64,000 bases of DNA from a methanogenic archaeon ISO4-H5 (lineage in GTDB: Archaea > Thermoplasmatota > Thermoplasmata > Methanomassiliicoccales > Methanomethylophilaceae): the NCBI GenBank assembly GCA_001560915.1, contig CP014214.1, forward strand, positions 496,001 to 560,000. The letters run 5' to 3'. This document shows positions 1 to 64,000 of this stretch, one piece after another (positions within the stretch are counted from its first letter, which is position 1; every line of letters begins with the position of its first letter). Position numbers and translations under genes: made by a program. Below the pieces are notes generated by a model, which saw only the letters and a list, made by a program, of their open reading frames with translations, was not told where the DNA came from and searched no databases.

Positions 1-44
1 CTGCCATACTGAGATACAAACTGGCCTGATTTTTTTAGAAAGGC

Positions 45-1748
45 TCAGCTTCTCCTGAGGTATGCCCATATCTCCATGAAGGCGATGATGGCGATTCCCG
101 CCACCGCTACGAGGATATGACCCAGGATGTCGATCTTGTTGGGTGTGAAGAACAGGATTGCGAAGTCGAACAGGACGATGAAGAACCAGTTGTTCACCGT
201 CATGATGAAGCGCAGGAACCTGTCGAGGGTGGGGCGGGGTTTGCCGGTTCCCGCCGCTATGGCCTTCCTCTCGGAATCGAGGAAGACACGCAGCAGATAC
301 ATCAGGTTGAGGACGGTCAGGCGCAGGATGGGCACCAGCACCATGAAGTTGATCAGCAGTACCAGCGAGGTGGTGACGTAGAGACTGATGCTCTCCGGGG
401 TATGGGCGTTGATGAAGTCCGCGAAACCGGGCGTAATCAGCACGAATACGATCTGTATGATGACGACCAGCACCAAGGTGACGTACAGAGATGCAAGTCT
501 GGACCTGAAGTTCGCCATGGTCTCTTTGGTTGCCAGAGCCAGCTTGGAGTAGAAGTTGGACCTTGTCTGGGCGATCTTCATGAAGCCGTTGACGATAGGC
601 TGGGGGGTGTGCACCTGGAAGGCGTCCGCTATTGCCTCTACCTTCCTGTTGAACAGGGGCAGGGCAATCATGGAGACCAGAGCGGCTCCGATGACGGCCG
701 CGTAGAAGTTCGCGTCGATGATATTGTGTACGAAGGCTTCCTTGGAGATGATGAAGGCGAACTCTCCCATCGCGATCAGGGAAATGGAGCAGTAGAACGA
801 GAGACGTAGCGGTTTGTTGCCCACGAAGTAGGCGATGAGGACAGACCCGCCCTTCAGTACGAAGTAGATGGCGTAGATGATGAGGATGAGTCCGATGTTG
901 TTGATGATGTCGGAGGGTTTGATGAGCAGACCGATGGAGACGAAGAACATCATCATGAAGACATCCTTCATCGGTTCGATATCGTGCTCTATGCGTTTGT
1001 GCTGTTTGGACTGGGATACGATGACTCCCATGAGGAAGGCACCGATTGCCATGGACATGCCGATGTAAACGGAGATGTAGGCCAATCCGAAACAGAGTCC
1101 CAGGGAGAGGATCAGCAGAGCCTCGGTGGAGAATCTGTCGCTGATGTAGTCCAGGAAACGGGGGATGAACATGAGTCCCAGACCGATTGCCATCACCATG
1201 AATATGATAACGGTGATGAGCATCCAGATGATCCCGGTGATATCCATGTCGGTACCGGTCATCAGAGGAGATACAGCGGACATGATGAGGACCTGCGCAA
1301 CATCCTCGATGACGGTGATGAAGATCAGGGTCTCCACGTCTGCGTGGCTGATACGCTCCTGTTCGGCCAGGACGATGGTGACGACCGCGGTGGAAGAACC
1401 GGAGATGATGGCACCGAAGATGATTGACTGAAGGGCATCGAGACCCAGCAGCGAACCGCCTATGAATCCGCCTGTCAGCATGATAGGCACCTGGATCATG
1501 ACGACCATCATGGCGAAGGTACCCATCTTACGGAGTTTCTTCAGGTTGAGTTCCATTCCGATGCAGAACATCATGAGAACCAGACCGAGATCGGCCAGGA
1601 ACCCGACGATCATCTCTGTGTCGGCGCTCTCGCCGGACCAGTAGTTGCTGAGGATGATACCGCTTACGATGTAGCCGATGGCGGCAGGCATCTTCAATCT
1701 CTTGAAGACTACCGCACATGCCCCCCCGATCAGGAGGAGCATCGCCAT
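45..1748 (-). CDS. Kef/NhaP-type cation:proton antiporter (CPA2 family)
   Basis: Integral membrane antiporter expected to exchange Na+ or K+ for protons across the cytoplasmic membrane. The 567-residue product is almost entirely hydrophobic, with a CPA2-like N-terminal half (KMPAAIGYIVSGIIL, the STAVVTIVLAEQ region, then IGAFLMGVIVS) and extra membrane spans at the C-terminus. No RCK/TrkA-N regulatory domain is visible. The start is unclear: the in-frame sequence upstream of the ATG at 1748 still reads like family sequence (EESILLIN) but has no ATG, GTG or TTG before a TAA. A strong Shine-Dalgarno (AGGAGGT) lies at 1803-1809, and removing one T near 1775 would join an upstream ATG to this frame. 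It is transcribed divergently from the aromatic operon. The family call is firm; the transported ion is unknown. Confidence 0.85.
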   Translation of the reverse strand: MAMLLLIGGACAVVFKRLKMPAAIGYIVSGIILSNYWSGESADTEMIVGFLADLGLVLMMFCIGMELNLKKLRKMGTFAMMVVMIQVPIMLTGGFIGGSLLGLDALQSIIFGAIISGSSTAVVTIVLAEQERISHADVETLIFITVIEDVAQVLIMSAVSPLMTGTDMDITGIIWMLITVIIFMVMAIGLGLMFIPRFLDYISDRFSTEALLILSLGLCFGLAYISVYIGMSMAIGAFLMGVIVSQSKQHKRIEHDIEPMKDVFMMMFFVSIGLLIKPSDIINNIGLILIIYAIYFVLKGGSVLIAYFVGNKPLRLSFYCSISLIAMGEFAFIISKEAFVHNIIDANFYAAVIGAALVSMIALPLFNRKVEAIADAFQVHTPQPIVNGFMKIAQTRSNFYSKLALATKETMANFRSRLASLYVTLVLVVIIQIVFVLITPGFADFINAHTPESISLYVTTSLVLLINFMVLVPILRLTVLNLMYLLRVFLDSERKAIAAGTGKPRPTLDRFLRFIMTVNNWFFIVLFDFAILFFTPNKIDILGHILVAVAGIAIIAFMEIWAYLRRS

Positions 1749-1886
1749 GTTGATAAGAAGAATCGACTCCTCCGTAATGCATCCCCAATTTTCGTTATAG
1801 TGACCTCCTTAAAATAGATATTGTAGTTTTTTGTAGGTCATTTATCCTCCGGGATTCGGAAGATTCAGAAGTCAGCGGACGGTTCG

Positions 1887-1908
1887 GACGTCAATACATG
1901 TTAACGTC
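1887..1908. promoter_or_regulatory. Imperfect dyad upstream of the aromatic operon
   Basis: GACGT and ACGTC arms flank a TACATG centre, giving an imperfect 22-bp dyad about 110 bp before the first aro gene. An AT-rich stretch (1939-1965) that could hold the TATA element lies between the dyad and the gene. An operator role is a guess. Confidence 0.25.
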
Positions 1909-2015
1909 TGGGTCATGTATCTATCTGTACACCGAGCAACGAATAATTTTTTATCCCTCCTAAAATTTAAAGGAATGTTTTGTGTCCGACTGGGACACAG
2001 AAGGAGTCCGTAATT

Positions 2016-2807
2016 ATGGATGGAAAACAGGTTCGTCTTGAGAGAATCATGGACAGGAAGACCGGCCGTGCGGTCCTTGTCCCCATGGACCACGGAATAT
2101 CGAACGGCCCCATGGACGGCCTCATTGACATGAAAGCAACCGTCGATGCGGTCACCAACGGAGGTGCCACCGGTGTCATCATGCACAAGGGACTCATCAG
2201 GTACTCGTACCGCGGTTCCGGAAAGGATGTCGGTCTCATCATGCACCTCTCCGCCTCCACCGACATCGGAGTGTCGGTGAACCACAAGGTCAACATCACC
2301 ACCGTGGAGGAAGCCATCAAGCTTGGAGCCGACGCCATTTCCATCCAGATCAATTTCGGCGACGAGTATGAGCCAGAGATGCTAGAGTCGGCGGGAGACG
2401 TCGCCAGGAAGTGCAACGAGTGGGGTATGCCACTGGTCATCATGGCCTACCCCCGCGGACACGACGTCAACTCCTTCGATCCCGACCATATCGCTCACGT
2501 CGCGAGGGCATCGGCAGAGATCGGTGCCGATATCGTCAAATGTTCCTACACCGGCGACATCGACTCCTTCAGGAAGGTCACCAAGGGCGCTCTCGCCCCC
2601 GTCCTCATCGCGGGCGGACCCAAGATGGACACCGACATGGACGTCCTGCAGATGGTATACGACTCCATCCAGGGCGGAGGAAAGGGAGTGTCCATGGGAA
2701 GGAACGTCTTCCAGAACAGGAACGTCGAGGGAATCACCAGGGCCATCTCCAAGATCGTCCTGGAGGACTACACCGTCGAAGAGGCGGCCAAGTTCCTGAA
2801 GGAATGA
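2016..2807 (+). CDS. aroA': 2-amino-3,7-dideoxy-D-threo-hept-6-ulosonate synthase
   Basis: First enzyme of the archaeal route to 3-dehydroquinate. It condenses a 6-deoxy-5-ketofructose phosphate with aspartate semialdehyde, replacing DAHP synthase. The 264-residue protein is a class I aldolase TIM barrel related to fructose-bisphosphate aldolase, with PMDHGISNGP near residue 25, the barrel motif GADIVKCSYTGD carrying the expected Schiff-base lysine, and a phosphate-binding GGGKGVSMGRN near the end. I chose the ATG at 2016 because AGGAG (2002-2006) lies nine bases upstream; a TTG at 1980 is in frame but has no ribosome site. Its stop overlaps the next start (ATGA), so it heads a translationally coupled operon with the next four genes. 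Confidence 0.93.
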   Translation: MDGKQVRLERIMDRKTGRAVLVPMDHGISNGPMDGLIDMKATVDAVTNGGATGVIMHKGLIRYSYRGSGKDVGLIMHLSASTDIGVSVNHKVNITTVEEAIKLGADAISIQINFGDEYEPEMLESAGDVARKCNEWGMPLVIMAYPRGHDVNSFDPDHIAHVARASAEIGADIVKCSYTGDIDSFRKVTKGALAPVLIAGGPKMDTDMDVLQMVYDSIQGGGKGVSMGRNVFQNRNVEGITRAISKIVLEDYTVEEAAKFLKE

Positions 2808-3832
2808 GCATGGACGGGAAGAAGATCTTCGTAAGGGCGGATGTGCCCGACGACAAGGACGATCGTAAAGATTTAGTCACCAACGGATTGGAATCGGGAA
2901 TCGTCAACTTCATCCTCCGCAAAGGGGACGAGGCCTTCGAGGACCTCGGCAAGATGGAGAATATCATCTACTTCGAGAAGGGAAAGCCCGTTTCCGACGA
3001 TGTGGAGTTTTCGCAGATCGATACTCCCGCCGACCAGGAGAAGGTCCTGAATCTGGTGGGAAAGAAGAAGACTATCATCGTGGAGACCTCCGACTGGACC
3101 ATCATCCCCCTCGAGAACATGATCGCCAAGTTCAGGACCGCCGGCACCGAGATCCTTGCAATTGCAAGCAGGAAGGAGGAGGCTGAGCTTTACCTTACCA
3201 CCATGGAGAAGGGTGTGGACGGAGTCGTCATCGAGACCGAGGACCCCCTCGCCATCGGTAAGTTCAGGGATTTATTGACTGTGAACGAGCCGGTTGAGCT
3301 ACAGGAGGTCGAGGTCGTATCCGTTGAGCCCGTGGAGATGGGCGACAGGGTATGCGTTGATACATGCTGCCTGATGAAACCCGGAGAGGGAATGCTTTGC
3401 GGTTCCTACTCCAACTGCCTGTTCCTCGTCCAGAGCGAGAGCGAGGCCAACGGATACGTCGCCACCAGGCCTTTCAGGGTCAATGCGGGAGCCGTTCACA
3501 TGTACTGCATGGTCCCCGGAGGAGGCACCAGATACCTCTCCGAGATCTCCGCGGGAGATCCTGTCCTCGTGTGCGACAGGAAGGGTAACGTCCGCAGTGC
3601 CAGCGTGGGCAGATGCAAGGTGGAGGTCAGGCCTCTGCTGATCGTCACCGCTACCGACGGCAGCAAGACTTACAACGTCATCCTGCAGAACGCCGAGACC
3701 ATCAAGGTCGTCACCCCCAAGGGTTCCGAGAGTGTCACCAAGCTGAAGAAGGGCGACAAGATCCTCGCCCACCTCACCACCGGAGGAAGGCACTTCGGAA
3801 TGAAGGTCGAGGAGACCATTACGGAGAAATGA
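2804..3832 (+). CDS. aroB': 3-dehydroquinate synthase type II (archaeal)
   Basis: Converts the ADH synthase product to 3-dehydroquinate by NAD-dependent oxidative deamination and cyclisation. The 342-residue length and motifs fit the archaeal family: KIFVRADVP at the N-terminus, a VVIETEDP segment, VCVDTCCLMKPGEGMLCGS around residue 185, and a conserved C-terminal half with VNAGAVHMY, ILQNAETIK and GRHFG. It is unrelated to bacterial AroB. The ATG at 2804 overlaps the upstream TGA by four bases; a second ATG at 2810 is a weaker alternative. Its own stop overlaps the following aroD-aroE start the same way, so coupling continues along the operon. Confidence 0.93.
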   Translation: MSMDGKKIFVRADVPDDKDDRKDLVTNGLESGIVNFILRKGDEAFEDLGKMENIIYFEKGKPVSDDVEFSQIDTPADQEKVLNLVGKKKTIIVETSDWTIIPLENMIAKFRTAGTEILAIASRKEEAELYLTTMEKGVDGVVIETEDPLAIGKFRDLLTVNEPVELQEVEVVSVEPVEMGDRVCVDTCCLMKPGEGMLCGSYSNCLFLVQSESEANGYVATRPFRVNAGAVHMYCMVPGGGTRYLSEISAGDPVLVCDRKGNVRSASVGRCKVEVRPLLIVTATDGSKTYNVILQNAETIKVVTPKGSESVTKLKKGDKILAHLTTGGRHFGMKVEETITEK

Positions 3833-5130
3833 GAATGCGTGTGTGCGCCTCCTACGGCGCCGTCCCCGGCAGTCCCGCCGACGCCGACATGCACGAGATC
3901 CGTCTTGATGTGTTCCATTCGGTCCCGGATTTCGCCGGTGCGGACGACATAGTCACCCTTGCGGGGAAGGACATCTCCTGCGTGCCGAAGGACTTCAAAG
4001 GACTGGTGGACGTCGGAGATTCCGACATCGAGATTCCGTTCAGGAAGATCCGGTCAGTCCATAACTACGAGAGGACTCCTTCCGCCGAGGAGCTGGTGCG
4101 CACTTTGAACTCCGGAGACCAGGAACTGTCGAAGTACGCGTGCATGGTAAATTCCTTCACCGACCTGAATAACATATTCACAGCATCGAAACAGGTCTCT
4201 CGCAGGCACCTTATCCTCGGAATGGGGGAGACCGGATGCGTGACCAGGATCAGACAGAGGATTCTGGGCAACGATTTCACCTTCGGTTACGTGGGGAAGA
4301 AGACCGCCGTGGGACAGCTTTCCGCCGAAGAGATGAAGAAGCTCGGCGATGATTGCAAGATAGTTGGAATCACCGGGCATCCGCTGGGACATTCGTTATC
4401 CCCTGTGATGCAGGGTGCCGCCATGGAGAAAGCGGGTATCAACGGCATCTATCTGAAATTCGATTCACCCAACGTGGAGCACCTGGCGGACGTAATCCGC
4501 GAGTATGAGATCACGGGAATGAACGTCACCATCCCCTACAAGCAGGATGTGATGGGGCAGATGGATTCCCTGGAGGGTCCCGCCGAAGCCATCGGCGCGG
4601 TTAATACGATAATCAATCGCAACGGAAAGCTCGTCGGTACCAATACCGACTGCGCAGGTGTGCAGTTCGCCTTCGAGAACGCAGGGAAGAAGCTGTCCGA
4701 TTGTGACAAGGTACTGATATTCGGAGCAGGCGGTGCCGCCAGAGCCGCGGTATATGCGGCGATGAAATCCGGATGCGGGGCATATGTCCTCGGAAGGTCC
4801 CCCGACAAGGTAGACCGCCTTTGCAGGGAGATGGGGTGCGAGAAAGCGGAATCTCCCTCCCTCGAAGGATATGATGCGGTAATCAACTGCACCCCCATCG
4901 GCATGAACGAGGACTCCGAATATATGTTCCCGCTGAGCGGACTGAAGCAGGAGATGACGGTCATGGACATGGTCTACAACCGCAAGACCCAGCTGGTGAA
5001 AACAGCGGAATCCAAAGGATGCAGGATTGCCTCGGGAAGAGACATGCTGGTGGGTCAGGGGGCCAAATCCTTCGAACACTGGTTCGGCATACGTCCCGAC
5101 ACCGACGTCATGAGAAAGGCGATAGAGTGA
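3829..5130 (+). CDS. aroDE: Fused 3-dehydroquinate dehydratase (type I) and shikimate dehydrogenase
   Basis: Bifunctional enzyme for the third and fourth shikimate steps. Residues 1 to about 165 are a compact type I dehydratase: EIRLD at 23-27, catalytic His78 in SVHNY and Schiff-base Lys102 in SKYACMV, then GMGETG. Residues about 175-433 are an AroE-type dehydrogenase: GHSLSPVMQG binds shikimate, NVTIPYK carries the catalytic lysine, TDCAG follows, and GAGGAARA is the NADP Rossmann motif. The dehydratase half is short compared with the roughly 220-250 residues usual for stand-alone AroD. The start overlaps the upstream TGA (ATGA at 3829) and the stop overlaps the next gene's GTG. Confidence 0.93.
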   Translation: MRMRVCASYGAVPGSPADADMHEIRLDVFHSVPDFAGADDIVTLAGKDISCVPKDFKGLVDVGDSDIEIPFRKIRSVHNYERTPSAEELVRTLNSGDQELSKYACMVNSFTDLNNIFTASKQVSRRHLILGMGETGCVTRIRQRILGNDFTFGYVGKKTAVGQLSAEEMKKLGDDCKIVGITGHPLGHSLSPVMQGAAMEKAGINGIYLKFDSPNVEHLADVIREYEITGMNVTIPYKQDVMGQMDSLEGPAEAIGAVNTIINRNGKLVGTNTDCAGVQFAFENAGKKLSDCDKVLIFGAGGAARAAVYAAMKSGCGAYVLGRSPDKVDRLCREMGCEKAESPSLEGYDAVINCTPIGMNEDSEYMFPLSGLKQEMTVMDMVYNRKTQLVKTAESKGCRIASGRDMLVGQGAKSFEHWFGIRPDTDVMRKAIE

Positions 5131-5942
5131 GCGGCATCGGAGAATCCCATGGCTGTATTTCTGTCATCAACGGAATAGTCAACGGAAAGGCCGCCGTATT
5201 GGGGATCAGCCTTCTCACCGAAGCATCGTACACCGAAACGGGTACCGAACAGTATGTGAAGGTCATCGGTTCCGAGGATACCGACGACAATTTCGTGCGC
5301 ATCTGCGTCCGCAGGACCCTGGAGAGGATAGGTGCCGATTCCGGCGTCGGATACCATGTGACAATAAAGTCCCAGATACCTCCGTCGAGGGGTCTGAAGA
5401 GTTCTTCATCTGTGTGCAACGCCGTCATTAAAGCAGTGCTTGATGCACACAGTTTCGAGATGGATATCATGGACATCATCCGCCTCGGTGTGGAATGCGC
5501 CAAGGAGGCCAAGGTCACCGTGACAGGCTCCTTCGACGATGCCTGCGGATGCGAACTCGGCGGACTGATATTCACCGAGAATTATTCAACAACACTCATC
5601 AGAAGGGAACCGGCGGAGGATTACGACATCATCTTCTGCATCCCCGAATACACCAAGGAGAGAGTGCCCCGCGAGAGGTATGAGGCAGTCACCGGCCGTA
5701 TGGAAGAGATCCAAAAAATCGCCGAGACCGATTATCTAAAAGCGATCACCCTCAACGGCAGGCTCATCGCAGAGGTCACCGGCACCGACAACAGCATCGC
5801 TGAGAAAGCGTTGGAAGCTGGAGCTCTCGCAGCAGGTATCTCGGGTACCGGTCCTGCTATCGCAGTCATCGCAAAGAAAGGGCACGGGAAATCTATATCT
5901 GATAAACTGCCCTGCACCACCATATTAACGGAGACGAGATGA
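5127..5942 (+). CDS. aroK: Archaeal shikimate kinase (GHMP kinase superfamily)
   Basis: Phosphorylates shikimate at O3 with ATP. The 271-residue protein is a GHMP kinase, not the bacterial P-loop AroK: the ATP-binding PPSRGLKSSSS motif lies near residue 90, followed by TGSFDDACGCELGG and a C-terminal GISGTGPAIAVI glycine-rich loop. The GTG at 5127 overlaps the previous stop (GTGA), which fixes the reading start better than any upstream codon. Only one base separates its stop from the EPSP synthase start. Placement between shikimate dehydrogenase and EPSP synthase makes the substrate assignment secure. Confidence 0.92.
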   Translation: MSGIGESHGCISVINGIVNGKAAVLGISLLTEASYTETGTEQYVKVIGSEDTDDNFVRICVRRTLERIGADSGVGYHVTIKSQIPPSRGLKSSSSVCNAVIKAVLDAHSFEMDIMDIIRLGVECAKEAKVTVTGSFDDACGCELGGLIFTENYSTTLIRREPAEDYDIIFCIPEYTKERVPRERYEAVTGRMEEIQKIAETDYLKAITLNGRLIAEVTGTDNSIAEKALEAGALAAGISGTGPAIAVIAKKGHGKSISDKLPCTTILTETR

Positions 5943-5943
5943 A

Positions 5944-7266
5944 ATGAGCGACATCATTTTCAAAGGCGGACAGGCCAAGGGGTACCTCACCCCCACCCCA
6001 TCCAAGAGCCACACCCACAGAGCGATCATCATGGCAGCCCTCGCCGAAGGCAAGAGCACCATCACCAACCCCCTTATCTCACTCGACACCGAAGCCACCA
6101 TGGACGCCGTCAGCGCCATGGGTGCCACCGTGACCCGCGAGGAGGGACGCATCATCGTCGAGGGAGGGAACCTGCATGCTCCCGAGAAGCCCATCGACGT
6201 GAAGAACTCCGGCACCACGCTCCGTCTCCTGACAGGTATCTGTTCCTCTTTCGGCGAGGAGGTCACCCTCACCGGGGACGAGTCCATCCAGAAGAGGCCT
6301 ATGGCCCCTCTGCTCGATTCCCTTTCCGCCGCGGGAGTGAAATGCACTTCCAATGACGGCAAGGCACCCGTTACCGTGTGCGGACCCGTCACCGGCAACA
6401 TGCTTACCATCAGCGGAGGAGTGTCTTCCCAGTTCGTCTCCTCCCTGCTGATGACCGCCCCCATCACCGGGCAGCCCACCACCATCAAGGTTACCGGCAA
6501 CATCGTCTCCGAGCCGTATCTCGACATCACCATCGGGATGATGTCCTGCTTCGGCATCCATTTCGACAAGAACAGCCTGGATGAGAGGATGATCAGGCAG
6601 AGCCCCTTCAACAGACAGGCCAACAGTTCTGTGGAGGCATGCAAGAAGTACTCCGCCCAGCCCCAGAAGTACCAGCCCACTGACTACCTCGTGCCCGGGG
6701 ACTTCTCTGCGGCCGCGTTCCCCTTCGTGGCGGCGGGACTGGCGGGCAGCGTCACCATCCGCGGGCTCGACATCCGCGATCCCCAGGGTGACAGAAGGAT
6801 CCTGAACGTCCTGCAGGCCGCAGGCTGTGCAATCGCCATCGACGGAAAGGAGATCACGGTCTCCGCAGCGGGAAGACCCAGGCCCCTCGATATCAACATG
6901 TCCACGATCCCGGACCTGTTCCCCATCGTGGCCGTTCTCCTGGCGACCGCCGACGGTAAGAGCAGGCTGTGGGGAGCGCCCCACCTGAGGTTCAAGGAGT
7001 CCGACAGGATTGCTATGACCGAGCAGATGCTGAAGGCCCTCGGAGCGGACATCACCGCCACCGACGACGGATGCATCATCAACGGTGTGGAGAAACTCCA
7101 CGGCGGAAGGGTGGAGCACCACGGCGACCACCGCATCATGATGGCGGCTGCTGTCGCGTCCCTTGTAGCCGACGAACCCGTCGTAATGGAGAACGATGGC
7201 TGCTGGAACGTCTCCTACCCCGGATTCATCGAGCAGATGAAGAAGATCGGTCTAAAGATCGAGTAA
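5944..7266 (+). CDS. aroA: 3-phosphoshikimate 1-carboxyvinyltransferase (EPSP synthase)
   Basis: Transfers the enolpyruvyl group of PEP to shikimate-3-phosphate. The 440-residue protein has the full inverse alpha-beta barrel signature: PSKSHTHRA near the N-terminus, NSGTTLRLLTG (substrate and PEP site), KRPMAPLLDSL, SSQFVSSLLM, GDFSAAAF, RFKESDRI and HHGDHRIMMA. It is the last gene of the operon. Chorismate synthase is not in this window. Downstream, a short hairpin (ACCCCGGAAATCGGGG, 7290-7305) and then the Fic-associated repeat follow. Confidence 0.95.
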   Translation: MSDIIFKGGQAKGYLTPTPSKSHTHRAIIMAALAEGKSTITNPLISLDTEATMDAVSAMGATVTREEGRIIVEGGNLHAPEKPIDVKNSGTTLRLLTGICSSFGEEVTLTGDESIQKRPMAPLLDSLSAAGVKCTSNDGKAPVTVCGPVTGNMLTISGGVSSQFVSSLLMTAPITGQPTTIKVTGNIVSEPYLDITIGMMSCFGIHFDKNSLDERMIRQSPFNRQANSSVEACKKYSAQPQKYQPTDYLVPGDFSAAAFPFVAAGLAGSVTIRGLDIRDPQGDRRILNVLQAAGCAIAIDGKEITVSAAGRPRPLDINMSTIPDLFPIVAVLLATADGKSRLWGAPHLRFKESDRIAMTEQMLKALGADITATDDGCIINGVEKLHGGRVEHHGDHRIMMAAAVASLVADEPVVMENDGCWNVSYPGFIEQMKKIGLKIE

Positions 7267-7319
7267 ACCTCTCATTCAGTAAGGGTGCTGACCCCGGAAA
7301 TCGGGGCGGCATCCTTTCA

Positions 7320-7361
7320 AACTCTTCAAATGAAGAGTTTTGAAGAGTTTTGAAGAGTTTC
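7320..7361. repeat. 42-bp repeat, distal copy flanking the Fic gene
   Basis: AACTCTTCA faces TGAAGAGTT as a dyad, followed by three exact tandem TGAAGAGTTT decamers (7331-7360). The copy overlaps the Fic stop codon. It matches 8665-8706 at 41 of 42 positions in the same orientation, so the Fic gene sits exactly between two direct repeats. Confidence 0.9.
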
Positions 7362-8637
7362 ATTTTTTCGGATCATATACGTAGAGCATTCTATGTCCGT
7401 TCTTTCCAGAGGTCTTCACCAACCCCATCTCAATTAGTTTGATCAGATCTCTTCTGACTGTGGGCACTGTAGTTTGATATTTGACTGACAATTCGTATTG
7501 AGAGACAGGTTCTCCGCCCCGAATCATATCTTTGAGAATCTGGGACTGTCTATAGCTCAACCCAAGATCCTCCACATCCTTCATGGTCTCTTCTTGTTCT
7601 TTCATCTTTCTCTTAAGGTACGTGTCGAAGACATCTATCGACTCCGAGACCATTTTCAGATTGTATCTTATGAAATAGGTGATATCCTCATTATCAGTCT
7701 CTGAAAGCAGATAGGCCATATCGTATCCGTGGCGATGGTTTTTGATGACCTTCGATATGGAGAGGTATTCTACCATAGAATAACCGTTTTTTAGGCAGTA
7801 CCAGTAGAATAAAGCCCTTGAGACTCTACCGTTACCATCAAGGAACGGATGTATGTATGCCACGGTGTAGTGGATGATGATTCCTTTGATAATCGGATGT
7901 ACGAATTCAGATTCATTGTTGACGTAGCCGCACAGACTTTCTACCATGTCTGCAATCAGCTCATGTTTCACAGGTACGTGATAAGTGACATCTTCATATG
8001 CATCACGTACGGCAACGGAATCATCTTCCCTGAACTTACCGGATGTGTCCGGATCCTCCATGAGTCCGTCGGTAACGGTCCGATGGATTTCCTTTATCAA
8101 TTCAGGACTGAGCGGTTCGTTTAAACGGCTTTTGATCAGTTGCATTGCACGATAGTTGTTGAGGATCATGCTCTGTGAACGGTCTTTCGGAGGGAGACTC
8201 GAACGCAGCAGTTTCTTTGCAATTTTTGTGGTGGTGGAGGCCCCTTCTAACTGACTGGATGCGATGGACTCCTCCATCATGGAACTGACCGACAACATAA
8301 TCCTTCTTTTGTCATCGATTCCGTTTGAGTTCAGGAAACCCGAAGCGATCCTGGAATCGATCTCGTGGAGCGTACGCTGAGTATAATCATCGAACAAGCT
8401 GTAGAACAGTTCCAGATGTCTAAGTTTGACCGAACGATAGGCCATAATTCTCATGACCTTCATCATCCTCCAAACCTCCATTCTGCTAGAGTCCCCGAAG
8501 TCCCTGTATTTCAAGTCGTCCCAATGGAGATACTTTTCATTGTATTCCTTTGCGTACCTGAGCGTATCGGCTGAGGTCCTAATCGGTTCAGAACTAAGGA
8601 CGGAGTTGAGATCAGGACATTTTTCAGGGATTTTCAT
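7360..8637 (-). CDS. Fic-domain AMPylase-like protein with C-terminal winged helix
   Basis: Fic enzymes usually transfer AMP or another nucleotide to a hydroxyl side chain of a target protein. The catalytic motif HPFLDGNGRVSR is intact at residues 263-274. A class II inhibitory motif (S127-x3-E131-G132, in SSQLEGA) lies N-terminal to it, so activity is probably autoinhibited. The last 60 or so residues form a predicted winged helix (SQYELSVKYQTTVPTVRRDL), suggesting DNA binding, possibly to the repeats that flank the gene. The 425-residue frame is complete. It sits alone between the aro operon and a small hypothetical gene, with a TATA-like TTAATATATATTA at 8652-8664 just upstream of the ATG. 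The target is unknown. Confidence 0.88.
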   Translation of the reverse strand: MKIPEKCPDLNSVLSSEPIRTSADTLRYAKEYNEKYLHWDDLKYRDFGDSSRMEVWRMMKVMRIMAYRSVKLRHLELFYSLFDDYTQRTLHEIDSRIASGFLNSNGIDDKRRIMLSVSSMMEESIASSQLEGASTTTKIAKKLLRSSLPPKDRSQSMILNNYRAMQLIKSRLNEPLSPELIKEIHRTVTDGLMEDPDTSGKFREDDSVAVRDAYEDVTYHVPVKHELIADMVESLCGYVNNESEFVHPIIKGIIIHYTVAYIHPFLDGNGRVSRALFYWYCLKNGYSMVEYLSISKVIKNHRHGYDMAYLLSETDNEDITYFIRYNLKMVSESIDVFDTYLKRKMKEQEETMKDVEDLGLSYRQSQILKDMIRGGEPVSQYELSVKYQTTVPTVRRDLIKLIEMGLVKTSGKNGHRMLYVYDPKK

Positions 8638-8649
8638 ACTGGAAATATG

Positions 8650-8664
8650 GGTGTAATATATATT
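8650..8664 (-). promoter_or_regulatory. TATA-like promoter element of the Fic gene
   Basis: Read on the minus strand this is TAATATATATTACAC, ending about 13 bases from the Fic start codon. The transcript is probably leaderless or nearly so. The 42-bp repeat abuts its upstream side, where a transcription regulator or the BRE would sit. Confidence 0.5.
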
Positions 8665-8706
8665 AACTCTTCACATGAAGAGTTTTGAAGAGTTTTGAAG
8701 AGTTTC
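8665..8706. repeat. 42-bp repeat, promoter-proximal copy flanking the Fic gene
   Basis: Same structure as 7320-7361: AACTCTTCA and TGAAGAGTT dyad plus three tandem TGAAGAGTTT units (8676-8705), with a single base different. It lies immediately upstream of the Fic TATA box, as expected for an operator. Confidence 0.9.
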
Positions 8707-8772
8707 TTAGTTAGGGTTCGGCAGCACAGTCGTGCCCCCACCCATATATAGCAAGAAGGGGTTTTCTGGCTT

Positions 8773-9183
8773 ATGGCAATCGAAGAAGGAACCTGGATGT
8801 GGTATCTCGCTACCGAGGCGATGGATTCCCATCTTGTCGGACAGGCAGTCAGGGAGATATACACCGTCACCCGCATCCGCGGCAATGCGGTCGAAGTGAA
8901 GAAGGAGGTCCCCGGACTGAAAGAGCCAGAGACCCTTCACACCATGAAGTCCTACGGTTCTTACATCTTCGATATCGACAACCTCTCGCCGATCGCTCAG
9001 GAGACCATCGACACCTGTGTCGGAAAGGTGAAGTGCGACGTCTGCAAGCTCATGGCCCGCGACGAGGAGATTACCGCTTACGTGGACAAGAACAACATCG
9101 TCTACAGGTACTCCAAGCAGATCAAGAGGGCGGACGGGCAGCTCCACACCTACGCCTACGAACTGGTAGCGCTGGGTCTTTGA
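8773..9183 (+). CDS. Conserved-looking small protein with a CxxC motif, unknown function
   Basis: A 136-residue soluble, acidic protein with good host-like codon use. I do not recognise the family. The only clear motif is KCDVC near residue 95 within an otherwise mixed alpha/beta sequence; two cysteines alone do not show metal binding. A TATA-like CCATATATAGC lies at 8743-8753, about 20-30 bases before the ATG, so the transcript is probably leaderless. It converges with the prephenate dehydratase-like gene, only six bases apart. Confidence 0.7.
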   Translation: MAIEEGTWMWYLATEAMDSHLVGQAVREIYTVTRIRGNAVEVKKEVPGLKEPETLHTMKSYGSYIFDIDNLSPIAQETIDTCVGKVKCDVCKLMARDEEITAYVDKNNIVYRYSKQIKRADGQLHTYAYELVALGL

Positions 9184-9189
9184 TTTTTT

Positions 9190-9753
9190 TCACAGCGAGA
9201 CGAGGTAGAAGAAGGTCTCGTTGTCGCCGCGGTCCTCGATGTTCTCCTTCAGGAGACGGAGGCCGTAGTGCTCTCCGGCGGCCTTCCTGCAGACGACCGC
9301 GCAGTCGTCGGGAAGCTCTCCCTTCGAGAGCATCTCCGCCGCGTAAGCGGTATCGGAGCAGTCCTTCTGCCCGATCCCGGGGAAGAGCTCTTCAAGGCTC
9401 TGTTTGCATTGGCCGAGGGCCTGAATGTGGGAGCAGATGCATCTCACTTCGCTGCCCTCGTTCTTGACGAAGAGGCAGTGGTGGATGCGCTCGGAGCCTT
9501 CGAGGATCTTCCTGTAACGGATTCCTTCGAGTGATTCCTTGGTCTCTCCGACCTCTCCGGCGGAGGAGTTCCTCACCGCGAGGACTCCGTAATCGATCTC
9601 TCCTTTGAGAAGTGCGTCGACGGTGGCCTTGGATGACATGAGCGCCATGAGATTGGCATCTCCCCAGTTCATCTCCCTCAGGAATTCGAGGGCCATGGCC
9701 TCGGTGTTGGAGAAAGGGATTCCCATGTAGCCGACTTTGATTCTCTTGGTCAT
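9190..9753 (-). CDS. Prephenate dehydratase-like protein lacking an ACT domain
   Basis: Resembles the catalytic domain of PheA, which converts prephenate to phenylpyruvate. It shows the two-lobed periplasmic-binding-like pattern: GYMGIPFSNTEAMA at the start, GEIDYGVLAVRNSSAGEV in the first third, SHIQALGQCKQ near residue 110, and LLKENIEDRGDNETFF at the end. At 187 residues it contains only that domain, with no regulatory ACT domain. The usual TRF catalytic triplet reads TFF here, so the arginine is missing and catalysis is in doubt. It may be a divergent PheA feeding phenylalanine synthesis from the aro operon, or a binding-only relative. Confidence 0.65.
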   Translation of the reverse strand: MTKRIKVGYMGIPFSNTEAMALEFLREMNWGDANLMALMSSKATVDALLKGEIDYGVLAVRNSSAGEVGETKESLEGIRYRKILEGSERIHHCLFVKNEGSEVRCICSHIQALGQCKQSLEELFPGIGQKDCSDTAYAAEMLSKGELPDDCAVVCRKAAGEHYGLRLLKENIEDRGDNETFFYLVSL

Positions 9754-10172
9754 GAAAGCACCGTATGTTTCGGGAAAAGGATGTCTGGGATATATGTTAT
9801 ATGTTAACGGGTGTCAGGTTTGAATCGACACTCCTATTGACAAATTGAGGGGGGATTCCACCCTCTCAAAGTGTTAAAGAACCTATATTTTATCTTAAGA
9901 TGATGCAACATTTAGCACTAGGTTTTCTTGAATCATCGATATGTCTGTTTTTCGACAGGGTTTCTGCCTGATTCAGAAGGATTTCTATGAATTATCACGG
10001 TTTTAAGACGGTTTTTACGGCAAATACAGACCGTACGAATCGTACCTGCGATACTTGGTCTAGTGCTAAATAGCACTATACCGACGGTACCGATCCGGAC
10101 ATGCCATCGGATGCTGCAGTGTTACATGTACACCATAGCTTTAAATAAGGATATATCGAGAAACGCATCATT

Positions 10173-11408
10173 ATGTACAGGTCGCTGAAGATGAGGATCG
10201 AACCGGACTCGGAGCAGAGGAAGGTTATCGAAGCATCGTTCAGATACCACTGTTATGTATACAACGCCCTCATCACCGCCTGCAAATCATATCACAGGAG
10301 CAACGGCAGGCTGCCTTCCCAATTCGATCTCAACAAGCTGTGTACGAGGATCTGGCACAACTGTCCCTTCCTTCACAGGTACCTCTATCAGAATGCCATG
10401 AACGAGACCGCGAAACGCGTCCTTCAGGCATTCGCCAAATGCGAGGAGAACCGCAGGAGGAAGGAGAGGAGGAACAGGGGAAAGTCCAAAGGAAAAAAGA
10501 ATACCGAGGTCACTACACCGCCGGAAACGGTATTGGCCTGTCCCAGGTTCAGGAAGCCCTCCAGATTCGATTCGTACACCAATCCCCTGCACATGGAGGT
10601 CTTTACCGAAAGGAACGGCAGACGCATGCTGAAGGTCTCCAAGGTCAAGGGTCCTGTCCGCTGCTATAACCAGAAGACCCCGGTCCCCGGGGTGCCCAGG
10701 ACATGTACCATAGAAAAGGCGGATAAGGGGACCCATACCGAATATTACGCTTGTCTCTCCTGCTGGGACGATATCGAACGCCGCAGAGGGGATGAGTATC
10801 TGGGCGAACATTCCCCCGATGCCGTGGGAATAGATATGGGTGTATCCAAGACCGCCACGCTGTCCGACGGCACAGTGTACGGTAACGATCACATGTACTC
10901 GAAACTGCTGGACCTTTTCAGGAAGAAGCACGAGGCATTCAGCACTATGCTTCCGGGTACTCCCGAATACAGGAAGGCAAGGTCCCGTCTGAGCCATCTC
11001 TACGGGAGGCTCAGGGGGATCCGCAGGAACAACGTTGAGATGATATCCCGTCAGATTGTAGATGCTTTCGACATAATATGCATGGAGGATCTGCCTGTAA
11101 GAAAATTAAGAAGAAAATCCAGAGGAAAACGCATGACGAACGCATACGACGACGCATCCCTGGGGATACTGAGGAGGAGGCTCATCGACAAAGCGATAGA
11201 AGCTGGCCGTAGGATAATCCTCGTCGATCCCAAATGGACGTCCCAGGTATGCTGCAGATGCGGAGCATGCGTGAGGAAAGGCCTGGAGGTAAGGACACAT
11301 GTGTGTCCCGAATGCGGCCTTGTTATAGACCGCGACCTCAACAGTGCGATAAACATCTTGATATGGGGGTTGACCGGCAACCCTTTCCCTGAAAGATGGG
11401 ATGAATAG
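10173..11408 (+). CDS. tnpB: TnpB RNA-guided nuclease (OrfB, Zn-ribbon)
   Basis: TnpB proteins are RuvC-type nucleases guided by an omega-RNA made from the element's right end, and they help retain the element. All parts are visible in 411 residues: a helix-rich N-terminal half, RuvC motifs with D221 (GIDMGVSK), E305 (CMEDL) and the DRD at 386-388, and a zinc ribbon C360-x2-C363 with C378-x2-C381. The reading frame is intact, so the protein is probably active. It ends in TAG, a stop used by no other class of gene in the window. It is about 95 percent identical by eye to the copy at 19857, differing mainly in the basic linker near residues 100-120. Confidence 0.93.
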   Translation: MYRSLKMRIEPDSEQRKVIEASFRYHCYVYNALITACKSYHRSNGRLPSQFDLNKLCTRIWHNCPFLHRYLYQNAMNETAKRVLQAFAKCEENRRRKERRNRGKSKGKKNTEVTTPPETVLACPRFRKPSRFDSYTNPLHMEVFTERNGRRMLKVSKVKGPVRCYNQKTPVPGVPRTCTIEKADKGTHTEYYACLSCWDDIERRRGDEYLGEHSPDAVGIDMGVSKTATLSDGTVYGNDHMYSKLLDLFRKKHEAFSTMLPGTPEYRKARSRLSHLYGRLRGIRRNNVEMISRQIVDAFDIICMEDLPVRKLRRKSRGKRMTNAYDDASLGILRRRLIDKAIEAGRRIILVDPKWTSQVCCRCGACVRKGLEVRTHVCPECGLVIDRDLNSAINILIWGLTGNPFPERWDE

Positions 11409-11475
11409 CCTGACGTTCGCGTACAGGCACAAAATAGATGGAATCTAGTGCTAAAATTGATTTCATCTAAGGTTG
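11408..11475 (+). ncRNA. Candidate omega-RNA 3' scaffold of TnpB copy 1
   Basis: A hairpin GCCTG-ACG-TTCG-CGT-A-CAGGC (11408-11428) with a TTCG tetraloop starts on the last base of the TnpB stop codon and is identical in copy 2. In known TnpB systems the omega-RNA covers this region and the guide is the DNA just past the element end, here starting at 11476. Its 5' boundary is not visible. Confidence 0.55.
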
Positions 11476-11482
11476 TATAATT

Positions 11483-11570
11483 ATAGTCTAAATATAGTCT
11501 AAATATAGTCTAAATATAGTCTAAATATTGTATATTTATTGTATTTATTGTATATTTATTGTATAATTAA
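11483..11570. repeat. AT-rich tandem repeats beside TnpB copy 1
   Basis: Four exact ATAGTCTAAAT units (11 bp, 11483-11526) are followed by a looser TTGTATATTTA-type repeat up to 11570. They fill the convergent gap between the TnpB element and the ABC-F gene and lie where the guide of this TnpB copy would be read. Confidence 0.9.
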
Positions 11571-11578
11571 TGGTATAC

Positions 11579-13393
11579 TCATATCTTGTCATCTTTCTTC
11601 TTCTCCTTGATGGAGACCTTCTTCCTCTGTCTGCCGCCGGTCTTGCGTATCTTGTCCTGGTCGATGGCCCATTGGAAGTTGTCGATCTCCTGAGGAGCGA
11701 CGAGCACCAGGTCGCCCTTCTTGTACTTCACGCCGGTGGCCCAGTTGGTGAAGGGTGCGAGGACGCGGTATTCGTCGGCATCCATCACTATCTCTCTGAT
11801 GTTGGGCCTGCCCTTCATGGCGGAGTAGGTTCCGGCGAACGGCTTTACCTTCCCGTCCTTGACTTCGATGACACTGGTGCAGACCGCATCAAGGAAGTAC
11901 CTGTCGTGGGTGACGGTCAGGATGGTACCCGTGTAATCCACCAGGGCCTCCTCGATGGCATGCCTGGCGGGGATGTCGAGGTAGTTGGTGGGTTCGTCTA
12001 GCACGAGGATGTTGGTCTCGTTGAGCAGGAGGATGGTTAGGGCCACGCGGCACCTCTGTCCTCCCGAGAGGGTGGACATGGGGCGGTCCACCTCGTCGTT
12101 GGTCAGGAGGAACCTGGCGAGGAGCTTCCTTGCCTCGCCCCTCCTCTCCTTGCCGATAATCTGTAAAACCTGTTCCTCGGCGGTGAGTCTGAGGTCGAGA
12201 TTTTCGTGTGTCTGGGAATAGTAACCTATCTTGTTTCCCGGAGCGCTCCAGAAGTCACCTTCCACGGGGAGTTCGCCGAGGAGGGCTTTGATGAGGGTGG
12301 ACTTTCCCTGGCCGTTGGCCCCGAAGATACCGATCTTGTCGCCCTTGTGGATGTCGAGGTTGATGTTTTTGAGTATATACTCCTCAGACCCAGGGTACTT
12401 CACGGCGCAGTCCTTCAGGATGTAGACGTTCTTTCCCGATTTGTTGGCGGCCTGGATGCGGACGGTGATCTCCCTGCTCTCTTCGGGCTTCTCCTTGACC
12501 TCCATCTTGGCGATCATCTTCTCCCTGATCTTGTGGGTGCCCATGAACCACTGGTCGTGGCGCATCTGGTCGGCTATCGCCTGCTGGGCCCGCTTGTTCT
12601 GACTGTATTTGAGGTACTCCTTCTCCATGCGGTCGAGGTCGATCATCTTCTTCATGATGAAGTCGGAGTAGTTCCCTCTGTACTCGCGGGTCTTGCCGTG
12701 TTCGATCTCCACCATCTTGGTGGCCATCTTGTCCAGGAAGTAACGGTCGTGGGAAACCACCAGGAAGGCGCAGTTCGTCTTGAGGATGTAATCCTCCAGC
12801 CATTCGATGGTGTAGATGTCGAGGTGGGAGGTGGGCTCGTCCATGATGAGGATGTCGCACTCCTCCGCCTGAACGACGATGCGGGCGAGCATGACCTTGG
12901 CCCTCTCGCCTCCGGAGAGGGTGTCCATGTAGCGGTCCATGAAGTCCTTGTTCAGACCCACCTGGGTCAATGCGTACAACAGTGTTTTCTCATCGCCGAT
13001 GTCGGTGCTCTTGAGCTTGAGTTCGAGTTCGGCGTATTCGGTCGCGATTGCATTCCAGTCGAGGTCCTGACCCGATGCCATGAGCTCGTCGATCTCGTGC
13101 ATGCGGTGCTTGATGTTCTCGATGTGGCCGTAGGGTCTTCCCAGGACTTCCCTGACGGTGACGTGACCGCCTTCGGCGAATTGTTCCAGATAGCCGATGC
13201 TGTTGGTCTCCTTCTTGATCTCGCCGGTGTCGTAGGGTTCAATCCCCAGGAGGATCTTGATGAAGGTGGACTTCCCCGCACCGTTGAGTCCGATGAGGCC
13301 GATTGCGTCATGCTCGTTGATCTGTATGTTGGCGTCTACGAGCACCTTCTTGGGACCGAAGGCCTTGGTGATGGATTCGGCTCTGAACAGCAT
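11579..13393 (-). CDS. ABC-F family ATPase
   Basis: Soluble ATPase with two ABC cassettes and no membrane domain; ABC-F proteins act on ribosomes as translation or antibiotic-protection factors. In 604 residues I see Walker A GLNGAGKST near residue 37, signature LSGGERAK, Walker B ILIMDEPTSHLD, then a charged linker of about 80 residues (MEKEYLKYSQNKRAQQ), and a second cassette with GANGQGKST, LSGGQRCR and LVLDEPTNYLD. A C-terminal extension ends in a lysine-rich tail. The gene stands alone and converges with the TnpB element. Resistance versus housekeeping function cannot be told from sequence. Confidence 0.9.
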   Translation of the reverse strand: MLFRAESITKAFGPKKVLVDANIQINEHDAIGLIGLNGAGKSTFIKILLGIEPYDTGEIKKETNSIGYLEQFAEGGHVTVREVLGRPYGHIENIKHRMHEIDELMASGQDLDWNAIATEYAELELKLKSTDIGDEKTLLYALTQVGLNKDFMDRYMDTLSGGERAKVMLARIVVQAEECDILIMDEPTSHLDIYTIEWLEDYILKTNCAFLVVSHDRYFLDKMATKMVEIEHGKTREYRGNYSDFIMKKMIDLDRMEKEYLKYSQNKRAQQAIADQMRHDQWFMGTHKIREKMIAKMEVKEKPEESREITVRIQAANKSGKNVYILKDCAVKYPGSEEYILKNINLDIHKGDKIGIFGANGQGKSTLIKALLGELPVEGDFWSAPGNKIGYYSQTHENLDLRLTAEEQVLQIIGKERRGEARKLLARFLLTNDEVDRPMSTLSGGQRCRVALTILLLNETNILVLDEPTNYLDIPARHAIEEALVDYTGTILTVTHDRYFLDAVCTSVIEVKDGKVKPFAGTYSAMKGRPNIREIVMDADEYRVLAPFTNWATGVKYKKGDLVLVAPQEIDNFQWAIDQDKIRKTGGRQRKKVSIKEKKKDDKI

Positions 13394-13521
13394 AACGGAA
13401 CTGGGATGCAGGAGACCTTTTTAGGGGATTCGGTCCGGACTAACTTACTAACTGCAGTCCGCGGACTTTTATCCTTTCCGACGGAAACGTCTCCGGACGA
13501 AAATACGTCCGGTGATTGCAA

Positions 13522-14457
13522 ATGTCCGAAGAAAACAAGAATACGCAATTGAAACCCGCCGGAGATCTGGAATCGAAGACAGTGTTCCATAACCTCCGTT
13601 TGGCAGCCACCTTGTTCAAGAACTTCACCGAAGAGTTCAGAGGTTTGGATGAAGGCGAGATCGAGAAATACATCGTGAAGGACTCCGAGGGAGGTCCGCT
13701 GGAGTTCAAGGATGAGCTGTATGCTCTTGGAACGGATTATGTTCGGCTCGACAGTCTTCTCGAGGCTAGGGTGCCGGGGAAGAAGAACGAGTGCGTGAGG
13801 ATTAGGTTCAACATCGAGACCCAAGTGCATACCTCCCCGGGATATTCCCTTGCAGACCGTGCCCAGATGTATGCCGCCATGCTCCTGGCAACACAGAACA
13901 AAGAGAGCAAGGGGCGTGACAAATACCGCAACCTGAAGAAATCGTACACGATATGGATCTGTCCGAGGGGCCCGAAATCCCTGGACGGACAGATATTCCC
14001 ATTCGGAATGGTTCCTCACAATGGATCTCCAGAGGAATTGGGATTCAGCAGTCTGATGGAGATAGTGTTCGTGTTCCCTGGAAAACCAGTCAAAGATTCT
14101 GAAGACAAATCGGTGACCGATCTGCTCAGCATCATCTTCTCCGGAGAAAGCGCAGAAGCCCGCCAGAGTAAAATTACCGACAAATATAATATCACACTTG
14201 ACCTACTATCATTGATGGAAGTTGAGCATTTCACCGACTGGGGCCTGGAGATCAGACAGGATGCGTATGATGAGGGTTTGGTCGATGGTAAAGCCAAGGG
14301 CAAAGCCGAGGGTAAGGCCGAGGGCATGGCAATGGCCGTCGTCAGCATCACGGAGAAGCTCGGTTGCACAATTGACGAAGCTATCGATATGTTGAACATT
14401 TCTGACGATATGAAAAAGGAAGTCCTCAGATTTGTGAACGAGCTTCTTAAAAACTGA
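13522..14457 (+). CDS. Rpn/PD-(D/E)XK nuclease-family transposase-like protein
   Basis: Resembles the Rpn (recombination-promoting nuclease) group common in gut microbes: an N-terminal nuclease-like region with NKNTQLKPAGD, then RIRFNIETQ with spaced acidic residues, YAAMLLATQN, and a C-terminal tail with KGKAEGKAEG repeats followed by a conserved helical DEAIDMLNIS element. I start at the ATG at 13522 rather than the in-frame TTG at 13516. It is 311 residues and complete. The neighbours are unrelated, and a strong hairpin follows the stop. The family assignment is by pattern only. Confidence 0.65.
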   Translation: MSEENKNTQLKPAGDLESKTVFHNLRLAATLFKNFTEEFRGLDEGEIEKYIVKDSEGGPLEFKDELYALGTDYVRLDSLLEARVPGKKNECVRIRFNIETQVHTSPGYSLADRAQMYAAMLLATQNKESKGRDKYRNLKKSYTIWICPRGPKSLDGQIFPFGMVPHNGSPEELGFSSLMEIVFVFPGKPVKDSEDKSVTDLLSIIFSGESAEARQSKITDKYNITLDLLSLMEVEHFTDWGLEIRQDAYDEGLVDGKAKGKAEGKAEGMAMAVVSITEKLGCTIDEAIDMLNISDDMKKEVLRFVNELLKN

Positions 14458-14464
14458 AAAGCAC

Positions 14465-14489
14465 GGGCCTGATTTTTCTGATCAGGCCC
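14465..14489. terminator. Hairpin downstream of the Rpn-like gene
   Basis: A GGGCCTGAT and ATCAGGCCC 9-bp perfect stem with a seven-base T-rich loop is followed by TTT. It lies eight bases after the stop codon. Confidence 0.6.
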
Positions 14490-14565
14490 TTTCCACTTAT
14501 CGACAAAACCTACAACACCCCGTTCGGAGGGAAGATACCTATATATGCGGTGGCATTGGTGATTC

Positions 14566-15072
14566 ATGTCACGCAGGGGTAATGACGAAACCGGAGATTT
14601 TCTCACGGATGCCGTGTTGGCACTAATCTATGCGTCGCTGCTGATTGGATGCACCGTTTTCGTGCAGTCGATGGTCCGCGGGGCTTTGGATCAATACGAG
14701 GCGTTCGTCGGAGTTTTCGCAGTATCCCTGTTCGCGTTCTTCTTCGCCATGATTCTGGGAGCAGTCGGAAAAGCACTTCTGAACCTGGTGATGGGGGACA
14801 TCTATCTTTCCAGGAACTTCGTCCTGTTCGCCTGCCTGTTTACATTCGTGGCATGCGCGATCTTTCATTCCATACTGCTGATGTGGTGGATTACCGCAAT
14901 CATGAGCGTGGTCGGAATCCTCATCACGTTCATCAAGAAACTTGTGATGAAGAAGGTGAAGCACAGGGTGGAGACCGTGAGGGACATCGAACACGACCTA
15001 AGGCATGAGTCTATCGACCGTGCGAGAGCGGTGAAAGATGAGGTCTGGGACAGGTTCCGCGGAAGAAGATGA
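14566..15072 (+). CDS. Small membrane protein with four predicted spans, unknown function
   Basis: The 168 residues have about four hydrophobic segments (roughly 15-38, 45-68, 80-103 and 105-128) followed by a charged, probably cytoplasmic helix rich in Arg, Glu and His (KKVKHRVETVRDIEHDLRHE). I recognise no family. It converges with the ABC importer ATPase, the two stop codons lying next to each other. Confidence 0.6.
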   Translation: MSRRGNDETGDFLTDAVLALIYASLLIGCTVFVQSMVRGALDQYEAFVGVFAVSLFAFFFAMILGAVGKALLNLVMGDIYLSRNFVLFACLFTFVACAIFHSILLMWWITAIMSVVGILITFIKKLVMKKVKHRVETVRDIEHDLRHESIDRARAVKDEVWDRFRGRR

Positions 15073-15867
15073 TCACTGCTTCTTGGCTACGCCGTGAAGG
15101 AAGACGGTCTTCTCGCCGCTGAACGGATCCGTTCCGAAGTCCGCCTCCACGTTGAACACCGTGCGCATGTTCTCCTTCGTGAGGACCTCCTCGGGGGATC
15201 CGAAACAGAGGATCTTGTGGTCATGGATCATGGCTATCTCGTCGCAGTATCTGGCGGCCATGGGCAGGTCGTGGGAGACGATTACCACGGTGAGTCCCTT
15301 CTCCTTGCTGAGCCTTTTAACCAAATCGAGGACCTCGAACTGCATGTTGACGTCGAGATGGAGAGTGGGTTCGTCCATCAGCAGTATCTCCGGTGTCTGG
15401 GCGATGGCGCGGGCGATGATGGCCCTCTGCCTCTCCCCTCCGCTCATGGTGTTGATGTATCTGTCCTGCATGTTCTCCAGGCCGGTGCTGCGGATAGCTT
15501 CGTCAACGATCCTCACATCCTTCGAAGAGAATCCGGAGAAGGATTCCTGGAAGGGCATGCGGCCCATCTCCACGATCTCCCTGACCGTGAAGGCGAAGTT
15601 GATCTCGTTGGACTGGGGGACTACGGATACCCTACGGGCGATGTCCTTCTTCTTCAGGCTTTCGAGGTCGCTGCCGTCCACGACCACACATCCGTGATGG
15701 GGTCTGAGGTTGCGGTTGAGGTTCTTCAGCAGGGTGGATTTGCCGCATCCGTTGGGTCCGAGGATACCGACGATCCTGCCTTTGCCGATGCCGAGGGATA
15801 TGCTCTCGAGTACAGCCCTTTCCTTGTAGGAATAGCCGAGGTCCTTGATTTCCATGGCGTTCACCAT
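15073..15867 (-). CDS. FecE/BtuD-type ABC importer ATPase
   Basis: Energises uptake of a metal chelate or corrinoid with the fused binding protein-permease encoded just upstream. The 264-residue ATPase has Walker A GPNGCGKST, signature MSGGERQRA, Walker B ILLMDEPTLHLD and the switch histidine in VVIVSHD. The ATG at 15867 overlaps the preceding gene by seven bases; a second start at MEIKDLG four codons later is possible. Substrate class (iron siderophore, haem or B12) is inferred from family only. Methanomassiliicoccales need corrinoid and iron for methylotrophic methanogenesis, so either is plausible. Confidence 0.88.
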   Translation of the reverse strand: MVNAMEIKDLGYSYKERAVLESISLGIGKGRIVGILGPNGCGKSTLLKNLNRNLRPHHGCVVVDGSDLESLKKKDIARRVSVVPQSNEINFAFTVREIVEMGRMPFQESFSGFSSKDVRIVDEAIRSTGLENMQDRYINTMSGGERQRAIIARAIAQTPEILLMDEPTLHLDVNMQFEVLDLVKRLSKEKGLTVVIVSHDLPMAARYCDEIAMIHDHKILCFGSPEEVLTKENMRTVFNVEADFGTDPFSGEKTVFLHGVAKKQ

Positions 15868-18002
15868 CCCACCTCCCTCCTCTTCTTAACCAGGAGATAG
15901 ATGAAGAACGGCGCTCCGATAAGGGCGGTGACGACTCCGATGGGTAGCACTCCGTAGATGGGCGCAGTGAGATGTGCCAGATAGTCGCACATGATGATGA
16001 AGGCGGCCCCCGCCACGGCGGACGTGGGAATGATTATGCGGTTGTCGGGACCGAGGATGAGCCTCATGATGTGGGGGATGACGAGACCGATGAATCCGAT
16101 GGTCCCCACGAATGCTACGCAGGCGGCGACCACCAGGGTCGAGATCACCAGAAGGAACAGCCTGACCTTCCGTACATCTACACCCAGGTCCATGGCGTGG
16201 GCGTCGCCGAGCATGAGGGCGTTGAGGTTACGGCATTGGGTGAACATCAGGATTATGCCTGCCACGATGAACGGTACGGCGATGAGGAAGTCGGTCCAGC
16301 CGGAGCTAACCACGTTCCCCAGGTTGCCCATGGTCCAGAAGACGATGCTGCCCATCCTGTCGCTGGGCGCGATGTAAGTGAGCAGGGAGACCAATGCGGA
16401 TATCAGCGAGGAGACCGCCACTCCTGCCAGTACGAGGGTCTCGGTCCTCACCGAGTTGCCGCGGGTGTGCGAGATCGCGTAGACGATGACCATCGTCAGC
16501 AGACAGAACGCGAAGGCGAGTATCGGCTGGAAGATCGCCACGGAGGCGGTGAAGATGCTGATGGCTATGGCGGAACCGAGGGAGGCTCCGGAGGACAGAC
16601 CGAGGATGTATGGTGTGGCCAGGGGATTCCTGAACACCGCCTGCATGACGGCACCGGTGACGGCGAGGCCCGCTCCGACGAAGATGCCGAACGCCACCCT
16701 CGGGAGGTTCTGTTTGTTGACGATGATGTCGTTGCCCCAGGTCCCGTGGCCCATTAGTGCGTTCCAGGTGTCGATGATACCCAAGGTGCGGTTGCCCGCC
16801 CAGGAGAGGTCCAGGAGTATGAAGAGGAACAGGATAATGGAGACAGCGGCGAGGACGGCCGACATCTTGGCGAAGTTCCTGATGCCGATGCTGCTGTTAC
16901 CGGTCCTTCTGATCTGTACGAGGCAGTATATCCCCCATACGATCATGGCGGCGACCAGGATCACGAGGGCTGCGGAGGCGTAGGCCACGTATTTGTTCCC
17001 GTCGTCGTTCCCCGCGGGGGCGGAGGGACGGTCGTAGAGGTTCACCGCGATCTCGGTGAGGCCGTCGGCGGACTCGGGATTCCAGTTGTTCCAATGGAGT
17101 CCCATGGGAACCACCAGGACGGAACGGTCGCCGCCGAAGACCTCGGTGTAGAACTCGTCGAGGGTATGGCCGGTGAAATAGGAGTTCTGGACGAACAGGA
17201 CGGTGTCGCGGTTGTTCTCCAGCAGCGTCACGATAGTGTTGGTGTCTCCGTAGTTTTTTCCTTTGTCCGGGTCTTTGCCGATGATATCGGCTCCGACCAT
17301 CTCGAGCATGCTCGGCATGATACCCTTGTTGCCGATCATCAGGCTACCGCTGTAGTATGCGACGTACATCGCCTTGGGCCTCTCGCTGTATGACGAGATG
17401 TAATCCTGTACGTGAGCGATCTTGGCATCCATGTCGGCGACGGAGGCAGGGGTACCGCCGGTGGCGATGAGGCTCACAGTCCTTACGAAGTCGACGATCC
17501 CCTGATAGCTGTCGATGGAGACCCAGACGAGGACTTTTGTGAACCCTTCGCTCTCCAGGATGGTGCGGAGTGTTTCGTTGCTCGAGTAGGAGGTGAGGAT
17601 GATGGTATCGTCCAGGGAGAGATCTCCGGAATCGACCATGCCTACCAACGTAGTCCTGATATAGTCATGGTTGGTGGTGCCGTAGAAACTGCCGAGACTG
17701 TTGGTCGTGAGGGTCTCCAACTGGGGGTAGTTGTTGTAAGAATACAGGGAGTACTTGTCCACCGCGACGATCTTGTCGATGGCACCCGCGTCGGCGATGG
17801 TCATCGTGGCACCGGCCCCGCCCGATACGATACGGTTCGCAGGCCCGGAATAAGCGAAGCTCCTTCCGGTCCCGTCCTGGACGATGAACGAGGAATCCGC
17901 ATCGCCGGTGTCGGATACTGACACGATTGCAAAAAGAGATACGGACATCAGCAATACAGCGATAACCGCAAATGACTTACCGCGTTTCACCCGGTGTTCC
18001 AT
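15861..18002 (-). CDS. Fused substrate-binding protein and FecCD/BtuC-type permease
   Basis: One 713-residue chain carries two importer parts. Residues 1-35 are a signal or anchor helix (KRGKSFAVIAVLLMSVSL). About 40-345 is a class III metal/corrinoid-binding protein (NRIVSGGAGATMTIADAGAIDKIVAVD at its start). About 350-380 is the membrane helix that normally anchors archaeal binding proteins (YVAYASAALVILVAAMIVWG). The rest is a BtuC-like permease with LPRVAFGIFVGAGLAVTGAVMQ, NPLATPYILG and GFIGLVIPHIMR. I start at MEHRVKRG (18002); the frame stays open to 18086 but that stretch lacks signal-peptide character. The order suggests read-through fusion of neighbouring genes. Confidence 0.85.
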   Translation of the reverse strand: MEHRVKRGKSFAVIAVLLMSVSLFAIVSVSDTGDADSSFIVQDGTGRSFAYSGPANRIVSGGAGATMTIADAGAIDKIVAVDKYSLYSYNNYPQLETLTTNSLGSFYGTTNHDYIRTTLVGMVDSGDLSLDDTIILTSYSSNETLRTILESEGFTKVLVWVSIDSYQGIVDFVRTVSLIATGGTPASVADMDAKIAHVQDYISSYSERPKAMYVAYYSGSLMIGNKGIMPSMLEMVGADIIGKDPDKGKNYGDTNTIVTLLENNRDTVLFVQNSYFTGHTLDEFYTEVFGGDRSVLVVPMGLHWNNWNPESADGLTEIAVNLYDRPSAPAGNDDGNKYVAYASAALVILVAAMIVWGIYCLVQIRRTGNSSIGIRNFAKMSAVLAAVSIILFLFILLDLSWAGNRTLGIIDTWNALMGHGTWGNDIIVNKQNLPRVAFGIFVGAGLAVTGAVMQAVFRNPLATPYILGLSSGASLGSAIAISIFTASVAIFQPILAFAFCLLTMVIVYAISHTRGNSVRTETLVLAGVAVSSLISALVSLLTYIAPSDRMGSIVFWTMGNLGNVVSSGWTDFLIAVPFIVAGIILMFTQCRNLNALMLGDAHAMDLGVDVRKVRLFLLVISTLVVAACVAFVGTIGFIGLVIPHIMRLILGPDNRIIIPTSAVAGAAFIIMCDYLAHLTAPIYGVLPIGVVTALIGAPFFIYLLVKKRREVGW

Positions 18003-18054
18003 GGTATCCCGTGTTATTGTTGGATAGGTAAAGTAACAATAAACGTAATAAGGT

Positions 18055-18068
18055 TTACCCTCGGGTAA
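18055..18068. promoter_or_regulatory. Dyad upstream of the ABC importer
   Basis: TTACCC-TC-GGGTAA forms a perfect 6-bp-arm inverted repeat about 53 bases before the importer start. A second, looser pair (TTATTGTT and AACAATAA, 18014-18042) lies between it and the gene. A metalloregulator or corrinoid-responsive operator is possible but unproven. Confidence 0.35.
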
Positions 18069-18173
18069 CACCGCCTTTGCTGGCAAGACAGAGTGTGGGG
18101 ATAGGGAAGGTTCCCGACTCGGGAACTCGGTGCTCCCCGATCTCTCCCGTGTATGAGGAATTGCAAGAGGAGT

Positions 18174-19394
18174 TCAGAACGGGTCCTTCACCCATTCGTC
18201 GTAATCGATAATCCTGATGCCTTCGACGTCCTCAAAGCCGGGATTTCCTTTGCATACGATAAACTTCGGATAATTGTCTGTGATTGCCTTCAAAGGAGCC
18301 AATTCCCGCTTCAGAGTATCTGCAGAGGAGATATCCGAGCATACTTGATAATAGGCCTTGTGGTTCGGAGCCCATACAGCGAAATCAATCTCTTTTCCGT
18401 CTTCATCGAAGGTGCATACGGTGCCGTACATCTTTTTCAGTTCCATGAAGACGATATTCTCCATGATGCCGTCTATATCATCAGGATGCGCTGGGACTAA
18501 CGAATTCCTGATTCCGATATCTGTGCAATAGAACTTCTCGCTCGTGCGCAGATAATTTTTGGTGGCGGAATCCATCCGCTTCGCACGGTAGAACAGCATC
18601 GCTGATTCAAGCATTGAAATATAGGAATCCACCGTCTCCGGGTTGGTTTTGGAGGAGGTGCTCGTCAGGTATCCCGCAGCACTTCTGACAGACACTCTGT
18701 CGCCGATGTTGCGCATCATGAAACGGTTAAGATTGTTCAGTTTCACGCTGTTTCTGATTTCATTCCGTTGAACTACGTCCTTAACGAATACGGTATTGAA
18801 TATCCCTGTGAGCATAAGATCTATCAAATCAGAATCGGTCCCATCCATCAGGGCTACGGCCGGGAGCGACCCGCTCTGTTGGAATCTCCTCAGAAGCTTA
18901 GATTCCTCCGATTTATCCCCTCTGGCTCTTCTGAATTCAACGAACTCTCTGAATGTGAGAGGGTATACGTTTATCTCGATGAACCTCCCAGATAGTTTTG
19001 AGGCCAATTGGGAGGATAGCATGTTTGCGTTCGATCCGGTTATGTATACTTCCGCACCTGTGTCATAGAATGATTCGACAGCACGTTCCCAACCGTCAAT
19101 GTCCTGCATCTCATCCAAGAAGATGAACGAGCCCCGCCCTACGCTGATTTTTGATTTTACGTCATCAATTAAACCGCGGAGATCGGGTCTTTCCTCTTCG
19201 AGTTCTTCGTCGAATTTGCGGTAGTAGATGGCGGAGGGATCTGTGCCGGAGGCTACGAGGTCCTCTATGAAGAGTTTCATTAAAGTGGATTTGCCCGTGC
19301 GTCTCATTCCGACCAGAATCTTGATCATCGGAGTGTGAATAGATCTCCTCAGTAAGTCCTGATATACTGGGCGTGAAACGTATTTATCGGACAT
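18174..19394 (-). CDS. AAA ATPase with DUF4143 nuclease-like C-terminus
   Basis: Belongs to the large archaeal/bacterial AAA_14-DUF4143 group of unknown role. Walker A GMRRTGKST is at about residue 28, Walker B FIFLDEMQDI near 90, sensor TGSNA near 115, and a C-terminal DUF4143 portion with a PD-(D/E)XK-like pattern (MELKKM, then KEIDFAVW). It is complete at 406 residues. The gene stands alone, and the region just before the start contains paired GGTTATAACC dyads. A second member of the same group lies at 29608-30888 but is only distantly similar. Confidence 0.85.
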   Translation of the reverse strand: MSDKYVSRPVYQDLLRRSIHTPMIKILVGMRRTGKSTLMKLFIEDLVASGTDPSAIYYRKFDEELEEERPDLRGLIDDVKSKISVGRGSFIFLDEMQDIDGWERAVESFYDTGAEVYITGSNANMLSSQLASKLSGRFIEINVYPLTFREFVEFRRARGDKSEESKLLRRFQQSGSLPAVALMDGTDSDLIDLMLTGIFNTVFVKDVVQRNEIRNSVKLNNLNRFMMRNIGDRVSVRSAAGYLTSTSSKTNPETVDSYISMLESAMLFYRAKRMDSATKNYLRTSEKFYCTDIGIRNSLVPAHPDDIDGIMENIVFMELKKMYGTVCTFDEDGKEIDFAVWAPNHKAYYQVCSDISSADTLKRELAPLKAITDNYPKFIVCKGNPGFEDVEGIRIIDYDEWVKDPF

Positions 19395-19396
19395 AT

Positions 19397-19456
19397 GATA
19401 GGTTATAACATATCACTATTTAAACCGATTTATAATTTGTACGGTTATAACCTATC
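19397..19456. repeat. Perfect 13-bp inverted repeat around the DUF4143 gene promoter
   Basis: GATAGGTTATAAC (19397-19409) and GTTATAACCTATC (19444-19456) are exact inverse copies 34 bases apart. Each contains all or most of the small palindrome GGTTATAACC. On the minus strand the TATA-like TTATAAAT and TTTAAATAG lie between them, so bound protein would bracket the promoter. The first arm ends two bases from the start codon. Confidence 0.8.
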
Positions 19457-19856
19457 AAATTAAGACTTTTTATGTAAACGTAAAAGCAAGTCCAAAAACC
19501 TTTTTTTCAAGCATTCACATAATCTTCTGTTATCTTTACCATGTTTTCCAGACCTTCAATAGGTCTGTCGGCAGTATTGATCTTAAGATGACGCAACATT
19601 TAGCACTAGATTGTTTTTGATCATCATTTTGGATGTTTTTCGAGTGGATTTTCGCCGATTCAGGAGGATTTCTATGAATTTTCACGGTTTCAAGACGGTT
19701 TTTACGGCAAATACAGACCGTACGAATCGTACCTGCGATACTTGGTCTAGTGCTATATAGCACTATACCGGCGGTACCGATCCGGACATGCCATCGGATG
19801 CTGCAGTATTACATGTACACCATAGCTTCAAATAAGGACATATCGAAAACATCATT

Positions 19857-21092
19857 ATGTACAGGTCGCTGAAGATGAGGATCGAACCGGACTCGGAGCA
19901 GAGGAAGGTTATCGAGGCATCGTTCAGATACCACTGTTATGTATACAACGCCCTCATCACCGCCTGCAAATCATATTACAGGAGCAACGGCAGGCTGCCT
20001 TCCCAGTTCGATCTCAACAAGCTGTGTACGAGGATCTGGCACAACTGTCCCTTCCTTCACGGGTACCTCTATCAGAATGCCATGAACGAGACCGCGAAAC
20101 GCGTCCTTCAGGCATTCGCCAAATGCGAGGAGAACCGCAGGAGGAAGGAGAGGAGGAAGTCCAAAGGAAAGGCCGATAAGGAGAATGCCGAGTTAACCGG
20201 ATCTCCGGAAACGGTATTGGTCTGTCCCAGGTTCAGGAAGCCCTCCAGATTCCATTCGTACACCAATCCCCTGCACATGGAGGTCTTTACCGAAAGGAAC
20301 GGAAGGCGCATGATGAAGGTCTCCAAGGTCAAGGGTCCTGTCCGCTGCTATAACCAGAAGACCCCGGTCCCCGGGGTGCCCAGGACATGTACCATTGAAA
20401 AGGCGGATAAGGGCACCCATACCGAATATTACGCATGTCTCTCCTGCTGGGACGATATCGAACGCCGCAGAGGGGATGAGTATCTGGGCGGACATTCCCC
20501 CGATGCCGTGGGAATAGATGTGGGAGTATCCAAGACCGCCACGCTGTCCGACGGCACAGTGTACGGTAACGATCATATGTACTCTAAACTGCTGGACCTT
20601 TTCAGGAAGAAGCACGAGGCATTCAGCAATATGCTTCCGGGTACTCCCGGATACAGGAAGGCAAGGTCCCGTCTGAGCCATCTCTACGGGAGGCTCAGGG
20701 GGATCCGCAGGAACAATGTGGAAACCATCTCCCGTCAGATTGTAGATGCTTTCGACATAATATGCATGGAGGATCTGAAAGTAGGAAAGATAAGAAGGAG
20801 ATCCAGAGGAAAACGCATGACGAACGCATACGACGACGCATCCCTGGGGATGCTGAGGAGGAGGCTCATCGACAAAGCGATAGAAGCTGGCCGTAAGATA
20901 ATCCTCGTCGATCCCAAATGGACGTCCCAGGTATGCTGCAGATGCGGAGCATGCGTGAGGAAAGGCCTGGAGGTAAGGACACACGTGTGTCCCGAATGCG
21001 GTCTGGTAATAGACCGCGACCTCAACAGTGCGATAAACATCTTGATATGGGGGTTGACCGGCAACCCTTTCCCTGAAAGATGGGATGAATAG
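19857..21092 (+). CDS. tnpB: TnpB RNA-guided nuclease, second copy
   Basis: 411 residues, same domains as the copy at 10173: RuvC GIDVGVSK, CMEDL and DRDLN, and zinc ribbon CCRCG with CPECG. All catalytic residues are retained. Differences cluster in the linker near residues 100-120 and at the ICMEDLKVGKIRRRS segment, where copy 1 reads PVRKLRRKS. It also ends in TAG followed by the same tetraloop hairpin. Two complete copies with many silent and a few coding differences suggest older duplication rather than a very recent jump. Confidence 0.93.
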   Translation: MYRSLKMRIEPDSEQRKVIEASFRYHCYVYNALITACKSYYRSNGRLPSQFDLNKLCTRIWHNCPFLHGYLYQNAMNETAKRVLQAFAKCEENRRRKERRKSKGKADKENAELTGSPETVLVCPRFRKPSRFHSYTNPLHMEVFTERNGRRMMKVSKVKGPVRCYNQKTPVPGVPRTCTIEKADKGTHTEYYACLSCWDDIERRRGDEYLGGHSPDAVGIDVGVSKTATLSDGTVYGNDHMYSKLLDLFRKKHEAFSNMLPGTPGYRKARSRLSHLYGRLRGIRRNNVETISRQIVDAFDIICMEDLKVGKIRRRSRGKRMTNAYDDASLGMLRRRLIDKAIEAGRKIILVDPKWTSQVCCRCGACVRKGLEVRTHVCPECGLVIDRDLNSAINILIWGLTGNPFPERWDE

Positions 21093-21159
21093 CCTGACGT
21101 TCGCGTACAGGCACAAAACAGATGGGATCTAGTGCTAAAACTGGTTTCATCTAAGGTTG
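21092..21159 (+). ncRNA. Candidate omega-RNA 3' scaffold of TnpB copy 2
   Basis: The TTCG-capped hairpin at 21092-21112 is base-for-base the same as in copy 1, and the following 47 bases to the element edge are nearly so. The guide would begin at 21160 inside the DUF1828 gene. Confidence 0.55.
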
Positions 21160-21830
21160 ATGAGACGCTTGTGATCCTTTTTGGAGATGTCTGCTTTATC
21201 CGCAATCACGACAATTGTCTTGTATGGTTTGCCTGAATTGCGGGCAAAAATCAAGTTTATAAATGTCTCTTTAGCTCTCTCTGAATTGTTCACGCCGAAA
21301 ACAAGTACGGGTGTCTTTCCTTCGATGAATACATCTGGCTCGATAGTGTCTTCTCCGGATTGTATTTTCTTTCTGAAATCGCACTTGGTGCTGAGGGAAG
21401 AATTCTGATAGCTTGCCTTTATGTCATCCAAGAATGTGTTGGCAACATTGGAACGGCTCAGATGTCTCATTCCTGCAATCTGCAATATTGCCTGCTCCAT
21501 AGAAGATAGTGCTTCGCCAATCTTTGTTATTTCCTTGACGAACGTATGGATGCGGCCATTATCCAGTCTTACTTGGTTTTGATCAATGATGGCATCGCGG
21601 AGAGCTTCCCTCAATGGCGTGAAATTGTATTCTTCATAGGATAACCACATCAGGGTGTGACCCTCATCGGTCAGTTCGTAACCCTCTTTCTCTTTTTTGA
21701 GAACAATATGTAATTCGTCCCCGTCATCGAAGTATTTGTCTGTATGAACCATGTATTCTTCTGAGCCGAGTTCTTCAATATCATATGAGCGGCAAATTGA
21801 TTCCTTGATTGCATTGATGATACTCTCCAT
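21147..21830 (-). CDS. DUF1828/DUF1829 protein with element-derived C-terminus
   Basis: The N-terminal 90 residues fit DUF1828 (YELTDEGHTLMWLSYEEYNF) and the rest DUF1829 (a REase-like fold with DVFIEGKTPVLVFGVNN). The biochemical role is unknown; such genes are often found with small partner genes in defence or toxin settings. The last four residues and the stop are read from the right end of TnpB copy 2, so the natural C-terminus has been replaced. The start overlaps the stop of an upstream remnant by one base (TGATG), implying a former coupled pair. At 227 residues the loss is probably small. Confidence 0.7.
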   Translation of the reverse strand: MESIINAIKESICRSYDIEELGSEEYMVHTDKYFDDGDELHIVLKKEKEGYELTDEGHTLMWLSYEEYNFTPLREALRDAIIDQNQVRLDNGRIHTFVKEITKIGEALSSMEQAILQIAGMRHLSRSNVANTFLDDIKASYQNSSLSTKCDFRKKIQSGEDTIEPDVFIEGKTPVLVFGVNNSERAKETFINLIFARNSGKPYKTIVVIADKADISKKDHKRLINLR

Positions 21831-22101
21831 CAGAAATCCTCCAGGGTCACATGTCCTTTCATTCTCAAATCTTTGATATGCATATCCTCAAGAAAATGTT
21901 TGTCTCGTTGAAAGTGGCCTCTGCTTCTGATATCGCACGACTGCGAGTTATAGCTATCGCTGGGATAATACGAATAAATCAGCTGCCATCGTCAGGAATT
22001 CTCTGCAGACGTGTGCGGATGTGTTCGACATCCCATTTTGTCATTCCCGCGGTCTGTGCCAGCATAACGATGTCGGTCTTGGTCGCTCGGGCATGGTCCA
22101 A
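21830..22101 (-). pseudogene. Broken gene upstream of DUF1828, frameshifted and cut by IS110
   Basis: Two frames read as protein: first LDHARATKTDIVMLAQTAG up to RIPDDGS and a TGA at 21979-21981, then after a frame change IYSYYPSDSYNSQSCDIRS up to HVTLEDF, whose stop overlaps the DUF1828 start. No normal start remains because the IS110-family element begins just upstream. I read this as the 3' part of a partner gene with one frameshift near 21985. I do not recognise the family. Confidence 0.45.
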
Positions 22102-22111
22102 GTTTGAATGA

Positions 22112-22289
22112 CGTGGTCACCCTTTGAGGAGGGGCCTACAAAACATCTGCGCGATCCGATCCCTCACGACCTTACGACACGTCCGTGACGTCTAACAGGT
22201 TCATACCTGTCCCGATGGTGAATAGGATGCTGCTTCTCAATCTCCACCGGAGATTGGGAAGGCGCATCCGACCTTCGAGTGTGATGTTT
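22112..22289 (-). ncRNA. Candidate bridge RNA / structured right end of the IS110-family element
   Basis: This non-coding stretch follows the transposase and folds strongly: ACAGGT-TCAT-ACCTGT (22195-22210) and a long stem from 22225 to 22269 (GGATGC, CTTCTCAATCTC against GAGATTGGGAAG, GCATCC) with a four-base loop. IS1111-type members of the family carry their bridge RNA downstream of the transposase, and the position fits. Part of the structure could instead be a terminator. Element edges are not proven. Confidence 0.45.
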
Positions 22290-23330
22290 TCATGCCTTCA
22301 CCGGCGATGAGAATCTGTACACCTGGTGTCTGGTCAGCATCGCCCAGATTATGCATACAAGTTTCCTCATCGCTGCAGTGGTAGCTTTCCAATGCGGCAT
22401 TACCTCTTTTTTCCGCTTGTAGAATCTTGCCAAATCGCTGTCCGGGTAGTACTTCGAATGATTCACGACCACATTCGCAAGATACTTGCGGACAAGCGGA
22501 TCGCCCCGCTTGTTGATGTGACCGTGAAGATCGCGGTCCCCTCCGGATTCGTGCCTGGTTATCTTCAGCCCGAAATACGACACGAGACTCTCAGGGGTCT
22601 CGAATCTCTCTATCCCGTCGATTGCGGTATAGATTGTCGCTGCGGTTTGGATGGCTATTCCCTTGATCGACATCAGGTTCTTCACATCCTCATTGTCCTT
22701 GAACAACGATTCCAGACCTTCCCTGGAGGTCTCGATGTGTGCCATCACTGAAGCCATGTCCTCGACCATTATGGTCAGAGCAGGATGATCCAAGGACTTC
22801 AGATAAGTCATCGCCTTGTTCGAGTAGACATTCTTTAGGCCTTTCGGCAGATGGATGTCGAACAAATCCATGTATGCCTGGATTCTGAGATTCAGCTTAT
22901 CCCTCTGCTCGCTGCAGTCGTTCATGACTCTGCACAGTTCCTTCGCCTTCATCGAATCGATATCGGCGAAATGTACCAGAGCATATTTCCTGCGACCCGT
23001 GAAATGATCCTTGCACATCCTGGCCAGCTTGGTGGCATCCTCGAGATCCGTCTTGAAATCCGTCTTGGAGATCTCCGTCACACATCCGTGTCCCGTGTGG
23101 AGACCCTCCACACGGTACCCTCTGTCCTTGAAGAAATGATACACCCTGTGAGCGGTGGTCAGGTTCTCGAAGAGGATGTACGAATCCTCCGGAGAATAAC
23201 GGTCGACGATGGCGGAGCATCCTTCATCGTTGGTTCCAAAATCGATGATCTGGTCGATGACCTTCTCATCATCATTCATTACAACTGCTGTACAAATTGA
23301 CTTATGTACATCGATACCAATGTAGTTCAT
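22290..23330 (-). CDS. IS110-family DEDD transposase (serine recombinase-like)
   Basis: Catalyses RNA-guided insertion of its element. The N-terminal RuvC-like domain has YIGIDVHKS with the first Asp, LFENL with the Glu and SKTDFKTDLEDATKLA with the later acids. The C-terminal Transposase_20 domain has LMSIKGIAIQTAATI and the conserved serine in TRHESGGDRD. I start at MNYIGIDVHK (23330), which is 346 residues; the frame is open 12 codons further. It appears intact. It is inserted between the broken DUF1828 partner gene and the MMPL transporter. Confidence 0.9.
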   Translation of the reverse strand: MNYIGIDVHKSICTAVVMNDDEKVIDQIIDFGTNDEGCSAIVDRYSPEDSYILFENLTTAHRVYHFFKDRGYRVEGLHTGHGCVTEISKTDFKTDLEDATKLARMCKDHFTGRRKYALVHFADIDSMKAKELCRVMNDCSEQRDKLNLRIQAYMDLFDIHLPKGLKNVYSNKAMTYLKSLDHPALTIMVEDMASVMAHIETSREGLESLFKDNEDVKNLMSIKGIAIQTAATIYTAIDGIERFETPESLVSYFGLKITRHESGGDRDLHGHINKRGDPLVRKYLANVVVNHSKYYPDSDLARFYKRKKEVMPHWKATTAAMRKLVCIIWAMLTRHQVYRFSSPVKA

Positions 23331-23372
23331 GGCCTCTTGTCTCCTTTGCTTCAAATAAAGAAGCAAGAGGCC
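23331..23372. repeat. Hairpin at the upstream end of the IS110-family element
   Basis: GGCCTCTTG and CAAGAGGCC arms (9 bp perfect) enclose a second CTTC/GAAG pair. It is immediately followed by another stem, CCACTTTT against AAAAGTGG (23371-23400). The first probably belongs to the element end; the second may be element or neighbour sequence. Confidence 0.45.
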
Positions 23373-23408
23373 ACTTTTAACGAAATCGTTTGAAAAGTGG
23401 TTTGGGGT

Positions 23409-23423
23409 CGGGAGAATCTCCCG
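23409..23423 (-). terminator. Hairpin after the MMPL gene
   Basis: CGGGAGA-A-TCTCCCG is a perfect 7-bp stem four bases beyond the MMPL stop codon. Confidence 0.4.
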
Positions 23424-23427
23424 TGTT

Positions 23428-26034
23428 TCAGAGTTTCTCGTAGACCTCGTTCTCGTCGAACTCGTCAGCCTGCGGGAGCTGCTTGGCGTGGAGGAACTTG
23501 GGTCCCTTCCAGTTCCATTCTCCCATGAGGTGCATGGCGGCGGGGACGATGTAAGTCCTTACGATCAGTGCGTCGACGAGGATGGCGAAGCACAGGGCGA
23601 ATCCCATCTGCTGCAGCAGCACGGTGCTGGAGAGCATGAGGGTTCCGAAGGTTCCGGCCATGATCACACCGCAGATGGTAATGACGGATCCGGAGTGGAG
23701 GACGGCCTGGTGGATGGCCTCGTCGTTATCCATTCCTTTGGCGAACCTGTATTCCCTGATTCTGGTGGTAAGCAGGATATCGTAGTCCATACCGAGACCC
23801 AGACAGATGACCAGCAGCAGGATGGGCAGCAGCCACAGGACTCCCGCGTGGAGGACGTCGGTGAACAGCAGCTGGGTGATGGCAACGGTCCAGATGACGG
23901 ACATGAAGATGGTCACCACAGACCTGATAGGGGTCAGGTATGACTTCATCACGAACAGCAGCAGGAGGATGATCAGGATGATGGCGGTCAGTTCGATCTT
24001 GAGGAACTGGTTACCCATCTCGTTGGAGATCTCCACCATGACGGCGGCGGTTCCGGTAATCCAGGTGGCCTTGAAGACATCGCTGTGTGCATTGACGTAA
24101 TCGTGGACAGTGTCATGGAATTTGCCTACAGTGACGATGGAGTTGTCAGCCATGGCGGGTTCCTTAGTAGACATGGACAGCTGGTAGTATACAACGTTGT
24201 CATGGGTTTCATCCACTGTCTTGGTACCCAGTTGTCCTGCCATGATGTACATGGCCCAGTCCATAATCTGGGCTACGACAGCGTTTCCAGCCTTCCATTC
24301 CAATCCAGGAATCATAGGTTGAAGGGCTGCCTGAGTCGTGCCGGTAAGTTTGGACGCGAGAGCATCGATGAGTACGGCATACTGGGGGGCAGCACCCTTG
24401 ATCAGACTGAGTGCATCCGTATCTTCCGTATTCTCCGTGTACAGGGGCAGAGCCGCAGGTATTGAGAATGCTGTGCAAATAGTGGTCCAATTCAGCAGTA
24501 CATTATCTCCTAGGCCCGGGAGTGTTTGGGTCAATCCAGAAACCGAACCAATATTGCCATCTATGTTCGATACGACGTTCCTCAATGCCAAATCTTCATT
24601 CTTAATCGGATCAAGAGTTGAAGTATCGCTCCATTGGAGCATACCCAATGCACGCGGAGCATCAGGCATAGAGATGTAAGTCACGGTTGCCATCGGATTG
24701 GTGGTCTCGATGATCGCGTAGTTGGGCATGGCCGAACCGCCGTCTCCGTAGTCGGTCATGACCTGCATTCCCTCCTGAGATTCGCCGGTCATGATGGAAC
24801 CGACCATGTCGTAGGAGGAATGGGAGGTGGCATACACGTATACCATGGGCACGGAGAATAGGATGGTGGCGATGATGACCGCCTTGGCGTGTTTGATGGA
24901 GAAGTGGGTGGATATGTCGAAGTACCTGTGGGCGACATATCCCATGGTCTTGAGGTAACCCTTCTGGTGCTTGGGGCCGCTGGCTCCGGAGGGCCAGAAG
25001 AGCTTGTCGCCGAGGAGGACGACGAGGGAGGACATGAGGGTGAGGGCGGCCAGGAGTGCGAAGACGATTCCGATGGCGAGTCCGAGACCCATGACGCTGA
25101 TGACCTGGAAGTCGCAGATCATCATGGCTCCGAATCCGATCATGACTGCCAGACCGGAGGTGAAGACGGATTCTCCCGCCCACATGATGGCCTGTTTGCA
25201 GGCATCGATGTGCTCGCGTCCGCGGCGTCTCTCCTCACGGTACCTGGAGAGGATGAAGATACAGTAATCGCACCCCGCACCGAGCATGGAGGTCAGAAGG
25301 AGCATCTGCACGATGTAGAAGATGTCCAGCACCTGTCCGAGGAAGAACAGGGAGCACATAACGAGGGCGTATGCCACACCGATGGTGATGGGAGGGGCCA
25401 TGGCGGAAACGAAGGACCTGAAGAACAGTCCTACCAGCAGAAGGATCAGGAAGATCGAGATGGGCTCGACCAGAGAGAGATCTTTAGACATTGCCTGGCC
25501 CGCATCATAAGAAATAGCAGGTGAACCAGTAACATAAGTTTTGAAACCGGTCTGGTCGGCTCCGGAGGCGTTGAGCTGGTCCCTGAAGTATTTCCTGAGG
25601 TTTCCGGTATCGTCAGAAATGGAGTCGGCATCGAAGCTCGGTTTATACAGGACTGCAATGGATATCAGCCCATTGGCCGAATCCGTACCCGAGACCATGG
25701 CGGCAGAGACCTTTCCGTAGTCGTTGATGAGTTTGTCGCTGACGAAGTTGGCAGCGGTGGTTGCGTTCGAGAATTGTGTTGCATCATCTTTGTTGTATGT
25801 GATGAGCAGCATCTGTGCGTTGTCCGCATCGACCATGGATGCGAAGTTGTTACCCATGATGACAGCACCGTCGACGGATTCGGTGGTTTTGCCGCCCATA
25901 CTGCTCATGTCGTAGCTCAGTTTCTCCGATGCGTGCATCATCGGGTAAACGGAGGCGCACAGCAGGACGACCCACAGAATCAACACGATCTTGGCGTGTT
26001 TGGTGATGCCGTTAGCTAGTTTTTCGAATATCAT
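23428..26034 (-). CDS. MMPL/RND-family membrane transporter
   Basis: Large proton-driven exporter of lipids or hydrophobic compounds. The 868-residue protein has two copies of an RND half: an N-terminal helix (IVLILWVVLLCASVYP), a long extracellular loop, then five to six helices including VEPISIFLILLLVGLFFRS and a GAGCDYCIFILSRYREE motif. The second half repeats this with LGLGMDYDILLTTRIREY. These GxxxDY motifs carry the proton-relay acids. I start at MIFEKLANG (26034) because GGAGGG lies about seven bases upstream; an in-frame ATG at 26115 gives an unlikely N-terminus. No accessory genes are adjacent; the substrate is unknown. Confidence 0.88.
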   Translation of the reverse strand: MIFEKLANGITKHAKIVLILWVVLLCASVYPMMHASEKLSYDMSSMGGKTTESVDGAVIMGNNFASMVDADNAQMLLITYNKDDATQFSNATTAANFVSDKLINDYGKVSAAMVSGTDSANGLISIAVLYKPSFDADSISDDTGNLRKYFRDQLNASGADQTGFKTYVTGSPAISYDAGQAMSKDLSLVEPISIFLILLLVGLFFRSFVSAMAPPITIGVAYALVMCSLFFLGQVLDIFYIVQMLLLTSMLGAGCDYCIFILSRYREERRRGREHIDACKQAIMWAGESVFTSGLAVMIGFGAMMICDFQVISVMGLGLAIGIVFALLAALTLMSSLVVLLGDKLFWPSGASGPKHQKGYLKTMGYVAHRYFDISTHFSIKHAKAVIIATILFSVPMVYVYATSHSSYDMVGSIMTGESQEGMQVMTDYGDGGSAMPNYAIIETTNPMATVTYISMPDAPRALGMLQWSDTSTLDPIKNEDLALRNVVSNIDGNIGSVSGLTQTLPGLGDNVLLNWTTICTAFSIPAALPLYTENTEDTDALSLIKGAAPQYAVLIDALASKLTGTTQAALQPMIPGLEWKAGNAVVAQIMDWAMYIMAGQLGTKTVDETHDNVVYYQLSMSTKEPAMADNSIVTVGKFHDTVHDYVNAHSDVFKATWITGTAAVMVEISNEMGNQFLKIELTAIILIILLLLFVMKSYLTPIRSVVTIFMSVIWTVAITQLLFTDVLHAGVLWLLPILLLVICLGLGMDYDILLTTRIREYRFAKGMDNDEAIHQAVLHSGSVITICGVIMAGTFGTLMLSSTVLLQQMGFALCFAILVDALIVRTYIVPAAMHLMGEWNWKGPKFLHAKQLPQADEFDENEVYEKL

Positions 26035-26283
26035 TCCGTCTCCCTCCGCGGGGTTTTCTCCCGCGCAGACATGGTCCGTCCCGTAGGGACGGCTCAATGG
26101 GTGACTGCAAAACAACCTCCTATAAAATAAGTATGAACATGCTCAAAATCGGCGATGGTTTTGTGATAAACAACTTGATGTGTCAAGGCCCAACATTCTG
26201 TTCAAGATAGTTCCCGCAGGCATCATTTTCCGCTAGAAGGTTGCGGTTTTTGTGGACACATTTTCATTTGATTTTCATTTCCG

Positions 26284-26328
26284 AGTGATAAAGAAAGTGA
26301 TAAATAAAGTGATAAAGAAAATGATAGA
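26284..26328. repeat. 12-bp tandem repeats upstream of the second Fic gene
   Basis: AGTGATAAAGAA, AGTGATAAATAA, AGTGATAAAGAA and a decayed AATGATAGAGTA follow one another from 26284. They end directly at a TATA-like TAATATAAGAT (26330-26340) that serves the Fic gene. The rest of the 26116-26369 gap shows nothing clear. Confidence 0.85.
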
Positions 26329-26390
26329 GTAATATAAGATATTTTGTAAGTTCTGGATATGTTAAATATGTGAAAAACTATTATCCAATA

Positions 26391-27365
26391 ATGAGTCTTG
26401 AAATCGGACAGATTCCTTCATTCGAATTCACCCAAAAAATCGCACAGCTACAGAGGAGGATCGATGAACATCTTCGCGACTGCAGAACTATCGGCGACAA
26501 ATATCTCAAGACAAAGCTTCGTAAGGTCTCAAGACTCAAGTCCATCAACTCGTCACTGGCTATCGAGGCCAACAGTCTGACTCTCGAGACGATGCAGGAT
26601 ATCATCGACGGGAAGCTGGTGGAAGGACCATTCGACGAGGTGCTGGAAGCGAAGAATGCTTCTGCTGCATATGAACTCATGAATTCCGTAGATTTGACAT
26701 CAGTGGAGGATTTCCTTAAGATTGAATCGGTCATGATGTACGGCTTGGTACCTGTCAACGGATTCAGGGACTGCAAGGTGGGGGTCCGCAACGGGGAGGA
26801 ATGGGAGTACATCGCCCCTCCCGCTGAGGAAGTACCTGCCATGGTAGGCAGACTTTTCGATTGGTATACAGATACAGGATTCCCTCCCTGCGTATCCGGT
26901 GCGATTGTGCACTACTATCTAGAGGCAATTCATCCGTTCCGTGACGGCAACGGTCGTATGGGGCGTATCTGGCACAACGAAATTCTTCGCAGAAGCAGCC
27001 GCTGTTTTGAATTGATCTCGGTGGAGAATCTCATCTACGAACAGCAGGAGGAGTACTATGCGGTGCTGAAGGCCTGCCAGGAGGATATGGACTGTACCCC
27101 GTTTGTGGAATTCTGCATGGTTCTGATAGAGAGGCGGTTAGCAGGGATTGCCAGGCTATCTGACAGACGGATACTGGCACTTACGAAGACTATAGGTTCG
27201 GGATACAGGTCTGCAGCCGAGATTATGGAGAAGATGAGGCTGTCCAGCCGTACGAATTTCCTCCGTAATTACATGCGGCCGGCAATCGAATGCGGTTTGG
27301 TGGAGATGTCTAATCCGGATAAACCGCTTGACCCCACTCAGAAATATCGTTCTAACCTGTTTTGA
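26391..27365 (+). CDS. Fic-domain protein with inhibitory motif and C-terminal winged helix
   Basis: The catalytic motif HPFRDGNGRMGR is intact, and an N-terminal SSLAIEANSLT segment matches the class II inhibitory helix pattern (S/T-x3-E-[GA]-N). The C-terminal 70 residues (RSAAEIMEKMRLSSRTNFLRNYMRPAIECGL region) look like a winged helix. It is 324 residues from the ATG at 26391; a GTG at 26370 is the alternative start, and either gives a very short leader from the TATA-like element. It is not closely similar to the first Fic protein. An IS1634-like element follows downstream. Confidence 0.85.
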   Translation: MSLEIGQIPSFEFTQKIAQLQRRIDEHLRDCRTIGDKYLKTKLRKVSRLKSINSSLAIEANSLTLETMQDIIDGKLVEGPFDEVLEAKNASAAYELMNSVDLTSVEDFLKIESVMMYGLVPVNGFRDCKVGVRNGEEWEYIAPPAEEVPAMVGRLFDWYTDTGFPPCVSGAIVHYYLEAIHPFRDGNGRMGRIWHNEILRRSSRCFELISVENLIYEQQEEYYAVLKACQEDMDCTPFVEFCMVLIERRLAGIARLSDRRILALTKTIGSGYRSAAEIMEKMRLSSRTNFLRNYMRPAIECGLVEMSNPDKPLDPTQKYRSNLF

Positions 27366-27414
27366 GGTTCGGTATACTCGGGTTCCTTGATTTCGAGGAA
27401 TTGATTTTGCTAGG

Positions 27415-27437
27415 AAAAAATAGAAAATCTCTAGAAT
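27415..27437. repeat. Lone copy of the AATAGAAAATCTCTAGAAT repeat
   Basis: The 22 bases up to TCTCTAGAAT match 29299-29320 exactly and in the same orientation, on the other side of the IS1634-like element. It could be a long target duplication or two copies of an older local repeat. Confidence 0.7.
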
Positions 27438-27443
27438 CATAGA

Positions 27444-29276
27444 TTTCCCGCAATAAGTACCATAACCGGGCAACCCCTTGCATTCATTCCGAGAGGGTGG
27501 CAGACCTCTTCTTACGGGGGCGTCTGTCTTTACTACCCTTCGGCCTGCCGATCTTCTTCACTTCATACGGGATCACGGGTTTGATTAGGATTCCGACCTC
27601 GGACGCGAATTCCGCGTCCGTCAGGGCGGTTCTGTTCATACGCCACTTCCCGTCATCGGTACGCACCATCTTGAATCTGCCCAACCGGTGCAAGGCATCG
27701 CCGTAAGTGCATTTCTCAAAGAGTTTCTTGGAATCGAGATGCTTGTAGATCCTCGCCGACATGATGGCGGCGAGGTAGTCGACGAATTCACTGGCTATGG
27801 AGGTGTAATCGCTGTGTTCACGCGTGTCATCCATCTCCAGGATGTCCCTCTCGAATCTGAACATCAGTTCTATCAACCACCGTTCGTCGTAGATCCTATC
27901 AACTTCCTCACACCCCAGGTTCAGATCCGATATGAACACCAGAGTTCCGAACTCCCTCCTCTTGGACGCCAGTTCCCTGGCGTCCACTTGGGAGGAATCC
28001 TTTCCATTGAGATACAGGATCTCTTCCTCTTTGGCGATCTGCGGATCTCTGAACGAGTAGAGCCAGACCTTGCGGTTTTTCCATATTGCCCCGACCTTCT
28101 TGCACGATATGCCGCGTGCGTCCGGAAGACATGAATCGAATGCCAGCATCGAGTGCTTCCTGATCTCGGGACGGTCCCTTTTCATCGGTAGCAGGAAGTG
28201 GAGTCCTTCGTGTTTCCTGATTTCGTCCTCCATGGATTCTATGGGGAATCCCTTATCCGCTATGAGTATCCCCTCAGTGATCTTGTTCTCGCTGATGAAG
28301 TCGCTCACAGCCCTGAGGTCCACCATGTTCCCCGGATATGCTTTGCAGCAGAGAGGCTCACGGGATTTCATCCCGTAGCAGTACATGATGGACATGTCGC
28401 GGTGTTTGGTCTGGCAGGTCTTCCTCGAAACGGCTGACAGAGAATTGATCTTGCTGTGATCCTGTTTGATGCTCCCGTCGATGATGAGACGGTCGTCCGC
28501 TCCGCAGGACGACACGCGGTTGCGCATGAAATCCACGGTCTTTTTGTAAGCTCTGCCCACGTTCCGCAGGAACGTGCACACCTGGTTCTTACTGAGATTC
28601 ATACCGGGATAGATTTCCGATATGAAACTCTCCTGATAGGTCCTCATCATCAGCCTGTCTGTCAGCCCGCGTCTCAGAGACCTCATCATCGCCATTACGT
28701 ACAGTCTTACCGCGTCCTCCTCGGCATAGACTGTTCTGAGTTCCTCCAGTAGGTTCCTGTTCTGCGAATCGCAGAGGCAGTATTCTCCCCAGTCCTTGAT
28801 GTCCACGTCGCATACGGATACGGTCTCAGGCTTCTCCGCCAACGGGATGAAAGTCCCGTTGACTATATGCCCGACCACCTTGCCGTTCTTCGAGGGCCTG
28901 TGTCTCTTACCGTTCTCATCGACCCACGACTTGGAAGAAAGTTTCTCCCTCACGGGATAGACTCCGTTACGCTCGTCTCCCACTACCGTACCTTTCGGTC
29001 TCTCCACCTTGCGAATGTGTTCCGGGACTGCCATATTTTTCACAACTATTATGGTACTTATAGTATAAATAGTATCCTATAAAGTACCATCATTTATAAA
29101 TAAAGTCTAAACAGAAAGACCGTTCCAACAGCCTCTTATAACCATGAAATACCTCAAAACCGATGAAATGATGAGCGTAAATATCCGATCTTTGCGGAAA
29201 ATATGAAAAATCCGCTCGGCGGAAATGAAATTGTTTAAGAAAGCAGTTGAGCAGTGATGGTACTTCTTACGGGAAA
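27444..29276 (-). mobile_element. IS1634/IS4-superfamily insertion sequence
   Basis: An 1833-bp element bounded by 20-bp terminal inverted repeats, 27444-27463 and 29257-29276, matching at 18 of 20 positions (ATGGTACTT, TT, CGGGAAA). The transposase fills most of it. No short target duplication is evident directly at the ends. An internal pair of GTACCAT/ATGGTAC motifs near 29054-29093 lies in the transposase promoter region. Confidence 0.8.
27484..29043 (-). CDS. IS1634/IS4-type DDE transposase
   Basis: The 519-residue transposase has the DDE triad in recognisable settings: the first Asp in RLIIDGSIK near residue 195, the second in GILIADKGF near 265, and the Glu in the YDERWLIELMFRFE signature (Y-x2-R-x3-E type) near 410. 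N- and C-terminal regions are basic, ending in GRPKGSKDRRPRKKRS. The frame is complete, so transposition may still be possible. Codon use resembles the host genes. Confidence 0.85.
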   Translation of the reverse strand: MKNMAVPEHIRKVERPKGTVVGDERNGVYPVREKLSSKSWVDENGKRHRPSKNGKVVGHIVNGTFIPLAEKPETVSVCDVDIKDWGEYCLCDSQNRNLLEELRTVYAEEDAVRLYVMAMMRSLRRGLTDRLMMRTYQESFISEIYPGMNLSKNQVCTFLRNVGRAYKKTVDFMRNRVSSCGADDRLIIDGSIKQDHSKINSLSAVSRKTCQTKHRDMSIMYCYGMKSREPLCCKAYPGNMVDLRAVSDFISENKITEGILIADKGFPIESMEDEIRKHEGLHFLLPMKRDRPEIRKHSMLAFDSCLPDARGISCKKVGAIWKNRKVWLYSFRDPQIAKEEEILYLNGKDSSQVDARELASKRREFGTLVFISDLNLGCEEVDRIYDERWLIELMFRFERDILEMDDTREHSDYTSIASEFVDYLAAIMSARIYKHLDSKKLFEKCTYGDALHRLGRFKMVRTDDGKWRMNRTALTDAEFASEVGILIKPVIPYEVKKIGRPKGSKDRRPRKKRSATLSE

Positions 29277-29282
29277 CTTATG

Positions 29283-29340
29283 TAGAATTTTGGTCAAGAA
29301 AAATAGAAAATCTCTAGAATTTTGGTCAAGAAAAATAGAA
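29283..29340. repeat. Tandem 32-bp repeat beside the IS element
   Basis: TAGAATTTTGGTCAAG plus AAAAATAGAA and six further bases is repeated head to tail at 29283-29314 and 29315-29340. The copies are identical for 26 bases before diverging. Confidence 0.8.
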
Positions 29341-29586
29341 ATGTCCACTGAAAAATCAATGTCCCAGCGAGAAAAGAAAACTGTACGAGATCCTGAAGGA
29401 TGGAAAGGAAACGTGGAAGGAAGAGGTCGGGTATTCAAGGAGATGAAGTTGGAAGCCGCTATCTCGGATCTGAAACGTATGTTCGGCGACACTCTCCGGG
29501 CCAGAGCCCGGGAGAGTGTGGCCGACATGATCGGCTGGTTCGTAATCGTATACAATCTCTTCAAGAAGGTGAGGTGGTCACTGTGA
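29341..29586 (+). pseudogene. C-terminal fragment of a DDE transposase
   Basis: About 80 codons read as the end of an IS5/IS1182-like transposase: GRVFKEMKLEAAISDLK, FGDTLRARARESVADM and VIVYNLFKKV carry the characteristic E-x6-K-type helix and C-terminal hydrophobic stretch. There is no catalytic core upstream; the 32-bp repeat replaces it. It is a relic of an element different from the IS1634-like one next to it. Confidence 0.6.
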
Positions 29587-29607
29587 ATTAGGAAACACAG
29601 TTGATGT

Positions 29608-30888
29608 TCAGCCCTTGAGGCAGCCTATGGGAATCACGAACACTCCATCGTCCCGGCGATATCCGTACTCGGTCCCGGTTATGACAATTTTTAGGTCAGG
29701 AAGCCTCAGCGGGACTTGCGTCTCATCTTCGTTGTGTTTCTTAACGAGTTCCTCGATCTCCAGAAGATGTTTCGCTCCGTCGTCCACCTCGTTCTGACCT
29801 AGTTTGATCTCGCACAGTGCATATCTGCCGTCGGCCAGATGCAGAACGGCATCGGCCTCCAATCCATATCTGTCGTGATAATATGAGACCGTACCTCCGT
29901 ATGGGGAAGAGTAAATCTTCAGATCCCTCATGCAAAGGGATTCGAACAGGAAGCCCAATGTATGGAAATCCGTGTTGAAGAATTCCGGTCCGATATCGAG
30001 TGCAGCGACAGCGATAGAGGGATCTACGAGATTTTTCTTCCTACTGGCACGTATAGCTGATTTGGAACGGATAGCTGGACACCATGCCTCCACATCCTCG
30101 ATAATAAACAGTTTTTCCAATGCCTGTACATATTCGTAATAAGTCGGTTCGGATAATCCTGTGTTAGCCATCACATCAGCAAGGACTGTTTTGTTATCTG
30201 CCAGAGTGCATATGTTGCGGGCATAGGAACGCAGTATCTGCCTTAGCCATTGAGGGTTGCGTGATTTACCATCGATTCTCGATGCATCAATGTCGCAGGT
30301 TTGATCGAACAGATCCTTGACAACCATCAGGCTGTGTTTTTTGTCCGTTATAGTGAACGTTGATGGCCATCCACCGCGGCAGATCGCATAAATCAGACTA
30401 TCGATATCCAAATCGGAATGACAGCCATCGAATTTCTCTGGATGGTCGAAGAGTTCTTTTAGAGATACGGTCCCGTTGGATTCCTCGCTCTCGAACAGAC
30501 TGAGTGGAGACATCCTCATGCGGCTGATCCTTAAGGTTCCTGTGTGAGGTGTTTCAACATCGGCTGCGGTGGAACCAGTTAGTATGAATTGCCCGTGCAG
30601 CTGAGAATCATCTATATATTTTCTGATGGCGCCCCATATTTTCGGTGCATCCTGCCACTCATCGAATAATCTTGGTTTGGGGCCATCCAATAGTTTGGAG
30701 GGGGATGTAGCGGCAACTGCTAGATACCCTGCTCTCAAGTCCTCATCTTGGAATTCGACAATACTTGCAGAGGCTTGTTTTGCGGTCGTCGTTTTTCCAC
30801 ACCCTTTCGGTCCCGTAATAAGTACTGCACCGAACGTTTCCAATTTATCCTGTAGGATATTGTCCGCATAACGTTTTCTATACTTCAT
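29608..30888 (-). CDS. AAA_14/DUF4143 ATPase, second member
   Basis: 426 residues with Walker A TGPKGCGKTTT at about 25, Walker B RLFDEWQDA near 75, sensor ILTGSTA near 103, and a DUF4143 C-terminal half with a nuclease-like GLEADAVLHL and YALCEIKLG (the D-x-EIK pattern of PD-(D/E)XK folds). The function of the family is unknown. The gene is alone; four 23-bp direct repeats lie immediately upstream and fill the gap to the isocitrate dehydrogenase gene. Confidence 0.85.
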   Translation of the reverse strand: MKYRKRYADNILQDKLETFGAVLITGPKGCGKTTTAKQASASIVEFQDEDLRAGYLAVAATSPSKLLDGPKPRLFDEWQDAPKIWGAIRKYIDDSQLHGQFILTGSTAADVETPHTGTLRISRMRMSPLSLFESEESNGTVSLKELFDHPEKFDGCHSDLDIDSLIYAICRGGWPSTFTITDKKHSLMVVKDLFDQTCDIDASRIDGKSRNPQWLRQILRSYARNICTLADNKTVLADVMANTGLSEPTYYEYVQALEKLFIIEDVEAWCPAIRSKSAIRASRKKNLVDPSIAVAALDIGPEFFNTDFHTLGFLFESLCMRDLKIYSSPYGGTVSYYHDRYGLEADAVLHLADGRYALCEIKLGQNEVDDGAKHLLEIEELVKKHNEDETQVPLRLPDLKIVITGTEYGYRRDDGVFVIPIGCLKG

Positions 30889-30893
30889 TCTGG

Positions 30894-30912
30894 CACTTAA
30901 GTCATTTAAGTG
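30894..30912. promoter_or_regulatory. Dyad at the start of the DUF4143 gene
   Basis: CACTTAA-GTCAT-TTAAGTG, with 7-bp perfect arms, starts six bases upstream of the ATG at 30888 and uses part of the first 23-bp repeat as its second arm. This suggests autoregulation. Confidence 0.45.
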
Positions 30913-30996
30913 ATTTGTGGTATTTCAATTTAGTGATTTGTGGCATTTTGTTTAAGCGATTTGCGGTATTTCAGTTAAGCGATTTGTGATAAACAG
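30906..30996. repeat. Four tandem 23-bp repeats between DUF4143 ATPase and icd
   Basis: Consensus TTAAGYGATTTGYGGYATTTCA occurs at 30906, 30929, 30952 and 30975, the last copy incomplete. The even 23-bp spacing puts copies about two helical turns apart, as for cooperative protein binding. Confidence 0.9.
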
Positions 30997-31050
30997 TCGA
31001 GGTTTTACCCCTTCCTTTTTTATGCGGACGCGCATACGGATGCAGATAAC

Positions 31051-32274
31051 ATGGTTGACGAAGCAGCAATCAAGGCAGCGCAGGAGAAGTACGGAATCCT
31101 CCTCAGGAAACAGCTCGAGAGGGTCGAGAGGCTGAAGAACGAGCCCGACTGGACCGATTATTCCAAGCTGGACAAGCTTATCATCGGAGTGTGCGGAGGG
31201 GACGGAATCGGCCCCTACATCTGCGCATCCGCCCAGAAGGTCATGGAGTTCCTCCTGGCTGACAAGATCAAAGCCGGCAAGGTGGAGATCAGGCAGATCG
31301 ACGGACTCACCATCGAGAGGCGTGCGGAGGTCCTGAAGGCCATCCCCGACGACACCCTCGAGGAGCTCAAGAAATGCCATGTGATCCTCAAGGGTCCGAC
31401 CACCACCCCCGCCAAGGGAGATCCCTGGCCCAACATCGAGAGTGCCAACGTCGCTATGAGGAAGGAGCTCGATCTGTTTGCTAATGTGAGGCCCGTCTCC
31501 GTCCCCGAGCTGGGAATCGACTGGGTCTTCTACAGGGAGAACACCGAGGGTTCCTACGCACTGGGTTCCGACGGATTCTTCGTCACCGACGATCTCGCGA
31601 TGGACTACTGCGTCGCGACCAGGCAGGGAACCGAGAGAATCATCAGGGCCGGATTCGAGCACGCCAGGAAGACCGGCAAGAACTACGTATCCATCATCGT
31701 CAAAGCCAACATCATCAAGACCACCGACGGTCTGTTCGTCGACTTGGCTGATGAGATCGGCAAGGAATATCCTGAAGTAAAGCACGATGTGTGGTTCATC
31801 GACATCACCACCGCCAAGCTCATCGACCCCGCCAGGAGGGCTGATTTCAAAGTATTCGTGCTCCCCAACCTCTACGGAGACATCATCACCGACGAGGCGG
31901 CACAGATCCAGGGCGGTGTGGGAACCGCCGGTTCCGCCAACATCGGGAAGAGGTACGCCATGTTCGAGGCCATCCACGGATCCGCTCCCAGGATGGTCAC
32001 CGAGGGCCGCGCACAGTACGCCGACCCCTGTTCCATGATCAAGGCTGTCGCCATGATGATGGAGCACATCGGAGAGGCCGAGAAATCCAAGAAGCTCAAC
32101 ATGGCCCTCGACGTCTGCGTACAGTTCGAGAAGAAGCTCGTCATGACCGGCAGGGACACCGGAGCCACCGGCGACGAGTTCGCCCAGTACGTCATGGACA
32201 CCATGCAGAGGCCTGACCTCGAGAAGGTGTGGCAGGGCTACATCGACAAGGCCAAGTCCAAGGCCGCCAACTGA
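31051..32274 (+). CDS. icd: Isocitrate dehydrogenase (isocitrate/isopropylmalate family)
   Basis: Oxidative decarboxylation of isocitrate to 2-oxoglutarate, used here mainly to make glutamate. The 407-residue enzyme has the isocitrate-binding pattern S131-x-N133-x3-R137 followed by R147 in a DLFANVRPV context, the YRENTEGSY active-site tyrosine, VKANIIKTTDGLF lysine, and the metal-binding NLYGDIITDEAAQIQGG. The serine and asparagine argue for isocitrate over isopropylmalate. The residues after HGSAP are R and M, not the K-Y pair of bacterial NADP enzymes, so cofactor choice is uncertain. A clear terminator follows. Confidence 0.88.
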   Translation: MVDEAAIKAAQEKYGILLRKQLERVERLKNEPDWTDYSKLDKLIIGVCGGDGIGPYICASAQKVMEFLLADKIKAGKVEIRQIDGLTIERRAEVLKAIPDDTLEELKKCHVILKGPTTTPAKGDPWPNIESANVAMRKELDLFANVRPVSVPELGIDWVFYRENTEGSYALGSDGFFVTDDLAMDYCVATRQGTERIIRAGFEHARKTGKNYVSIIVKANIIKTTDGLFVDLADEIGKEYPEVKHDVWFIDITTAKLIDPARRADFKVFVLPNLYGDIITDEAAQIQGGVGTAGSANIGKRYAMFEAIHGSAPRMVTEGRAQYADPCSMIKAVAMMMEHIGEAEKSKKLNMALDVCVQFEKKLVMTGRDTGATGDEFAQYVMDTMQRPDLEKVWQGYIDKAKSKAAN

Positions 32275-32288
32275 TTTCCAAACCAATT

Positions 32289-32310
32289 GCCCTGTCCTCC
32301 CGGACAGGGC
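32289..32310 (+). terminator. Terminator after icd
   Basis: GCCCTGTCC-TCCC-GGACAGGGC, a 9-bp perfect stem followed by TTTCT, lies 14 bases after the stop codon. Confidence 0.7.
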
Positions 32311-32493
32311 TTTCTATGTATCCAACTAGCTTAGACACACATTTTGTAAAGGGTTCATTAAAGTGTGTTAAGTTTATAAACCTCTACGAAAGGTTCGCAT
32401 TTACTTTAAATAGAAATGGATGGATGCTATATCCAAATCATACGGATTAAATATTGCGAGTTGGATTAGTAGTTTGCATTAAAGAGGTGACCG

Positions 32494-33135
32494 ATGCACT
32501 ACTACAAGATCGAGCTGGACAGGACTGAGATGGCTGACCAGCACACATGCAGGGGCCTTCTCCCCCTCGAGGCCGACAAAATCTCCAGCACCGACGTCAT
32601 CAAATGCTCTTCTTCCGAGGATGGCTGCGGTTTCTGCATCATGAGGGTCAACACCAACTCCGATGTGGAGATCAAGGAGACCGTGTACAAGGTCAACGGC
32701 GGCGAGGTGCAGATCGACAAGGTCTCGTCCAACAATTATCTTGCTTCCGTGACCAACAGGAGATGCCACCTCTGCGCCATGATTAACAAGTGCAAGTGCT
32801 TTCTCATGAGCGCCATCAGCAAAGGCGACAAGGTCGAGTGGACCATCGTCGGACAGGACAGCTCCTCCGTGAGGGAATTGGTCTCCACTCTGAGGGAGAA
32901 GGGTTACACTGTGAACCTGCTCGCCGGAGGGAAGTTCAACGAGGAGATGACCCTTACCGCCAAAGAGGAGAAGTATCTGAGGATCGCATTCGACCAGGGA
33001 TACTATGATGTTCCCCGGAGGACCGATCTCGACACTCTCTGCGAGAGGATCGGATGTTCCAAGTCCACCCTCAACGTCTCCCTCAGGAACGCCGAGAGGA
33101 AGATTATCGGCAACTACGAGGTCGGAAGGAACTGA
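32494..33135 (+). CDS. HTH_10 (bacterio-opsin activator-like) transcription regulator
   Basis: Archaeal DNA-binding regulator. Residues about 155-210 form the HTH_10 domain (LTAKEEKYLRIAFDQGYYDVPR, then LCERIGCSKSTLNVSLRNAERK). The N-terminal 150 residues are a sensor of unknown ligand with several cysteines (RRCHLCAMINKCKC and CGFC), so a redox or metal signal is possible. A good ribosome site (AGAGGTG) precedes the ATG at 32494. The upstream gap (32311-32493) is AT-rich with TTTAAATAG-like promoter sequence. It is the only clear transcription factor in the window; its targets are unknown. Confidence 0.82.
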   Translation: MHYYKIELDRTEMADQHTCRGLLPLEADKISSTDVIKCSSSEDGCGFCIMRVNTNSDVEIKETVYKVNGGEVQIDKVSSNNYLASVTNRRCHLCAMINKCKCFLMSAISKGDKVEWTIVGQDSSSVRELVSTLREKGYTVNLLAGGKFNEEMTLTAKEEKYLRIAFDQGYYDVPRRTDLDTLCERIGCSKSTLNVSLRNAERKIIGNYEVGRN

Positions 33136-33240
33136 TCCTTCCGAAAAACCCCTTATTTTTAATCCATTTCCGTTTTGCTCTGATTGGGAATCAATGTCAG
33201 TTTTGGATTCTTAATTGCTTTTATCGAGAATTAAAGTTTT

Positions 33241-33265
33241 AATTTTGTGAAAGTTTCACAAAATT
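33241..33265. promoter_or_regulatory. 25-bp perfect palindrome before the RloA/RloB operon
   Basis: AATTTTGTGAAA-G-TTTCACAAAATT has 12-bp exact arms around a single G. It abuts the TATA-like ATTTAAAT (33262-33269), itself about 25 bases from the ATG at 33294. This is the placement expected for an operator controlling a leaderless defence transcript. Confidence 0.7.
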
Positions 33266-33293
33266 TAAATTTTAATTAGCCATATCTGTAATT

Positions 33294-34508
33294 ATGCTGA
33301 TACGGTTCAGTGTCACGAATTTCAAGGTCTTCAAGGACACTGCCACATTGTCTATGGAGGCGACCAAGGACAAGAGGCTGCCGGAGAACGTGTTCGCTCC
33401 GGAGGGATATAAGGGGAACCTTCTGAAGCTTTCCGCCACCTACGGCGCCAACGCATCGGGAAAGACTACCTTGTTCCATGCATATCAGATATTCCTCAAT
33501 TTCATCAGGGTCTCCGCAGGTCACGCGGACAAGATCCTTCTGAATTACCGCCCGTTCGCATTCGGGGATGATTCGGCGAGACCTACCTCTTTCGAGGCCG
33601 AGTTCATTGCCGACGGCATCCATTATGTCTACGGTTTCTCATACGACAGCCGTTCCATTACCGAGGAGCACCTCTATTCCTACCCCAACGGGAAGAAGAA
33701 GACGGTGTTCGAGAGGAACGGTCAGGACTACGTCTTCAAGTCGGATGTGAGGTTCAGGAGAGAGAATGCCCGCAGGGTCAGAGCCGTGACCCTTTACGTA
33801 TCGGTATGTGCCCAATTCAATGACCCAGACTGCATCAGGGTCATGAACTGGGCATCGCAGAATCTGGTGTTGGTGGGGATAGACACCATGGCGTCTCTAG
33901 ACGTTCTGACCAACGAACTGCTCCGGGACAGGAAGTTCGGAGAGATCGCCAGGCGTGCCTTCAAGATAGCGGATCTGGGTATAACCGACGTGAGGGACCG
34001 GAGCAAGTCGGCTCCGATAAAACCCGATGCGTCCGGAACCATCCTCCTGCCGATGCAGGACATCTGGGTCAAACACGAGTTCGGCGGGGTGAAGAAGGAG
34101 TTCCCGATTCTGGATGAATCGGCGGGAACCATACGTTTCCTGGCCATAATCGGATATGTGATAGAAGGACTCAGGAGAGGATGGACCGTGGTTATCGACG
34201 AGATCGACATGAGTTTCCATACCGATCTTTGTGCCTGGATTGCTGGTCTCTTCCTGGATCCCGGAGAGAACAAGAAGAACGCACAGCTGATACTGAACAC
34301 CCACGATGTAGCCCTGCTCGATCAGTCGATCCTCCGGAGGGACCAGATCTATATTACTTCCAAGAACTGGAAGACCGGCGAAGCAGAACTCCGCAGACTA
34401 TCCGAATACGGCATCAGGAATGATTTGGATATCAGAAAGGCATACCTCAACGGCAGTTTGGGCGGGAGACCGTTCATCGCTCCGGAGAGACTGATGGAGG
34501 ATGAATGA
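33294..34508 (+). CDS. RloA/AbiLi-like AAA ATPase (defence)
   Basis: ATPase half of a two-gene abortive-infection-type module. 404 residues in the AAA_15/AAA_21 (OLD/SMC-like) group: an N-terminal IRFSVTNFKVFKD, Walker A YGANASGKTT near 50, a long insertion, signature-like ILDESAGTIRFLAI, Walker B WTVVIDEIDMSFH and switch LILNTHDVALLD. The gene overlaps the RloB gene (ATGA), so the two products are made together. In characterised relatives (AbiL, PARIS, Rlo) the ATPase senses infection and unleashes the partner nuclease; that role is inferred here. Confidence 0.85.
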   Translation: MLIRFSVTNFKVFKDTATLSMEATKDKRLPENVFAPEGYKGNLLKLSATYGANASGKTTLFHAYQIFLNFIRVSAGHADKILLNYRPFAFGDDSARPTSFEAEFIADGIHYVYGFSYDSRSITEEHLYSYPNGKKKTVFERNGQDYVFKSDVRFRRENARRVRAVTLYVSVCAQFNDPDCIRVMNWASQNLVLVGIDTMASLDVLTNELLRDRKFGEIARRAFKIADLGITDVRDRSKSAPIKPDASGTILLPMQDIWVKHEFGGVKKEFPILDESAGTIRFLAIIGYVIEGLRRGWTVVIDEIDMSFHTDLCAWIAGLFLDPGENKKNAQLILNTHDVALLDQSILRRDQIYITSKNWKTGEAELRRLSEYGIRNDLDIRKAYLNGSLGGRPFIAPERLMEDE

Positions 34509-35080
34509 GCTTCTATCCTGCACTTCCGACGATCCTCATCGTGACCGAAGGATTTACCGAGAAGAACTATCTCGAAAGACTCCGCGAGAGGGATGTCGGC
34601 TATACCGTAATCGTAAAACGCAGTCCGGAACAGCGTCCCGAGAAGATTCTGAAGTATTGCGAAGCGCAGGTCAGGGAACGTGCATTGGACCTGAAGACCC
34701 AGGATGCTGCATACTGCGTCTTCGATACGGATTATACCTCAGAAGAGAAGTTACAGGAGATTCTGGTCCGCGCAAAGAAGAAAGGAATCAGAATCATTCT
34801 CTCCAAGCCGTGTTTCGAGGTGTTCTTCCTGCTTCACTTTACCGGCAATATCGATTCACTTGCCGTACCGAAAGATGCCAAAGAGGAACTGGCAAATTAT
34901 CTGGAGGGCTATTCCGAGACGGGGGATTATTGGAAGAAGCTGCTGCCTATGCAGCAGAGAGCGATAGAACGTTCCAGAAGGTTCGCGATTCCTGACAGAA
35001 TCGATTTGAGGAAGTGCGCCAACGGGACCAACATCTACGAGCTGTTCGACGACATCCATCACAGGAAAGGAAAATCCTGA
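34505..35080 (+). CDS. RloB/AbiLii-like TOPRIM-type effector (defence)
   Basis: 191 residues matching the RloB domain: ILIVTEGFTEKNYLERL carries the TOPRIM glutamate, and YCVFDTDYTSEEKL the paired aspartates, followed by SKPCFEVFFLLHF, a conserved family element. It probably cuts nucleic acid, such as tRNA or DNA, when released by its ATPase partner. The start codon overlaps the ATPase stop. No restriction-modification genes are adjacent, unlike many bacterial rlo loci. The CYTH gene follows 47 bases later and may or may not be part of the unit. Confidence 0.82.
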   Translation: MSFYPALPTILIVTEGFTEKNYLERLRERDVGYTVIVKRSPEQRPEKILKYCEAQVRERALDLKTQDAAYCVFDTDYTSEEKLQEILVRAKKKGIRIILSKPCFEVFFLLHFTGNIDSLAVPKDAKEELANYLEGYSETGDYWKKLLPMQQRAIERSRRFAIPDRIDLRKCANGTNIYELFDDIHHRKGKS

Positions 35081-35127
35081 TTCAGAGTGGATAATGCTTT
35101 TATCTTCCGTATACGGATTGATATGTG

Positions 35128-35805
35128 ATGCCTGACGTCCGTATCGAGAACGAAATCAAGATGTACAGTCCGGGAGGGCCGTTCGCCTACGAGGGAAACG
35201 ATCCCTCGGAGAGGATGGATGCTTTCCTCTATGTATTCCGGGAGGCGGGTTTCTCGTGCACCCCTCCGAAGGTCTCTAGGCATACCGATTACTATTACAC
35301 GGATACCGCGGGGGAGTTCGACGTCAACCGGACGATCCTGAGGTATCGGGACCTCGGAGGGAAGGCCTTCCTGACCATCAAGATTCCCGCTATGGAACAC
35401 GGTCTGGGTCTTTCGAGGAGGGAGATCGAGGGGGAGGTCCTGAACGATTCCCGTTTCGACCGCTGGAAGTCTGTGCAGGATTATGCGACGGAGCACTGCG
35501 GACCGGTGGAGATAAGGAAAGTGCCGAGTCTCATCACGGAAGTGACCAGGGGCAGGTGCCAGATCACCTCCGAGGTGATGACTTACACTTTTACTTTTGA
35601 TAGGATGATCTATCACGACCCGGTGTCGGGACGCAGGAGCAAAGCCTGCTACGAGCTGGAGTTCGAGTCGCTGGATAAGGATATCGAGGATGATCCAGCC
35701 ATCAACAGATTGGTCATGATCCTTTCAGACAGGTATATGTTCGAGGAAGAGAAGATCAGCAAGTACGAGAGGGGGAGGGCGTTCCTCCGGTCACTGAAGG
35801 CCTGA
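35128..35805 (+). CDS. CYTH-domain protein (triphosphate tunnel metalloenzyme family)
   Basis: CYTH proteins bind triphosphates and divalent metals in a beta-barrel tunnel; members include class IV adenylate cyclases, thiamine triphosphatases and tripolyphosphatases. The ExExK-type start reads IENEIKM, with DYYYTDTAGEF and ILRYRDLGGKAFLTIK lining residues, REIEGEV, CYELEFES and a terminal KYERGRAFL. All charged tunnel positions appear present in 225 residues. I use the ATG at 35128; GTG at 35125 is in frame. Its 3' end overlaps the convergent Sel1 gene by 15 bases. The substrate cannot be assigned. Confidence 0.8.
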   Translation: MPDVRIENEIKMYSPGGPFAYEGNDPSERMDAFLYVFREAGFSCTPPKVSRHTDYYYTDTAGEFDVNRTILRYRDLGGKAFLTIKIPAMEHGLGLSRREIEGEVLNDSRFDRWKSVQDYATEHCGPVEIRKVPSLITEVTRGRCQITSEVMTYTFTFDRMIYHDPVSGRRSKACYELEFESLDKDIEDDPAINRLVMILSDRYMFEEEKISKYERGRAFLRSLKA

Positions 35806-36507
35806 GATTACCCTTTTGAACTCTTCGTAATCCTCTTGGAGACGTTCATCATCCTCGAGGAGTTCTTGGAATCTTTGGTCGAGTTCAGGTATCCTGGCAC
35901 TGTCGGTTTTCAGGTAAATCTTGGCGAGTTCCGTGAGTGCCATCGGGTCGCCGGAGTCGGCAGCTATGAGGAAGTATTCCTCCGCTTTGGAGAGATCGAC
36001 ATCGGTGCCTTCTCCCTGAAGATACATGGAGGCTGCGTTGAACGCGCCTTCGGGATTGCCTTCCTCCGCAGACCTTACGAAGTAGTCGAGTGCCTTTTCG
36101 AAGGATTGTTCGACGCCTCTTCCTTCGTAGTACATGTAACCGAGATAATCGAGGGCGTAGGGTTCGTTCTGTTCGGCTGCGAGGGAGATCCATTTGTATG
36201 CTTTCTTATCGGATTGTTCTACGCCTTCTCCGTCGAGGTACATCCTTCCGAGGAGGCTCTGTGCTTCTGGATCGCCGGCTTCGGCTGCGGAACGGAAGTA
36301 TCCTGCTGCTTCCTTTGGTGAACCGAGTTTGGGGTTGGCGATGATTAGTTTGCCTAGTTCCAGCTGGGAGAGGATATGGTTCTTGGAGGCTGCAGATTTA
36401 AAATGCTCCATGGCGACTTCTATATTCCCCTCATCCAAGTACTCTATGCCTCTGTCATATAGGGCATCAGGCGTTTCCCCTGTAATGCTCATAATTGCTG
36501 ATTGCAA
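35791..36507 (-). CDS. Sel1-repeat (TPR-like) protein
   Basis: 238 residues consisting of about five to six Sel1 repeats of 36 residues, each with the A-x2-G-x4-A and LG-x-MY-x-G-x-GV pattern (for example LLGRMYLDGEGVEQS and YLGYMYYEGRGVEQS). Such solenoids hold partner proteins; the partner is unknown. It has no signal peptide or membrane segment. It overlaps the CYTH gene tail-to-tail. Two further Sel1 domains in this window are fused to glycan-export proteins. Confidence 0.85.
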   Translation of the reverse strand: MQSAIMSITGETPDALYDRGIEYLDEGNIEVAMEHFKSAASKNHILSQLELGKLIIANPKLGSPKEAAGYFRSAAEAGDPEAQSLLGRMYLDGEGVEQSDKKAYKWISLAAEQNEPYALDYLGYMYYEGRGVEQSFEKALDYFVRSAEEGNPEGAFNAASMYLQGEGTDVDLSKAEEYFLIAADSGDPMALTELAKIYLKTDSARIPELDQRFQELLEDDERLQEDYEEFKRVISGLQ

Positions 36508-36572
36508 TCAGTGTAATTAATAATAGTCTGAGAAAAAGGGCCTTACCTATCTTTTTATTACGACTGAAGGAC

Positions 36573-37772
36573 TCAATAGAGAGTGTAGATCTTCAATCTT
36601 CCAGAGTATTTTTCCAAAGCCTTCTTGATAGGTTCCAGAGCAACATAGGAGAGAATAACAACCGAGTCGATGACTGTGTCAATCTCCTCCGGATCGAAGG
36701 GCTTGATCTTACATCCGCATGCAGGAATACCTTCCTTGCGTTTATCCGAATCATAAACCCTTACGATATTCTTTGTAAGCAGGTCGGTGTTAGCTAGCAG
36801 GAAGGAGAAATGATGTCCGGTTCCCCAGAGTGCCAACCTTTCGTTATCTGGGATTTCCCTGATAATTTTTCTAACCGATTCCAGGTTCTTCTCCGAATCT
36901 TTTACATAGAGATCCATGACTCCCTTGGGGTCGTTTATGACCTTCTGGGTAATCACCTCACCCTTCTTCCACAGCGAAACCATCGAGGGAAATGCCGCAG
37001 GCATTCTTTGACCAATGCACATGCAAATCTCAGCATTCACCAGAGAGTACCCGCATGAATTCATCAAACTCTGAAGGGATTTCAGAGTGAACAGATTGAC
37101 ATGCTCCTCACAGAACATTCCGTAGGGTTCGTTAGAGAATTTATAGTCGAAAGTGGGGACCTCTATGAAGATATATTTGGAATTGAGCTCGGAACACTCG
37201 CTGATGAATTTACGGGGGTTGACGATGTGCTCCAATGTGTGGGACAGGAAAATTATGTCCCACTTTTTCTTTCCTTTCATCTCTGTATAGAACTGCTTGA
37301 ATACTCCGCAGTATTCCTCGACACCGTATTTTTTCATTGCATTCTTGCAGTTGTTCGAAGATGGTTCGACGCCGAGTACTTGGAGTTTATCCTTGTATAA
37401 ACTCAGGTTGTATCCTGAAGCTGCTCCGACTTCCAGCATCGAGTCGACATCTGAATAATCGATAGAACGGCTTATGAAATCCCTCTGCCTGTTCGATCTG
37501 TTACGGTAATCCTGATCTTCATCGAAGATGTATGACTCATCATCGAATTCGAATTTGGAGAAGTTGGTGTAACGGTTATTCAGTTTCTCCTCGTTGAAAG
37601 GATTCTTCACGAAGATATTGCCGCAGGTTTCGCAGTACCCGATTTCCATCGTGTATTTGTCTGCCATGCCCATGAGTTCGGCATATTTTATCGACAGGAC
37701 TGTAGGTACCTTTCTTCCGCAGATACAGCAGTCCTGGATATCCTCATTCGAATCCATATGTGGCATCAACAA
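36573..37772 (-). CDS. Sugar C-methyltransferase-like SAM enzyme
   Basis: The three-part layout matches NovU/TylCIII-type C-methyltransferases that act on 4-keto nucleotide sugars: an N-terminal zinc-binding unit (CCICG, then CETCG, residues 15-55), a class I SAM fold with LEVGAASGYNLSLY and WDIIFLSHTLEH, and a C-terminal Rossmann-like domain (LALWGTGHHFSFLLANT). It is 399 residues; a start five codons in (MDSNED, 37757) is equally possible. It lies at the downstream end of the glycan gene block, whose RfbG makes a 4-keto sugar, so a branched C-methyl sugar is a sensible inference. Confidence 0.75.
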   Translation of the reverse strand: MLMPHMDSNEDIQDCCICGRKVPTVLSIKYAELMGMADKYTMEIGYCETCGNIFVKNPFNEEKLNNRYTNFSKFEFDDESYIFDEDQDYRNRSNRQRDFISRSIDYSDVDSMLEVGAASGYNLSLYKDKLQVLGVEPSSNNCKNAMKKYGVEEYCGVFKQFYTEMKGKKKWDIIFLSHTLEHIVNPRKFISECSELNSKYIFIEVPTFDYKFSNEPYGMFCEEHVNLFTLKSLQSLMNSCGYSLVNAEICMCIGQRMPAAFPSMVSLWKKGEVITQKVINDPKGVMDLYVKDSEKNLESVRKIIREIPDNERLALWGTGHHFSFLLANTDLLTKNIVRVYDSDKRKEGIPACGCKIKPFDPEEIDTVIDSVVILSYVALEPIKKALEKYSGRLKIYTLY

Positions 37773-37858
37773 AACACACCTATTTAATTGGCTTGTAAAA
37801 TCATCGTTAGCGGGTTATCTGGCAAAGGCGGACTTACATGCTTTTTTCAATAAATTAT

Positions 37859-39727
37859 TCAAATATGGAGCAGAAGATACATGGGTTCGTTATTCAGTTG
37901 GTAGGTGCTGATAATCGTATAGTTGCTTCCCGCATCGAACGCACAGTATCTCATCCAGTTATACAACTCCCAGTGCCCTTCGTAACCCTTTCCGTTGAAT
38001 GCGGCTTCATGGGCCTCTATCGGGTATAAACCATGATCGCAGAACATTATCATCTTCGGTTCATTGGTTTTCAGATACACTGCATCTTCATGCAAGGTCT
38101 CATCCCGAGCCACATCGAACCAGGGGATAGGTGCCCGAACCGTGGGGGTTTTATGAGCCAAAGCGTAGAAAACCATCACCTGGTTATAGCAATAAAGGAC
38201 ATCATCCTCTCCCAGGTACAAACTGGTTTTCTGGATGAAGTCCTCGTATGCGTTCTTTTCTTCCAAACTCATGTGGATACCAGTATAATACGGGATATCG
38301 GTGGTTTGATCCATATTGTCGTAGGAACTCTCATTGAGTCCCCACCATTCATACGGATGTACAGCCTTTACCGATGCAGATATTGCAATGAAAAGAAGTA
38401 AGAACACAATTGCTACGGTTTTCATCGGAGCCTGATATTTTTCCCTGGCTAGGTTAATCAGGAATAGAATCAGGGCAGCAATGAGTCCGTAGAAGAGTGC
38501 AGTCTCATTCACGCCCAGTCCGCCGGAGGTTCCGCATCCCCAAGCAGTTCCGAACAGCAGAATCATGAAGATTAGAAGGGGGACCTCTTTGGAGTCAAGT
38601 GTCCTGGTTTTATGATATCTTGTGAGAGTAGTTACCAATAAACAAATCATTGCGGTTGTGATTATGATGAAAACGAATTTGGTAGTGTTGAAATTCAATC
38701 CTGAGATCAGTTTTGAATAATCTACAAATAGGTATGCCGCGAGCGACAGGATGATTGCGAACCCAATCAGGACGTATTGGATTTTTATCTCGAGGCTCTC
38801 TTTGACCGTATATTTGATCGGAAGCTGTCTGTAAAGCAGGTATACGAATAAGGTTACAATGATGAGAATTGAGAGGACGAGCGCGTCGGAGTAACGGCCT
38901 GTGGAGTATCCCGAGGGAAGATCCAGAATCCAGCGGAACAGCATATCCGCAATCGACCCTTTTGAGCCAGAGAATACGGTCATCTGGATGAAATCATTCA
39001 GTATCCCGAGAGCCATCATGATTCCGAATACGATAGCGAGCGGGATGATAAGTCCGATTAAGAATTTTACGAGGTGAGACAAACGTACACCAATCTCTTT
39101 TATTAGTAACGAAAAAATCAGAAGCATCAGCAAGATACAGGCCATGATTATCAAGCCCGTCGTCTGTCTGAGCAGAATGCCCGTTGAACACGTTATGCCC
39201 GCTAAGAAGAATCCCAGGGAGGCTTTGGTACCTTCTTTTCCCTGCATCACTGTTAGGGTTGACCGTATCAGTATCAGGAAGGTGAGGTAATTCATCAATT
39301 CGAAGATACAGATGTAGTCGTAGGTGATGTATACATTGCCCAATTGTACCGCAAAGAATGATATTATCGTAGCAATCGTGGCGATTTGCGGTGTGAAAAA
39401 TGTAGCAAAGAGGTAATAGACAACGATTACCGTCAGAACCAATACCAATAATCCGAAGATCCTGAATACAATGAGGGAGTTTCCGAAAACGGCAACAATA
39501 CCGGTTATTAGGTATGTATAGAGAGGCGGAAATAACAAATCGAAATCTACATAGGGTGTTTTTCCATCCAGAATCAGTTCCGCATATACTATATACCAAC
39601 CCTCAGCGGAATAGCCGTACTTTGTGATTATAAGGAGATTGAGAAAGACGACAGGCAGTATCGCAGAGAACAAACAGAACCATCTGTTACTGAGTATATC
39701 CAGGATGCCTCTCTTTGAAAAATCCAT
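37859..39727 (-). CDS. Multi-span membrane glycosyltransferase (GT-C, GT39-like)
   Basis: 622 residues with about 12-13 hydrophobic helices. An N-terminal loop after the first span has the acidic and aromatic GT-C pattern (SAEGWYIVY, DGKTPYVDFDLLFPPLY), where the acids act in catalysis with lipid-linked sugar donors. The C-terminal 130 residues are a soluble, probably extracellular domain. It would add a sugar to a lipid-linked glycan or protein outside the cell. It is transcribed with the neighbouring methyltransferase on the minus strand and divergently from the flippase. The sugar is unknown. Confidence 0.75.
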   Translation of the reverse strand: MDFSKRGILDILSNRWFCLFSAILPVVFLNLLIITKYGYSAEGWYIVYAELILDGKTPYVDFDLLFPPLYTYLITGIVAVFGNSLIVFRIFGLLVLVLTVIVVYYLFATFFTPQIATIATIISFFAVQLGNVYITYDYICIFELMNYLTFLILIRSTLTVMQGKEGTKASLGFFLAGITCSTGILLRQTTGLIIMACILLMLLIFSLLIKEIGVRLSHLVKFLIGLIIPLAIVFGIMMALGILNDFIQMTVFSGSKGSIADMLFRWILDLPSGYSTGRYSDALVLSILIIVTLFVYLLYRQLPIKYTVKESLEIKIQYVLIGFAIILSLAAYLFVDYSKLISGLNFNTTKFVFIIITTAMICLLVTTLTRYHKTRTLDSKEVPLLIFMILLFGTAWGCGTSGGLGVNETALFYGLIAALILFLINLAREKYQAPMKTVAIVFLLLFIAISASVKAVHPYEWWGLNESSYDNMDQTTDIPYYTGIHMSLEEKNAYEDFIQKTSLYLGEDDVLYCYNQVMVFYALAHKTPTVRAPIPWFDVARDETLHEDAVYLKTNEPKMIMFCDHGLYPIEAHEAAFNGKGYEGHWELYNWMRYCAFDAGSNYTIISTYQLNNEPMYLLLHI

Positions 39728-39983
39728 TATTTCTCCCGTTCAGACTAAGTAGATTTCAATTATAAAAAACAGTTCTGTCTCATCAGCTCAAAGTGTGCGT
39801 TTCTGCAATAGTTTAAGGCTAGTTAGGTAGGTCTGGCTCAAACATGCTTTTAGGGAGTAGCGATTTGTGTACGAAGGTACTAATAAAGATTTGATTTGAC
39901 AGATATGATCCGCATTAGGTCCGATATTTGGTCGGTGCCGGTTCAGAGCCAGAGGAGATAGTCTGAAACAATCCAGAGCAATC

Positions 39984-41213
39984 ATGTTCAACATTATGGG
40001 GAACGTAGTGACACTGTTCTTCCAATGGTTGATAATAATGCTCATCCCCAAAATAACAAATTTTGTCGAGGCAGGAGTGTTTACAGTAGCGATTTCCGCA
40101 TGTTCGATATTGAACCAGGTCGCACAGTATTCTATGAGAGAGTTCCAGATTTCCGATCAGAACGCTCATTTTACCGACCGGGATTTTACCGTCTTCCGTC
40201 AGATAACCGTTGCAGTCAGTTTCGTTCTGATTATCCCTATTTCATTACTATTCAGTTATGATCTGAATCAGGTTCTTGTCATCCTGGCGTATATGACTTA
40301 TCGTAATCTAATCCACTATGCGTATCTGTACTCGGCATCCCTTCAGATTAAAGACCATCTTGACAGAGTAGGCTTGGACATGGCTGTGGAGGGAATTCTA
40401 AGTTTCTCCTCGTTCATGGCCGTATATCTTGCAACGAGCAATCTCATTTTGGCGACCGCAGTGATGGCTGTGATTGGAGGAGGATACTTCATCTTCTCAC
40501 AGAGGTTAGCCTATGGAAAATGGGTAGGTTTCTCTAGCATGGCTGGGCGGACAGATAAAGCGAAGTTGAAATCTCTGGTATTAATAGGATTGCCCTTGTT
40601 CGCATCGGTTCTGATACCTACTTTGATAACCGCTATGCCGAAATTATTGCTTCAGAACATCCAAGGGGACGAGCTCGCAGGAATTTTCGGAACCCTGTCA
40701 ACTCCCACTATAATTATTCCAACACTGGCGATTTCTGTATGTGCACCATTCATCGTTGATTTTTCCAATATGTCCAGAAACAATGAAATCAATAAGATTC
40801 GGTCAACTTACATGAAATTATTCGGGATTATCCTTGGAGGAGGGATACTGTTAACCCTGTTGTCTATAGTTTTGCAGGAGTTCGTATTTGTCCTGATTTA
40901 CGGTGAGGAAATAAGGCCTTATGCGGATCTGTTCGCAAGACTTGTGTTCGGTATAACTCTCTACAGTATCGGAACGGTCGGATCCACAGTGTTGTTGACG
41001 ATGAACCGTGGCCAGTCTGCCGCGATAAGTGCGATTATCGCATTACTGATCGGAATAGTGTTGTGCTTCGTCCTTATCGATTCATCAGGAATCGACGGGG
41101 CCGCCAACGCTCTGACGATATCGTATACCTTATTCGGAATCTTGGTTTCGATATACGTTCTTCTTCAGCGTCCGCGTAATTTGAATATCGATCCTTCGAT
41201 TCAGGAACCCTAA
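39984..41213 (+). CDS. Wzx-like oligosaccharide flippase (MOP superfamily)
   Basis: Moves lipid-linked oligosaccharide across the membrane. 409 residues with 12 or so helices, typical features including NVVTLFFQWLIIMLIP at the start, SMREFQISDQN, and an even spacing of short loops. The ATG at 39984 is 26 bases from the only ribosome site (AGAGGAGAT, 39951-39959). The in-frame stretch SLKQSRAI before the ATG resembles usual flippase N-termini, and a CTG at 39963 sits at proper spacing, so the true start may be that CTG. It is the only plus-strand gene in this part of the cluster. Confidence 0.82.
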   Translation: MFNIMGNVVTLFFQWLIIMLIPKITNFVEAGVFTVAISACSILNQVAQYSMREFQISDQNAHFTDRDFTVFRQITVAVSFVLIIPISLLFSYDLNQVLVILAYMTYRNLIHYAYLYSASLQIKDHLDRVGLDMAVEGILSFSSFMAVYLATSNLILATAVMAVIGGGYFIFSQRLAYGKWVGFSSMAGRTDKAKLKSLVLIGLPLFASVLIPTLITAMPKLLLQNIQGDELAGIFGTLSTPTIIIPTLAISVCAPFIVDFSNMSRNNEINKIRSTYMKLFGIILGGGILLTLLSIVLQEFVFVLIYGEEIRPYADLFARLVFGITLYSIGTVGSTVLLTMNRGQSAAISAIIALLIGIVLCFVLIDSSGIDGAANALTISYTLFGILVSIYVLLQRPRNLNIDPSIQEP

Positions 41214-41220
41214 AGGGTTC
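41205..41220. terminator. Convergent terminator hairpin
   Basis: GAACCC-TAAA-GGGTTC overlaps the flippase stop and lies next to the convergent GT2 stop, so it may serve both. Confidence 0.45.
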
Positions 41221-41223
41221 ATA

Positions 41224-42162
41224 TTAGGGTTTATCGAAGTTAATGCGTTCCGCCTCAATGACAAGCGGCCTTTTGCGGACTTGATCTCTGATATCGAGAA
41301 CATATTCCCCTACGAGTCCGAGGAAGAAAAGTTCCACGGACACTGCAAGGAATACGATCAGGGTCAGGAAATAGTTCCATATGGGGAATGTGTCCCAATG
41401 AACGCATTTGTATCCTAAACAGATTGCAAGGCATACGGAAGCTACGATTGTCAATCCGAGTCCGAGGAACGTGGCAAAGCGGATTGCATATTTGGTATAG
41501 CCAGTAATACTCTGCATCGCACCGTCGTAAAGTTTAGCAAAATTGTTACTGGATTTACCTGCTCTTCTCTTAGGTTGGTTGAACGGGATAATTTTGATAT
41601 TATATCCCATTTCTGCGATGACGCCCCTGAGAAACGGCCGGGGGTCGTCCAGGGATTTCATTATATCGATAAAGCTACGGTCATACAACCCGAAACCTGT
41701 AACCTGTTCCATGAATTTTGCCGAGGCACGTTTTTTCATGAACTTGTAGTACATGCCTCTTGCACGGTACACGATTTTACTCTCATCACTGGACTGTTTC
41801 TGACCCAGAACGAGTTTGTAACCTTTTTCCCACCATTCGACCAATTCGGGAATCATTTCGGGCGGCTCTTGGAAATCCGCTACCATGCAGATGCAGCAAT
41901 CCCCATCCATCTGGGTTATTCCGTAATATGGTGAATTGAACTGACCATAGTTCTTGGCATTGAAAATAGCACGTATCTTAGGATTGGCCGAACACAATCC
42001 ACGTATTTTTTCCCTGGTTGAGTCTTGGGAATCGTTATCGATGAATGTGAGAGTGTAATTGTATTGATCCAGTTTTTCCAACTGTTCAATCACTGCCTGG
42101 GCAATTGCTTCGACGTTATCCTCTTCGTTGTATGTGGGAATCAATACGGATATAGTTTTCAT
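41224..42162 (-). CDS. Family 2 glycosyltransferase, membrane-anchored (DPM1/GtrB-like)
   Basis: 312 residues: a cytoplasmic GT-A domain with VLIPTYNEEDN, IDNDSQDST, the DXD-like VADFQEPPE and a QPKRRAGKSSN motif, then two C-terminal membrane helices (FLGLGLTIVASVCLAICLG, then LTLIVFLAVSVELFFLGLVGEY). This layout makes polyprenyl-phosphate sugars for GT-C enzymes. It could supply the GT-C transferase at 37859. The start overlaps the stop of the upstream epimerase (ATGA), so it belongs to the minus-strand operon. Confidence 0.88.
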   Translation of the reverse strand: MKTISVLIPTYNEEDNVEAIAQAVIEQLEKLDQYNYTLTFIDNDSQDSTREKIRGLCSANPKIRAIFNAKNYGQFNSPYYGITQMDGDCCICMVADFQEPPEMIPELVEWWEKGYKLVLGQKQSSDESKIVYRARGMYYKFMKKRASAKFMEQVTGFGLYDRSFIDIMKSLDDPRPFLRGVIAEMGYNIKIIPFNQPKRRAGKSSNNFAKLYDGAMQSITGYTKYAIRFATFLGLGLTIVASVCLAICLGYKCVHWDTFPIWNYFLTLIVFLAVSVELFFLGLVGEYVLDIRDQVRKRPLVIEAERINFDKP

Positions 42163-43079
42163 TGTCCGGCACCCATCCTTTGTTCTTTGACGTAATTTAC
42201 AGTATTGCGCATACCCTCAGCGAAAGAGTATTTCGGAACATAACCCGTATCGGCCGTCAGTTCTGTGATATCTGCACACAGGTACATCGGTTGGTGGGGA
42301 AAGTATTCCTTGGCACCGAAGCGGATATCTACGTCGGGGTTAACTATGTTGCGTATCTCTTCAACGTACTGGCGGAGAGTTTTGCCCTCTCCGCATCCGA
42401 CGACATAAGTTTTACCATCTTTTCCGTGAAGTCCGATGGCGAGAAGCGCCCTGGCATCATCGACCGAGTACGTATAGTCCCAGACCTGTTCGCATTTGGT
42501 CAGTTCTGGGGGTATTCCGTCAAGGAATGAATTAATGAGATATTTTATCAGTGTGTAGTCGGGGTCTTTCTCGCCATATTCGCTGACAATGCGAGCCCAA
42601 TTGTACCTGATGCCCAACTGCTTGCATAAGAGTCTGCAGAATCTTCCCGTGGTCAGTTTGGCAATTCCGTATCCACTTTCCGGAAACGCGGGCGTCGAGG
42701 CATTCAGTTTCATATCTGTGGGGCCGTACTCGGCCTGGGATCCTGTTCCGATGAACGCCTTCGCGTTCCAACTCTTAGCCAATCTGACTGCATCGAGTGC
42801 ATATTGGATGTTCATCATCTGTATATCCACATTGTCGCGTTCCGCACCGAAGGTTTCTTTCCATGCCAGGTGGAAGAAGATATCGCAGAAATCTTTGCCT
42901 GTCAGATGCTTGTATTCGGAAATGTCCGATTCAAGCACGGTCAATCTCTCCGATTTCGGAAGATTGCCAAGGTTCTTCGAATGGGGCCTGGCAATCGCGA
43001 CTACCTCATGTCCTTCGGCGAGTGCTAACTTTACAAGTTCGGAGCCGATGGCACCGGTAGGGCCTGTGATGGCAATTCT
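42159..43079 (-). CDS. NAD(P)-dependent sugar epimerase/reductase (extended SDR)
   Basis: Rossmann nucleotide-binding TGPTGAIGSE at the N-terminus and catalytic YGIAK (Y-x3-K) near residue 150, with the preceding TGSQAEYG. I start at a GTG at 43079, which gives VRIAITGPTG and sits seven bases after the TPP-enzyme gene; the frame is open to 43121 but that part is unrelated sequence. The 306-residue product resembles 4-epimerases and 4-ketoreductases of nucleotide sugars and is paralogous to 57718-58650. In this operon it probably reduces or epimerises a CDP-4-keto sugar. Confidence 0.78.
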   Translation of the reverse strand, partial: RIAITGPTGAIGSELVKLALAEGHEVVAIARPHSKNLGNLPKSERLTVLESDISEYKHLTGKDFCDIFFHLAWKETFGAERDNVDIQMMNIQYALDAVRLAKSWNAKAFIGTGSQAEYGPTDMKLNASTPAFPESGYGIAKLTTGRFCRLLCKQLGIRYNWARIVSEYGEKDPDYTLIKYLINSFLDGIPPELTKCEQVWDYTYSVDDARALLAIGLHGKDGKTYVVGCGEGKTLRQYVEEIRNIVNPDVDIRFGAKEYFPHQPMYLCADITELTADTGYVPKYSFAEGMRNTVNYVKEQRMGAGQ

Positions 43080-43086
43080 CACTGTA

Positions 43087-44883
43087 TCACTCGATGTACA
43101 TGTTCCTCTTGAGCTCGTCACGGGGCAGGAAGGGAGTGAGGTCCTCGAGGGGCGGGGAGTAGAGCGACCCGTCTTCCAGGATCATCGTTCCCGACTTGGG
43201 TTCGAAGAACTGATCTATGGTCACGAAGACTTCGCAGAACAAGCTTCCTTCTTCCTTGAGTATGCTATCGAGTTTGGAAAGTTCATCGTTGGTTTTGATA
43301 CTGTAATATTTGTATCCGAATGTGTCGGCGACTTTCCTGAAATCCGGGAACCCGAGATCGTGGGACTGCTCACCCATTCCGAAGTATTTACCGTTGAAGA
43401 GATTGTTCTCGGTGATCCTCATGGAATGGTATCCATTGTTGTTAATCATGAAAATCTTGATTGGGAGTTTGTTGGTCTGGATTGTCTGCAGTTCCTGGAG
43501 ATTCATCATGATGCTGCCGTCACCGGTGATGCAGATGAGATCCTTCTTTCCGTTGGCGATACACGCACCCATCGCTGCAGGAAGATCATAACCCATGGAC
43601 GCGATTGCACAGTTGATGATGAATCTCGATCCTTTCTTTATGACATAAGCCTGACTTCCGACCACACAAGCGGTTCCGTTTCCGACGACCGTTACTTTGT
43701 TATCCGGCAGTCTGCGGCTGATTTCTTTGATGAATGCGTAGGGGTTGCCTACGTTCTCGGTCTTGTAATGCTTTTCCTGGACAACGGGGTATGTGGCTCT
43801 CCATTTCTGGCATTGATCAATCCATGCCTGATTCTTGAAGACGGGGCCCGTAGATATGCGGTCGAGTGCATTGAGGAGATCTCCTGCATCTGCCCACACA
43901 GGCATATCTACGTGCACAGAGGGTTTCTTCATCTCATTGGGATCGATGTCTTCCATGATGACATATGCCGCTCTTGCCCAGCCTTCATAATTGAAACCGG
44001 TCTGTCTGAAGTTGAGTCTGGTCCCTATGGCAAGTACCAGGTCGCTGTTCTGTACTGTGAAGTTGCCGGGCCTGTCGCCCATATTTCCTCCGCGCCCAGC
44101 ATAAAGGGGGTCATCGTCCGGGATGAGGTCGATGCTGTCCCAGCAGGTGACGACAGGAATATTCAGTTTTCTGACTACTTTGAGGAAAGAATCATATCCT
44201 CCGGAGAGACGGATTCCGTTACCTGCGTAGAGTACCGGGCGTTCTGCGGAACCGATTTTTTCGATGATTGTTTTGGCGCATTCGTCCGTTACCTTCGGGG
44301 GGATTTCCGATGCATCCTCTGCAGGGTCGAAATCCACCAGGCCATCAGTTTCAATATATGCTCCCTGGACATCCAGAGGAATGTCTATCCAGCACGGTCC
44401 GGGACGACCGTGGGTGGCGATGTAGATCGCCTTGTGTATGACGTATTTGATTTTGAGAGGATCTAGGATGAGTTCGCAGTATTTTGTCATGCTGGCAACT
44501 GCTTTGGTGATGTCGAATTCCTGATCTCCTGTTGCACGCAGGGGCAGTCCGGTGCTCCTTGCCATGGTGGCGTAACGTACCTGACCGGATAACACCAGCA
44601 TCGGGATGGAGTCCAGCCACCCGCCTACTACACCGGTTATTGCGTTGGTTCCTCCAGGCCCGGTCGTGACACAGAGTACTGCCAGTTTGTTGTTTATCCT
44701 GGCATATGCTTCGGCGGCGATGGCACTTGCCTGCTCATGATGGTTGTAGTAGGTGGTCATTCCTTTGGCATTGGCGAATGCTCCGTTCAGGTGCATCGAT
44801 CCTCCACCTACGACAGTGAAACCGTCGGTGATTCCTGCCTCGACACATAGTTTTGCGATGTAATCGGATACTTTCATTTTCAT
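43087..44883 (-). CDS. Thiamine-diphosphate carboligase (acetolactate synthase-like)
   Basis: 598 residues with all three ThDP domains: catalytic Glu50 in NHHEQASAIAAEAYAR, the GPGGTNAITG region, a central domain, and the Mg-ThDP motif from GDGSIMMN to MINNNGY. It lacks the company of ilvN or ilvC and lies directly after rfbG and before a sugar epimerase, so a sugar-related carboligation is more likely than branched-chain amino acid synthesis. A known parallel is YerE, which adds an acetyl unit from pyruvate to a CDP-keto sugar. It is four bases from rfbG, and the operon continues downstream. Confidence 0.78.
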   Translation of the reverse strand: MKMKVSDYIAKLCVEAGITDGFTVVGGGSMHLNGAFANAKGMTTYYNHHEQASAIAAEAYARINNKLAVLCVTTGPGGTNAITGVVGGWLDSIPMLVLSGQVRYATMARSTGLPLRATGDQEFDITKAVASMTKYCELILDPLKIKYVIHKAIYIATHGRPGPCWIDIPLDVQGAYIETDGLVDFDPAEDASEIPPKVTDECAKTIIEKIGSAERPVLYAGNGIRLSGGYDSFLKVVRKLNIPVVTCWDSIDLIPDDDPLYAGRGGNMGDRPGNFTVQNSDLVLAIGTRLNFRQTGFNYEGWARAAYVIMEDIDPNEMKKPSVHVDMPVWADAGDLLNALDRISTGPVFKNQAWIDQCQKWRATYPVVQEKHYKTENVGNPYAFIKEISRRLPDNKVTVVGNGTACVVGSQAYVIKKGSRFIINCAIASMGYDLPAAMGACIANGKKDLICITGDGSIMMNLQELQTIQTNKLPIKIFMINNNGYHSMRITENNLFNGKYFGMGEQSHDLGFPDFRKVADTFGYKYYSIKTNDELSKLDSILKEEGSLFCEVFVTIDQFFEPKSGTMILEDGSLYSPPLEDLTPFLPRDELKRNMYIE

Positions 44884-44887
44884 TGTA

Positions 44888-45952
44888 TCACTCCAGGGAA
44901 ATATTCCTGCCCAGGAGGTATTCTTTTATCTGTTTGTCCACGCAGTCTCTGATATTTCCTCCTGCATTCCAGACCTTGGTCCATTCGACTGTTTTTTCCA
45001 CAGCGGTATCAATATGCCACAGAGGTTTGATTCCGAATGTGTCTTTGAGTTTTGAATTATCCAGTTTTAGGAAATTGGCTTCATGCGGCCCATTATCCTC
45101 TAAGGCTTTCCACTTCATTCCGTTGCCCCAGAAATCGCAGAACAGCTGTGCTATCTCGCCGGTTTTCACGCAATCCTCTTTTTCGGGACCGATATTGTAA
45201 TTGCCTGCGAATTTTTTGTCTTCCGCCTGTTTTTCGGCGATGGTAAGATAGGAAAACAATGGTTCCAGTACGTGTTGGTAGGGGCGTACGGAATTGGGAT
45301 TCCTTAGAATCACTTCTTTGCCTGAAACCGCAGCACGGACACAGTCGGGAACAATCCTCTCTGCGGCAAAATCCCCTCCTCCGATAACATTACCCGCCCT
45401 CGCTGTGGAGATGGGGCCGAGCTGCTGCGGGTAGCTACGTACGTAGCTGTGTGTGACCAGTTCCGAACAGCTTTTTGAATTGGAATACGGATCGAAACCA
45501 TCCAGACGTTCATCCTCTTTGTAATGGTGGGCATAGTCCTCAATGTTGTCGTAGACCTTATCCGTGGTTACATTTAGGAAGGATTTGCATCCGAACAATC
45601 TTACGCATTCAAGGATGTTGACAGTCCCCATTACATTGGACTGGTAGGTGTACCTGGGGTCCTTATATCCCTCTCTGACCAGAGGCTGAGCGGCAAGGTG
45701 GAACACGATATCCGGCTTTACTTCCTGATAGAATGAAGACAGTTTTTCAAAATCTGCGATGTCTCCAATGGCCGATTTGACATATTTTTCTGAATCCAAG
45801 AGTGAAAAGAGATTGGGGTCGGTCGGAGGTTCCAAAGAATATCCGTATACTTCCGCACCTAGTAGTTTAAGTATGCGGCAAAGCCAGGAACCTTTGAATC
45901 CAGTGTGTCCGGTTACAAGCACTTTTTTGCCTTTGTAAAAGTCAGCCAGCAT
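44888..45952 (-). CDS. rfbG: CDP-glucose 4,6-dehydratase
   Basis: Makes CDP-4-keto-6-deoxyglucose from CDP-glucose. The family fingerprint VLVTGHTGFKGSWLC is at the N-terminus, followed by HLAAQPLVREGY, the TTDKVYDN catalytic region, YSNSKSCSELV (Y-x3-K) and RAGNVIGGGDF. I start at MLADFYKG (45952; 354 residues); the open frame to 46036 reads as non-protein. The matching cytidylyltransferase RfbF is at 52961. There is no CDP-4-keto-6-deoxyglucose 3-dehydrase in the window, so a dideoxy sugar is not directly supported. Confidence 0.92.
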   Translation of the reverse strand: MLADFYKGKKVLVTGHTGFKGSWLCRILKLLGAEVYGYSLEPPTDPNLFSLLDSEKYVKSAIGDIADFEKLSSFYQEVKPDIVFHLAAQPLVREGYKDPRYTYQSNVMGTVNILECVRLFGCKSFLNVTTDKVYDNIEDYAHHYKEDERLDGFDPYSNSKSCSELVTHSYVRSYPQQLGPISTARAGNVIGGGDFAAERIVPDCVRAAVSGKEVILRNPNSVRPYQHVLEPLFSYLTIAEKQAEDKKFAGNYNIGPEKEDCVKTGEIAQLFCDFWGNGMKWKALEDNGPHEANFLKLDNSKLKDTFGIKPLWHIDTAVEKTVEWTKVWNAGGNIRDCVDKQIKEYLLGRNISLE

Positions 45953-46066
45953 AATACACCTTTGAATGCTCTGTATGCTGGATTGTTCTCTTGTTATTAA
46001 TAGTTGGAAGAACAAGGCGGTTTGATTCGAAGTCAAGGTACGTTATAATGTGAACATTTGCCCTTA

Positions 46067-46828
46067 TTATTCGTCGAATTCTTTCTTCATCAATGGGATA
46101 AGCCTTGCGATGGAATCGATACAGAATCTGGATTCAGTGTTCTTACCTATCAGGACAGAGGGCGCGCCGGAACAATTTGCCATCTATATGTCGCTCTCGA
46201 AGGTATCTCCGACAACGAGGATTTCGTCTGAAGCCAGATTCAGTGATTCGGAAACATAATCGAACATCGCCCTGTTCGGTTTCCCTACATACATGTCAAC
46301 GGTTTTTCCAGTACAGTACTCGATGGGGGCGACCATGCCGCCGCATCCGGGACATTTTAATTCTCCTTCGCAGGGGAACAGACGTTCCTTGTTGCAGGCT
46401 ATTATTTTCTTTGAATGCAGCGCTACGTTGCATGCGATCTTGAGTTTTTCGTAATTAAATTGATAGTCCATTCCGATTACAAGTATGTCCGATTCGGGGT
46501 TTTCGAAATCATCTATGCCAACAAGTGCGAATTCCTCTTTTAATCCGGGAGTGCCGCTTACGTATACTTTCTCTGCACCAATTTTTTTCACGACATATGC
46601 GCAGAGGAATCCGGCAGAGATGACATCGTCAATCGAACAGTCGATTCCCAGTCCGTTCAGTTTTTCTACAACGAGTCTGCGTGATTTTTCGGAATTATTG
46701 GTGAAGAAGAATAATCTGATACCGCGGGAACGGATGTACTCGATGGTTTCCTTGGCACCATTTATCAATTCTGGGCCTTTGTAGACTGTCCCGTCAAGAT
46801 CCATCAGTACAGCCTTTATCTGAGCCAT
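46067..46828 (-). CDS. HAD-IIA family phosphatase with an in-frame TAG codon
   Basis: A NagD-like HAD hydrolase: nucleophile motif LMDLDGTVYKG, motif II FFTNNSEKS, cap-domain cysteines (CPGCGGM), motif III VGKPN and motif IV VVGDTFESDI. The next codon is TAG (46184-46186), but the same frame continues 39 codons (MANCSGAPSVLIGKNTES and on to EFDE) to a TAA at 46067-46069, giving the full 253-residue family length. Either the TAG is read as pyrrolysine, or a CAG or similar codon has mutated and the protein stops at 214 residues. It lies between rfbG and the aldolase gene, with which it is probably cotranscribed, and may dephosphorylate a sugar precursor. Confidence 0.8.
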
Positions 46829-46832
46829 GATA

Positions 46833-48404
46833 TCATTCGTATTGGGTATCTGTCAGGAACGTGATTTCCATATCCTTGCGGAGATCGGCGATGGCCTGAG
46901 AGATTTTGCTATTCAGTTCTTCCACACCGATCTTGGTAAAGTCGTATCTGGCATTGAATATCTTGTACTTGTTTAGTTCAGTATATCCATCCATGCCTGC
47001 GATAGCTACCTTTTTCACACCTGCCGCGCGGAGAATCTTGAGGATCATAAGTCCGCTGTTGTCTATAATCAGCGGGTCCTCGAACAGATATGAATTGTAA
47101 TTGAAAACGAAACTTACGAGGTCAGTGGGGTCCCTGATGTTGGAAGTGACGAGTTTTCTGAGACCTCTGTTCTTCAAACGGTTATACTTCCTCATATTGC
47201 CGTAGAATGAGTAATCTGTGGGGATATCGGTCGGTTCGAAACTGACAGAGATGACAATCGGTTTGACTTCTTTGAAGTATTTTTTGACCCTGTCTATCTG
47301 GAGAAGATGATTCTCGCCCGGTGCTATGATCAGCACTTCGCGGTTGTTGATAACTGTGGCGAAGTCTTCCAGAGCCTTGCGGTCATCGACGTAGTTCCGC
47401 ATGTATTCCTTGTAGTAGTTCTCGGCCAATTCCTCTGTGAATATATGGCTGTCTTCAGGTTTGATCGTTTTCAACAATTCGTTGAACGCTTTCTCTGTCA
47501 GTGCACCCTTGTCATTGTAGTATTTGGCATAGTTGGGGTGGACCTTATTCTTGGCGGATAGATAGAAAGGTACGGAATAACCCCAGAAGTGCAGACGGTA
47601 GATGTCCATCAGGCATTCGTCGATAATCTCCAGCATAGGCTCGATACGGTAGGACTTGTTGTAATTCTCGTTGAGATAATCCGCGAAAAGCTCTTCGTTG
47701 AGATTTCCTGCACCTCTGCCCATACCGAAAACACATGCGTCGATGAGGATATCGCGTTTGAGACCCAGTTCCACGAGGGATTCTGCGTTTCCGCGAGCCT
47801 GTTGAAGATTGTTATGGGAATGATATCCGAGACAGACTCCATCGGCGAGTACATGATCCACCAAGTACACCATACGCATGAAATCCTTACGTTTGAGCAG
47901 ACCGAGCGAATCCACGATGTACACCGAATGCGGTTTGAGCGTATTGAATTTACGGACCGCATGCCCCAACTCATCATCGCTGTAGGTATCGGTACTTACC
48001 AGCTGGATCATGACCCCATATCCTAGCTTGGTGATTTCCCGAGCATATTCGTAACCGAGGTCGATTTTATCCTGTTTGAATATAACACGAATCAGGTCGA
48101 TTCCGCCGGGCTGATAAGGCTTGATGCGCTCGAGCGGGACAGGTTTACTCATGTCGACCATGCCCACGTATTTCGTGTTCTTGGAGCGGGGTTTAGGAAT
48201 GACAGAATTGATACTGTCTGTATCAGGGAACAGCGTAGAGTCTGGATCGGGCGAATCTCCTTTGATAAATCCTATCTCGATGTATTCGATTCCAGATGTC
48301 TCAAGTTTCCTGAGAATGTAATCAATAGATTCTCTCCCGAATTTCCAATTGTTGATGTACCCTCCATCCCGAAGTGTACAATCGAGAAGATTTATTGAAT
48401 CCAT
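46833..48404 (-). CDS. DRE-TIM aldolase fused to a C-terminal nucleotide-sugar-type domain
   Basis: Residues 1 to about 300 are an HMGL-like TIM barrel of the 4-hydroxy-2-oxovalerate aldolase type: LLDCTLRDGGY with the DRE-like metal aspartate, GYHSHNNLQQA and a GMGRGAGNLNEE turn. The last 170 residues form a separate domain starting EVLIIAPGENHL and ending near AIAGMDGYTE, resembling DUF115-like folds of glycan clusters. I start at MDSINLLDC (48404; 523 residues); the 40 residues upstream are AT-rich leader. It probably makes or cleaves a C-C bond on a keto-acid or sugar, in step with the ThDP enzyme of the same operon. Confidence 0.72.
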   Translation of the reverse strand: MDSINLLDCTLRDGGYINNWKFGRESIDYILRKLETSGIEYIEIGFIKGDSPDPDSTLFPDTDSINSVIPKPRSKNTKYVGMVDMSKPVPLERIKPYQPGGIDLIRVIFKQDKIDLGYEYAREITKLGYGVMIQLVSTDTYSDDELGHAVRKFNTLKPHSVYIVDSLGLLKRKDFMRMVYLVDHVLADGVCLGYHSHNNLQQARGNAESLVELGLKRDILIDACVFGMGRGAGNLNEELFADYLNENYNKSYRIEPMLEIIDECLMDIYRLHFWGYSVPFYLSAKNKVHPNYAKYYNDKGALTEKAFNELLKTIKPEDSHIFTEELAENYYKEYMRNYVDDRKALEDFATVINNREVLIIAPGENHLLQIDRVKKYFKEVKPIVISVSFEPTDIPTDYSFYGNMRKYNRLKNRGLRKLVTSNIRDPTDLVSFVFNYNSYLFEDPLIIDNSGLMILKILRAAGVKKVAIAGMDGYTELNKYKIFNARYDFTKIGVEELNSKISQAIADLRKDMEITFLTDTQYE

Positions 48405-48648
48405 GTACTGAGTCGATGTTGGTTGCAATATAAAATATGAGGGGGTTAACAACAATGTTGCCATTTGAAGAAATATTTCAAAACTACTTCTGGGAATCAT
48501 TGTATTGACTCGATACGTATCCAATTGTTATGTTTGTTAAGGTTTCATGGTTTTCATTCAAGCGAGTATAGTATTCACTCGTCATATGGTTGGGAAGTAC
48601 AATGTGCGGTAGTGCACTTATTTATAAAACTAACCATCTGCCAGAATT

Positions 48649-49938
48649 ATGATTACTGTTTTGCGTGACGCATGGATTGTTACCCAGAACGCCAAGCGTG
48701 ATGTTCTTAAAGGAGATGTTGTGGTCGACGGAGAGAGGATCGTCTCCGTCGGGCCCAAGTTCAACGGCACCGCCGACAGGGAAATCAACTGCTCCGGCGA
48801 CATCGTCATGCCCGGCATGGTCAACACCCACACCCACATCGCCATGACCGTGATGAAAGGTGTCGTTGACGACCTTCTCTTCCCTGATTTCCTTGCCAAG
48901 ACATTCAAGATAGATGCAGATCGTTCGGATGAGGATCTTTTGTTGGGAACAAAACTCGGATGCATGGAGATGATGCTCTCCGGCACCACCACCTTCGTTG
49001 ACTTCTACTATTCTGAGGATGTCATCGCCAAGGCCACCCAGGAAGCGGGGCTCAGGGGAGTCTGCTGCTGGTGCTGCCTCGACGAGGACAAGACCACCCA
49101 GAAGGGCAACCCCGTCCAGAACTGTAAGAACTTCTACCACAAGTTCAAGAACGAGAGGAAGATTGTCCCCGGAGTATCGCTCCAGGGGGTCTACGTGTGC
49201 AACGAAGACACCTGTGTCGAAGCCAACGCATTCTCGGAGGAAGTGAATTGTCCCATAACTATGCACCTTTCCGAGACTGAGGGAGAAGTGGAAAACCACT
49301 TCAAACAGACTGGCAAGAGACCCGGAAAATGGCTCTCCGACATTGGAGTGCTCAGCAACAGGATGATCACCGCTCACTCGGCATATCTCGATGCTGAAGA
49401 GATTGCACTCATGGGCAAGGCAGGTATGTCCATATCTTCCTGCCCCGTGTCCAACATGAAACTTGCCACCGGGGGAGTTGCACCTATACCCGAGTTCAAG
49501 AATGCGGGAGTCAACATTTCTCTTGGAACCGATGGCAGTACTACCAACAACACCCTTGACATGATTGCTGAGATGAGGTCTCTGGGTCTTCTTCAGAAAG
49601 CCAGTCACAAGGACCCCACAATCCTTCCTGCACAGGAGCTGCTAGACATAGTCACCATCAACGGTGCCAAGGCCATCGGCATGCAGGATTCCCTCGGTTC
49701 TATCGAAGTGGGCAAGTTCGCCGATCTCGTGGTCATCGACGGAAAGGCACCCAACATGAGGCCCCTCCTGTCCGAGAACATCATCGCCAACATGGCCTAC
49801 TCCATGTGCAACGCGAATGTCAAGACCGTGATGTGCCAGGGTGACCTCGTCGTCGAGGACAGGAACCTCCTGACCATGGACAAGGACGCGCTCCTCGCAC
49901 AGTCCGAGGATGCCTTTAGGGCCCTGTGCCTAAGATGA
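48649..49938 (+). CDS. dadD: SAH/MTA/5'-deoxyadenosine deaminase (amidohydrolase)
   Basis: Metal-dependent deaminase that converts adenine nucleoside by-products of SAM enzymes to inosine forms. The 429-residue protein has the zinc ligands H61 and H63 in NTHTHIAM, HLSETEGE with the next histidine, TAHSAYL, and GTDGSTTNN with the catalytic aspartate. The next gene, 31 bases on, is the homocysteine-releasing hydrolase, matching the methanogen route SAH to S-inosylhomocysteine to homocysteine. The DNA returns to host-like G+C here after the glycan operon. Confidence 0.88.
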   Translation: MITVLRDAWIVTQNAKRDVLKGDVVVDGERIVSVGPKFNGTADREINCSGDIVMPGMVNTHTHIAMTVMKGVVDDLLFPDFLAKTFKIDADRSDEDLLLGTKLGCMEMMLSGTTTFVDFYYSEDVIAKATQEAGLRGVCCWCCLDEDKTTQKGNPVQNCKNFYHKFKNERKIVPGVSLQGVYVCNEDTCVEANAFSEEVNCPITMHLSETEGEVENHFKQTGKRPGKWLSDIGVLSNRMITAHSAYLDAEEIALMGKAGMSISSCPVSNMKLATGGVAPIPEFKNAGVNISLGTDGSTTNNTLDMIAEMRSLGLLQKASHKDPTILPAQELLDIVTINGAKAIGMQDSLGSIEVGKFADLVVIDGKAPNMRPLLSENIIANMAYSMCNANVKTVMCQGDLVVEDRNLLTMDKDALLAQSEDAFRALCLR

Positions 49939-49969
49939 ATACTTAATGAGGGAGAATATAGGGGATACT

Positions 49970-51208
49970 ATGGACGAACTCGTCAAGAAAGGAAGCATGC
50001 GTCTCCACTGGGCCTACGAGCATATGCCCGTGATCCAGGAGATCGACAAGAAGTTCAGGAAGGAGCAGCCCCTCGCCGGTCTGAAGATCGGAATGGCCCT
50101 CCATACCGAGGCCAAGACCGGAATGCTGGCAGTCACCCTCGCCAACGCCGGTGCAGAGATAAGGCTCGCCAGCTGCAACCCCCTGTCCACCGACGATTCG
50201 GTGGCAGCTGCTCTCCGCGAGGAGTTCGGTCTGAAAGTTTATGCTAAGAAATTCGAGAGCGACGAGGAATACTATGCGAACCTCAACGCAGTGCTCGACA
50301 TGAAGCCCGACTTCGTCATCGACGACGGAGCGGACCTCATCACCATGGCCCACACCTCCAGGAGGGAAGTACTCTCCAACATCAAAGGCGGTAATGAAGA
50401 GACCACCACTGGTATCGTTAGGCTCAAGGCCATGGCCGCCGACAAGAAGCTCGAGTTCCCCGTGATGGACGTCAACGACTCCAAGATGAAGTACCTCTTC
50501 GACAACAGGTACGGAACCGGGCAGTCCGTCTTCGACGGATGGATGAACGCCACCAACCTCATCGTCGCAGGTAAGAGGGTAGTCGTCGCAGGTTACGGAT
50601 GGTGCGGAAAGGGAGTAGCCATGAGGTCCAAGGGACTCGGTGCACTCGTAACCGTTACCGAAGTCGATCCTGTCAAGGCCATCGAGGCCCGCATGGACGG
50701 ATTCGACGTCATGCCCATGTCCGAGGCTGTGAAGACCGCAGACATCGTCCTCACCGTTACCGGATGCAAGGACATCGTTACCAAGAAGGACTTTATGAAC
50801 ATGAAGGACGGATGTGTCCTCGGCAACGCCGGACACTTCGACAACGAGATCTCCAAGAAGGACCTCAACGAGCTCGCAGTTTCTAAGGAACAGGTCAGGG
50901 ATTTCATCGACTGCTACACCATGAAAGATGGCAGGAAATTCTACCTCATCGGAGAGGGCAGGCTCATGAACCTCGCCGCAGGTCAGGGACACCCCGCCGA
51001 GATCATGGATACCAGCTTCTCCACCCAGGCCATGGCCATCGTCTACATGGTCGAGAACCACGATAAGCTGAAGAACAACGTCATCCCCGTCCCCGACGAG
51101 ATCGACGACGAACTGGCAAGGATCAAGCTCCGCACCCTCGGAATAAGCATCGACAAACTGACCGAGGAGCAGTACAACTACATCCACAGCTGGCAGGAAG
51201 GAACCTGA
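49970..51208 (+). CDS. ahcY: S-adenosyl/S-inosyl-homocysteine hydrolase
   Basis: Releases homocysteine for the methyl cycle using bound NAD. 412 residues with ALHTEAKTG, ASCNPLSTDD, DDGADLI, EETTTG, VFDGWMNATN, the NAD loop AGYGWCGKGVA and VLGNAGHFDNEI. I start at MDELVKKG (49970) with AGGGGAT just upstream; an ATG at 49946 is in frame. Canonical enzymes read NPLSTQDD, here STDD, so Q becomes D near the substrate pocket. Together with the adjacent SAH deaminase this favours S-inosylhomocysteine as the real substrate, as shown for the Methanocaldococcus enzyme. Confidence 0.88.
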   Translation: MDELVKKGSMRLHWAYEHMPVIQEIDKKFRKEQPLAGLKIGMALHTEAKTGMLAVTLANAGAEIRLASCNPLSTDDSVAAALREEFGLKVYAKKFESDEEYYANLNAVLDMKPDFVIDDGADLITMAHTSRREVLSNIKGGNEETTTGIVRLKAMAADKKLEFPVMDVNDSKMKYLFDNRYGTGQSVFDGWMNATNLIVAGKRVVVAGYGWCGKGVAMRSKGLGALVTVTEVDPVKAIEARMDGFDVMPMSEAVKTADIVLTVTGCKDIVTKKDFMNMKDGCVLGNAGHFDNEISKKDLNELAVSKEQVRDFIDCYTMKDGRKFYLIGEGRLMNLAAGQGHPAEIMDTSFSTQAMAIVYMVENHDKLKNNVIPVPDEIDDELARIKLRTLGISIDKLTEEQYNYIHSWQEGT

Positions 51209-51257
51209 ACGGTTGAATATGCAACAATTAGTACCCTGATAGTTCATCAGGGTAAAC

Positions 51258-51293
51258 TCTCAGTGAGATTGGGAAGATCCAATCTCACTGAGA
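51258..51293 (+). terminator. Strong terminator after ahcY
   Basis: A 15-bp perfect stem (TCTCAGTGAGATTGG and its inverse) with a six-base loop starts 50 bases after the stop. The following 290 bases to 51587 are AT-rich and hold no gene I can see. Confidence 0.75.
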
Positions 51294-51587
51294 AGAATCC
51301 ATTTTTACTGTTTTGAATCGTTTGTTCAAGATCATTAGGAATAATGATTGTGTCTTAGGACTATGCAACCTATCGAGAATATGTGCGTATGAAATCTGAA
51401 TCCACATGTCTGGATTATCCATCTATTGGTAAAAAATGCCGTATTTGATATGTGGCATATTATAACATATTATTACATTGATTGCATGTTCCATACAAAA
51501 TATTTCTTTACAGTATGAGATATAACTGCAGATTGTCCATCCAATAGCCACCAAAGTTTTATCATCCATCTAAACATCCTGTCGCTG

Positions 51588-52823
51588 ATGATTTTCGAGT
51601 GCAGGAGAAGATTGGAAGATGCGTATCGTAGCTATCCTGCGGTAACGACGTTCGTTACGATCTCCGCTCTGGCACTCATCGTTCTCATCCTTTCCACGCT
51701 TGTCACGCACGGGCAGATGCTGTATTGGACCCTGGATTTCAATCCGAAGAGCTACCTCTTCGGGGATCATTTCGACAGTGTGAGTACGGGAGTCGATGAC
51801 CCCTACTCCAAATGGCTGGTGATCTATCCTCCGTTCATCACAAGCGTCTATGCCTTCCTAGGGTGGCTGACCTCGGATTTCGAGGACGGAACAGGTATCA
51901 ATCATGCACAGGCACTGGCCGATTCCAATCTCCCGGTCATAGTGTTCATAATATTCATGATCGTGAGCATCTATATCTTCCGCAGGATAATGCACAGGGT
52001 ACTTTCCGAGAGTTACTCCTTCAGTATGACCGAATGGATATTCCTGGCGATCCTTTTTTCAATCCCTGTCCTTTATGCAATCCAGAGGGGCAACTGCATC
52101 TTCTATGCCATAGACTGCATCATGCTGTTCCTGTTGGGATACCGTTCCGAGAAGAAGGCCATACGCTATCTCTCCTATGCGGCGATCATCATAGCTGTGA
52201 ACATCAAGCTGTATCCGGCACTGTTCATGCTGCTGATGCTCCGCGAGCGTCAGGGGAAGGAGTTCCTGCTGTGTGCGGCAGCGGCTCTCCTGCTGTTCTT
52301 CCTCCCGTTGTATCTCTACGGCAGCAGCCCTGGGGCCTACCTGCACCATCTTTTCGAGTACTCCTCCCCGACGGAAAGCTGCGGGAGCTTCATCGGGATG
52401 CGCCAGTGGATCGCCGGCATAGGACAGGAGTTTTTCGGCAGCAGCCTCAACATGGTAGGACTTGTATTCTGTCTTGCGATCCTGGCGGTTTCGGCGATGC
52501 TCATACTCTTTGACAGGGACATGCCGTTCTGGCAGATGCTGACCATCCTGGGGAGCAACATGGCAATCGGAATCGGGGTGTCCACCCTGTACGGCTTCCT
52601 TTATCTCCTGCCGGCGCTGATATTCCTGCTGGCACAGTACGACAGATGGGATTTGGAAACGAAGTACGCCACGGTGCTGCTGGCCCTGATCTTCGCGTCG
52701 TTCCCTCCGGTTCCCGTGTTCAAGAGTGTCTGTACCTTCGTGCTGCTGATGTTGATGCTGGTTCTCAGCATTAGGCGCATTACTGTAGAAAAAACCAGGG
52801 TGGAAATCTCAGTATCCAGTTGA
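51588..52823 (+). CDS. GT87/DUF2029-like membrane mannosyltransferase
   Basis: 411 residues with about 10 helices. The first loop has a GT-C type acidic stretch (TGVDDPYSKWLVIYPPF), a later loop reads QRGNCIFY, and AVNIKLYPALFMLL is the hallmark KxxP motif of polyprenol-phosphate-mannose-dependent GT87 enzymes such as PimE. It would transfer a sugar from a lipid carrier outside the cell. It is alone on the plus strand and converges with rfbF; the shared gap holds a hairpin. Confidence 0.78.
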   Translation: MIFECRRRLEDAYRSYPAVTTFVTISALALIVLILSTLVTHGQMLYWTLDFNPKSYLFGDHFDSVSTGVDDPYSKWLVIYPPFITSVYAFLGWLTSDFEDGTGINHAQALADSNLPVIVFIIFMIVSIYIFRRIMHRVLSESYSFSMTEWIFLAILFSIPVLYAIQRGNCIFYAIDCIMLFLLGYRSEKKAIRYLSYAAIIIAVNIKLYPALFMLLMLRERQGKEFLLCAAAALLLFFLPLYLYGSSPGAYLHHLFEYSSPTESCGSFIGMRQWIAGIGQEFFGSSLNMVGLVFCLAILAVSAMLILFDRDMPFWQMLTILGSNMAIGIGVSTLYGFLYLLPALIFLLAQYDRWDLETKYATVLLALIFASFPPVPVFKSVCTFVLLMLMLVLSIRRITVEKTRVEISVSS

Positions 52824-52926
52824 ATATAGGATATTATTTGCAGGATATTGCTATTTAAAGTAGCATAATTAGTTTTCGAATCGATAAATCGCCAACTTGT
52901 TTTGGAGAGTATCGAATAGGTAATTA

Positions 52927-52946
52927 CTCGGGGGCTTGTCCCCGAG
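52927..52946. terminator. Hairpin between the GT87 and rfbF genes
   Basis: CTCGGGG and CCCCGAG arms around a short loop lie in the convergent gap, 15 bases from the rfbF stop, followed on the plus strand by ATATTAAAAA. Confidence 0.5.
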
Positions 52947-52960
52947 CATATTAAAAACAA

Positions 52961-53734
52961 TCAATCCCAGAGTTTCCAGGGTGCTTTGCCGGACTCCCAG
53001 ATAGCTTCGAGATTCTGTTTGTCACGGAGGGTGTCCATGCACTGCCAGAAACCGGGGTGCTTGTAGGCCATGAGCTGACCTTCGGAACTGAGCTTTTCAA
53101 GAGGTTCCTTTTCGAAAGTCGTCTCGTCTCCGGAGATATAGTCAATGACCTTCGGATCTATTACCATGAATCCTCCGTTGATCCAATTGGTCTTGGATTC
53201 GGTTTTCTCTCCGAAGTGGGCGATTTTGTCTCCCTCAAGATCGAGCACTCCGAAGCGACCTGCGGGATGGACTGCGGTGAGGGTTGCCAGTTTACCGTGT
53301 TCTTTATGGAAGGCGATTAGTTTCTGTATGTCGACATCTGAAACTCCGTCACCGTAAGTCAGGAGGAACGGTTCGTCGTCGAGGTATCTTTTGATTCTCT
53401 TAATCCTGCCGCCGGTCATGGTGTTGAGGCCGGTGTCCACGACTGTAATCTTCCACTTCTCTGAAGTGGTGGAATGAACGATGGTCTTGTCTCCGTCGGT
53501 GAAATCGAAAGTGATATCGCTGCGGTGTAGGAAGTAATCAGCAAAGTACTCCTTGATGATGTGCTGTTTGTAACCGGCGCAGATGATGAATTCGTTGATT
53601 CCCTGGCTATGGAATAATTTAAGGATGTGCCAGAGGATTGGGTAGCCTCCGATTTCAATCATGGGTTTCGGTTTGAGGTGGCTTTCTTCGGAGATACGTG
53701 TACCGAATCCGCCTGCCAGAATGACAGCTTTCAT
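52961..53734 (-). CDS. rfbF: Glucose-1-phosphate cytidylyltransferase
   Basis: Makes CDP-glucose for RfbG. 257 residues with the pyrophosphorylase signature VILAGGFGTRISEES then LKPKPMIEIGG, FLLTYGDGVSDVD with the metal aspartate, WINGGFMVID, and FWQCMDTLRDK. The glycine-rich loop with GTRISEE and KPKPM is typical of RfbF rather than RmlA. It is separated from rfbG by about 7 kb, including two methyl-cycle genes, so the CDP pathway is split between two transcription units. Confidence 0.93.
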   Translation of the reverse strand: MKAVILAGGFGTRISEESHLKPKPMIEIGGYPILWHILKLFHSQGINEFIICAGYKQHIIKEYFADYFLHRSDITFDFTDGDKTIVHSTTSEKWKITVVDTGLNTMTGGRIKRIKRYLDDEPFLLTYGDGVSDVDIQKLIAFHKEHGKLATLTAVHPAGRFGVLDLEGDKIAHFGEKTESKTNWINGGFMVIDPKVIDYISGDETTFEKEPLEKLSSEGQLMAYKHPGFWQCMDTLRDKQNLEAIWESGKAPWKLWD

Positions 53735-53829
53735 AGGGGCAGGTAGGTATAATGCCTATTTATTCCTTTATTAAGAAGATGTTTGGGTATGAACAATGTA
53801 CATGTATTTAGGTGACCATCAAGGCGTAT

Positions 53830-55158
53830 TTAGTTCGGGGGATTATTACAGAATAGATTCTGCCAAAACTTTTCTGAAGAATAGATTTCTCTTTTGTTGT
53901 GATACTCTTTTTTCAACTTTGGAAATAGTTTCATTGCTTTTCTTTTGAGAAATGTTATGTGGATTGCATAATGGATTGCTTTGGGTGCGCTACGTTTTGC
54001 GAGGAACCCTCTCTCGACATTTATTTTGTAGAGGACCTTTCCTACCCGGTAGAAGTGGGCGGAGTCCATGTCGAATGGTGTTGTTTCGATGTCGCCGACC
54101 GATCTCCTGAAGATTCCGTTGAGCGACCTTCTGCGTCTGGAGAACTCTTCCGCAGGGATGGAGCAGGCGGGGGAGAGCCTCTGCCTGAGGATGTTCAGAT
54201 CCTGCAGTTCCGGTCTCTCCGCGGGATGCATCCCGTCCCTGCACTGCATGAACACATGTTCCGGACCTCTGAGGAAATCCTCCATGCCGAGGATCATCTG
54301 CCGGCAGGAAAGGTAGCGGTAGGAGCAGGCCTCGGTGGCCATTTCGTCGAAGAATTTGTCTAAGATGGAGATGTCCGGGTCGGCGGAGCAGCAGAGCGCT
54401 GTCAGACGGTTGCGCACATAGTAGTAGTAATTGGCTGGGCTATAATCGCTGGTGTAGGTCGGGTGTTTCACGTACACTTTGGGGATTGTGACTATCTCTG
54501 CTTTGAGTCTGAGGCCGTACTCGACGTCGTCCTCGCGGACGAACATTGGGAGGGGGAGGCCGTGCTCCCTCACCAGGGAGACGGGCACGCAGAAGTAGGT
54601 CCAGTTTGCAAAGTCAATGTGCTCATGCTTGTTAAGTGCCAGGAGTCCTTCTCCTTTAGTGATGTCGGCACCGTGCTTGAGGGGGATGAGGTTTCCGTCG
54701 GAGACCTGTGCACCCGCTTCGTAGACTATGTTAGGATTGTGGGAATCGAGCATTATGCCGCTGACGCAGATATCCTTCTTCTCGGGAGGGAGGCGAGAGA
54801 GGTACTCGATGGTTCTTCTGATTGCGTCGGCTTCCACTTCGGCGTCGTCGTCGTTGAGGAGAATGTGTGTCGCATCTGTCTTCAGGGATTCGATCATGCC
54901 CCGGGCGAAGCCGGCGCTGCCGCCGTAGTTGGGGGAATGGAGGATTCTGAGATACGGTTCGTTCTTCTCCGGGAGAGTGCCTCCGTTGTCGATGACGATG
55001 ATCCGGTAGGATTCGGAGAGGAGGGGTTTCAGGTGATCTATCTTTAGGTATGCGGTCTCCTCGCGGTGGAAGGTGCAGATGACATGTGCCAGTATCACCT
55101 TGGGATAGGCTTTCTCTTCGGAGGGGACGTCTTCGTTCATGGTATTAATAATAGTCAA
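53830..55158 (-). CDS. GlfT2-like galactofuranosyltransferase
   Basis: 442-residue family 2 transferase: an N-terminal HVICTFHREE, VIDNGGTLP, NYGGSAGFARGM and the LLNDDDAEVE aspartate cluster for UDP and metal, then FVREDDVEYGLR with the catalytic acidic residues, and an arginine-rich C-terminal region. The GGSAGFARG pattern and position beside the UDP-galactopyranose mutase gene point to transfer of galactofuranose. Six bases separate the two genes, mutase first, so they form a small operon. Confidence 0.82.
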   Translation of the reverse strand: MTIINTMNEDVPSEEKAYPKVILAHVICTFHREETAYLKIDHLKPLLSESYRIIVIDNGGTLPEKNEPYLRILHSPNYGGSAGFARGMIESLKTDATHILLNDDDAEVEADAIRRTIEYLSRLPPEKKDICVSGIMLDSHNPNIVYEAGAQVSDGNLIPLKHGADITKGEGLLALNKHEHIDFANWTYFCVPVSLVREHGLPLPMFVREDDVEYGLRLKAEIVTIPKVYVKHPTYTSDYSPANYYYYVRNRLTALCCSADPDISILDKFFDEMATEACSYRYLSCRQMILGMEDFLRGPEHVFMQCRDGMHPAERPELQDLNILRQRLSPACSIPAEEFSRRRRSLNGIFRRSVGDIETTPFDMDSAHFYRVGKVLYKINVERGFLAKRSAPKAIHYAIHITFLKRKAMKLFPKLKKEYHNKREIYSSEKFWQNLFCNNPPN

Positions 55159-55164
55159 GTATTC

Positions 55165-56283
55165 TTACCCTTCTAGGTTCAGTTCTCTGTAGAGGTCGAG
55201 CGCACGCTTGACCGCTTTGTCCATATCATAATACTTGTAATCGCCGAGCCTGCCGAGGAAGTGCATATTGGGATACTTCTCCCTGGCGAGTTCGAGATAT
55301 CTGTTGTAGAGCTCGGCGTTCTCCTCGGAGGGTACGGGGTAGTAGCGGTCGTTCTTCCCGGGGACAAAGTCCTCGGAGTACTCCTTGGCAATCACGGTCC
55401 TGGGGGATCTGTCGCCGAGGTAGTACTTGTATTCGTGGATGCGGGTGAAGTCGTAGTTGTTGGGGTAGTTGACGACGGCGCCGGACTGGTAGTGTTCTCT
55501 GTCGTAGGCCTCCAGTTCGAAGTGCACGCTGCGGTACGGTAGCTGACCGAACTGGTAATCCATGAGTTCGTCGACGGCGCCGGTGAAGAAGACCTCGTCG
55601 TACCGGGAGAAGTCGTATCCTTTGGCGTCGGTGTTCAGTTTAACGGTAATGTTGGGCCTGTCGAGCAACCTCTCTATCATGGCGGTGTAGCCTTCGAGAG
55701 GTATGCCCTGATAGGTGTTCTGGAAGTAGCGGTCGTCCCTGGAGAGGTAGACTGGGACGCGGGCGGTGACGGCGCCGTCGATCTGGGAGGGGTCCTTTCC
55801 CCATTGCTTTTCGGTGTAATGTAAGAAGACGTTCTCGTAGATGTATTGGGTGAGGAAGCGGAGATCCTCGTCGTCCTGTTCCATAAAGTCCTTGATGGGG
55901 ATCTTGGTGCCATAGTTGAATTTGGAGAGGAGTTTCTGCTCAAGTTTCGAGGCGAGGGCTTCGGGGAAGGCGGCGTGTATTGAATTCAGATTGAACGGTA
56001 GATGGACTTCTTTGCCATCGATGACGGCGACCACTTTGTGAATATAATCGTTGAATCCGGTGAATTGGATTAGATAGTTCCAGACGTCTTCGTTGGAGGT
56101 GTGGAATATGTGCGATCCGTATCTGTGGATCATGATGCTGTTCTCGTCACGGTAGTCGTAGCAGTTGCCTGCGATGTGGTCACGGCGATCGATAACTGTA
56201 ATTCTGGTGTCTGTATTCGAGGAATACAGATTGGAAATTACGGCACCGGATATTCCTGCGCCAATGACCAGAATCTCCTCCAT
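55165..56283 (-). CDS. glf: UDP-galactopyranose mutase
   Basis: FAD enzyme that interconverts UDP-galactopyranose and UDP-galactofuranose. 372 residues with the FAD motif VIGAGISGAVIS, NCYDYRDENSIMIHRYGSHIFHT, the EKQWG flavin-contacting segment, RVPVYLSRDDRYF (substrate arginine region), and the late FLGRLGDYKYYDMD. It is followed by its probable transferase. The tRNA-Pro gene lies 36 bases upstream of its start on the same strand. Confidence 0.93.
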   Translation of the reverse strand: MEEILVIGAGISGAVISNLYSSNTDTRITVIDRRDHIAGNCYDYRDENSIMIHRYGSHIFHTSNEDVWNYLIQFTGFNDYIHKVVAVIDGKEVHLPFNLNSIHAAFPEALASKLEQKLLSKFNYGTKIPIKDFMEQDDEDLRFLTQYIYENVFLHYTEKQWGKDPSQIDGAVTARVPVYLSRDDRYFQNTYQGIPLEGYTAMIERLLDRPNITVKLNTDAKGYDFSRYDEVFFTGAVDELMDYQFGQLPYRSVHFELEAYDREHYQSGAVVNYPNNYDFTRIHEYKYYLGDRSPRTVIAKEYSEDFVPGKNDRYYPVPSEENAELYNRYLELAREKYPNMHFLGRLGDYKYYDMDKAVKRALDLYRELNLEG

Positions 56284-56318
56284 ACGTGGGTATGGGGACA
56301 GAAGTTTATATTAGTGAG

Positions 56319-56391
56319 TGGGCCCGCCCGGATTTGAACCGGGGTCAAGAACTCCCGAAGCTCCAAGGATACCAAGCTACCCCACGGGCCC
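56319..56391 (-). tRNA. tRNA-Pro (anticodon CGG)
   Basis: 73-base cloverleaf: acceptor stem GGGCCCG with CGGGCCC, D-arm GGGTAGCTTGGTATCC, anticodon stem GGAGC with GTTCT (two G-U pairs) around loop TTCGGGA, and T-arm CCCGG-TTCAAAT-CCGGG. The discriminator is A; CCA is not encoded. No intron is seen. Confidence 0.93.
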
Positions 56392-56482
56392 ATCTGATTC
56401 CCCGATTCTCTCATCAGTATAAAATGTGTCGTTTACAGCTTTTAAGGCATTATTAAAATAGGTAGCGGTACTACCTTGTGTA

Positions 56483-57352
56483 ATGAAGGGAATTATCCTT
56501 GCGGCCGGCAAAGGGACGAGATTATATCCGGCCTCGAAACACATTTCAAAGATTTTGTTGCCCGTGTATGACAAGCCTATGATTTATTATCCTCTTACCA
56601 CTCTGATGAGTGCGGGAATTAGAGACATTATGATTATAGTGTCCAAAGAGGACAAAGCATATTTTAAGAAGTTGCTTGGTGACGGAAAACAATTCGGCAT
56701 TTCTATTAAATACGCTATACAGAAGACTCAGAAAGGTATAGCCGATGCGCTTCTCGTGGGGGAGAAATTCATTGACGGAGATATGGTCGCTCTTGTACTC
56801 GGCGATAATGTGTTTCATGGGGAGGAGATGTATGAGCACCTGGCCCAAGCGATGGCTGAGTCCGATGGGGCTACTGTTTTCTGCAAACAGGTCGAGGATC
56901 CGCGGGCATTTGGTGTTGCGGAAATAGATAATGAAGGCAAAGTTCTCAGTCTTGAAGAAAAACCTTCTAATCCTAAGTCGGACTGGGCTGTGACTGGACT
57001 GTACGTTTATGATAAAAACGCGTGTAAATTGGCAAAAACACTTAGCCCTTCTGCCAGAGGAGAACTGGAAATAACTGATTTGAATAAGAGATATATGGAA
57101 AAAGGCTTACTGAAAACTCAACTACTAGAAGAGGGTGTGATTTGGGCAGATACGGGTACATTTGAATCATTGTTGGATGCTTCAATTGTAATTCATACTA
57201 TAGAAAAGACTGGGAGAGAAATGGTAGGTTGTCCCGAAGAAGTTGCATTACAACGCGGATTTATTACTAAGCGGCAACTTTCAGAATGGATTGCAAAATC
57301 TAGTGGTAATTCATATTACGACTATCTCAATGTTTTATTACAAAAAGAGTAA
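56483..57352 (+). CDS. rmlA: Glucose-1-phosphate thymidylyltransferase
   Basis: Makes dTDP-glucose. 289 residues: IILAAGKGTRLYPAS, ILPVYDKPMIYYPL, LVLGDNVFHG with the metal aspartate, VEDPRAFGVAEID, EEKPSNPKSDWAVTGLYVYD, and WADTGTFESLLDAS. The first half of the gene has G+C near 50 percent, while the second half, from about 57,000, drops sharply, so the gene straddles a composition boundary. The next genes supply an epimerase and RmlC, but no dTDP-glucose 4,6-dehydratase (rmlB) or rmlD is present in the window. Confidence 0.92.
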   Translation: MKGIILAAGKGTRLYPASKHISKILLPVYDKPMIYYPLTTLMSAGIRDIMIIVSKEDKAYFKKLLGDGKQFGISIKYAIQKTQKGIADALLVGEKFIDGDMVALVLGDNVFHGEEMYEHLAQAMAESDGATVFCKQVEDPRAFGVAEIDNEGKVLSLEEKPSNPKSDWAVTGLYVYDKNACKLAKTLSPSARGELEITDLNKRYMEKGLLKTQLLEEGVIWADTGTFESLLDASIVIHTIEKTGREMVGCPEEVALQRGFITKRQLSEWIAKSSGNSYYDYLNVLLQKE

Positions 57353-57717
57353 TGTGGTTGCAATAATGTAGATTCGTGCGTTATAATCTCCATATATAGC
57401 ATTGAGGAGTTATTTAAAAAAGCCCAAATTGTATAAAATTACGATGTGGGGTTTTGTGTATGCCTGTGTATAGAGGAGAGTTCGGAAGGCGGGTGTAGTG
57501 CCATATTTAAAAAAATATGGATGCTGAAGGTTCAGCCTGCGATTCCGCATCTCAAAATGACCTGATGGTCCAATCTTCATATGAATAATGACGTACGCAA
57601 CATTCTATAATTATCTAAAATCGTCGATAAAGTTTATGATAAAACAACCTTATTCGCACATGAAGAATTGACGGATACAATATTTGTATTTACAAAACGA
57701 TAGAGTAGTGATGTCCC
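57353..57717. other. AT-rich gap without visible genes
   Basis: A 365-base stretch between rmlA and the next epimerase. I see AT-rich promoter-like sequence near 57600-57700 but no ORF, tRNA or repeat. It may be the relic of a removed gene such as rmlB, but no residual coding similarity is visible. Confidence 0.4.
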
Positions 57718-58650
57718 ATGAGGTCGGTTATTGTTACAGGCGCGAACGGATTTGTAGGCAGTGCTTTAATCAAGCAACTCTTAAACAAGGGGATTCAAGT
57801 TTGTGCGATAGTGAATAAAAACACATATCGGCTCGATATAATTGATAACTTAACAATTATTCAGTGTAGTTTGTCTGAATTATCTGATTTATTGCAAAAA
57901 TGTCCCAAAAAGGAATATGATACGTTTTATCATTTTGCATGGGAAGGTTCAGCAGGTCCTGAAAGAACTAATTATGAATTGCAGCTATTAAATGCCAAAT
58001 ATACTTTAGACGCAATTAAAATTGCTAAAGAACTTGGTTGCTCTCGTTTTGTTGTAGCTGGTACCATAATGGAGCACGAAACAATAGCTGCAACATACAA
58101 ACCCGATAATAAACCTGGTTTACCGTACATTTATGGTGCGGGAAAAACTGTTACACATCTTATGGCCGCCCCATATGCCTCATCATTAGGTATTGATTTG
58201 ATCTGGGCGGAGATAACTAATACTTATGGCCCTGGAGAAATTAGTCCAAGATTGGTTAACACCACGTTAAAAAAATGTATAAAGGGTATTTCCCCAGAAT
58301 TCACAGCGGGAACACAAAACTACGATTTTGTATATATTGATGATATGGCAAGGGCGTTCTATCTGATCGGAAAAAACGGTAAACCGTTTCGTAGTTATTT
58401 AATAGGTAGTTCTAACGCTCGTCCATTGAAAGAATTTCTTTTGGAAATGAAAAATGCGGTGGCACCCAATATAGAATTTAAGTTTGGAGATGTACCTTTT
58501 TCAGGGGTAGATTTGCCACTATCCCAATTTGATACGTCGATGACTTTTGAAGACACCGGTTTCAAAGCTAAAATCTCATTTGGGGAAGGTTGTAAACGTA
58601 CTTATAAATGGTTACAAAAAATGGAGGATATCAATGATTCAAAAATTTGA
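57718..58650 (+). CDS. NAD-dependent sugar epimerase/reductase (extended SDR)
   Basis: 310 residues with VTGANGFVGSAL at the N-terminus, FYHFAWEGS, the catalytic YGAGK (Y-x3-K) near 145, and WAEITNTYGPGE. It is similar in plan to the epimerase at 42159 but more divergent and encoded by AT-rich DNA. With RmlA and RmlC alongside, it may be the 4-ketoreductase replacing RmlD, or a 4-epimerase. Its end overlaps the rmlC start by 17 bases. Confidence 0.78.
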   Translation: MRSVIVTGANGFVGSALIKQLLNKGIQVCAIVNKNTYRLDIIDNLTIIQCSLSELSDLLQKCPKKEYDTFYHFAWEGSAGPERTNYELQLLNAKYTLDAIKIAKELGCSRFVVAGTIMEHETIAATYKPDNKPGLPYIYGAGKTVTHLMAAPYASSLGIDLIWAEITNTYGPGEISPRLVNTTLKKCIKGISPEFTAGTQNYDFVYIDDMARAFYLIGKNGKPFRSYLIGSSNARPLKEFLLEMKNAVAPNIEFKFGDVPFSGVDLPLSQFDTSMTFEDTGFKAKISFGEGCKRTYKWLQKMEDINDSKI

Positions 58651-59215
58651 ATTCCAGTCTACCAAAATTAAAGATCTGTACAAAATAAAAATATTTCATG
58701 CCGATGACAACAGAGGTGGGTTTTCTAAAGATTACTCAAAAGAAATATTCGAAAGTCAAGGTATTGATCACCAACTTCAAGAAGTATTTTACACGAATAG
58801 TTACAAAGGAGTAATCCGGGCCTTACACTTTCAACGCGTTAAACAACAACCCAAATTAGTTCGCTGCATTTATGGGCATGTATGGGATGTCGTTGTTGAT
58901 TTGAGAAAAGAAAGTCCCACATACATGCAATGGCAATCATTTGATTTGTATGGTAACGTTTACGAAGAAATTCTAGTACCTGGGGGTTGCGCTCATGGTT
59001 ATCTCGTACTTGAAGAGTCTATTGTTTCGTATAAATGCTCAGAAAAATTTTATGGTGAATTCGATGATGGGATAATATGGAATGATAGGGACATTGGTGT
59101 AGATTGGCCATTGTCTTTAATAGGAGGAGAAGAAAATCTTATTCTTGCCGAAAAAGACATGAAGTTACAAACTTTCAAAGAATTTACGGATAAATATGGG
59201 GGTCTGAACTTCTAA
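58634..59215 (+). CDS. rmlC: dTDP-4-dehydrorhamnose 3,5-epimerase-like cupin
   Basis: 193-residue double-stranded beta-helix enzyme: ADDNRGGFSKDYS, VIRALHFQ with the catalytic histidine, KLVRCIYGHVWDVVVDLR, ILVPGGCAHGYLVLEE, and FDDGIIWND near the active-site tyrosine region. I start at MIQKFEFQS (58634) rather than at an upstream frame that overlaps the epimerase. Whether it acts at C3 and C5 or only at C3 cannot be told. It is probably cotranscribed with the genes on both sides. Confidence 0.85.
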   Translation: MIQKFEFQSTKIKDLYKIKIFHADDNRGGFSKDYSKEIFESQGIDHQLQEVFYTNSYKGVIRALHFQRVKQQPKLVRCIYGHVWDVVVDLRKESPTYMQWQSFDLYGNVYEEILVPGGCAHGYLVLEESIVSYKCSEKFYGEFDDGIIWNDRDIGVDWPLSLIGGEENLILAEKDMKLQTFKEFTDKYGGLNF

Positions 59216-59230
59216 TCACAAGGCGATGAA

Positions 59231-60001
59231 ATGAAACCATCGGATGATGCCTATTGGTCTATGCTGACTTCGTTCATTGTCAAAAATATCAGTGGACAAT
59301 ACAAGTACTCCTCTCTGGGAATTATATGGCAAATATTGACTCCATTTATTACGGTTATACTGTTCTACGGAGTATTTACTTCCTTAAGACTTACAACAGA
59401 TGAAAATTATTGGTTATTGCTTTGTTCAGGGCTATTCGTTTTTGAATTTATTAACCGTTCAATCAATAGCGGATCAATGTGTATAATAAACAATGCATCA
59501 ATAATAAAAAAAGTAAGATTTCCTCGTGAACTGATTCCGATTTCATTTGTTCTGAGTTCATTATTGACGATGGTCATTACGTATTCTTTGGTGATAATAA
59601 TCTCAATAATTGTAAAATGTGAATTGAATCTGTATGCATTGATTTTACTAATTCCAATTACATTAATAACTACAACATTCACTATCGGGCTCACTCTATT
59701 ATTATCTTCGATATGCGTATATGTAAGAGATTTTGCATATGCGATAAATGCAGGATCAAGATTATTGTTCTGGATAACTCCGGTACTGTATACTGTTTCA
59801 TCTATCGAGGGGGCGTTATCAATAATCATATGGATTAACCCAATAACTCCATTCGTTACCATTTTTCAAACGATAATATATTATGGGGAATTGCCTAGTG
59901 TATTATTATCCATGTATTGTGTCGGTTTATCCATAATTTTAATGCTATTAGGATGGATTGTATTTAAGAAACTAAATCGTGGATTCATGGAGCGTTTGTA
60001 A
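59231..60001 (+). CDS. Wzm-type polysaccharide ABC exporter permease
   Basis: 256 residues with about six helices of the ABC-2 family: a cytoplasmic amphipathic N-terminus (FIVKNISGQYKYSSLG), IIWQILTPFITVILFYGVF, VRFPRELIPISFVLSSL, and LLFWITPVLYTVSSI. The IWQ-x-LxP-x4 pattern is characteristic of O-antigen and teichoic-type exporters. A GAT-GAAATG context gives a normal start. The next gene, its ATPase, begins immediately after the stop. It exports a lipid-linked glycan. Confidence 0.9.
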   Translation: MKPSDDAYWSMLTSFIVKNISGQYKYSSLGIIWQILTPFITVILFYGVFTSLRLTTDENYWLLLCSGLFVFEFINRSINSGSMCIINNASIIKKVRFPRELIPISFVLSSLLTMVITYSLVIIISIIVKCELNLYALILLIPITLITTTFTIGLTLLLSSICVYVRDFAYAINAGSRLLFWITPVLYTVSSIEGALSIIIWINPITPFVTIFQTIIYYGELPSVLLSMYCVGLSIILMLLGWIVFKKLNRGFMERL

Positions 60002-62512
60002 ATGAATCCCGATACTGCAATAAAACTGGACTCAATATCCAAGTCATTCAAATGTATTTCTGAAAAACACGGTTTTCATTCTAAAAAAAATAAATTTATT
60101 GCAATAGATTCAGTATCTCTCGAAATTAATAAAGGAGAAGTAGTGGGCATTATTGGTCGCAATGGTTGTGGAAAAAGTACCTTGCTATCAATAATTGCAG
60201 GTATGATGTTTCCTGATTCTGGAAAGATAACGACTAATGGGAAAATAGCCTCAATTTTAGAATTAGGCATGGGATTCCACCCAGATATGAGTGGTAAAGA
60301 AAACATATACTTAAAAGGAGAATTATATGGATTCTCGAAAAAAGAAATTGATGAAAGGCTTGAAGAGATAATCGATTATTCGGGCATTAAAGATTATATA
60401 GACAATCCGATCAGGACTTACTCTTCCGGAATGGTTGGTAGACTCGCTTTTTCCATAATGACTCACGTCGACTCTGAAATAATGTTGATTGATGAAGTAC
60501 TCAGTATAGGTGATTCGATATTTGTTACCAAAGCCAAAGAACATTTTAAAAAATTATCAACAAGTGGCAAGACAATAGTTATCGTATCTCACGACCTAAG
60601 TACTATTGAAAAAATATGCACTCGTGTAATCTGGATGGAAAAAGGAAAAGTCATGGAAGATGGAACACCAAAAATCGTTTGTTCCAAATATAGCAAGTAT
60701 GTATACGAAAACATAGATATTGTCTACGAGCTTGCTGAAAGTGGGAATCCAGAGGCGCAATATCACTACCACAAATTGTTACTTAACGACTCCAACAGAA
60801 TGAATCGTGGGGACAATCCTTATTATTGGTTAGAATTGTCTGCAAAATCGGGCTATACTCCTGCTCAAATCGATTATGCAACGTATTTAATCACAAAGGA
60901 TACAACACAATCAGAATTAGCTATTGAATATTACAAAAATGCAGCGGACTCTGGCAACAACGAAGCTAAACTTCGTTATGCATTACTATCTGGTAAAGCA
61001 AATAGTAGTAAGTTGTTTGATGAAAAATATAATGAAATTGCTAAAAATGGCTCAATAATAGATAGATACAATTATGCAAAATTACTATTGAAAACGTCCT
61101 GGACCCTTTCAGACAGGGCACAAGCTTTCAATGCATTTAAAAATGTAGCAGATGAAGGTTTGCCCAACGCAATGTATCAAGTTGCATTAATGTATAAGGA
61201 TGGGGTTGGAACAAATATTGATCATAACCTAATGTTTGATTATTTGGAAAAAGCAACAACCTGTTTTTTTGTACCAGCCATTACACTGTTAGCCAAATTA
61301 TACAGTGAGGGAGTATTAATTGAAATAGATGATAAAAAAGCATTTAATCTGTATCTAAAAGCTGCATACTTGGGAGATAAATCGAGCCAATTTGAAGTAG
61401 CCTCTAGGTATCGCGAAGGACTTGGATGCGAGGTTAATAAAGAATTATCAGAAAGATTTTATACAATTTATTATAGCGAAAACATTCAAAACGAAGAAGT
61501 GTACTTGGCAGATAAAATATTAATTGGAGAATTAGCTGGAAATATACAAGATGCCATCAATTATTACATCTCTTCATTTAATAAAGGAAATGTACAAGCC
61601 GCAATCAAACTAATTTCTTTGTATTATTCGGGGCAATTAAATAATAAAAATTTGCTAGATATAATTCTCAAGAGACTTACAGTTATTGCTAAATCTGGGA
61701 ACAGTAGCATATGTTACAAATTGGGTGAAATATATTCAGACGATCGCATTTATTTCAAAGATTTCGAGTTATCAAAATATTGGTTCGATAAAGCCATTGA
61801 TTATCGTGATCCAAATAGCGAAAAAATTATGGCGGAGAGATATCGCGATGGTCGTGAGGTTCAACAAGACATTAAAAAAGCAGTGGAACTGTTCAGGGAT
61901 GGCGCAAAACAGGGCAATATCCAATGTCTATTCTCATTACTTCCATTGATTAGCAATTCAGGTCCTGCTGAGAATCAGATATTGTTCGAGGAGTGCTTGA
62001 AACAACTCGAACGGTTTGCTGAAAATGGCAATGCGGAGGCTGCATACAAACTCGGGTCCATATATTTAGACGGTTTGGGCCTAGAAAAAAACATTGTGCA
62101 GGCAGTAAAATGGTTCCAGAGGGGTTCGGATCTAGGCCATGTATGGTCCAAAATGCGTTTAGCAGAAGTATATCGCGATGGTCGTGAGGTTCAACAAGAC
62201 ATTAAAAAAGCAGTGGAACTGTTCAGGGATGGCGCAAAACAGGGCAATATCCAATGTCTATTCTCATTACTTCCATTGATTAGCAATTCAGGTCCTGCTG
62301 AGAATCAGATATTGTTCGAGGAGTGCTTGAAACAACTCGAACGGTTTGCTGAAAATGGCAATGCGGAGGCTGCATACAAACTCGGGTCCATATATTTAGA
62401 CGGTTTGGGCCTAGAAAAAAACATTGTGCAGGCAGTAAAATGGTTCCAGAGGGGTTCGGATCTAGGCCATGTATGGTCCAAACAACAATTACACTATATT
62501 TACAAAAAATGA
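60002..62512 (+). CDS. Wzt-type ABC exporter ATPase fused to a long Sel1-repeat domain
   Basis: 836 residues. Residues 1 to about 240 are a polysaccharide-exporter ATPase: Walker A IIGRNGCGKST, LGMGFHPDMSGKEN, signature YSSGMVGRLAF, Walker B IMLIDEVLSIGD, and VIVSHDLST. From about 245 to the end the chain is Sel1/TPR-like repeats (YELAESGNPEAQYHY, MYKDGVGT, YREGLGCEV and many more). Normal Wzt proteins have at this place a carbohydrate-binding domain or nothing. The last 210 residues contain an exact tandem duplication. The gene starts at the base after the permease stop, so the two are tightly coupled. Confidence 0.87.
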   Translation: MNPDTAIKLDSISKSFKCISEKHGFHSKKNKFIAIDSVSLEINKGEVVGIIGRNGCGKSTLLSIIAGMMFPDSGKITTNGKIASILELGMGFHPDMSGKENIYLKGELYGFSKKEIDERLEEIIDYSGIKDYIDNPIRTYSSGMVGRLAFSIMTHVDSEIMLIDEVLSIGDSIFVTKAKEHFKKLSTSGKTIVIVSHDLSTIEKICTRVIWMEKGKVMEDGTPKIVCSKYSKYVYENIDIVYELAESGNPEAQYHYHKLLLNDSNRMNRGDNPYYWLELSAKSGYTPAQIDYATYLITKDTTQSELAIEYYKNAADSGNNEAKLRYALLSGKANSSKLFDEKYNEIAKNGSIIDRYNYAKLLLKTSWTLSDRAQAFNAFKNVADEGLPNAMYQVALMYKDGVGTNIDHNLMFDYLEKATTCFFVPAITLLAKLYSEGVLIEIDDKKAFNLYLKAAYLGDKSSQFEVASRYREGLGCEVNKELSERFYTIYYSENIQNEEVYLADKILIGELAGNIQDAINYYISSFNKGNVQAAIKLISLYYSGQLNNKNLLDIILKRLTVIAKSGNSSICYKLGEIYSDDRIYFKDFELSKYWFDKAIDYRDPNSEKIMAERYRDGREVQQDIKKAVELFRDGAKQGNIQCLFSLLPLISNSGPAENQILFEECLKQLERFAENGNAEAAYKLGSIYLDGLGLEKNIVQAVKWFQRGSDLGHVWSKMRLAEVYRDGREVQQDIKKAVELFRDGAKQGNIQCLFSLLPLISNSGPAENQILFEECLKQLERFAENGNAEAAYKLGSIYLDGLGLEKNIVQAVKWFQRGSDLGHVWSKQQLHYIYKK
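61841..62482 (+). repeat. Exact 312-bp tandem duplication inside the exporter ATPase gene
   Basis: 61841-62152 and 62171-62482 appear identical base for base (330-bp period, 110 codons), with only an 18-base spacer differing. Each unit encodes about three Sel1 repeats, from YRDGREVQQ to GHVWSK. Lack of any silent change means the duplication is recent or kept uniform. Confidence 0.9.
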
Positions 62513-62774
62513 TTCAATCAATTTCAAAAACATCACAAGGATACCAAAATAGGTATTCGGAAACGGACACTAACATAATAGTTGAATGGTGTATTAGGGT
62601 ATCTGAGTCTTAGGAGTGAATGAAAAGAATATGAGGATAATCTTCTCGCCTCACATGTTTCAATAATTAAAAACACATTAGAGAACTTAATTAATAGTTA
62701 TATATCATGTTCAAATGAATGTCTGCTATTACAAAAGATACATATAATTAGTACAATCCAATTCTAAGACTAAG

Positions 62775-64000
62775 ATGTATGACGTGATTTTATTCGAGGG
62801 TGCGGATTTTGACATCAATTATAATTATGTCAAACTACAGGAGACAATAGGTGCCCTAAAAATAACCTCAATCGTATCCTATTCGGATTTGCCTCACATC
62901 TATGGATATCGTACGATAAGTGTCGAAGAGATGAACACTCAAGAGTATGATTACATTATTGTTCTAGATGAAGAAAATTACCGGTACATAGCGAAAGATT
63001 TAGAAGAATTGTATAATATCGATCGTTCAAAAATACTCTCTATATTACCATTTAAAATACCAAATTTTGATTTTAGGACATATGTAGAGTTAGTTAATAG
63101 CAATCTCACTATATTAACCGATGAATGTACTGCTGCACTAATCTATCATCAAATGGGCCTTCAATTTTTATCACCTACAATATTACTAAAACAGTCAAAA
63201 AACGATTATCTAAAATTTGTATCAAACTTAGAATATTATCTGTCTAAACAGTTAATTGAGATACCATCCGAACACGGTTATCCCGTTGGAAAATTGGGTG
63301 ATATTACTCTAGAATTTATTCACTATCACTCATTTGAAGATGCAACGGAAAAATGGTATGATAGGGTAAAAAGAGTCAATTGGGAAAATATCTTGATTCT
63401 AATGACATGTAATTCTGAAGAGTCGCTGGAGGGTTTCATTAAATTACCGTTTGATAACAAAATAGCTTTTTCAAACATTCCATCGAACGATTCTCATGTG
63501 ATATATATTGATGAATATATGTTGGATTATTGGTATTATACATTGAAATATCCAACAGTAGATTTTCATATCCTGATTCGCTCGCTAGCTTCTTTGAAAG
63601 AAAATAATCACTATTACAATTTATTGGAGTTGCTTACTAAACATTCAGCATTTGAACATAATACAAATCTCCAAAACAATAGGTATTGCCAAAGGAAAAT
63701 TGTGTTTTCGCATAATCATCCAGAACGCTTAGCGTATGATGCACTAGTCAAAAAAGATTCTACTGTGTTAAAACGTGTAATAAAAGCGTTATTGAAGAAG
63801 AATTTGTCGGATCCAATCAATGAAATGCTAAAAATAGATTCAAATACCATGCTGATGACAATACAAGAATTAGTAGATGATGGAGATTGTTTGGCATGTA
63901 TTGCATTAGCTCGGATGTATCGGGATGGTCGTGGTGTAGATCAAAATGTTGATCTTGCAATCGATTATTATAGAAAGGCTGTACAAAAGGGTGTATTGTG
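62775..64000 (+). CDS. DUF1919 protein running into Sel1 repeats (cut by window end)
   Basis: An open frame of at least 408 codons without a stop before the end. After an N-terminal domain of about 95 residues, residues 105-230 match DUF1919, a family of glycan-cluster proteins of unknown activity: LTILTDECTAALIYHQMG, LSPTILL, DYLKFVSNLEYYL, PVGKLGDITLEFIHYHSF and KRVNWENILIL. The C-terminal part ends in a Sel1 repeat (ALARMYRDGRGVDQNVDLA). It is AT-rich like its neighbours. The 62513-62774 gap before it holds only promoter-like AT-rich sequence. DUF1919 joined to Sel1 repeats mirrors the exporter ATPase fusion upstream. Confidence 0.75.
   Translation, partial: MYDVILFEGADFDINYNYVKLQETIGALKITSIVSYSDLPHIYGYRTISVEEMNTQEYDYIIVLDEENYRYIAKDLEELYNIDRSKILSILPFKIPNFDFRTYVELVNSNLTILTDECTAALIYHQMGLQFLSPTILLKQSKNDYLKFVSNLEYYLSKQLIEIPSEHGYPVGKLGDITLEFIHYHSFEDATEKWYDRVKRVNWENILILMTCNSEESLEGFIKLPFDNKIAFSNIPSNDSHVIYIDEYMLDYWYYTLKYPTVDFHILIRSLASLKENNHYYNLLELLTKHSAFEHNTNLQNNRYCQRKIVFSHNHPERLAYDALVKKDSTVLKRVIKALLKKNLSDPINEMLKIDSNTMLMTIQELVDDGDCLACIALARMYRDGRGVDQNVDLAIDYYRKAVQKGVL

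Follow-up and report, generated by a model that had tools for sequence, protein, structure and literature searches.

The genome of the methanogenic archaeon ISO4-H5 is a finished single contig of 1,937,883 bp with a completeness of 99.9% and a GC content of 53.8% in the part of the genome sampled. ISO4-H5 was described as a rumen member of the Methanomassiliicoccales with 1,937,882 bp and 54% GC (PMC5011839). In the window, which is the whole stretch of 64,000 nucleotides analysed here, the minus strand harbours a gene predicted to encode a HAD-IIA phosphatase (Table 1). In record CP014214 this gene lies at about 542,067-542,828. The sequence-only reading of the locus had described this frame as broken by one TAG right after motif IV, and translation of the minus strand confirmed it: codon 215 is TAG, directly follows VVGDTFESDI, and is the single interruption, with no frameshift and no second internal stop in the gene. 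The tail beyond it had been given as 39 codons to TAA; it is open as described, but counts 38 sense codons, 39 being reached with the stop included. The frame scored 116.3 bits against TIGR01460 (HAD-SF-IIA; cut-off 100.15), and the Pfam matches to Hydrolase_6 and Hydrolase_like were both above cut-off. The motifs DLDGT (residues 10-14), GKP (182-184) and GDTFESD (207-213) are invariant or nearly so in the alignment of relatives. Motifs, TIGR01460 match and predicted fold give the protein the features of HAD-IIA phosphatases, namely motif I (DxDxT), the GKP lysine, motif IV (GDxxxxD) and a C2 cap.

Table 1. Features of the HAD-IIA phosphatase gene and its neighbours (positions are those of the window)
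Feature	Position	Strand	Description or basis
HAD-IIA phosphatase gene	46067..46828	-	253 codons with the TAG read through, TAA end
In-frame amber TAG, codon 215, proposed pyrrolysine	46184..46186	-	Frame translation; complete pylTSBCD in the same genome
38 sense codons past the TAG, encoding the end of the helix behind motif IV, the final strand of the HAD core (224-227) and its C-terminal helix (240-250)	46070..46183	-	Profile test; secondary structure of the model
Tandem TAA TAA closing the full-length frame	46064..46069	-	Sequence
HMGL-like aldolase, 4-hydroxy-2-oxovalerate aldolase kind	46833..48524	-	Pfam HMGL-like; TIGR03217 below cut-off
CDP-glucose 4,6-dehydratase, downstream neighbour	44888..46036	-	TIGR02622, 413.5 bits (cut-off 278.45)
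Thiamine-diphosphate (ThDP) enzyme, acetolactate-synthase-like, same cluster	43087..44883	-	Three TPP_enzyme Pfam domains

The HMGL-like aldolase gene lies upstream of the HAD gene with a gap of 4 bp, and both genes probably belong to the same operon. The true start of the CDP-glucose 4,6-dehydratase is probably the ATG near 45953. Together, the ThDP enzyme, the dehydratase, the HAD phosphatase and the aldolase form a minus-strand cluster (window 43087-48524), which suggests a branched-sugar pathway. The aldolase also adjoins relatives of the HAD gene in four other loci (L058, L061, L062, and L063), two of these relatives being from within the family. The trio of ThDP enzyme, aldolase and HAD protein recurs in Desulfosporosinus (L062) and Bacterium D16-36 (L063), and the ThDP enzyme of the latter is 58% identical. 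Because the cluster neighbours recur in relatives that include these two, the HAD enzyme probably removes phosphate during synthesis of an unusual CDP-linked sugar, and gene exchange has probably carried the cluster between bacteria and archaea.

The open frame after the TAG was rejected as evidence by itself, since 102 out of 344 real post-stop regions (30%) stay open for at least 38 codons. A profile of the relatives gave 245.4 bits to the full frame and 221.4 to the truncated one, and neither the 1000 shuffled tails (maximum 233.0) nor the 343 real post-stop extensions (maximum 230.3) included one that reached this full-frame score. With a profile from the five nearer relatives only, the full frame scored 270.2 and the truncated frame 241.6, and no control was as good. 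The earlier description of the tail as family-like was borne out by these comparisons, according to which the tail is HAD-IIA family sequence. The codon-usage score per codon is 0.270 before and 0.273 after the TAG, an equality that by itself says little because 9% of the post-stop regions score as well. In this respect the gene looks as expected for a Pyl protein, having one in-frame TAG and family homology that extends beyond it.

An AlphaFold model of the full-length HAD protein, built with an alignment of 33 relatives, had a pLDDT of 95.3; a single-sequence model (pLDDT 36) was discarded. The best PDB fold matches of the model are HAD-IIA phosphatases, including A. fulgidus Pho2 (3qgm) and TM1742 (1vjr), and fold and motifs are shared with these NagD-like p-nitrophenyl phosphatases. 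However, phosphatases of the TM1742/Pho2 type have an ordinary sense codon at the site where the HAD gene has TAG. Residue 215 is placed inside helix 210-220, after motif IV, with strand 224-227 and helix 240-250 beyond it, so a stop at codon 215 would cut the helix midway and remove the last strand of the sheet. Truncation after residue 214 would probably leave the protein inactive. In the alignment of 112 relatives, few columns of the region vary as much as 215 (A29, R26, V16, K13, L8, T6, E4, G4, M3, and Q2), which stands close to the invariant G207, D208 and D213. The residue of TM1742 that matches site 215 is lysine, and pyrrolysine is a lysine derivative. Pyrrolysine should be tolerated at 215, and since the site accepts almost any residue, it would most likely be neutral there.

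The genome of ISO4-H5 harbours pylT, pylS, pylB, pylC and pylD together in one cluster (locus L034). PylS (TIGR02367), PylB (TIGR03910), PylC (TIGR03909) and PylD (TIGR03911) were all above the curated NCBIfam cut-offs. A pattern match located pylT just upstream of pylS (L034:7689-7747, minus strand), with CTCTAAA in the anticodon region. ARAGORN did not call pylT, and an unconstrained fold gave no cloverleaf; an imperfect or deviant anticodon stem is a published trait of tRNA-Pyl in this order (PMC3941956). The strain possesses, in sum, the pylS/B/C/D genes and the pylT with CUA anticodon of a pyrrolysine-decoding organism, so the absence of pyl genes, which would have spoken against decoding, does not apply. 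The proposal that TAG can encode pyrrolysine in such a genome is supported by the complete cluster and by the publication of ISO4-H5 in 2016 as a pyrrolysine user with 46 in-frame-amber genes (PMC5011839). The genome also carries an mtmB-mtmB-mtbB arrangement, which like the pyl cluster agrees with the published description of ISO4-H5.

The release factor aRF1 (L142:670-1905, plus strand) retains the NIKS and YxCxxxF motifs, read by eye, and UAG termination has probably not been lost in ISO4-H5. Since the release factor looks intact, full-length and truncated products of the HAD gene probably coexist. No PYLIS-like element was matched by Rfam in the region 45900-47000 around the HAD TAG; the same search finds elements in mtmB and mtbB. 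PYLIS is dispensable for pyrrolysine decoding (PMC2933860). Because the aRF1 motifs are kept and a PYLIS-like element was not found, read-through at 215 need not be complete.

Within the window, TAG ends three out of 34 called genes, the HAD gene and two TnpB copies, in agreement with the earlier statement that TAG elsewhere in the window is a stop only at the two TnpB genes. Genome-wide TAG use was counted on a sample of 439 kb with 364 called ORFs, seventeen of which (4.7%) end in TAG, compared with 18.7% expected from the trinucleotide background. Several of the seventeen are spurious antisense ORFs in a GC-rich genome, and for that reason the TAG ORFs mentioned here are limited to those that have a domain or family sequence. 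TAG was found inside conserved Pfam domains of MtmB (codon 202), MtaC (codon 70), a geranylgeranyl reductase (codon 249) and a GT4 glycosyltransferase (codon 76), and these are, judged from their sequences, clear read-through genes. True TAG terminators are likely few, comprising those of the two TnpB copies, of an IS transposase and perhaps of a nucleotide kinase. The genome of 'Ca. M. alvus' has 1.6% TAG stops and 16 Pyl candidates besides the methyltransferases, and low TAG frequency was read as a sign of constitutive decoding (PMC4153887).

The GT4 glycosyltransferase gene (L053:4535-5680, minus strand; genome about 1,904,535-1,905,680), with its TAG in the Glyco_transf_4 domain, is another pyrrolysine candidate of a sugar or glycolipid pathway, and the paper on ISO4-H5 (PMC5011839) does not name it in its main text. 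A winged-helix-like regulator frame (MarR-type by eye; L039:10508-11020, plus strand) has a TAG at codon 66 and no Pfam match, and is a lead only. The two TnpB genes are near-identical, lie on the plus strand at window 10173-11408 and 19857-21092, and each have TAG as their last codon. If it were read through, the proteins would gain 23 or 47 residues with non-coding-looking codon scores, so this TAG seems to be a true stop, left from an element of outside origin. Archaea in which all TAG codons stand for pyrrolysine have reportedly been described by Kivenson and colleagues in Science in 2025.

The nearest orthologues of the HAD protein are 40-45% identical, and none above 45% was found in 14 genomes of the genus, 102 genomes of the family and the GTDB contigs. 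In each of the 112 relatives, 36 or more residues follow the position matching I214, and consequently no relative resembles the truncated form. TAG at site 215 is present in no relative found, all of which use sense codons, so conservation of the TAG, which had been looked to for support, cannot be claimed. Conserved TAG in orthologues, a feature of Pyl proteins, is not required in neutral cases such as Thg1. It had also been proposed that sense codons in all relatives would speak against decoding. Every relative found does have a sense codon, but this is compatible with decoding, since the published Pyl genes other than those of the methylamine methyltransferases are likewise confined to particular lineages (PMC4153887; Thg1, PMC2933860). 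The sense codons argue against a conserved role for pyrrolysine here and, as they occupy a very variable position, the alignment suggests that TAG was gained recently in this lineage, and probably neutrally, as in Methanosarcina acetivorans Thg1.

The main rival remains the one named from the start, a recent nonsense mutation, since relatives all have sense codons at 215 and aRF1 looks capable of reading UAG. The TAG would then mainly stop translation, the enzyme would be cut mid-helix and inactive, and the tail would be a fossil that has not yet decayed. Surface-sugar clusters are variable, with frequent gene loss, and the IS605-type TnpB copies in the window are a sign of recent rearrangement, both of which fit such a loss. 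However, the remainder of the gene is intact and its tail still scores fully as family sequence, and in a genome that has pylTSBCD a newly arisen TAG is read through at least in part: M. acetivorans decoded an introduced amber at about 20-30% (PMC2933860). We therefore regard this explanation as unlikely. A sequencing or assembly error that changed a sense codon such as AAG or CAG to TAG would need one base change only, and a single genome is on hand; against this, the assembly is a finished, nearly complete contig, and a TAG at 215 is not odd because the genome has many other in-frame TAGs, which makes an error very improbable. Least credible is a functional pyrrolysine that makes the UAG a control point, with full-length phosphatase and surface sugar produced solely under ample pyrrolysine, in which case the cell surface would change with the supply of methylamine. 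In favour of this reading, the two products should both occur, and the availability of pyrrolysine probably tracks methylamine metabolism, but the site is highly variable, no relative has the TAG, and the low TAG frequency is taken as constitutive decoding.

We consider it likely that the TAG at codon 215 is read as pyrrolysine. The product would be a functional HAD-IIA phosphatase belonging to a cell-surface sugar cluster, and codon 215 of its gene would have turned TAG recently. PylBCD would synthesise pyrrolysine, PylS would charge tRNA-Pyl(CUA) with it, and ribosomes would incorporate it at codon 215 while the release factor competes for the same codon. Some full-length enzyme of 253 residues would result, with pyrrolysine on the helix after motif IV, together with some truncated product of 214 residues, which is probably unstable.

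The HAD gene does not represent a new system; it adds to a phenomenon that has been published for this order and, probably, for this genome. Similar to the predicted Pyl proteins from 'Ca. Methanomethylophilus alvus' (Borrel 2014, PMC4153887) and from ISO4-H5 (PMC5011839), it belongs to the same order with the same pyl cassette, and shares with them a single TAG in an ordinary metabolic gene, TAG as a rare terminator, and homologues elsewhere without TAG; the main text on ISO4-H5 (PMC5011839) does not name it. In Thg1 (tRNA-His guanylyltransferase) of M. acetivorans, pyrrolysine was physically seen and is unneeded for activity (PMC2933860; Heinemann 2009). Like the HAD gene, Thg1 stands outside methylamine metabolism and gained its in-frame amber in one lineage, whereas pyrrolysine in the HAD protein is predicted only. 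In ISO4-H5, the in-frame UAG of MtmB, MtbB and MttB is translated as pyrrolysine. In these methylamine methyltransferases pyrrolysine is a conserved catalytic residue, and mtmB and mtbB are followed by a PYLIS-type element, in contrast to the variable HAD site, which is without such an element. To call a glycan-pathway phosphatase an unexpected pyrrolysine protein was too strong, as in-frame amber is already listed for glycosyltransferases, lipid enzymes and a sugar-phosphate isomerase in the literature on this order.

The HAD gene adds one well-supported candidate to the ordinary genes drifting into pyrrolysine use in Methanomethylophilaceae. It argues for reading TAG as a sense codon by default in the annotation of these genomes; under the standard code the HAD gene would be shortened by 39 codons. 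Because its position is known and tolerant, codon 215 is a clean peptide target for measuring the efficiency of UAG reading in this order.
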